The position numbers and the translations under genes were made by a program. From positions 1 to 21,128 of the IMG/VR virus record IMGVR_UViG_3300029448_000531: DNA of 21,128 nt, one strand, 5' to 3'. The notes under the pieces were generated by a model. It saw only the letters and a list, made by a program, of their open reading frames with translations. It did not search any database and was not told the origin of the DNA. The number at the start of each line of letters is the position of its first letter. Positions within the stretch are counted from its first letter, which is position 1. The stretch comes from a virus. Of this stretch, positions 1 to 21,128 are shown one piece after another.

Positions 1-152
1 ATTTTTAGTTTCCTTGCTTGATGATCTACATAGTCGTTTAACAATTTAGAGATCATAGCTCCTGGAGCTCTAAACTTTGATTTGCAAAGTGATTTTAAAA
101 TTTTATAATCGTTAGCAGGAATTGCTACTGACTTCCATTTATTGATGTCCAT
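1..152 (-). CDS. Ribbon-helix-helix-like small protein, 3' end cut by window edge
   Basis: This minus-strand frame is open from an ATG at 152 to the window edge, giving 50 residues beginning MDINKWKSVAIP and continuing through RAPGAMISKLLNDYV. A very strong ribosome site (GGAGGT, 5 bases before the ATG) supports the start. A short basic beta-like stretch (KWKSVAIP) followed by two helices (NDYKILKSLCK, then PGAMISKLLNDYV) is the pattern of CopG/Arc-type ribbon-helix-helix DNA-binding proteins, so a small phage transcription factor is possible. It overlaps the 3' end of the upstream coiled-coil gene by 14 bases and is probably co-transcribed with it. The C-terminus is missing. The fold assignment rests on pattern only; the reading frame itself is secure. 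Confidence 0.7.
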   Translation of the reverse strand, partial: MDINKWKSVAIPANDYKILKSLCKSKFRAPGAMISKLLNDYVDHQARKLK

Positions 153-372
153 CCTTGACCTCCATATCAGATGTGAGTACTAAAGGTTCTGTTGTTTCTA
201 TAATACCCAAAGTATCTTTAAGTCTTTTATTTTCTTCTTTTAATTTATCTATATTCTCTTGAAGTAATTTCATGCTGCTCATTAGTCTATTAAATGCATT
301 TTGCATTCTTAATAATGAATTTAATTCTCCTTCAGGTTTTTGTCCTAATGGCAGTAAGCTATCTTTGGTCAT
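139..372 (-). CDS. Small coiled-coil protein, function unknown
   Basis: A 77-residue protein that I do not recognise. Residues about 23-57 form a continuous amphipathic, Lys/Glu/Leu-rich helix (SMKLLQENIDKLKEENKRLKD) typical of a coiled coil, so it is probably a dimeric or trimeric small cytosolic protein. The start at 372 is supported by GAGGAG five bases upstream. It is the first minus-strand gene of a divergent pair facing the plus-strand gene at 443, and its end overlaps the ribbon-helix-helix-like gene by 14 bases, which suggests a two-gene early or regulatory operon. Scaffold-like or regulatory roles are equally possible. Confidence 0.75.
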   Translation of the reverse strand: MTKDSLLPLGQKPEGELNSLLRMQNAFNRLMSSMKLLQENIDKLKEENKRLKDTLGIIETTEPLVLTSDMEVKDGHQ

Positions 373-442
373 TTTGTCTCCTCATATTGTTGGTTTGTTT
401 TTATTATGTTATCTTAAATATATGGGATATTTTTAAAAGTCA
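373..442. promoter_or_regulatory. Divergent intergenic region, probable promoters
   Basis: These 70 bases separate two divergently read gene groups, so promoters for both directions must lie here or inside the flanking genes. The sequence is very AT-rich, with several TATA-like strings (around 405-436). No convincing pair of -35/-10 boxes can be chosen by eye. The plus-strand gene at 443 has no purine-rich ribosome site, while the minus-strand gene has a strong one (in the first bases of this region). Confidence 0.4.
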
Positions 443-661
443 ATGACAAAATTTATATTATTAATGGTGATTTGTAGTGGCATTCCAGGAAATACATGTA
501 AACCTATTTCAACTCCAATTACAGAATTTGACACTTATCATCAATGTATTTATTTTGGTTATGACTACTCAAGTATTTTATTAAAAGAAATGACTGCAGC
601 AACAGTAGATGAGTACGAAATGTATACTAAATTTTCTTGTAAAGAAAATCAGATTATTTGA
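443..661 (+). CDS. Small four-cysteine protein, paralogue of the next gene
   Basis: A 72-residue protein of unknown function. It starts MTKFILLMVICSGIP, a hydrophobic N-terminus that is too short and has its cysteine too early for a classical signal peptide. Cysteines at about 11, 19, 35 and 66 match the spacing pattern of the downstream 86-residue protein: KFILL, Cys, a Pro four residues on, Cys, then a central Cys and a final aromatic-x-Cys. I recall many such short four-Cys proteins in marine phages, none with an established role. There is no Shine-Dalgarno sequence before the ATG, so translation may be leaderless or weak. It leads a plus-strand group of four small genes. Confidence 0.65.
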   Translation: MTKFILLMVICSGIPGNTCKPISTPITEFDTYHQCIYFGYDYSSILLKEMTAATVDEYEMYTKFSCKENQII

Positions 662-691
662 CAAACACCATAAAATAAGTAGTTAGGTCTT

Positions 692-952
692 ATGGTTTAT
701 AAATTTATTTTATTAACATCATTTTGTTTAACTTATCCAAGTGGAGAAACAAAATGTGGGCAATATCTTAGAGATAACCTCTCAGATGCTTCAGAATGCA
801 AATCTATGGCTAGGGCTATAGGTACAGCTCAAAAACGTAAGATCGAAGGATTAGGGGGTTCTATGGCCTCCTATAGCGTATTTTGTTATGCTATTGACAA
901 ACAGGGTATGGATATTGACCAAAGCTTCGAAATATCTTATAATATCTTATGA
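692..952 (+). CDS. Small four/five-cysteine protein, paralogue of the previous gene
   Basis: An 86-residue protein of unknown function. Its N-terminus (MVYKFILLTSFCLTYPSGE) and cysteine pattern (Cys at 12, 22, 36 and an FC near 65) copy the layout of the 72-residue protein upstream, so the two look like divergent duplicates. The C-terminal 20 residues are an extra extension. A weak AGGT lies just before the ATG. Its TGA overlaps the ATG of the following gene (ATGA), so the two are probably translationally coupled. A role in redox, metal binding or the cell envelope would fit a conserved Cys set, but nothing here decides it. Confidence 0.65.
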   Translation: MVYKFILLTSFCLTYPSGETKCGQYLRDNLSDASECKSMARAIGTAQKRKIEGLGGSMASYSVFCYAIDKQGMDIDQSFEISYNIL

Positions 953-1143
953 CAGCTTATCGTATCAAAGCTTACATGGGAGGTCTGCAAGTAGACCAAG
1001 TAGTCGAAGCAGCCGATGTTAAAGAAGCGATGTTAAAGGTGTCAGAACAAGTGGAGGATGGTACTGCTGAAGTTATCAGTGATGGCTTCACCGGTAATAA
1101 AAGACTTCACGTAACATACGAGGAGATCGTAAATGTTAAGTAA
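949..1143 (+). CDS. Small protein of unknown function
   Basis: A 64-residue protein that I do not recognise. The sequence suggests a compact beta-alpha-beta-beta fold: strand YRIKAYMGG, helix ADVKEAMLKVSEQVE, strands AEVISDG and KRLHVTYEEI. Its ATG overlaps the preceding stop (ATGA), and its end overlaps the next gene by 11 bases, so it sits inside a tight plus-strand operon. The coding sequence is visibly richer in G+C than its flanks, which might reflect a different origin. It contains no membrane segment and no catalytic motif that I can name. Confidence 0.65.
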   Translation: MTAYRIKAYMGGLQVDQVVEAADVKEAMLKVSEQVEDGTAEVISDGFTGNKRLHVTYEEIVNVK

Positions 1144-1318
1144 AGAAAAATTGGAGTTGCTTAAAAAACTTCAACACAAAGAACATGCTTGGTCAGCTAG
1201 TCTTATGACAAATGGAATATGTACTACTGATATGCTTAAGACTGAGAGTGAAATTAAATCTCTTAGAAATGAATTAAAGCACCAAGATGTACAAGAACTC
1301 TTAGCTGCAACAGGCTAA
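1133..1318 (+). CDS. Small helical protein of unknown function
   Basis: A 61-residue, mostly helical protein (EKLELLKKLQHKE at the N-terminus, a second charged helix KTESEIKSLRNELKHQD near the C-terminus), likely a helical hairpin or short coiled coil. GAGGAG seven bases before the ATG supports the start at 1133, inside the end of the preceding gene. It is the last of the four plus-strand genes. Its TAA overlaps the TAG of the homing-endonuclease gene read from the other strand, so the two transcripts converge with no space for a terminator between them. Confidence 0.65.
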   Translation: MLSKEKLELLKKLQHKEHAWSASLMTNGICTTDMLKTESEIKSLRNELKHQDVQELLAATG

Positions 1319-1746
1319 GTTTTATTAGGTTTTAAAAAACTAAACTTTTTTCCTAGGGATTCTTTCGGCTTAATAAACTCATAGTGGTTTATAATTTTTA
1401 ATAATCTTTCTCTTTTAACAGTACAATAAGGTAAAAATAATTTTGCTAAGTGTAATGCTTTTTGATGAGAGCACCTCCATCTCCATTGATTTGTTTTACC
1501 AAGTGAGCCCTTACCAATACCTTTAAAATGAATACTACCTACTCTTACAATATCATAAAAATTTTTTATGCAATCTAAATCAGTCATTGCAACTTCCATT
1601 GCAACATTCCATTTTAAATATGTTTTACCGTTAGGCTTCTTACATTTGTATTGAGCATAATTAATGTTACCTTCACCATCAAATAATCCTGCTGCATAAG
1701 CTATTAAATCTTTGTTATCATGAGGAAAATTTCTACTTAGCATCAC
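1315..1746 (-). CDS. LAGLIDADG-type homing endonuclease, single motif
   Basis: A 143-residue protein with one LAGLIDADG-type motif, YAAGLFDGEG (residues 17-26), in which E25 would be the metal-binding catalytic acid. Downstream features usual in the family follow: a GSIHF strand, a WRWRC strand and the helix LFLPYCTVKRERL. Single-motif members act as homodimers that cut a long, near-palindromic DNA site and drive spread of their own gene. The gene is free-standing, not in an intron or intein: it begins 14 bases inside the 3' end of the polymerase gene, which appears intact. ATG codons at 1746 and 1743 are both possible starts; a GGGG-containing purine run precedes them. It could also have been recruited as a regulator. 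Confidence 0.8.
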   Translation of the reverse strand: MMLSRNFPHDNKDLIAYAAGLFDGEGNINYAQYKCKKPNGKTYLKWNVAMEVAMTDLDCIKNFYDIVRVGSIHFKGIGKGSLGKTNQWRWRCSHQKALHLAKLFLPYCTVKRERLLKIINHYEFIKPKESLGKKFSFLKPNKT

Positions 1747-3607
1747 CCCAACTTTTCCCTAATCCAACGTCAACTACTGAAGGTACTTTAAACTCAATTG
1801 ATTTTTCCATAATACCTTTTATTTTTTTTGCATGATCATCATCTTTTATATTAAAACAAAGTTCATCATGTATTTGTAACATTGGTAAATGACCTTGATT
1901 ATAACAATCTAACATAGATTGTTTTGTTTGATCAGCTGAGGATCCTTGAATTAATCTATTTAATGCTTTGTAAGTATAGGCTCTCTTAATATTATCTTTA
2001 CCATATTTTGCTACTGCATTATCAAATGTTTCGGCCTGGTGTAATCCAAAGTCTCTTGTTTCCCATTTATCAAACCTACACTTCCTACCTTTTTTAGTTC
2101 TTATTACACCCTTCTCATCTGCTGCTAACTTACATCTATCAGATAGTTTTCTAATAAAAGGTACCTTCTTATTATATTTTTCAATTAATTCATCTGCTTC
2201 ATCCTTAGTAACTCCTAACGACAAGGCTAATTTATTCTTACCCATTCCATACATAATACCAAGGCCAATAGTCTTGGCTTGTGTTCTCTCAATACCTACA
2301 AGGTCTGCAACTGTTTGATGAAAGTCTGCACTATTATCTTTGTATGCTTCAACTAATTCTTGAGATCCTGCATAACCATTGTCTCCAATAGATGCTGCAT
2401 AATGTACAGTCATCCTAGGTTCTTGTTGTGAATAATCAAATGAGCCCCATTGGTGGCCTTCTTCAGGTATAAATAGCGATCTAATCTTGGGACCAAGATC
2501 TTTATTTCTAGCAGGTACTTGTTGTAAGTTTGGGTTACTCATTGATAGTCTACCCGATACTGTCCCTCCTAAATCTGATCTAAGTTGTTGTATCTCTCCA
2601 TGAATTCTACCTTTGACTTGGTATCGAAGTATTGATGATAAGAAGGTACTATGAAACTTATTTACCTCCCTGGCTTGCACAATCAATTGCGCTAGTTTAT
2701 GTTTATTATTTATCAACCAATTTTGTGTAAAGGAAGGCTCTTTTGTTTTTTCAGTTCGTGGATAGTCTAACTTCATTTTGTCAAAAGCTTTGGCAATCTG
2801 GCGTGATGCCCAAATGTCTACTTCTATTCCTGATTCTTTTTGTATGGCCTCCAGTATTTCTTTTTCTTGGATCAACATTTCTTTTTTTAGTTGTTCAGCT
2901 AATTCCACTTGGACTCTCACTCCTCGTTGACGCATTTTTATTAGAACCGGAATTAGTTGTTGTTCTAAATCCCAAACTGTTTCTAGACTTTGAGTTCTTA
3001 TCTCTTGCTTAAATCTTTGCCATAACTTTAATGTTAACACTGCATCTTGCTCTGCATAATAACCAACATGTTCTGCAGGTAACTTCCACATCTCTGCTTT
3101 AGGATCTATGCCATGAGCTGCGGCAGCTTCTCTTAATTCTGTCTCTGCTTTTATTTCACCAAGATAATCAACTGATAATGCATTTAATGAATAACTAAAT
3201 CTATTCTCATCTATTAATGCTGCAGCTATCATTGTATCTACTATATGTCCGTTGACCGTGATCCCTGATGCTTCAAGCCATCCTACATCATACTGAGCAT
3301 TATGAAATATTTTAGTGCAGGGTAAGCTACAAACTTTTTTCATGTATGCTTTAACTTGTTCTGGTATCATGTTACCACCACCTAAGTGACCAAATGGAAA
3401 GTATCCTTGCCAACCATCCACTGCTACTGCAAATCCTACAATCTCTCCTTTACCTAAAGCCCAACCAGCTCCAAGCTTTTCATTAATACCATCATCTTTA
3501 GTTTCTAAGTCGATTGCTATTTCAGTTGCACTAGATAGATCTTTATATTCTGATGGTGTATTCCACATAGATTTTTTAAAAGTTAATGTAAGTTGTAGTC
3601 CGTTCAT
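1733..3607 (-). CDS. polA: Family A DNA polymerase with 3'-5' exonuclease domain
   Basis: A 624-residue replicative polymerase, full length for the phage type, which lacks a 5' nuclease. The exonuclease domain shows AIDLE (D33, E35), NAQYD (103-107) and YYAEQDA (183-189, D188), so proofreading residues are present. The polymerase domain has motif A DYSQQE (391-396), motif B RTQAKTIGLGIMYG (441-454, K445 and Y453) and motif C IHDE (579-582). The residue aligned with E. coli Pol I F762 and T7 Y526 is leucine (L449), as in a large group of marine viral PolA proteins. The ATG overlaps the stop of the zinc-ribbon gene (TAATG). A homing-endonuclease gene overlaps its 3' end. It acts with the primase and helicases encoded upstream in the same operon. 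Confidence 0.96.
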   Translation of the reverse strand: MNGLQLTLTFKKSMWNTPSEYKDLSSATEIAIDLETKDDGINEKLGAGWALGKGEIVGFAVAVDGWQGYFPFGHLGGGNMIPEQVKAYMKKVCSLPCTKIFHNAQYDVGWLEASGITVNGHIVDTMIAAALIDENRFSYSLNALSVDYLGEIKAETELREAAAAHGIDPKAEMWKLPAEHVGYYAEQDAVLTLKLWQRFKQEIRTQSLETVWDLEQQLIPVLIKMRQRGVRVQVELAEQLKKEMLIQEKEILEAIQKESGIEVDIWASRQIAKAFDKMKLDYPRTEKTKEPSFTQNWLINNKHKLAQLIVQAREVNKFHSTFLSSILRYQVKGRIHGEIQQLRSDLGGTVSGRLSMSNPNLQQVPARNKDLGPKIRSLFIPEEGHQWGSFDYSQQEPRMTVHYAASIGDNGYAGSQELVEAYKDNSADFHQTVADLVGIERTQAKTIGLGIMYGMGKNKLALSLGVTKDEADELIEKYNKKVPFIRKLSDRCKLAADEKGVIRTKKGRKCRFDKWETRDFGLHQAETFDNAVAKYGKDNIKRAYTYKALNRLIQGSSADQTKQSMLDCYNQGHLPMLQIHDELCFNIKDDDHAKKIKGIMEKSIEFKVPSVVDVGLGKSWGDAK

Positions 3608-3726
3608 TATATATTCTTCTTTTTTATTCTTTTAATTATAATGTAGCAATCAGCACAATAATAAATTTTTTCTTCTACTATGATTGAATCCTTATCACAC
3701 TTACTACACTTTATTTTTTTTTTCAT
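3607..3726 (-). CDS. 39-residue zinc-ribbon protein
   Basis: A short frame between the DUF3310 gene and polA. It encodes MKKKIKCSKCDKDS at the N-terminus and YYCADCYIII further on, i.e. two CxxC knuckles (C7, C10 and C24, C27) separated by 13 residues. That is the minimal zinc-ribbon arrangement, seen in small nucleic-acid-binding or protein-binding phage proteins. The TAA overlaps the ATG of polA (TAATG), so polA may be translated by reinitiation after it. It starts 23 bases inside the DUF3310 gene and has no strong ribosome site, only an A-rich leader. Metal binding and DNA-related function are inferred from the four Cys and the position. Confidence 0.75.
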   Translation of the reverse strand: MKKKIKCSKCDKDSIIVEEKIYYCADCYIIIKRIKKKNI

Positions 3727-3961
3727 TTTTTAAGTGTTGTTTTTCTAACTCACAATAATGAATAATTTTATCTATATCTTCTATGGTTTTACCTTTAAAA
3801 AGATACCTACATACATACTTAATTACATTTGCTTGAAATGGGTTGAGACTATTTTTTCTAATAAAAGTCCACGGTTGAATTAAAAAACTACGGTAGTGAT
3901 TCCCACCAATTTGTTTTTCATCAGCATCTTTAGCTTCATCAAACATTCCTTTATTTGTCAT
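3704..3961 (-). CDS. DUF3310 (SaV-like) protein
   Basis: An 85-residue protein with the signature of the phage DUF3310/SaV-like family: QIGGNHY, then IQPWTFI, then a helix ending NVIKYVCRYLFKGKT and a final IEDIDKIIHYCE. The family includes the C-terminal part of T7 gp1.7, a nucleotide kinase, so a role in nucleotide metabolism during replication is plausible, but this short form lacks a P-loop. I place the start at 3961, not at the upstream ATG at 3976, because AGGAG lies five bases before the 3961 codon. It overlaps the end of the helicase gene by 11 bases and the zinc-ribbon gene by 23 bases. Confidence 0.85.
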   Translation of the reverse strand: MTNKGMFDEAKDADEKQIGGNHYRSFLIQPWTFIRKNSLNPFQANVIKYVCRYLFKGKTIEDIDKIIHYCELEKQHLKNEKKNKV

Positions 3962-5594
3962 TTTTCTCCTGTACATATATTAAATAGTCTGAACCAATTG
4001 GGTAGTTAAACTTATAGTCTGTTCTTAGTAAATGTAAAGTTTTTTTTGCTCTTGTTGCACCGGTATACCAAACCTTACGTTCATCACTTTTTTCTTGTTT
4101 GTTTTTATTTGCATAGTCAGATGGATAGTTACCTTTACTGTAAAGTACAACATGATTTGCTTCACCACCTTTGACACTATGTATTGTATCAATTGTTATT
4201 ATTGGATCTTTATCTAATTCTTTTTGTCCATATCTTCTTAACAATCTTATAAAGTGTCTTACTTGTCTAGGTTTAAAATTTCTTCTCAGTATCCAATACC
4301 AAGGTTTATTTTTTTGTGTATCTTCTAATGCTAAACCACACCACTCTTTTAAAGTTTGAAAATCATACTCCCTTAGATCTGGTTCGTTTCTCCAGAACTT
4401 ATCTAATCTATATGCAGGGTCTTCTAGTTCTCTAATATATTTGACCATGTTACGTGCTGCTCTTTTATCAATCTTTTTATTATTACTAATTGTTGTCCAA
4501 GCTTTAATAGCTTCCCATTGTTTCTGATCAAAACATTTAGTACCTCTATTGTCTTTGTAATATAAACCTGCATCTTTAGCTAACATTCTAAGTTCATTTA
4601 CAGTTTCATTAATACGACCTAAGATATACCAATCTTCTTTTAATGTTTCGAAAGGTATCTCTTTGAATGATAAATAACTTTTAACAGATCCTTTTGAGTC
4701 TCCTGGTTGATACTCTTTCTCTTCACTATCTCTTATCCCTCTTCTAATTACTTGAGAGAATCGATGTATGGCTTCACCAAATCTTTCGGTCTTTCTTAAT
4801 TTTACTTTCCGACCTGGAAAGAACTTAGTAAAATATTTTGGATCAGCTCCATTCCATTTGTATATGGCTTGGTCATCATCTCCTGCAAGATATATCCTAT
4901 CTACTTTAGGTGCCATCTTATATAACACTGACCATTGTAACGGAGTGCAGTCCTGTGCTTCATCTAAGATTAAAACTTTAAGTGGTGGGAAATCTACTTC
5001 TGTTATTGCTCTGTGAATCATATCATCAAAGTCTATGAATGATCTCTCTCCTCCACCTGTCTTATAATGTTCGTAAGTATCTATTTTTCTTTTAAATACT
5101 GTAAGTGAATCTCTTTTATAACTTTCCATCTTGTATGCTTCTTCTGGATCAATTAATAAATTCCTAGCTTTACTGTAGACTCCTAGTGACCAATCTTTAT
5201 ACATGAAGTTATCATCTGCTAATCTTTTATCTGAAGTCTTAATTACTTTAGTCTGTAATGCAAAATCAATTGTACAATCTTTAGGGTCAAATACTTCTTC
5301 TGGAAAATATCTTCTACAATAAGTATGTAATGTTTTGAATCTTGAAAAATCTTCTGTAGAATAATTTGGAAAAGACTCCATAGCTCTTCTGACTGCAGTG
5401 TTAACAGCTTTGTTAGTAAAGGATAGATAAGCAATATCATTTGGCCTTACACCTTTTCTTAAATAACTTTTAAGAACCTTCTCAATCAGTGTGTATGTTT
5501 TACCTGTACCTGGAGGACCAAAGATCTTTACTGTTTTATGGTAAAGATCTTTTAATATTCTAAGTTCTAAACTTTCCTGTGTGGAATTCGTCAT
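3951..5594 (-). CDS. UvrD/Rep-like superfamily 1 DNA helicase
   Basis: A 547-residue ATP-driven DNA helicase of the SF1 UvrD/Rep class, expected to translocate 3' to 5' on single strands. Motifs in order: Walker A GPPGTGKT (26-33), Ia AYLSFTNKAV (55-64), II DEAQD (211-215), III GDDDQAIYKW (238-247), IV around KTERFG (268-273), V TIHSVKGGEAN (470-480) and VI VWYTGATRAK (508-517). All catalytic positions look intact; the protein is shorter than UvrD because the 1B and 2B insertions are reduced. With no DnaB or T7 gp4 helicase in the window, this is the leading candidate for fork unwinding. GGAG precedes the ATG at 5594, which lies 35 bases inside the primase gene. Confidence 0.92.
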   Translation of the reverse strand: MTNSTQESLELRILKDLYHKTVKIFGPPGTGKTYTLIEKVLKSYLRKGVRPNDIAYLSFTNKAVNTAVRRAMESFPNYSTEDFSRFKTLHTYCRRYFPEEVFDPKDCTIDFALQTKVIKTSDKRLADDNFMYKDWSLGVYSKARNLLIDPEEAYKMESYKRDSLTVFKRKIDTYEHYKTGGGERSFIDFDDMIHRAITEVDFPPLKVLILDEAQDCTPLQWSVLYKMAPKVDRIYLAGDDDQAIYKWNGADPKYFTKFFPGRKVKLRKTERFGEAIHRFSQVIRRGIRDSEEKEYQPGDSKGSVKSYLSFKEIPFETLKEDWYILGRINETVNELRMLAKDAGLYYKDNRGTKCFDQKQWEAIKAWTTISNNKKIDKRAARNMVKYIRELEDPAYRLDKFWRNEPDLREYDFQTLKEWCGLALEDTQKNKPWYWILRRNFKPRQVRHFIRLLRRYGQKELDKDPIITIDTIHSVKGGEANHVVLYSKGNYPSDYANKNKQEKSDERKVWYTGATRAKKTLHLLRTDYKFNYPIGSDYLIYVQEKNDK

Positions 5595-7110
5595 CCATCT
5601 CCGTTACAGTTTTCTTTGTTTCTTTTTTCTCTGCTACTTTGTAATCAACAAACTTAGGCATCATAACTGACCACACATTCTTAACACCTTCATGGTAGTC
5701 ATGTCTATCACAATTAAGTAAATTCAATGCTTCACTAGCACTCTTAAATGTTTTATCACTACCTAAAAATTTTTCAAAAGTAATTTTTTTGAAGTAACAA
5801 ATGTTTGTCTTAGAATCTAGTATAACATAATTATCTTGTAGTTTCTCAAAGTCATCTTCTTCAATATGACTCTCAAAAAATTTCTTAAGAAAATTATATT
5901 TCTCTTCACCAAGTGTGTCTTCAAATTTCATCTTCTCATTCTCAACTGCTTTCCTAACTAATGTAGCCATAAGCATTTCAAATGGAGATGGTCCCGATTT
6001 AGGTTTAGGTAATGTCATCCAATAGATACCATAACGTAATAGCTTAACTCTGAAAGATTTTTCATCTTTCATATCTTCTGGGTTAATTATTATTTTTTCA
6101 TCTTGAAATTTAAATGTGTATTCAATTGATTTAGTAGATCTAATAAACTCTACATCTTCAAAGTCATCAATCATATCTGGTACTTGTGAACCGATACCAA
6201 GCTTTCTTAACTTACATAGATCTTTATTACATAGTGGTGCAATTGCATTTGTTTTAGGTGGACACTTATAAGCATAATCTTTTTTAGATATAGACTTAGC
6301 AAGTGTTTCTACTTCTTTAGGATCTAACGGTGTTGTAAATATTTCGTAATTCCTTTTCTGTAAAATGCTTTGTATCTCATTAACGTTCAAGCTGCCATCA
6401 GCTTTCTTCATTTCAAGAACACCAACGTTAAACAATAATTCATTTCTATGATTGCCTTCCCATTTTTCTGAAATCATTTTCTGAACACAAGGAGGATAAT
6501 GTTTCCAATCACTCTCTGGCTCATACTCTTTTACTTTGATGTTATTTAACTGTTCTAATGTTACAGTCTTTTTTGTTATCATTTCTAAAAAATTATTTAT
6601 CATCACTGGAGTATTGTTATCGTTATAAGCAAACTCAGTAGTTTGATCCATGTTGAAGTATGGCATGTTCAAACATTTGTTCATTGGAAATACTTCTTCC
6701 GAATAGAAAAAAGTTTTATTCCATTCATTCAAAACTTTAAGAACTTCTTTAATAGGATACCAATCATTTAAAAATAAAAATAAATGTAACCCACCAGATT
6801 TAGATCTTACTGCAATTAATGGTAGTTGATTGTCTCTTATGATATCTACAATTTTCTTTTCTGAAAATGTAGTATAGTTACGAGGATCAATATCAATACA
6901 TCCCCATTTACACACGTCACCGTTCTCAGGTTTTATCCCAATTCGTGTCTCTCCTTTTAAATGTTGTTTCCATAATTCAAGGGTAACAGGTTCGTGGACC
7001 GTGAGTACTTTAACCTGTTTCTTTCCCCGTTCATCTACTTCCCCTGTAAGAGAAGTAGTGATGAACAGTTCAGAATTACCCTCAAATATCTTTAAGAGTT
7101 TTTGCTCCAT
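5560..7110 (-). CDS. Archaeo-eukaryotic-type (AEP) DNA primase
   Basis: A 516-residue protein with the catalytic core of AEP primases: the acidic pair in CIDIDPRN (D73, D75) and the nucleotide-binding SKSGGLHLFLF (about 103-113, H109). A PriCT-like helical region follows (GNHRNELLFNVGVLEM, 219-234), with four cysteines at C208, C283, C294 and C299. The last two lie in LCNKDLCKLRKLGIG, a signature I know from phage and plasmid AEP primases, and probably bind zinc or an iron-sulphur cluster. The C-terminal 190 residues have no motif I can name; no helicase P-loop is fused. It makes primers for PolA. The ATG at 7110 has no visible ribosome site and follows the SSB-like gene by six bases. Confidence 0.85.
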   Translation of the reverse strand: MEQKLLKIFEGNSELFITTSLTGEVDERGKKQVKVLTVHEPVTLELWKQHLKGETRIGIKPENGDVCKWGCIDIDPRNYTTFSEKKIVDIIRDNQLPLIAVRSKSGGLHLFLFLNDWYPIKEVLKVLNEWNKTFFYSEEVFPMNKCLNMPYFNMDQTTEFAYNDNNTPVMINNFLEMITKKTVTLEQLNNIKVKEYEPESDWKHYPPCVQKMISEKWEGNHRNELLFNVGVLEMKKADGSLNVNEIQSILQKRNYEIFTTPLDPKEVETLAKSISKKDYAYKCPPKTNAIAPLCNKDLCKLRKLGIGSQVPDMIDDFEDVEFIRSTKSIEYTFKFQDEKIIINPEDMKDEKSFRVKLLRYGIYWMTLPKPKSGPSPFEMLMATLVRKAVENEKMKFEDTLGEEKYNFLKKFFESHIEEDDFEKLQDNYVILDSKTNICYFKKITFEKFLGSDKTFKSASEALNLLNCDRHDYHEGVKNVWSVMMPKFVDYKVAEKKETKKTVTEMDDEFHTGKFRT

Positions 7111-7116
7111 GGTTAA

Positions 7117-7932
7117 TTAAAATGGAGTTGCTTCTTTAGGTGCGTTTCCTTGTGATTGATTCTCCTGGGAGAAGTCAACCTTACCAAAGATATCACTCTT
7201 CATTGCACTCTTATAAAATCCTTGAGTAGCCTCTAATACTTTTAAATGATCAGTTGCGTTCAAGAATGAATTAAATTCTATTACCCATCCATACCATGAG
7301 TTTTTAGAATTAGATTCTTTAGTCGTACTCAATTTATAAGTCGTAGACCAAGACGGTGGATTGTACATACCGTTCTTACCCTGCGCTCTTCTAGATTGAA
7401 TCATAGAGTTCCAAGTTTTGGATTTCTTTTTTTGAGTTGACTTTAAAGGTATCAAGGCTTGTTCAATTGGATTTAAATCTTTATCCAATATGTAAACAAA
7501 ATGATTTCCCGTATCCTCGATATAATTACCATTAGGCAATCTATCTTTATTATCTGAAGACCTTGTGGTCTCAGACATAATTGCAGGATCCGTGTGTATT
7601 GCTACAGGTCTTCCTAAACCTTCACCTTTGTCCTTCCACTCATTAAATGTGTTTATGTAAAGACATGGTGCTACTATCAGCCCTTCTTTACCTTTCCACA
7701 CAGTACCAGATGTTTCACTCCATATATCACCCTGTCTAGCAGACTCGACAAATTTACCATCTGTCTCATCTAACACAGGAGAGTTAGCATAAAGTATTTT
7801 TAACATTGGAAGTTTTTGATCTCGAGCTGTTGTAAACTCTTGACCTTGCCCCGCCATACCTTCTAAATCAAATGTAGCAGGTAGGTTTTCTTTTTTAGTC
7901 GCTATCGCTTTTTCTTGTTGCTTTTCTATCAT
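7117..7932 (-). CDS. Probable single-stranded DNA-binding protein
   Basis: A 271-residue protein of a phage family often found beside replication genes. Conserved-looking stretches include QKLPMLKILYANSP (about 39-52), then GDIWSE, KEGLIVAPC and the aromatic-rich SWYGWVIEFNS near residue 215. The C-terminus is Gln/Asn-rich and disordered and ends in ATPF, like the terminal aromatic tails of phage and bacterial SSBs that recruit partners. Role and name are inferred from position (between the unknown 181-residue gene and the primase), tail and size; I see no certain OB-fold signature. AAGGAG six bases before the ATG supports the start. It lies two bases after the preceding stop. Confidence 0.55.
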   Translation of the reverse strand: MIEKQQEKAIATKKENLPATFDLEGMAGQGQEFTTARDQKLPMLKILYANSPVLDETDGKFVESARQGDIWSETSGTVWKGKEGLIVAPCLYINTFNEWKDKGEGLGRPVAIHTDPAIMSETTRSSDNKDRLPNGNYIEDTGNHFVYILDKDLNPIEQALIPLKSTQKKKSKTWNSMIQSRRAQGKNGMYNPPSWSTTYKLSTTKESNSKNSWYGWVIEFNSFLNATDHLKVLEATQGFYKSAMKSDIFGKVDFSQENQSQGNAPKEATPF

Positions 7933-7934
7933 GT

Positions 7935-8480
7935 TTACTCCTTCGTGGTTATTTTAGTTTTATTTGCAACGTAGGTTCCAAACAATTCTGCAGGAACATC
8001 TTTACCTAAATCTGCGATCTGTTCTTTTACAAACGATCTTAGACTACTAGGATGTACTGATGTTTTCTGTTGAACTGCTAGACCTTTGTTCTTCAACTCT
8101 TCTACAAGTGCTTTGGCTTCATTGTCTTGTTTCATTTTAAACTCCAAAGATACCTGGTTTTTAATCAGATCTCCATGGCCGTTTGCACGTAGCCAATCAA
8201 AAGCTTCTTCACTTCTAGATGCTGGTATTCTTGCAGAGTAGAATGGTTTAACCTCTACGGATATTCCACCTTCAAGTTTAATTAACTCTACACCTGCTTG
8301 TTGCATTAAGTTTGGAATTGTTTGCTCAGAAAGATTAGTTTCAACTTCTTTTAACTTTTTTAATTCATCTTCAGCCGTTGCTATTTTTTTCTGAGTTTCC
8401 AATAACTTTTTGCAAGAGTTGGTAATGTCTGATGACATTGCCATATCTATCTTTACAATAGATTCTGCTTCTAAGTCCAT
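7935..8480 (-). CDS. Conserved phage replication-module protein, unknown function
   Basis: A 181-residue protein with an N-terminal coiled coil (about residues 22-55, KKLLETQKKIATAEDELKKL) and a C-terminal alpha/beta part carrying ASRSEEAFDWLRANGHGDLI and VHPSSLRSFVKEQIADLG. I recognise this layout from hypothetical proteins in replication regions of many phages, but no biochemical role is known to me. The long-coil architecture recalls Gam-type DNA-end protectors, without sequence support. A perfect AGGAGG five bases before the ATG marks it as strongly translated, and it is the first minus-strand gene after the divergent region shared with the SNF2 helicase, so it probably leads the primase-polymerase operon. 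Confidence 0.75.
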   Translation of the reverse strand: MDLEAESIVKIDMAMSSDITNSCKKLLETQKKIATAEDELKKLKEVETNLSEQTIPNLMQQAGVELIKLEGGISVEVKPFYSARIPASRSEEAFDWLRANGHGDLIKNQVSLEFKMKQDNEAKALVEELKNKGLAVQQKTSVHPSSLRSFVKEQIADLGKDVPAELFGTYVANKTKITTKE

Positions 8481-8551
8481 AAGAACCTCCTTGGTCGAAT
8501 CAATATATTATTTATTTGATCTTTGCAAATAAATAATTTAAATCATTCTCA
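8481..8551. promoter_or_regulatory. Divergent promoter region of the replication genes and the SNF2 gene
   Basis: Seventy-one AT-rich bases between two divergent genes. On the plus strand TTGATC (8516-8521) and TTAAAT (8538-8543) are 16 bases apart, an acceptable sigma70-like pair that would start RNA close to the SNF2 ATG at 8552, consistent with the lack of a ribosome site there. On the minus strand TTGCAA and a TATATT about 15 bases later could serve the 181-residue gene. Both candidates overlap a perfect inverted repeat. These are by-eye matches only. Confidence 0.45.
8507..8537. repeat. Perfect 12-bp inverted repeat, possible operator
   Basis: ATTATTTATTTG (8507-8518) and CAAATAAATAAT (8526-8537) are exact reverse complements separated by the seven bases ATCTTTG. 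The repeat lies centrally in the divergent promoter region. A dimeric repressor could use it to control both directions, or it could form a stem in the 5' leader of either transcript. It has no T-tract on either side that would make it a standard terminator. Confidence 0.6.
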
Positions 8552-9958
8552 ATGTATAAATACAAAACAGAACCCTTTAGTCATCAAAGAAGATCGTTAG
8601 TAGAGGGGGCTAAACCTTACAACTTTGCGTACTTCATGGAGATGGGAACAGGTAAGACCAAGGTTGCTATAGATAATGCAGCTTATTTGTATCAAGATAA
8701 AAAAATTGATTTTGCATTTGTAATTGCACCAAACTCTGTATACCAAAATTGGAAAAAAGAAATTGATATTCATTGTCCAGAAGACACTAACATTTATACT
8801 TGGAAAGTTTCAAAAGATAAAACATTTAGGATGGATCCAGATAAACTTACATTTGTTTTAATGAATGTTGAAGCGTTATCTCATGCATCAGGTAAGAAGT
8901 GGTTAGAATCTAAATTACAAAAACATGGTATGAGAAGTATGATTATATTAGATGAAAGTACATCTATAAAAAATTTAAGAGCATCAAGATCTAAAGCTAT
9001 AATTAAATTAGGTCAACTTGTAAGATATAAAAGAATTCTTACAGGCTCTCCTATAACTAAATCACCATTAGATTTATTTTCCCAATGTGCATTTTTAGAT
9101 AAAAAGTTATTAGGGTATGATAATTTTACTGTTTTCAAAGCTAAGTATGCAGTTATGTTTAGTATAGAACGGGGTGGATATAACATACAGATACCAAAGT
9201 ATTATGTGAATCTAGAAGAGCTAGAATATAAATTAAAAAATTTTTCATACAGGGTAAGAAAAAAAGATTGTCTTGATCTACCAGAAAAAATGTATGTACA
9301 AAGATATGTAGATCTACCGGATGAACAAAGAAAAGCTTATGAACAATTGAAAGAATCTGCTCTTATGATTCTTAGAGATGCAGAAGTATCTTACAATAAT
9401 AAACTTACTGAATTACTTAAACTACAACAAGTATCAAATGGTTTTGTAAAAACAAATGAAGGGGACATTGTTGATTTTAAAAGTAATGCAAAGTTAACAG
9501 AGCTAATGAATATTATTGGAGAGACAGAAGACAAATGTATTATCTGGGCAAACTATGTACATAACATTGAAGGTATTAAAAAAAAATTAGCCGAGACTTA
9601 TGGTGTGGACTCAGTAGTATCTATCTATGGTAAAGACTCCGTTGATGTCCGTAACCAAGCAGTAGAAAAATTTCAAAACAAAGAAGAGTGTAGATTCTTG
9701 GTAGGTAACCCAACGGTAGGTGGTTATGGTTTAACATTAACTGCAGCTAAGTATGTTATTTATTTTAGTAACTCATATAATCTAGAAGTAAGACAACAAA
9801 GTGAAGACAGAGCCCATAGAATAGGACAGAAGTCTCAAGTAACTTACATTGATATAATTGCTAGAGATACTATTGACCAAATGGTATTACACAATCTTGA
9901 AAACAAAATTGAATTATCTGCTAAGACTCTTGGGGAACAGGTTCAGAAGTGGCTTTAG
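8552..9958 (+). CDS. SNF2-family superfamily 2 helicase/translocase
   Basis: A 468-residue DNA-dependent ATPase of the phage SNF2 type. The N-terminal lobe begins with a Q-like FSHQRRSL, then Walker A MGTGKTK (31-37), the Walker B variant DESTSIKN (134-141) and motif III LTGSPITKSP (163-172). The C-terminal lobe has IIWANY (330-335), VGGYGLTLT (389-397) and motif VI QQSEDRAHRIGQ (415-426). All ATPase residues are present and length is normal for the stand-alone phage form. It may remodel forks or strip bound proteins. It is the only plus-strand gene in the main block, has no Shine-Dalgarno sequence, and its last 38 bases overlap the 3' end of the opposing nuclease gene. Confidence 0.92.
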   Translation: MYKYKTEPFSHQRRSLVEGAKPYNFAYFMEMGTGKTKVAIDNAAYLYQDKKIDFAFVIAPNSVYQNWKKEIDIHCPEDTNIYTWKVSKDKTFRMDPDKLTFVLMNVEALSHASGKKWLESKLQKHGMRSMIILDESTSIKNLRASRSKAIIKLGQLVRYKRILTGSPITKSPLDLFSQCAFLDKKLLGYDNFTVFKAKYAVMFSIERGGYNIQIPKYYVNLEELEYKLKNFSYRVRKKDCLDLPEKMYVQRYVDLPDEQRKAYEQLKESALMILRDAEVSYNNKLTELLKLQQVSNGFVKTNEGDIVDFKSNAKLTELMNIIGETEDKCIIWANYVHNIEGIKKKLAETYGVDSVVSIYGKDSVDVRNQAVEKFQNKEECRFLVGNPTVGGYGLTLTAAKYVIYFSNSYNLEVRQQSEDRAHRIGQKSQVTYIDIIARDTIDQMVLHNLENKIELSAKTLGEQVQKWL

Positions 9959-10661
9959 TTTTATGGTATTGTTCAACTCTCTCTAACCACTTCTCTTCAT
10001 ACTCTTTTAATTTATTCTCATTCATTTTAAATTCTTGATAAACTTTATCTTTAGTACAGATACATATTAACCCTTGTGTTATAGGACCATATTGTTTTTT
10101 ATGTGCTAATGAGTAAGCACAGATCTGATAATAATAATCTTCAACATACTCTTCTTTTTTTAATTTGTTTGATTGTTTGAAGTCAATGATCGTTGGTTGA
10201 TCATCATATAAACCAACTACATCTGTTGCCCCTGCCCATCTGTCTTCATATGCAAGACTAACTTCATTACCCCATACTTCTTTTAACTTACCTAGGTTGT
10301 CTACAATTTCGTGAGCCATGAGTCGTGGTAATGCACCCTCTGGTGATAGATTAATGTAACCTTTACCATCAATATAATTCTCTAATACATAATGCATCTC
10401 AGTCCCTCGAGTTGCAGCTTGAGTAGTTATTCTTTGTGCTTCTTGATAACCAACTCTTTCACGCCAAGCATCTAATCCTTCTTTCTTATCTTCTGATTGT
10501 GTAGCTGATAATATAGTTGTGACTGACGGTATCTTTATATCTCCAACATTGTAGTGCCGTGTTCCGAGGTCGTTGTCCCGAGTATACTTAGCATACTCAT
10601 ATTTCTTTTCGAGTTTTAAGTCGGTAATATAAAATGAATTATTTTCTCTAACAAGACGCAC
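9921..10661 (-). CDS. PD-(D/E)XK nuclease, RecB/Cas4-like exonuclease
   Basis: A 246-residue nuclease of the RecB/Cas4-like class. The motifs appear in order: RGTEMH (H90), NEVSL (E133), GATD (D147), IIDFK (D160, K162) and YQICAY (Q179, Y183). These residues coordinate the metals and cleave DNA, so the protein is probably the phage exonuclease, comparable in role to T7 gp6 or lambda Exo: primer removal, host DNA breakdown or recombination. It starts with GTG at 10661; the ribosome site is weak, and no in-frame ATG exists before the conserved histidine region. Its 3' end is antisense to the SNF2 gene for 38 bases. It follows the small membrane protein gene by eight bases. Confidence 0.88.
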   Translation of the reverse strand: MRLVRENNSFYITDLKLEKKYEYAKYTRDNDLGTRHYNVGDIKIPSVTTILSATQSEDKKEGLDAWRERVGYQEAQRITTQAATRGTEMHYVLENYIDGKGYINLSPEGALPRLMAHEIVDNLGKLKEVWGNEVSLAYEDRWAGATDVVGLYDDQPTIIDFKQSNKLKKEEYVEDYYYQICAYSLAHKKQYGPITQGLICICTKDKVYQEFKMNENKLKEYEEKWLERVEQYHKTKATSEPVPQES

Positions 10662-10669
10662 AAGGTCTT

Positions 10670-10885
10670 TTAGTTTAATTTCAAAATAAGAGCAACAATT
10701 ATTCCTAGCATTGTTGTCATTAAAAATCCTGTAGATGCTATCATTATCTTTTCAAGTCTATGTATATCTTGATGAACATCATTTATTTTTCTATTAGTTT
10801 CTTCTTGCATAATTCTACACAACTTCTCATGGTCATCCATTCTTTGATGAGCAAGTATATCTTTACTAGAAGTTTTTCTTGGCAC
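10670..10885 (-). CDS. Small membrane protein, XhlA/holin-like candidate
   Basis: A 71-residue protein with an N-terminal basic segment, a charged helix (about 16-46, ending DIHRLEKIM) and one C-terminal transmembrane segment (about 48-68, STGFLMTTMLGIIVALIL) followed by KLN. That order, coiled coil then a terminal membrane span, resembles XhlA-type holin accessory proteins, so a lysis role is possible. No endolysin or spanin lies beside it, so a virion or membrane-anchoring role is equally open. The start is GTG at 10885, chosen because GGAGGG stands seven bases upstream; it overlaps the end of the 804-residue virion gene by 20 bases. Confidence 0.65.
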   Translation of the reverse strand: MPRKTSSKDILAHQRMDDHEKLCRIMQEETNRKINDVHQDIHRLEKIMIASTGFLMTTMLGIIVALILKLN

Positions 10886-13280
10886 TAACTATCCCTCCCT
10901 TATTAAAAAGGTTTAAGGCCTGGGCTAGTTCTGTGTTTGATCCACCACCTACTGCAGTGTTCATTGGACTTGTTCCTGAACTTATTACAGGAAAATTACT
11001 TTGTTGTACGTCTGGAAGAGTTGGTTGATTCATTTTAGTTGCTGCTTGTATATCTGATCTTTTTTCAAAATTATTTACTTGATCTATTGCATCATCTCTT
11101 TCTTCTTTTGAAATTAAACCATCAGTTAACATTCTTCCAATAATTTGCCTGTAGAGAACACCCATTTTCTTAGGAGTATTTTCTCCCTTAGCTACCATCT
11201 TAGCACTTTCTTTAAAAATTAAATTAGAGAATTTTGGATTTAACATAATCCTAGAAGCAATTGCTGGAGCAAGTAATATACCTGCTGCTGGTACTAAACC
11301 TCCTACAAGACCTGCACCAACTGCTGCACCACCAACACTACCTAAAGATAATATTTGACCTGCTGCACCTGCTTGTTTTAACTGAATAAAAATACCACCA
11401 GGAATACCAGGTAGTCTACTAAGATCTCCTTGAGCAAAAGCTAAAGTGTTTTGAAGTTCCTCAAGTTTTTTAGCATCGTCTCCTTTAAATAAAAACTTTC
11501 TTAATTTACCTTCACCTTCATCTATATTTTTTGCAAACGCATCTGAATCAATATATTTACCAAATTGTTTTGATCCCTTCTCTGCTTTTCTCATTGCGTT
11601 TGCTAAATAGTGTCCTCTAACTGAGTCTTTTAACATGGTACCTTGTTTTAAAGTCAACAAAGGTTTTTTCGTTAATGGATCTTTCATTGCCTTTAATGCA
11701 TCAAATCCATCCCCTGCACCAACTGTTTTACCAGTCAAAGCATCTATCTCTCTAAAGATAGCTTGTGTATTTTTAATATTATCATTACCTGTAATTGTTT
11801 TAAAAACATTCTGAATTGCCTTAGCATCTTTACCTAATACTAAACCATCTTCTCCTGCATTCTTTAAAAGTGTACTTGTAATACCTCTTGAAAAAACATT
11901 ATTACCTTCTCTAAAAAAATCATTAGCTCTATTTAAAGCATCAACCGCATCTTTAGGTATTATTTTTTTGACAGCTGCATTATCCAAAGACCCTGTTACA
12001 GCTTCTATTAATTTTCCAATTTGCATTTTTTCAGTTTTAGGTGTTCCATATTGTAGATCCACTAACTGTTTTCTTAAATTACTTAATTGCTCAAAACTAT
12101 ATTTATCACCTCTTTTTAAAAGATTCTTTTCTATTACTGGTATTTTTTTAGCTAATTCTCCTGGAACACTACCATCATAAAATTTTTTAAGTGAGTCAAT
12201 AGATTCTCTTAAAGTATTTACAGGAATTATTTCAGCTTCTAGCTTTCCTGCACTTTTTAATATTTGATCAACATTTTTATATAGTTTATTGGTAGTAGCA
12301 GTAAATGCTCCAGTAGCTCCACCTAATTCTTCTAAGAAAAGTTTACCAAGATCCGCTGAGTCTGCGGCAATCTTATATTGGTTTAACATATCTTTTGCAA
12401 TTAAATCTCCTACTTGTTTAGCTGCTTCATATCTTGTTGTAATTGCACCACCACCAATTAACGATTTTTGAGAAATGTTTTCTATAATTTCTAAAGTTCT
12501 GTTTGAAGATTTAACACCAGGTGTTAAACCAGAAGCCATCTCTTTAGCAGTTGCTCCTAACTGATCTAGTTGTTTGGCACCTGTTTTAAGAGCATTTGCT
12601 TCAGCAAATTTTAAAACAGTTTTTTCATCTGCTACAAAACCTTTACTTGTTATTTCTTTTAGTATTTTATTTTTTTCTTCAAGACTTAGCTTTGTAAATT
12701 TTTTTGGATCTATACCTTTTAATATCTGTACAGACTTTGCTTGTAGAGCATCTTCTGCAGCATTAGCTCCATCTAATAGATCATTAAATTTTTTAGGATT
12801 TTTTGTACCTAATAGTTTACCTACAACTTGACCACCTTTAATTATAACAGGTGCACCAATAGCTTCTGCTAAGGCACCTTCAGTTGTGGCTCTAAGTATT
12901 TCTTTTACAACATCTTCTTTAGGGTCAAATGTTTGTGCAACTGCAGCACCTGTACCACCCCCAATACCAGCTCCTATAGAACTTTTAGCAAGTTGTGTTA
13001 GGAAAGGTCTAGCAAGCATTCCTGCCCTTAGTGCTAATCCAGGCAAAGCTAATCCACCTGTTGCAATAGATCCACCTATTGCTAAACCAGCTTCAGTCAA
13101 TATTCTACCAAATGTAGGAGATTTAAAAAAACTTTCTGTAGCTTCTTCTGCCGGGCCATTTGTAATTGCATCTGCACCTTTGACGGCTGCCATTCTTTTA
13201 AATACTTCTAACTCTTGTTCATTAGGAGTATCTCCTTCAATATCAACAGTACCTAAGCCTACGATATTTACCCTTCCCAT
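10866..13280 (-). CDS. Large internal virion / DNA-ejection protein
   Basis: An 804-residue protein, the largest in the window. It has Gly/Ala-rich hydrophobic stretches near the N-terminus (about 58-115) and again near 640-678 (GGAAVGAGLVGGLVPAAGIL), with long Lys-rich helical regions between. Short-tailed phages use such proteins, packaged inside the capsid, to form the trans-envelope channel at DNA ejection. I infer that role from size, composition and position after other virion genes; there is no transglycosylase motif. The C-terminal LFNKGGIVSAKK repeats a FNKGG element of the 310-residue virion protein. The ATG overlaps the previous stop (TAATG), and the C-terminus overlaps the small membrane protein gene. 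Confidence 0.7.
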   Translation of the reverse strand: MGRVNIVGLGTVDIEGDTPNEQELEVFKRMAAVKGADAITNGPAEEATESFFKSPTFGRILTEAGLAIGGSIATGGLALPGLALRAGMLARPFLTQLAKSSIGAGIGGGTGAAVAQTFDPKEDVVKEILRATTEGALAEAIGAPVIIKGGQVVGKLLGTKNPKKFNDLLDGANAAEDALQAKSVQILKGIDPKKFTKLSLEEKNKILKEITSKGFVADEKTVLKFAEANALKTGAKQLDQLGATAKEMASGLTPGVKSSNRTLEIIENISQKSLIGGGAITTRYEAAKQVGDLIAKDMLNQYKIAADSADLGKLFLEELGGATGAFTATTNKLYKNVDQILKSAGKLEAEIIPVNTLRESIDSLKKFYDGSVPGELAKKIPVIEKNLLKRGDKYSFEQLSNLRKQLVDLQYGTPKTEKMQIGKLIEAVTGSLDNAAVKKIIPKDAVDALNRANDFFREGNNVFSRGITSTLLKNAGEDGLVLGKDAKAIQNVFKTITGNDNIKNTQAIFREIDALTGKTVGAGDGFDALKAMKDPLTKKPLLTLKQGTMLKDSVRGHYLANAMRKAEKGSKQFGKYIDSDAFAKNIDEGEGKLRKFLFKGDDAKKLEELQNTLAFAQGDLSRLPGIPGGIFIQLKQAGAAGQILSLGSVGGAAVGAGLVGGLVPAAGILLAPAIASRIMLNPKFSNLIFKESAKMVAKGENTPKKMGVLYRQIIGRMLTDGLISKEERDDAIDQVNNFEKRSDIQAATKMNQPTLPDVQQSNFPVISSGTSPMNTAVGGGSNTELAQALNLFNKGGIVSAKKNF

Positions 13281-14155
13281 TATTTTACCTGTACCCCATC
13301 TAAATTAAATGTATCTACACTTGAATCAAAAGTTGCGCTTAAATCAAACGCTACTCCAAACTTAGCAAATAGTTCTGCATCAGCTTCAGCAATTTCTTCT
13401 GCTTTTAATTGTTGAGCAACAGTTCCGTTAGGGTTAAGTCTTGATTCAATTGTCTGAAGTTTTTCTTTTGCAATTTTCATCTTGGCTCTAATTATATTTG
13501 GTGGGTCTGTTATAAAAGGTAGTATCTCATTAAAGCTAGCTTCCTCAGCAGGACCTACTTGTGCGCCCCTCAATGCCTTAATTATACTTTTTCTAAAATT
13601 TCCTATTTCAATATTAAGATCAGCTGCATTTGTATCAAAACCTAAGTAAGCTTTTATTTTTGATACTCTTCCTGATACAGGACCAGTACCTACATTTTGT
13701 GAACCTGCTATGATATTGTCGATAGATCTTAAAGCATCTTTTCTATCTGCAGCTTTATCTCTTTCTCCTGCAGTTGGCTTTGAAACAATACTTTCAACAT
13801 TACCATTAACAACTTTTACATTTATGTTATCATCAACACTAAAACCTAAAGTAGATTTCTCTGCTGCAGTTGCTTGTCTTACTTCTGTAAAATCTTTTTT
13901 AGCTGCAGCTTTTTGTTTTTCTACCGCTAATATAGTTGATGGTAATTTTTCTAAACCTTGACCTAATGCAGTGAATACAGGACTAATACCCTTGCCTCTT
14001 GCTTGTAGTAATGGTGCAGCGAACGTTGCTGCATATATAGCTTTTTCTTGATTAGTCAAAGATCCTAATCCACCTTCTTTGTAATATTTAATAGTTGGTT
14101 TTAATGATTTAAAATACCTAGCCCTAAACATTTTTCTAGTTAATACTTCGTCCAT
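13280..14155 (-). CDS. Probable virion protein, function unknown
   Basis: A 291-residue protein that I do not recognise as a named family. It has a basic N-terminus (MDEVLTRKMFRARYFKSLKP), an Ala/Lys-rich helical region around residues 40-110, and a C-terminal helical part (about 180-270) with conserved-looking NFRKSIIKALRG and GPAEEASF; the latter resembles segments of phage tail or internal virion proteins. It lies two bases after the Gln-rich gene and is joined to the 804-residue gene by a TAATG overlap, so all three are likely made together as internal or tail components. No enzyme motif is visible. Confidence 0.6.
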   Translation of the reverse strand: MDEVLTRKMFRARYFKSLKPTIKYYKEGGLGSLTNQEKAIYAATFAAPLLQARGKGISPVFTALGQGLEKLPSTILAVEKQKAAAKKDFTEVRQATAAEKSTLGFSVDDNINVKVVNGNVESIVSKPTAGERDKAADRKDALRSIDNIIAGSQNVGTGPVSGRVSKIKAYLGFDTNAADLNIEIGNFRKSIIKALRGAQVGPAEEASFNEILPFITDPPNIIRAKMKIAKEKLQTIESRLNPNGTVAQQLKAEEIAEADAELFAKFGVAFDLSATFDSSVDTFNLDGVQVK

Positions 14156-14157
14156 AT

Positions 14158-15015
14158 TTACCTTGGTTGCATCATGTTGTAAGCCGCATATGCACTTAAA
14201 CCTGTTCCTGCTGCTTGAGCAAATGGGTTAGCACCAGGAGCCGTGGTTTGCGTTACACTACTCTGTGTTGTTGGTAAGTTAGTCATAATACCTTTTAAGA
14301 ATTCAACTCTTTGATAAGGTTCATAAATTCTTTGTAGTTGTGTTTGTCTTTGAGCTTCAAGTGCTTGTTGACCTACACCTCTTTGAACTGCACCTGCTTG
14401 CATCTGTGCATTTATATCAGCTAAACGCATTGCTTGTTGTTGTGCACCTAATTGACCTAAACCTTGACCTGCAGCTAATTGTGTTTGTGCTTGTAAACCT
14501 TGTTGTTGTTGAGCTGCACCTAAAGCAGTTTGAAATCCTGTTGCCAATGATTGACCAATATTAGATAGAGTTCTACCTTGAAGTTCTGCTTGTTGTACAC
14601 CTTCTCTACCACCACCAAATGCACCAGATTGAATTGCATTTGCACCTAATTTGTTTTGCATCATTTGGCCTTGTCTTGCAATTTCACTTGTTACATATGA
14701 TTGAAATGGATTTAAAAATTGTCCTATATTAGGGCCTGCTGCAGCAGTTTGTTGTGCACCTTGAAATGCACCAATACCAGAACTTACAGTTCCTGATCCA
14801 ACTCCTGTTTGACCTGCTAAACCAATTCCTGCTTTTTCTAAACCAGATAGACCTGCTACTTGAATACCAGGTAGGTTAATAGGTTTTTGAGCTAACTTTG
14901 CAGCCTCGTCATATAAGGCTAGTTTTCTAGCTTCAACTCCTGGTGCTTCTCTTGATATACTAGTCTGTGTTCCAGAGCCGCCTCCGCCTCCGCCTCCACC
15001 ACCAAAAATACTCAT
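14158..15015 (-). CDS. Gln/Gly/Ala-rich virion protein
   Basis: A 285-residue low-complexity protein. It opens MSIFGGGGGGGGGSG with nine glycines in a row (residues 5-13). A predicted long helix follows, rich in Gln and Ala (about 100-240), with GAFGGGREGVQQAEL in the middle and QQQQ near 180. Proteins of this type lie in the virion modules of marine podovirus-like phages and are found as internal virion or tail components; the role here is by that comparison. The start at 15015 forms TAATG with the preceding stop. No catalytic motif is visible. Confidence 0.65.
   Translation of the reverse strand: MSIFGGGGGGGGGSGTQTSISREAPGVEARKLALYDEAAKLAQKPINLPGIQVAGLSGLEKAGIGLAGQTGVGSGTVSSGIGAFQGAQQTAAAGPNIGQFLNPFQSYVTSEIARQGQMMQNKLGANAIQSGAFGGGREGVQQAELQGRTLSNIGQSLATGFQTALGAAQQQQGLQAQTQLAAGQGLGQLGAQQQAMRLADINAQMQAGAVQRGVGQQALEAQRQTQLQRIYEPYQRVEFLKGIMTNLPTTQSSVTQTTAPGANPFAQAAGTGLSAYAAYNMMQPR
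14977..15003 (-). repeat. Poly-glycine codon tract
   Basis: Nine consecutive glycine codons, mostly alternating GGA and GGC, make a 27-base G+C-rich simple repeat in an otherwise AT-rich genome. Such tracts are prone to slippage in multiples of three, which would change only the number of glycines at the N-terminus of the virion protein. Confidence 0.85.
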
Positions 15016-15473
15016 TAGTTTAACTCCTTTTCAAATTCTACATGTTTAGATTTATAACCATACTTAGGCATAACTTTTTTATAACCTGGTCTCATATAAG
15101 CTTTTATTTTTTTACAACCGTTTGTTTTTGCAAACTGTTCTAAAGTATTAATTAATTTTTCTTCCCATAAATTCATTTTTTTTCCTGTACATATTAAACC
15201 TTGTAATTCTTTAAAGTTAGGATTTTCAAATATTCTTGTGGTGACAACACCATAAACTTTATTTGACTCTCCATCCTCTGCACCAAATATTAAAAACAAT
15301 TGATTATCACCTGATAACAAAAGTTGTTTAATATCTTCTGGTTCAGCATAACGGCCACTGTAAACCAACGCCTCTGCAATCATAAAATGAACTAAAGACC
15401 AAATGTCTTCTATCTTTGAAGGTATAATTGGTAATACTTCAATATCGTTTTTAATTATCTTTTCTGCTTGCAT
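15015..15473 (-). CDS. GNAT-fold-like protein, T7 gp13-type
   Basis: A 152-residue protein with the outline of a GNAT-like fold: an N-terminal helix pair around IEDIWSLVHFMI, strands NQLFLIFGAED and KVYGVVTTRIF, a helix ELINTLEQF-like segment (KLINTLEQFAKTNG) and C-terminal KKIKAYMRPGYKKVMPKYGYK. The position among virion genes matches T7 gp13, a GNAT-like virion-assembly protein (DUF2833 family), so that identity is more likely than a free acetyltransferase. The acetyl-CoA loop (R/QxxGxG/A) is not evident, suggesting loss of catalysis. It starts 23 bases inside the preceding gene without a clear ribosome site; its stop overlaps the next ATG. Confidence 0.6.
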   Translation of the reverse strand: MQAEKIIKNDIEVLPIIPSKIEDIWSLVHFMIAEALVYSGRYAEPEDIKQLLLSGDNQLFLIFGAEDGESNKVYGVVTTRIFENPNFKELQGLICTGKKMNLWEEKLINTLEQFAKTNGCKKIKAYMRPGYKKVMPKYGYKSKHVEFEKELN

Positions 15474-16383
15474 TGACTATATCATAAATACGTTTAAATT
15501 TTTTTTGCTGATCATAAAAAAAATCAGCTCCAGCTTTTCTCATGTTCTTAAAACTTTTTGGATCAGCTCCAGATAAAATACCAGCTCCTAAAACAGCATC
15601 TGCTCTAGAGACAAATTCGCCATCAGCTAATTGTGCTAACATAGTGTCTTCATCTTTATTACCATTACCAGTTCCGTCTTCTACATAACCTTCAGCTCTT
15701 ACATAGTTATTATAATCGTTTTCATTATGATCTGTTTTTGATGGCAAGTAGTTAACACCACCTTTGTTAAATTTTGGTATGGCAGTTGCAAGTCCACCTT
15801 GGTTTGCATAAAACATATTATTATTAATAGTTTCGTCTAGTGTTGGTCTAGTGTTTATTGCTGGCACAAAGGCACCTTCAAGATTAGCAGCCTGCTCTGT
15901 ATAAGCTTTTTTATAATCTTCTTCGGTAATCATTGGTTTATCTTCTTCTTCATCAGCTAAAAGAGGTAACACACTCGATGCAAGGAAAGCAGTCTCTAAT
16001 GGTTTATCTTTTGCTTTTTTTAATAAATTAGCTGCAATTCCATCTTTTGATGAAGCGTCAACAACGTTTAATCCAGACAATTCTCCACCTCTTGAAATTA
16101 TGTCTTTACCAAATTTATCTACGCCTATAACTGTACCTTTAGGCATGTTAGCTCTATTTAAAAAACTTGTTCCTAAATCTCCTTTTGGCATAGGAGGTTT
16201 TGCATTTTGCATACCAATACTTGATAATGCTGGATTCTGAAATGATGCAGGCCCTATACCTGAAGCACCTAAAGCGTAAGAACCACCACCAATAATGGCA
16301 GCATCTCTCAATGCTCTCTTTGTTGATTTACCTCTGAGTTTTTGTACACCAAATGTGGCTAATGCTAATGTAAATGGATCCAT
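15451..16383 (-). CDS. Virion protein with ADGEFV-type conserved C-terminal motif
   Basis: A 310-residue protein. The first 50 residues contain a hydrophobic Gly/Ala-rich stretch. The C-terminal half carries the best-conserved part: KFNKGGVNYLPSK (204-216), NYVRAEGYVEDG, then DTMLAQLADGEFVSRADAVLG (246-266) and FFYDQQKKFKRIYD. Sequences of the form DGEFV-x3-AV-x-GAG are common in phage tail and internal virion proteins, so a structural role is well supported although the exact location is not. It follows a 35-base gap after the glycosyltransferase gene, has no ribosome site, and its end overlaps the GNAT-like gene by 23 bases. Confidence 0.7.
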   Translation of the reverse strand: MDPFTLALATFGVQKLRGKSTKRALRDAAIIGGGSYALGASGIGPASFQNPALSSIGMQNAKPPMPKGDLGTSFLNRANMPKGTVIGVDKFGKDIISRGGELSGLNVVDASSKDGIAANLLKKAKDKPLETAFLASSVLPLLADEEEDKPMITEEDYKKAYTEQAANLEGAFVPAINTRPTLDETINNNMFYANQGGLATAIPKFNKGGVNYLPSKTDHNENDYNNYVRAEGYVEDGTGNGNKDEDTMLAQLADGEFVSRADAVLGAGILSGADPKSFKNMRKAGADFFYDQQKKFKRIYDIVNASRKDN

Positions 16384-16384
16384 A

Positions 16385-16406
16385 GTCTATTTGTTTAATT
16401 ATAGAC
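16385..16406. repeat. Short inverted repeat in the gap before the virion genes
   Basis: GTCTAT (16385-16390) and ATAGAC (16401-16406) are perfect reverse complements with a 10-base loop. They fill most of the 35-base gap (16384-16418), the widest gap in this gene block, directly before the ATG of the 310-residue virion protein. A weak stem in the leader or a processing site is possible; six base pairs may also be chance. Confidence 0.3.
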
Positions 16407-16418
16407 AATATTACCATT

Positions 16419-17300
16419 TTACTTATTAAGTTTCAACTCATCGCCAAAACGACCTTCGTATTGATGTTCGCCTACATGGACAATCTTATCTGCAATATAG
16501 GCATAACATTTACCCCCAATATCTTTCCAAAGCTTACAAAAAGAAAAGTCTTCACCAAGATAAGTTTTAGTTTTTGGGTCATGTATACAATCAAAGAAAT
16601 TCCACATATTAGGTTTATCTATATATTCACCATTTATTACAGTTTTCTGTACAATAGATTTCTCTGGATAATGTTTAATCAGTTTTTCAAATACAGATCG
16701 TTTTATTAACATACATCCTGTAGGACTATGAGTTACTTCTATAATACCTTTATTTACTTTAATATTAGCATCATCTGCTACTCTTATTGGATAAGTGTTT
16801 AAAGCTTTTTTTAAATCATTAGGTGTTTTAATTTTATTGTCTTTAATTCTATCCATAGCTTTATCCCACATAATTGTTTTTAGAGGATAAGGAATAGATA
16901 TTATGTCCTTATCTTTATCAATCATTTTAAATATTGACTCAGGGTTAAAATAAATGTCAGAATCAATAAATAACATATGTGAATAATTTGATTCTAAGAA
17001 ACCAGATACACATAAATTTCTACCTTGTGTTACTAATGAAGATTTCATTAATTGAAATTTTATTTTTGTTTTTTTCTGTAAAGCTAGTTTTTGTAATTCA
17101 AGTAAAGCTTGAGTATAATGTATAGAACACTCACTATGCACAGGGGTTGCTAAGAATATCGAATGAGGTGAAATACCATTTGATTTAGTTTCTTCCTTCC
17201 ACATTGGTGTAATAGCTTTATCAAAAGGTTTTGTTTCTATTTCTACTTCCTTAACTGTTTGATATGTATCTTCGTTTACAAAAGTTTTATTTTCGCTCAT
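16419..17300 (-). CDS. GT-A fold glycosyltransferase
   Basis: A 293-residue sugar transferase. After a 40-residue leader the fold begins SIFLATPVHSECSIHYTQAL, then the strand KIKFQLMKSSLVTQGRN and the metal-binding DxD motif in MLFIDSDIYF (D113, D115). A later GCMLIKRSVFEKL and the acidic FFDC/LGEDFSFCKLW region complete a GT-A core, as in family 2-like enzymes. It would transfer a sugar from a nucleotide donor in the cytoplasm; acceptor unknown. AGGAG six bases before the ATG supports the start, which is 14 bases inside the GT-B gene. The pairing with a second transferase suggests consecutive steps on one acceptor. Confidence 0.82.
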   Translation of the reverse strand: MSENKTFVNEDTYQTVKEVEIETKPFDKAITPMWKEETKSNGISPHSIFLATPVHSECSIHYTQALLELQKLALQKKTKIKFQLMKSSLVTQGRNLCVSGFLESNYSHMLFIDSDIYFNPESIFKMIDKDKDIISIPYPLKTIMWDKAMDRIKDNKIKTPNDLKKALNTYPIRVADDANIKVNKGIIEVTHSPTGCMLIKRSVFEKLIKHYPEKSIVQKTVINGEYIDKPNMWNFFDCIHDPKTKTYLGEDFSFCKLWKDIGGKCYAYIADKIVHVGEHQYEGRFGDELKLNK

Positions 17301-18216
17301 TCAGGGCTCCTTGTAAAAAGTTTGTCCATTCTTGTCCTTTTTTATTCCAATTATAAAATCTTTTATAGAATTTTTGTTGTTCATTTAAATGGTCTTGTAT
17401 GTAATCTTCATGTAAATATGTTGATGCAACTTTAATTGCTTCAGCAGTGCTTTGAGCCATAATTTCATAATCATCAGTGTAATTTATATATACAGGCCAT
17501 TCGGCACAAGTTTCATATAATGCACCAAAGTTATTTGTTATTACATGCAAGCCTGCTGCCAAAGGTTCTAAAGCAGATGCACAAAAAGTTTCTTCAAATA
17601 TACTTGGATAAACAAATAAATCATAATCAGTTATGTGTTCTAAAATATATTCATTTGGTTTGTAACCAATGTAATTTACATTTTTTAATTTATGTGCTTG
17701 ATCATAAAGTGGTTTAAATAATTGATCATGGCTAGATTCAAATTCACTACCATAAATTTTTCCAGAGCTGTAAACATCTAATGTTATATTTGGATCATCT
17801 ATTTCTTGCATAGCCCTTAATAAAACATTTAAACCTCTCCATGGCGTGCATTGATGAATTATTTTTATTGGATCACCTTTTTTATAAACTTTTCTTTTTG
17901 GAAAATTGTTTATACCGTTTTTTATTACTATAGATTTTTCAGTTGGTATATCAAAATAATATCTAAACTTTTCATAGTTCCAATTACTATTAAATACATA
18001 CCAATCATATTCATCATGCCTATCTTTATTTCTAAAAAAAGATTGCAAGTTTGGTTGATCGTAAGAATTTTTTTGCCAAAGTATATTTAATTTTTTTGGA
18101 TCTAAAGGAACTTTGCCTGGTATAGATGTACATATTTGTACTTGATCTAACAGTTCTTTTGAAACATGCTTTTCTAGAAGCTCCATTTGTAATTCAGTAG
18201 CTCCTCTTGGTTCCAT
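17287..18216 (-). CDS. GT-B fold glycosyltransferase, family 4-like
   Basis: A 309-residue protein with the C-terminal half of a family 4 transferase: IIHQCTPWRGLNVLL (119-133), the strand LDVYSSG (147-152), NYIGYKPNEYILEHI, DLFVYPSIFEETF and the nucleotide-sugar motif E-x7-E (E209 to E217), followed by PLAAGLHVITNNFGALYE. The N-terminal half is short but complete, starting MEPRGATELQMELLEKH, so the gene seems intact. Donor and acceptor are not readable. Likely targets are virion proteins, phage DNA bases or host surface sugars. It starts by a TAATG overlap with the 66-residue gene. Confidence 0.85.
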   Translation of the reverse strand: MEPRGATELQMELLEKHVSKELLDQVQICTSIPGKVPLDPKKLNILWQKNSYDQPNLQSFFRNKDRHDEYDWYVFNSNWNYEKFRYYFDIPTEKSIVIKNGINNFPKRKVYKKGDPIKIIHQCTPWRGLNVLLRAMQEIDDPNITLDVYSSGKIYGSEFESSHDQLFKPLYDQAHKLKNVNYIGYKPNEYILEHITDYDLFVYPSIFEETFCASALEPLAAGLHVITNNFGALYETCAEWPVYINYTDDYEIMAQSTAEAIKVASTYLHEDYIQDHLNEQQKFYKRFYNWNKKGQEWTNFLQGALNERK

Positions 18217-18416
18217 TATTTTTTTGTTTCTGCGCCTAGGGTTACTCTTGTTACAGTTATTTCGAGGTCTTGTCTAAAATCATTTTCAGTAGTATCAGTA
18301 TTGGGATCAGCAACATCAAGATTAAAATGCTCTTTGCTATCATATACTTTTCCCGTTCTTTTATTTTTAATAATTTCTTTTGCTACCGCAGGTATTTTAT
18401 GAGGATCTTTGATCAT
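18216..18416 (-). CDS. Small conserved virion-module protein, unknown function
   Basis: A 66-residue protein that I do not recognise. It has a basic N-terminal helix (DPHKIPAVAKEIIKNKRTG) and an acidic, Asp/Thr-rich middle (DVADPNTDTTENDF), ending in a short strand-like LEITVTRVTLG. It contains no cysteine and no membrane span. Its ATG overlaps the TGA of the 44-residue basic gene and its TAA overlaps the ATG of the GT-B gene, so it sits in the middle of a strictly coupled string of genes. Confidence 0.65.
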   Translation of the reverse strand: MIKDPHKIPAVAKEIIKNKRTGKVYDSKEHFNLDVADPNTDTTENDFRQDLEITVTRVTLGAETKK

Positions 18417-18547
18417 TGTCTACGTCCTTGTCTATTATATTTTTTATTATGTTGCAACTTTTTTTTCTTATTTAAATTTTTACAATGTCTTCGAGGTCTT
18501 TTTCTAGGTTTATCTCTTTCTACAAAGTCTTTAAATTTTCTAGCCAT
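18413..18547 (-). CDS. 44-residue strongly basic protein
   Basis: A short frame encoding a peptide with 20 Lys/Arg residues in 44 and almost no acidic residues after residue 12. It starts MARKFKDFVERDKPRKRP and ends KKYNRQGRRQ. I have seen comparable small basic proteins in marine phages, with no known role. Nucleic-acid binding, for example DNA condensation in the capsid or RNA binding, is the obvious inference. AGGAAA just before the ATG serves as ribosome site; the start lies eight bases inside the preceding gene and the TGA overlaps the next ATG (ATGA), which makes the reading frame credible. Confidence 0.75.
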   Translation of the reverse strand: MARKFKDFVERDKPRKRPRRHCKNLNKKKKLQHNKKYNRQGRRQ

Positions 18548-18875
18548 TTTCCTGTGATCTATCTATTAAGGCATAACTAATAGCACCTGTAATAGTATTT
18601 GCACTAGCCGCTTGTATTTTTAAAACATCACTAGCTTCCATATTTAAACTTGATAATACTAAATTAGTAAAATTTTTATTAAGTTGTGAATGACTTATTT
18701 CAACATCTGATCCTCCACTCTTTTGCAAAAAAGCGTCTACATCTACATTAGATGCAGTCTTATGATTTACTTGTAAAGATTTTACAATTATAGTTGCATC
18801 TGCAGGACATGTAAGAATAGTAGTCTTATCAGTCGTTGTTAAATCAAATGTTTCACTTTTATATCTTATTGTCAT
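18540..18875 (-). CDS. Small beta-rich probable virion protein
   Basis: A 111-residue protein dominated by predicted beta strands: ETFDLTTTDKTTILTCPADATIIVKSL at the start, VDVDAFLQKSG in the middle and the closing ASDVLKIQAAS plus TITGAISYALID. This layout (a small jelly-roll or Ig-like sandwich) fits a capsid decoration, neck or fibre-associated protein; similar proteins occur near tail genes in marine phages. One cysteine (C24) and no catalytic motif. Its ATG overlaps the TGA of the 54-residue gene, and its end overlaps the 44-residue basic gene by eight bases. Confidence 0.65.
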   Translation of the reverse strand: MTIRYKSETFDLTTTDKTTILTCPADATIIVKSLQVNHKTASNVDVDAFLQKSGGSDVEISHSQLNKNFTNLVLSSLNMEASDVLKIQAASANTITGAISYALIDRSQENG

Positions 18876-19036
18876 TGCATAAAGTAATTAAACGAATCTT
18901 GTTCGTTTTTCAAGTCTTGTTGATAAGAAGTATTTAATTGATTTTCAATTGTAGCCAATCCTTGGTTAATTTGTCTAAAACCTTCGACACTATACTCTTG
19001 TGGTGGTTCGGGTACATATACGTTAATTTTTGCCAT
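18872..19036 (-). CDS. 54-residue protein, unknown function
   Basis: A short frame starting MAKINVYVPEPPQEYSVEGF and followed by a Gln/Asn-rich amphipathic helix (FRQINQGLATIENQLNTSY, then DLKNEQDSFNYF). The proline-rich start followed by one helix suggests a small structural or chaperone-like helper. Its ATG overlaps the stop of the gp10-like gene (TAATG) and its TGA overlaps the next ATG (ATGA), so it is probably translated by coupling. I know similar small proteins next to tail genes in marine phages; the function is not known. Confidence 0.7.
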   Translation of the reverse strand: MAKINVYVPEPPQEYSVEGFRQINQGLATIENQLNTSYQQDLKNEQDSFNYFMQ

Positions 19037-20964
19037 TATCTTCTACCATCTGGTTTAACATCAGCTCTAAATGTTCCAAATCTCCATGTTTCATTTGTAG
19101 CTGTATTTTCAATTTTAATGTTAGCTAATCTTCCTCTAGCTCTTGTATCTATTTTTTGTGTTGAAGATGATATAGTAAAAGGACCAAGCTGTGAAGAAGA
19201 ACCAGAGTCAATTGGAAAATTTTTAAGAAATATTGTTACTTTTGCATTTCCTTGTAGATTTTTAAAATCTGGTAAAAATCTACTTAGTCGTAACATATAT
19301 TCTCCATCTCCATCAGTAGGTAAATCAAAATCTCCAGATTGTATAAACGCAGCTATAGCAGTGGTTGTTCCATTAAGTGCGATTTCGTTAGTGCCTACTT
19401 CTTGTGCAAAATAAAGAGTTGAGCCAAAAGTATTGGTTGCTCCACTTAAAATAGGTAATGAAGGTGTCCCTGATGTATTGTATTCAGTTGCATAAGGTAC
19501 ATCATATGTGCTTGCATCTGCATAAGAACTTCTAGCTAATGTCATTGTCGACCAAGTATTTTCAACATAATTATAAACAACAGATCTATTATTTTGTGTA
19601 GCTGGATTTCCAGATGGTGTACCTGCAGGATAAAACCAAATAATTTCGTTAAATAAAGAATTATGAGAACCATAAATAATTTCATTAGAAGAGTAATTAA
19701 TACCAACATTTGATCCGGTAGTCGTGAATACAAAATCTTCTACAAGTGACGGCAGTAATTTAACCGTACCATCAAATACAAAAAAACCTCCACCTGCTCC
19801 CATCCAGAATACTTTACCGTCCGCATAAACAGTTGCATGTTGTCCTATACATCCACAGTTAGATCCTACTTGTCTAATAGAAAATGTAAATGGAGGACCA
19901 ACAAATTGCATAGTATAAGCTGCTTGGTCTGTTAAAATTAAGTTATAATCTTTACCTGATACTGCTGCTACAATTTTATTACCTGTATCTAATCTAAAGG
20001 TACCTGCAGTATTAACTGATGTTGGTTGATAAACACTATAATTTTCTTGGTCACTAAACCTAATAAACATAGGATCTTGTGTTGTCGTATTACCTATTGT
20101 TGTTTCAGTTCCAAAATGAACAACGTGTCTATCTCTATCAGAAGTAATTGTAAGTCTTGTTTTTGTAGGAGCTCCAGTCATAATAGTTGCTCTTACTGTT
20201 AAAGGATTTGATACAGCTGGGTTCCATACAAACGTTTTACCATCTTTAACTGTAGCAATTAATTGTGCACCAAAATTATCTAGTGACCATGTTCCAGGAT
20301 CTAGAATAACCGAAGAAGTTGTAGAACCTGAACCCCAAGTTAATCTACTCCATGTACTTGTACCCCAACCATAACCATAAGTTTGAATTGTAGGGCCTAT
20401 TTCTTCGTAAGGATTAATACTAGCACTCCCTGCAGTAGACATACCTGTACCAGTTTCATTAGATTTCATTTGAATTGTAAATGTACTTGTTGTAGGAACT
20501 GTTAAAATTTCAAAAGTAAAATCAGTAAAGTTAGCTGTTGTATAACCAGTTGCTCCTCCTCCTGGGAGTGTGACCGAAGTAAATGTAATATACTCTCCGA
20601 CATCGAGTCCGTGACTTGATTTTGTAACTGTAACTGTATTTGAGTTTTGTGTAGATGTAAATGTTGCTCCAGTAATTGCTGTAGCTAACGGAGTAATATC
20701 ATAAAATTTATCTTCATAATAAATGTATAATGCTTTTGATGTACCTAATGCTGCATATCTTCTACCTTCTAAATCTGTCCAAGTGTGTTGTGCACGTGTA
20801 GGACCAGATATTGTATCAGTTCCTATAGCAGTAAAGCCACCAATTTTTTCTGGTTGTCCATATCTAAATCTTACAAAATCACCATCTATCCACTGACCTT
20901 CTGCGCCTGATGGTGTATCTGCTTTGTTAAATCCTGGGACTATTTGTACATTTCTTAAAGGCAT
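19036..20964 (-). CDS. P22 gp10-like packaged-DNA stabilisation / tail protein
   Basis: A 642-residue, Gly/Thr/Ser-rich, beta-rich protein. Its N-terminus (GFNKADTPSGAEGQWIDGDF from residue 11, then VRFRYGQPEKIGGF) and repeated short strands such as RYAALGTSKALYIYY, FVWNPAVSNPL and GKVFWMGAGGGFFVFDG resemble the phage-stabilisation family of P22 gp10, a beta-propeller-type hub that plugs the portal after packaging and joins the tail. That identity is my recognition of the family and not a computed match. Length is close to the larger marine members. The start at 20964 has only a weak ribosome site. Its stop overlaps the 54-residue gene. Confidence 0.72.
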   Translation of the reverse strand: MPLRNVQIVPGFNKADTPSGAEGQWIDGDFVRFRYGQPEKIGGFTAIGTDTISGPTRAQHTWTDLEGRRYAALGTSKALYIYYEDKFYDITPLATAITGATFTSTQNSNTVTVTKSSHGLDVGEYITFTSVTLPGGGATGYTTANFTDFTFEILTVPTTSTFTIQMKSNETGTGMSTAGSASINPYEEIGPTIQTYGYGWGTSTWSRLTWGSGSTTSSVILDPGTWSLDNFGAQLIATVKDGKTFVWNPAVSNPLTVRATIMTGAPTKTRLTITSDRDRHVVHFGTETTIGNTTTQDPMFIRFSDQENYSVYQPTSVNTAGTFRLDTGNKIVAAVSGKDYNLILTDQAAYTMQFVGPPFTFSIRQVGSNCGCIGQHATVYADGKVFWMGAGGGFFVFDGTVKLLPSLVEDFVFTTTGSNVGINYSSNEIIYGSHNSLFNEIIWFYPAGTPSGNPATQNNRSVVYNYVENTWSTMTLARSSYADASTYDVPYATEYNTSGTPSLPILSGATNTFGSTLYFAQEVGTNEIALNGTTTAIAAFIQSGDFDLPTDGDGEYMLRLSRFLPDFKNLQGNAKVTIFLKNFPIDSGSSSQLGPFTISSSTQKIDTRARGRLANIKIENTATNETWRFGTFRADVKPDGRR

Positions 20965-20982
20965 AAGCCATTTTACAACATT

Positions 20983-21128
20983 TTAAAGCTTTATCCAAGT
21001 CGCAGGGTTAGGTATTAAAATCTCGCTTACTTTATTCTTTTCAGAAGTCATAATTATATCCCCACTTATTGAAATACGGGGAGACTGTTCTTTTGTCTTC
21101 TTAGTCCCGTGTTTTAAAGAACTAGGAA
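20983..21128 (-). CDS. 3' end of an unidentified gene entering from the right edge
   Basis: The minus strand is open from the window edge to a TAA at 20985-20983, giving 48 residues that contain KHGTKKTKEQ and end SEILIPNPATWIKL. An internal ATG at 21051 could give a 23-residue product, but the frame stays open upstream of it, so a longer gene cut by the edge is more likely. It lies 18 bases before the gp10-like gene, in the same direction. No family can be named from the fragment. Confidence 0.5.
   Translation of the reverse strand, partial: PSSLKHGTKKTKEQSPRISISGDIIMTSEKNKVSEILIPNPATWIKL

Follow-up and report, generated by a model that had tools for sequence, protein, structure and literature searches.

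The window analysed here, a viral record of 21,128 bases with a GC content of 33%, contains a gene for a very basic peptide, and the question raised by the locus is what such a peptide does for the phage. The initial annotation placed the gene in a virion gene chain and proposed a histone-like or protamine-like packaging peptide or, alternatively, an RNA-binding regulator. The gene has the following surroundings.

18413..18547, minus strand: basic peptide gene, 44 aa, a phrog_17967 member (ORF, profile match, homolog alignments, pN well below pS)
18550..18553, minus strand: candidate ribosome-binding site AGGA (direct sequence reading)
18540..18547, minus strand: 8-nt overlap between the end of the upstream gene, whose stop is at 18540-18542, and the start of the peptide gene (sequence, ORF ends)
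18413..18416, minus strand: ATGA overlap of the peptide stop with the start of the next gene (sequence, ORF ends)
18540..18875, minus strand: upstream neighbour, 111 aa, cluster C0, no assigned function; beside the peptide gene in the HTVC023P-type arrangement, PHROG matches weak
18216..18416, minus strand: downstream neighbour, 66 aa, no assigned function; also the next gene in HTVC023P, phrog_26858 match weak (E 0.012)
17287..18216, minus strand: group 1 glycosyltransferase, next but one downstream of the peptide gene (PF00534, E 9.8e-14)
19036..20964, minus strand: virion structural protein, 642 aa, third gene upstream (phrog_3287, E 1.2e-79)

The peptide starts with ATG and, as had been described, 20 of its 44 residues are Lys or Arg (11 Lys and 9 Arg); three residues are acidic, the computed pI is 11.7 and the net charge at pH 7 is about +16.7. 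Its Lys/Arg share of 45% makes it by far the most basic of the 53 six-frame ORFs of at least 40 aa in the window, the runner-up having 22%. The AGG of the putative ribosome-binding site lies three bases before the peptide ATG, so the site is plausible although its spacing is close, and the ATGA coupling to the next gene that had been noted earlier is present. The downstream neighbour resembles cluster C8 by eye. The neighbourhood is that of HTVC023P, with 76% identity across 99% of the 821 bases from 18216 to 19036 (blastn). An Rfam scan of the window gave no match. Elsewhere in the window, an ORF at 1315-1746 (minus strand), running into the end of the polymerase gene for DNA synthesis (1733-3607), has by eye the look of a LAGLIDADG homing endonuclease, with the motif AAGLFDGEG.

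The peptide gene is real and conserved, and belongs to an existing unnamed phage cluster, phrog_17967, of which the window protein is a member without distinguishing features. It matches the full profile with an E-value of 2.9e-15 (residues 1-42 of 44, profile positions 1-41 of 41), and all 32 members of alignment A2 match the same profile at E up to 0.1. The A2 consensus is MAKxKFKxFVPRxKPKKRPRRHKKxLNKxEKRxxKKYNRQGR, and a second form ends in RYKGQGR. The family has neither function nor description: none was found in the literature searched, supplements being outside its scope, nor did that literature describe the spread of phrog_17967 over pelagiphage types. The earlier impression that the peptide is undescribed agrees with the databases, as there is no named function, the PHROG families are listed as 'unknown function', Pfam and NCBIfam yielded nothing meaningful for the window protein or the 32 A2 members, and PDB searches gave nothing significant, including no ribosomal match for A2 up to E 10. 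A match of one of the 32 members to the Waglerin Pfam model (E 0.0035) and a PDB match to a TGF-beta mimic (E 0.22) were taken as chance.

The frame evolves as a protein-coding gene. Over 541 pairs with pS between 0.05 and 0.6 and non-identical proteins, mean pN was 0.20 and mean pS 0.51, and the nearest kin shown, loci L011 and L012, gave 0.03 and 0.54. The gene is under purifying selection. Conservation of the frame in related phages, on which the initial annotation had made its proposal depend, is strong, with homologs aligned and pN far below pS.

Distant relatives extend the family beyond one cluster. The window peptide has no match to phrog_516 up to E 1; the two families are linked only through the HTVC008M protein, which matches both phrog_17967 (1.5e-20) and phrog_516 (0.0044). 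phrog_516 corresponds to the cyanomyophage 'T4-LIKE GC 394' (P-SSM7, 1.1e-24; P-RSM4, 1.3e-23), whose proteins of 45-48 aa are likewise basic and end in YRGQGR/K, though their N-terminal half differs and their gene sits just upstream of gene 25 (directly so in P-SSM7 and S-SM1, next but one in P-RSM4). For each of 14 outsiders, the score against a profile built from 31 pelagiphage-type sequences was compared with those of 2000 shuffled versions of itself. The real score stayed above every shuffle in 11 cases, P-HM2 among them, and was reached by 1, 32 and 34 of 2000 shuffles for P-SSM7, S-CBP42 and HTVC011P, respectively. The kinship of the distant members, judged by these scores, exceeds shared composition except perhaps in S-CBP42 and HTVC011P. 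The HTVC011P relative lacks the QGR end, so if it is a true member this element is not indispensable everywhere. Since the HTVC008M and cyanophage relatives lie near gene 25, T4 uvsY.-1 and uvsY.-2 were considered as relatives and rejected, as they bear no resemblance by eye and profile A4 finds nothing in T4.

A tblastn search with family members against 50,697 phage records, with matches listed up to E 10, returned mainly Pelagibacter phages, along with a few environmental clones, one uncultured HTVC023P-like record and four Methylophilales phages; the query is short and basic, and many single E-values exceed 0.1. Together, the tblastn listings, blastn and the A4 profile search match 51 named pelagiphages, a hand count without a denominator in which HTVC011P, HTVC021P, HTVC031P, HTVC041P and HTVC048P are weak or partial. 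The SAR11 phage types that carry the family are HTVC010P, 019P, 023P, 103P, 106P and 111P, the siphophage Kolga and the myophage HTVC008M, and distant relatives occur in phages of OM43, roseobacters and cyanobacteria. With the HTVC008M peptide as query, the matches extended to 17 cyanophage records at E 3-9, to roseophage CRP-9 and to a marine single-cell virus, and S-CBP42 was listed in a separate tblastn search with a family member. Matches to an Erwinia neck protein (E 7) and Escherichia TL-2011b (E 6) were set aside as chance. Intact relatives are unannotated in Baldr (L007:518-640), HTVC121P (L103 near 3953-4087), P-HM2 (L106:4001-4138) and S-CBP42 (L108 near 4000).

Runs of consecutive accessions tell how regularly the family occurs. 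It is carried by 10 of 10 records in MN698239-248, 7 of 7 in MW273920-926, 4 of 4 in KC465898-901 (HTVC011P weakly, 2.1e-5 by profile) and 9 of 10 in MH598798-807, where HTVC200P was matched by profile only (2.3e-6), HTVC031P partially, and the tenth, MH598804, was in no tblastn listing and was left out of the profile search. All ten of the Ubiqueviridae checked among the 11 in Table 2 of PMC10504331 matched, the eleventh being Skadi. At E up to 1, phrog_17967 was matched in 18 of 19 records or genomes, mostly chosen as tblastn matches (HTVC111P only at 0.026, HTVC011P not at all), versus one of 14 control genomes, Corynebacterium glutamicum, taken as chance; phrog_516 at E up to 10 was matched in 5 of the 14 control genomes versus only 2 of 16 records. 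Profile A4 at E up to 1 matched 9 of 11 records, some of which are rows of A4 itself and one of which, S-CBP42, reached only 0.08; it had no match in T4 or the OM43 phage Venkman. A gene-independent sample was provided by 80 contigs found through the window's DNA polymerase, of which the 18 over 15 kb were searched: six gave a match with an E-value no higher than 1 (1.5e-22 or below for three of them, 3e-7, 0.003 and 0.04 for the others), and of the five among the 18 that exceed 40 kb four matched, the contigs being fragments in which a non-match is not proof of absence. Among viral contigs at least 267 relatives were confirmed, and 80 loci were kept.

The family is nearly absent from cellular genomes, those searched holding it only on phage-like contigs. 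A scan of genome contigs with one narrow pattern gave three loci. The A2 profile matched one of 385 genomes of one class, that of an uncultured alphaproteobacterium, and two of 32 of its order, and profile A4 matched one of 385 and one of 295 genomes in two classes, the starting genome both times; SAR11 may lie outside both samples. Two cellular-genome contigs that were examined hold phage-type ORFs by eye, one a window-like polymerase and the other an NrdB-like ORF with small phage-like genes. The peptide thus represents a phage-only family of small proteins under selection, very widespread in SAR11 phages whatever their type.

Whether the peptide belongs with virion genes was addressed by comparing 102 contexts, which fall into at least eight arrangements, followed below by four further ones.

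Window, HTVC023P: tail genes and glycosyltransferase
HTVC027P: M15 peptidase with small genes
HTVC019P: terminase and lysozyme
HTVC010P: M15 peptidase
HTVC033P: large genes without assigned function beside ferrochelatase/oxygenase genes
Bylgja, HTVC309P: nrdA/nrdB
Kolga: with the thymidylate synthase gene
HTVC111P: row of DNA-binding genes
HTVC106P (further): head region
HTVC103P (further): tail fibre
HTVC008M (further): baseplate
Melnitz (further): behind phoH, about 1.3 kb upstream of tmRNA

With so many unlike neighbourhoods, the peptide gene is not tied to virion genes. The description of a virion gene chain holds for the window, where the 642-aa upstream gene belongs to phrog_3287, and fails for the family.

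Several smaller observations concern the neighbours. Ribonucleotide reductase genes flank the peptide gene in HTVC309P and Bylgja (between nrdA and nrdB), one precedes it in CRP-9, and an NrdB-like ORF accompanies it in L201 (loci L008, L009, L107 and L201). Small genes of phrog_20984 and phrog_24646 are common to the HTVC019P and HTVC027P types (L003:5427-6001; L094:9830-10460), and their clusters (C3/C2) are also near the peptide gene in HTVC010P, so that the peptide gene is not the only small gene to cross pelagiphage types. A short gene with CxxC pairs and the look of a zinc ribbon (cluster C6; for example L031 and L109:5002-5229, minus strand) lies directly upstream of the peptide gene in 16 contexts, and in some its end overlaps the peptide start. 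The nearby HTVC027P gene gp18 has a weak zinc-ribbon match below the cut-off. HTVC027P gp30 (L094:15768-15944, minus strand), called ArfA in PMC12753301, scores 20.6 bits against PF03889, whose curated cut-off is 25.5.

Sequence identities are out of step with those of the neighbours. In the blastn alignment with Bylgja, the matching stretch (490-624 of the query) coincides with the peptide gene from end to end. Relative to the window, the HTVC023P peptide is 63% identical versus 79% and 81% for the two upstream genes, the L017 peptide 77% versus 43-58% for its neighbours, and the L022 and L029 peptides 89% versus 59% for the virion protein. Over the 27 window-type loci, mean identity is 80% for the peptide and 64-72% for four neighbours compared in 17 to 27 of these loci. 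Such discordance within the window's own arrangement suggests allele exchange. The family tree shows 28 changes of neighbourhood versus a shuffled mean of 50.6, but only 5 of its 79 inner branches are starred, and because it is so poorly resolved no transfers were counted from it. Taken with the arrangements, the family looks like a single-gene cassette swapped between phages.

Conservation within the peptide is informative only at certain columns. Because the search for viral loci used the patterns F[VEI]xRxKP[KPR]KR and K[KP]Y[NV][RKG]QGR, part of the conservation seen among the loci is a product of the search itself, and the argument for constraint rests on columns outside these patterns; for the three genome-contig loci the search pattern contained the His, and every locus passed the tblastn cut. 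Across 73 distinct sequences, whose charge ranges from +13.6 to +18.8, His21, Lys23 and Lys27 (window numbering), all outside the viral search patterns, are each present in 73 of 73, while Lys and Arg are swapped at other columns (48 Arg and 25 Lys at column 3; 34 Lys and 22 Arg at column 16). In the wider set A4 the three residues are no longer invariant. AlphaFold2 with 32 sequences gave a mean pLDDT of 68, a pTM of 0.20 and one helix at 27-33, consistent with a peptide that is disordered without a partner.

The peptide very likely binds nucleic acid. We tentatively favor, as a possible explanation of the whole, an exchanged peptide that would be disordered alone and fold upon a specific nucleic-acid target inside the infected cell. 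Specific contacts would be made through fixed Arg, Lys, His and Tyr residues and the C-terminal Q-G-R element, and the peptide would act on something common to these hosts, independently of virion architecture. Expression would probably occur with middle or late genes, as many copies adjoin structural, terminase, lysis or nucleotide genes. The first choice of target would be a structured RNA, most simply the ribosome, and the second AT-rich DNA. The choice of RNA reflects the range of hosts (SAR11, OM43, roseobacters and cyanobacteria), all of which should contain the target, and a residue make-up that resembles that of ribosomal extensions. The preference is only slight, since DNA is also common to all hosts and placement among late genes favors DNA.

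Known systems of both kinds share general properties with the peptide. Small ribosomal or ribosome-directed proteins such as bS21, ArfA and phiKZ014 are likewise small and basic and include phage-encoded examples, although none matches the peptide family in sequence. Kolga carries bS21, and phiKZ014 binds 5S rRNA (PMC10914614). A ribosomal protein by sequence was rejected: the best PDB match of A4 is L29, which at E 2 has no weight, and no Pfam or NCBIfam ribosomal family was matched. The PDB searches likewise gave no match to another solved RNA binder, and the ribosome-rescue factor ArfA was rejected as the Pfam scan of 32 members found no PF03889 match. What the peptide has in common with AT-hook proteins is a basic stretch that contains Pro, Gly and Arg and reads KKRPGRHKK in some members; the genome is also AT-rich. 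The core of the AT-hook is R-G-R-P, which is absent from the window peptide, and none of the 32 members has a Pfam AT-hook match.

The frequent placement among late genes, which counts against the favored explanation, would equally suit a role in the virion or in packaging, with the peptide as a DNA-bound counter-ion or internal protein that condenses the genome or travels with it. That role is unlikely, if still a serious contender. The high charge throughout the family would fit it, as would a double-stranded DNA target common to every host, and the gene adjoins terminase in HTVC019P and HTVC022P, the head gene region in HTVC106P, tail genes in the window, HTVC023P and HTVC103P, and baseplate genes in HTVC008M and cyanophages. 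The gene is, however, also found next to phoH, in the company of thymidylate synthase and in the gap from nrdA to nrdB, and fixed Lys positions and an invariant His are unsuited to mere neutralization of charge. Protamines and histone-like packaging peptides resemble the peptide in size and charge and differ in that its Lys and Arg are not interchangeable at several positions, its His, Tyr and Gln-Gly are invariant, and it has no tie to packaging genes; charge without sequence specificity, as in a protamine, is not what the alignment shows, even though some columns do interchange. The virion proteome of S-SM1 comprises 41 measured proteins (PMC3037559), and in this phage the orthologue, T4-GC 394, is still labelled 'hypothetical protein' and a neighbour 'virion structural protein'. 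This is a weak point against packaging, because Lys/Arg-rich peptides escape tryptic mass spectrometry. The initial annotation's observations are thus confirmed and its interpretation stands in part: the peptide is conserved and strongly basic, but the packaging idea rested on a position beside virion genes that not all relatives share, and the RNA-binding regulator offered as the alternative appears to fit the evidence better.

It is rather unlikely that the peptide is a transcription factor, one that would redirect transcription by attaching to promoter DNA, to nascent RNA or to the host's RNA polymerase in the manner of known small phage regulators. The basic, disordered make-up resembles that of arginine-rich RNA-binding peptides, and in one arrangement the peptide start overlaps the end of the preceding zinc-ribbon gene. 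Among phages, small proteins directed at RNA polymerase are frequent (PMC11323111). The gene has no consistent early position, however, and it occurs both with a phage RNA polymerase (Kolga, HTVC022P) and without one (HTVC027P), the polymerase of HTVC022P and its lack in HTVC027P being as reported in PMC12753301. A lysis-associated or other accessory peptide is highly improbable: an M15 peptidase or lysozyme lies a few genes away in HTVC010P, HTVC027P, HTVC100P, Greip, Lederberg, HTVC019P and HTVC022P, and small membrane-like genes are nearby in several types, but other types hold the gene far from lysis genes and by eye the sequence has no stretch like a membrane segment. A spurious ORF, which the very short length, the overlaps with both neighbours and the missing annotation in four phages might suggest, is rejected as next to impossible, given a pN far below pS and a frame kept in neighbourhoods with different flanks.

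For the favored peptide that folds on a nucleic-acid target in the infected cell, a further reading concerns host takeover. It is quite improbable that the family is a host-takeover peptide, near-universal in phages of streamlined ocean bacteria, that recognizes the ribosome or RNA in a sequence-specific way and passes between phages with almost no other genes in common. If this were true, host translation would be targeted, and the peptide could contribute to the ribosome-deprived 'zombie' state reported after infection by HTVC027P and by HTVC031P (PMC11066056). In HTVC027P the family is represented by gp19, and HTVC031P has a partial DNA match across it. Time courses exist for HTVC022P, where the peptide is gp51, and for HTVC027P, and the main text of that study names neither gp51 nor gp19 (PMC12753301).

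According to PMC10504331, the Ubiqueviridae have no core genes in common with the HTVC019P, 111P, 103P and 023P types, Kolga, Melnitz and HTVC008M, and one, TerL, in common with HTVC106P. The peptide family, which occurs in 10 of 11 Ubiqueviridae as well as in each of the other groups named, appears to be an exception to that report, one presumably missed by the earlier comparison owing to its small size. SAR11 are the ocean's commonest bacteria and their phages are among its most abundant viruses. The peptide gene may serve as a marker for pelagiphage contigs, and the peptide is short enough to synthesize, so that its binding partner could be found directly. That a gene of 44 aa is present in all of these types, and apparently swapped among them, suggests that it does something these phages require inside such cells.
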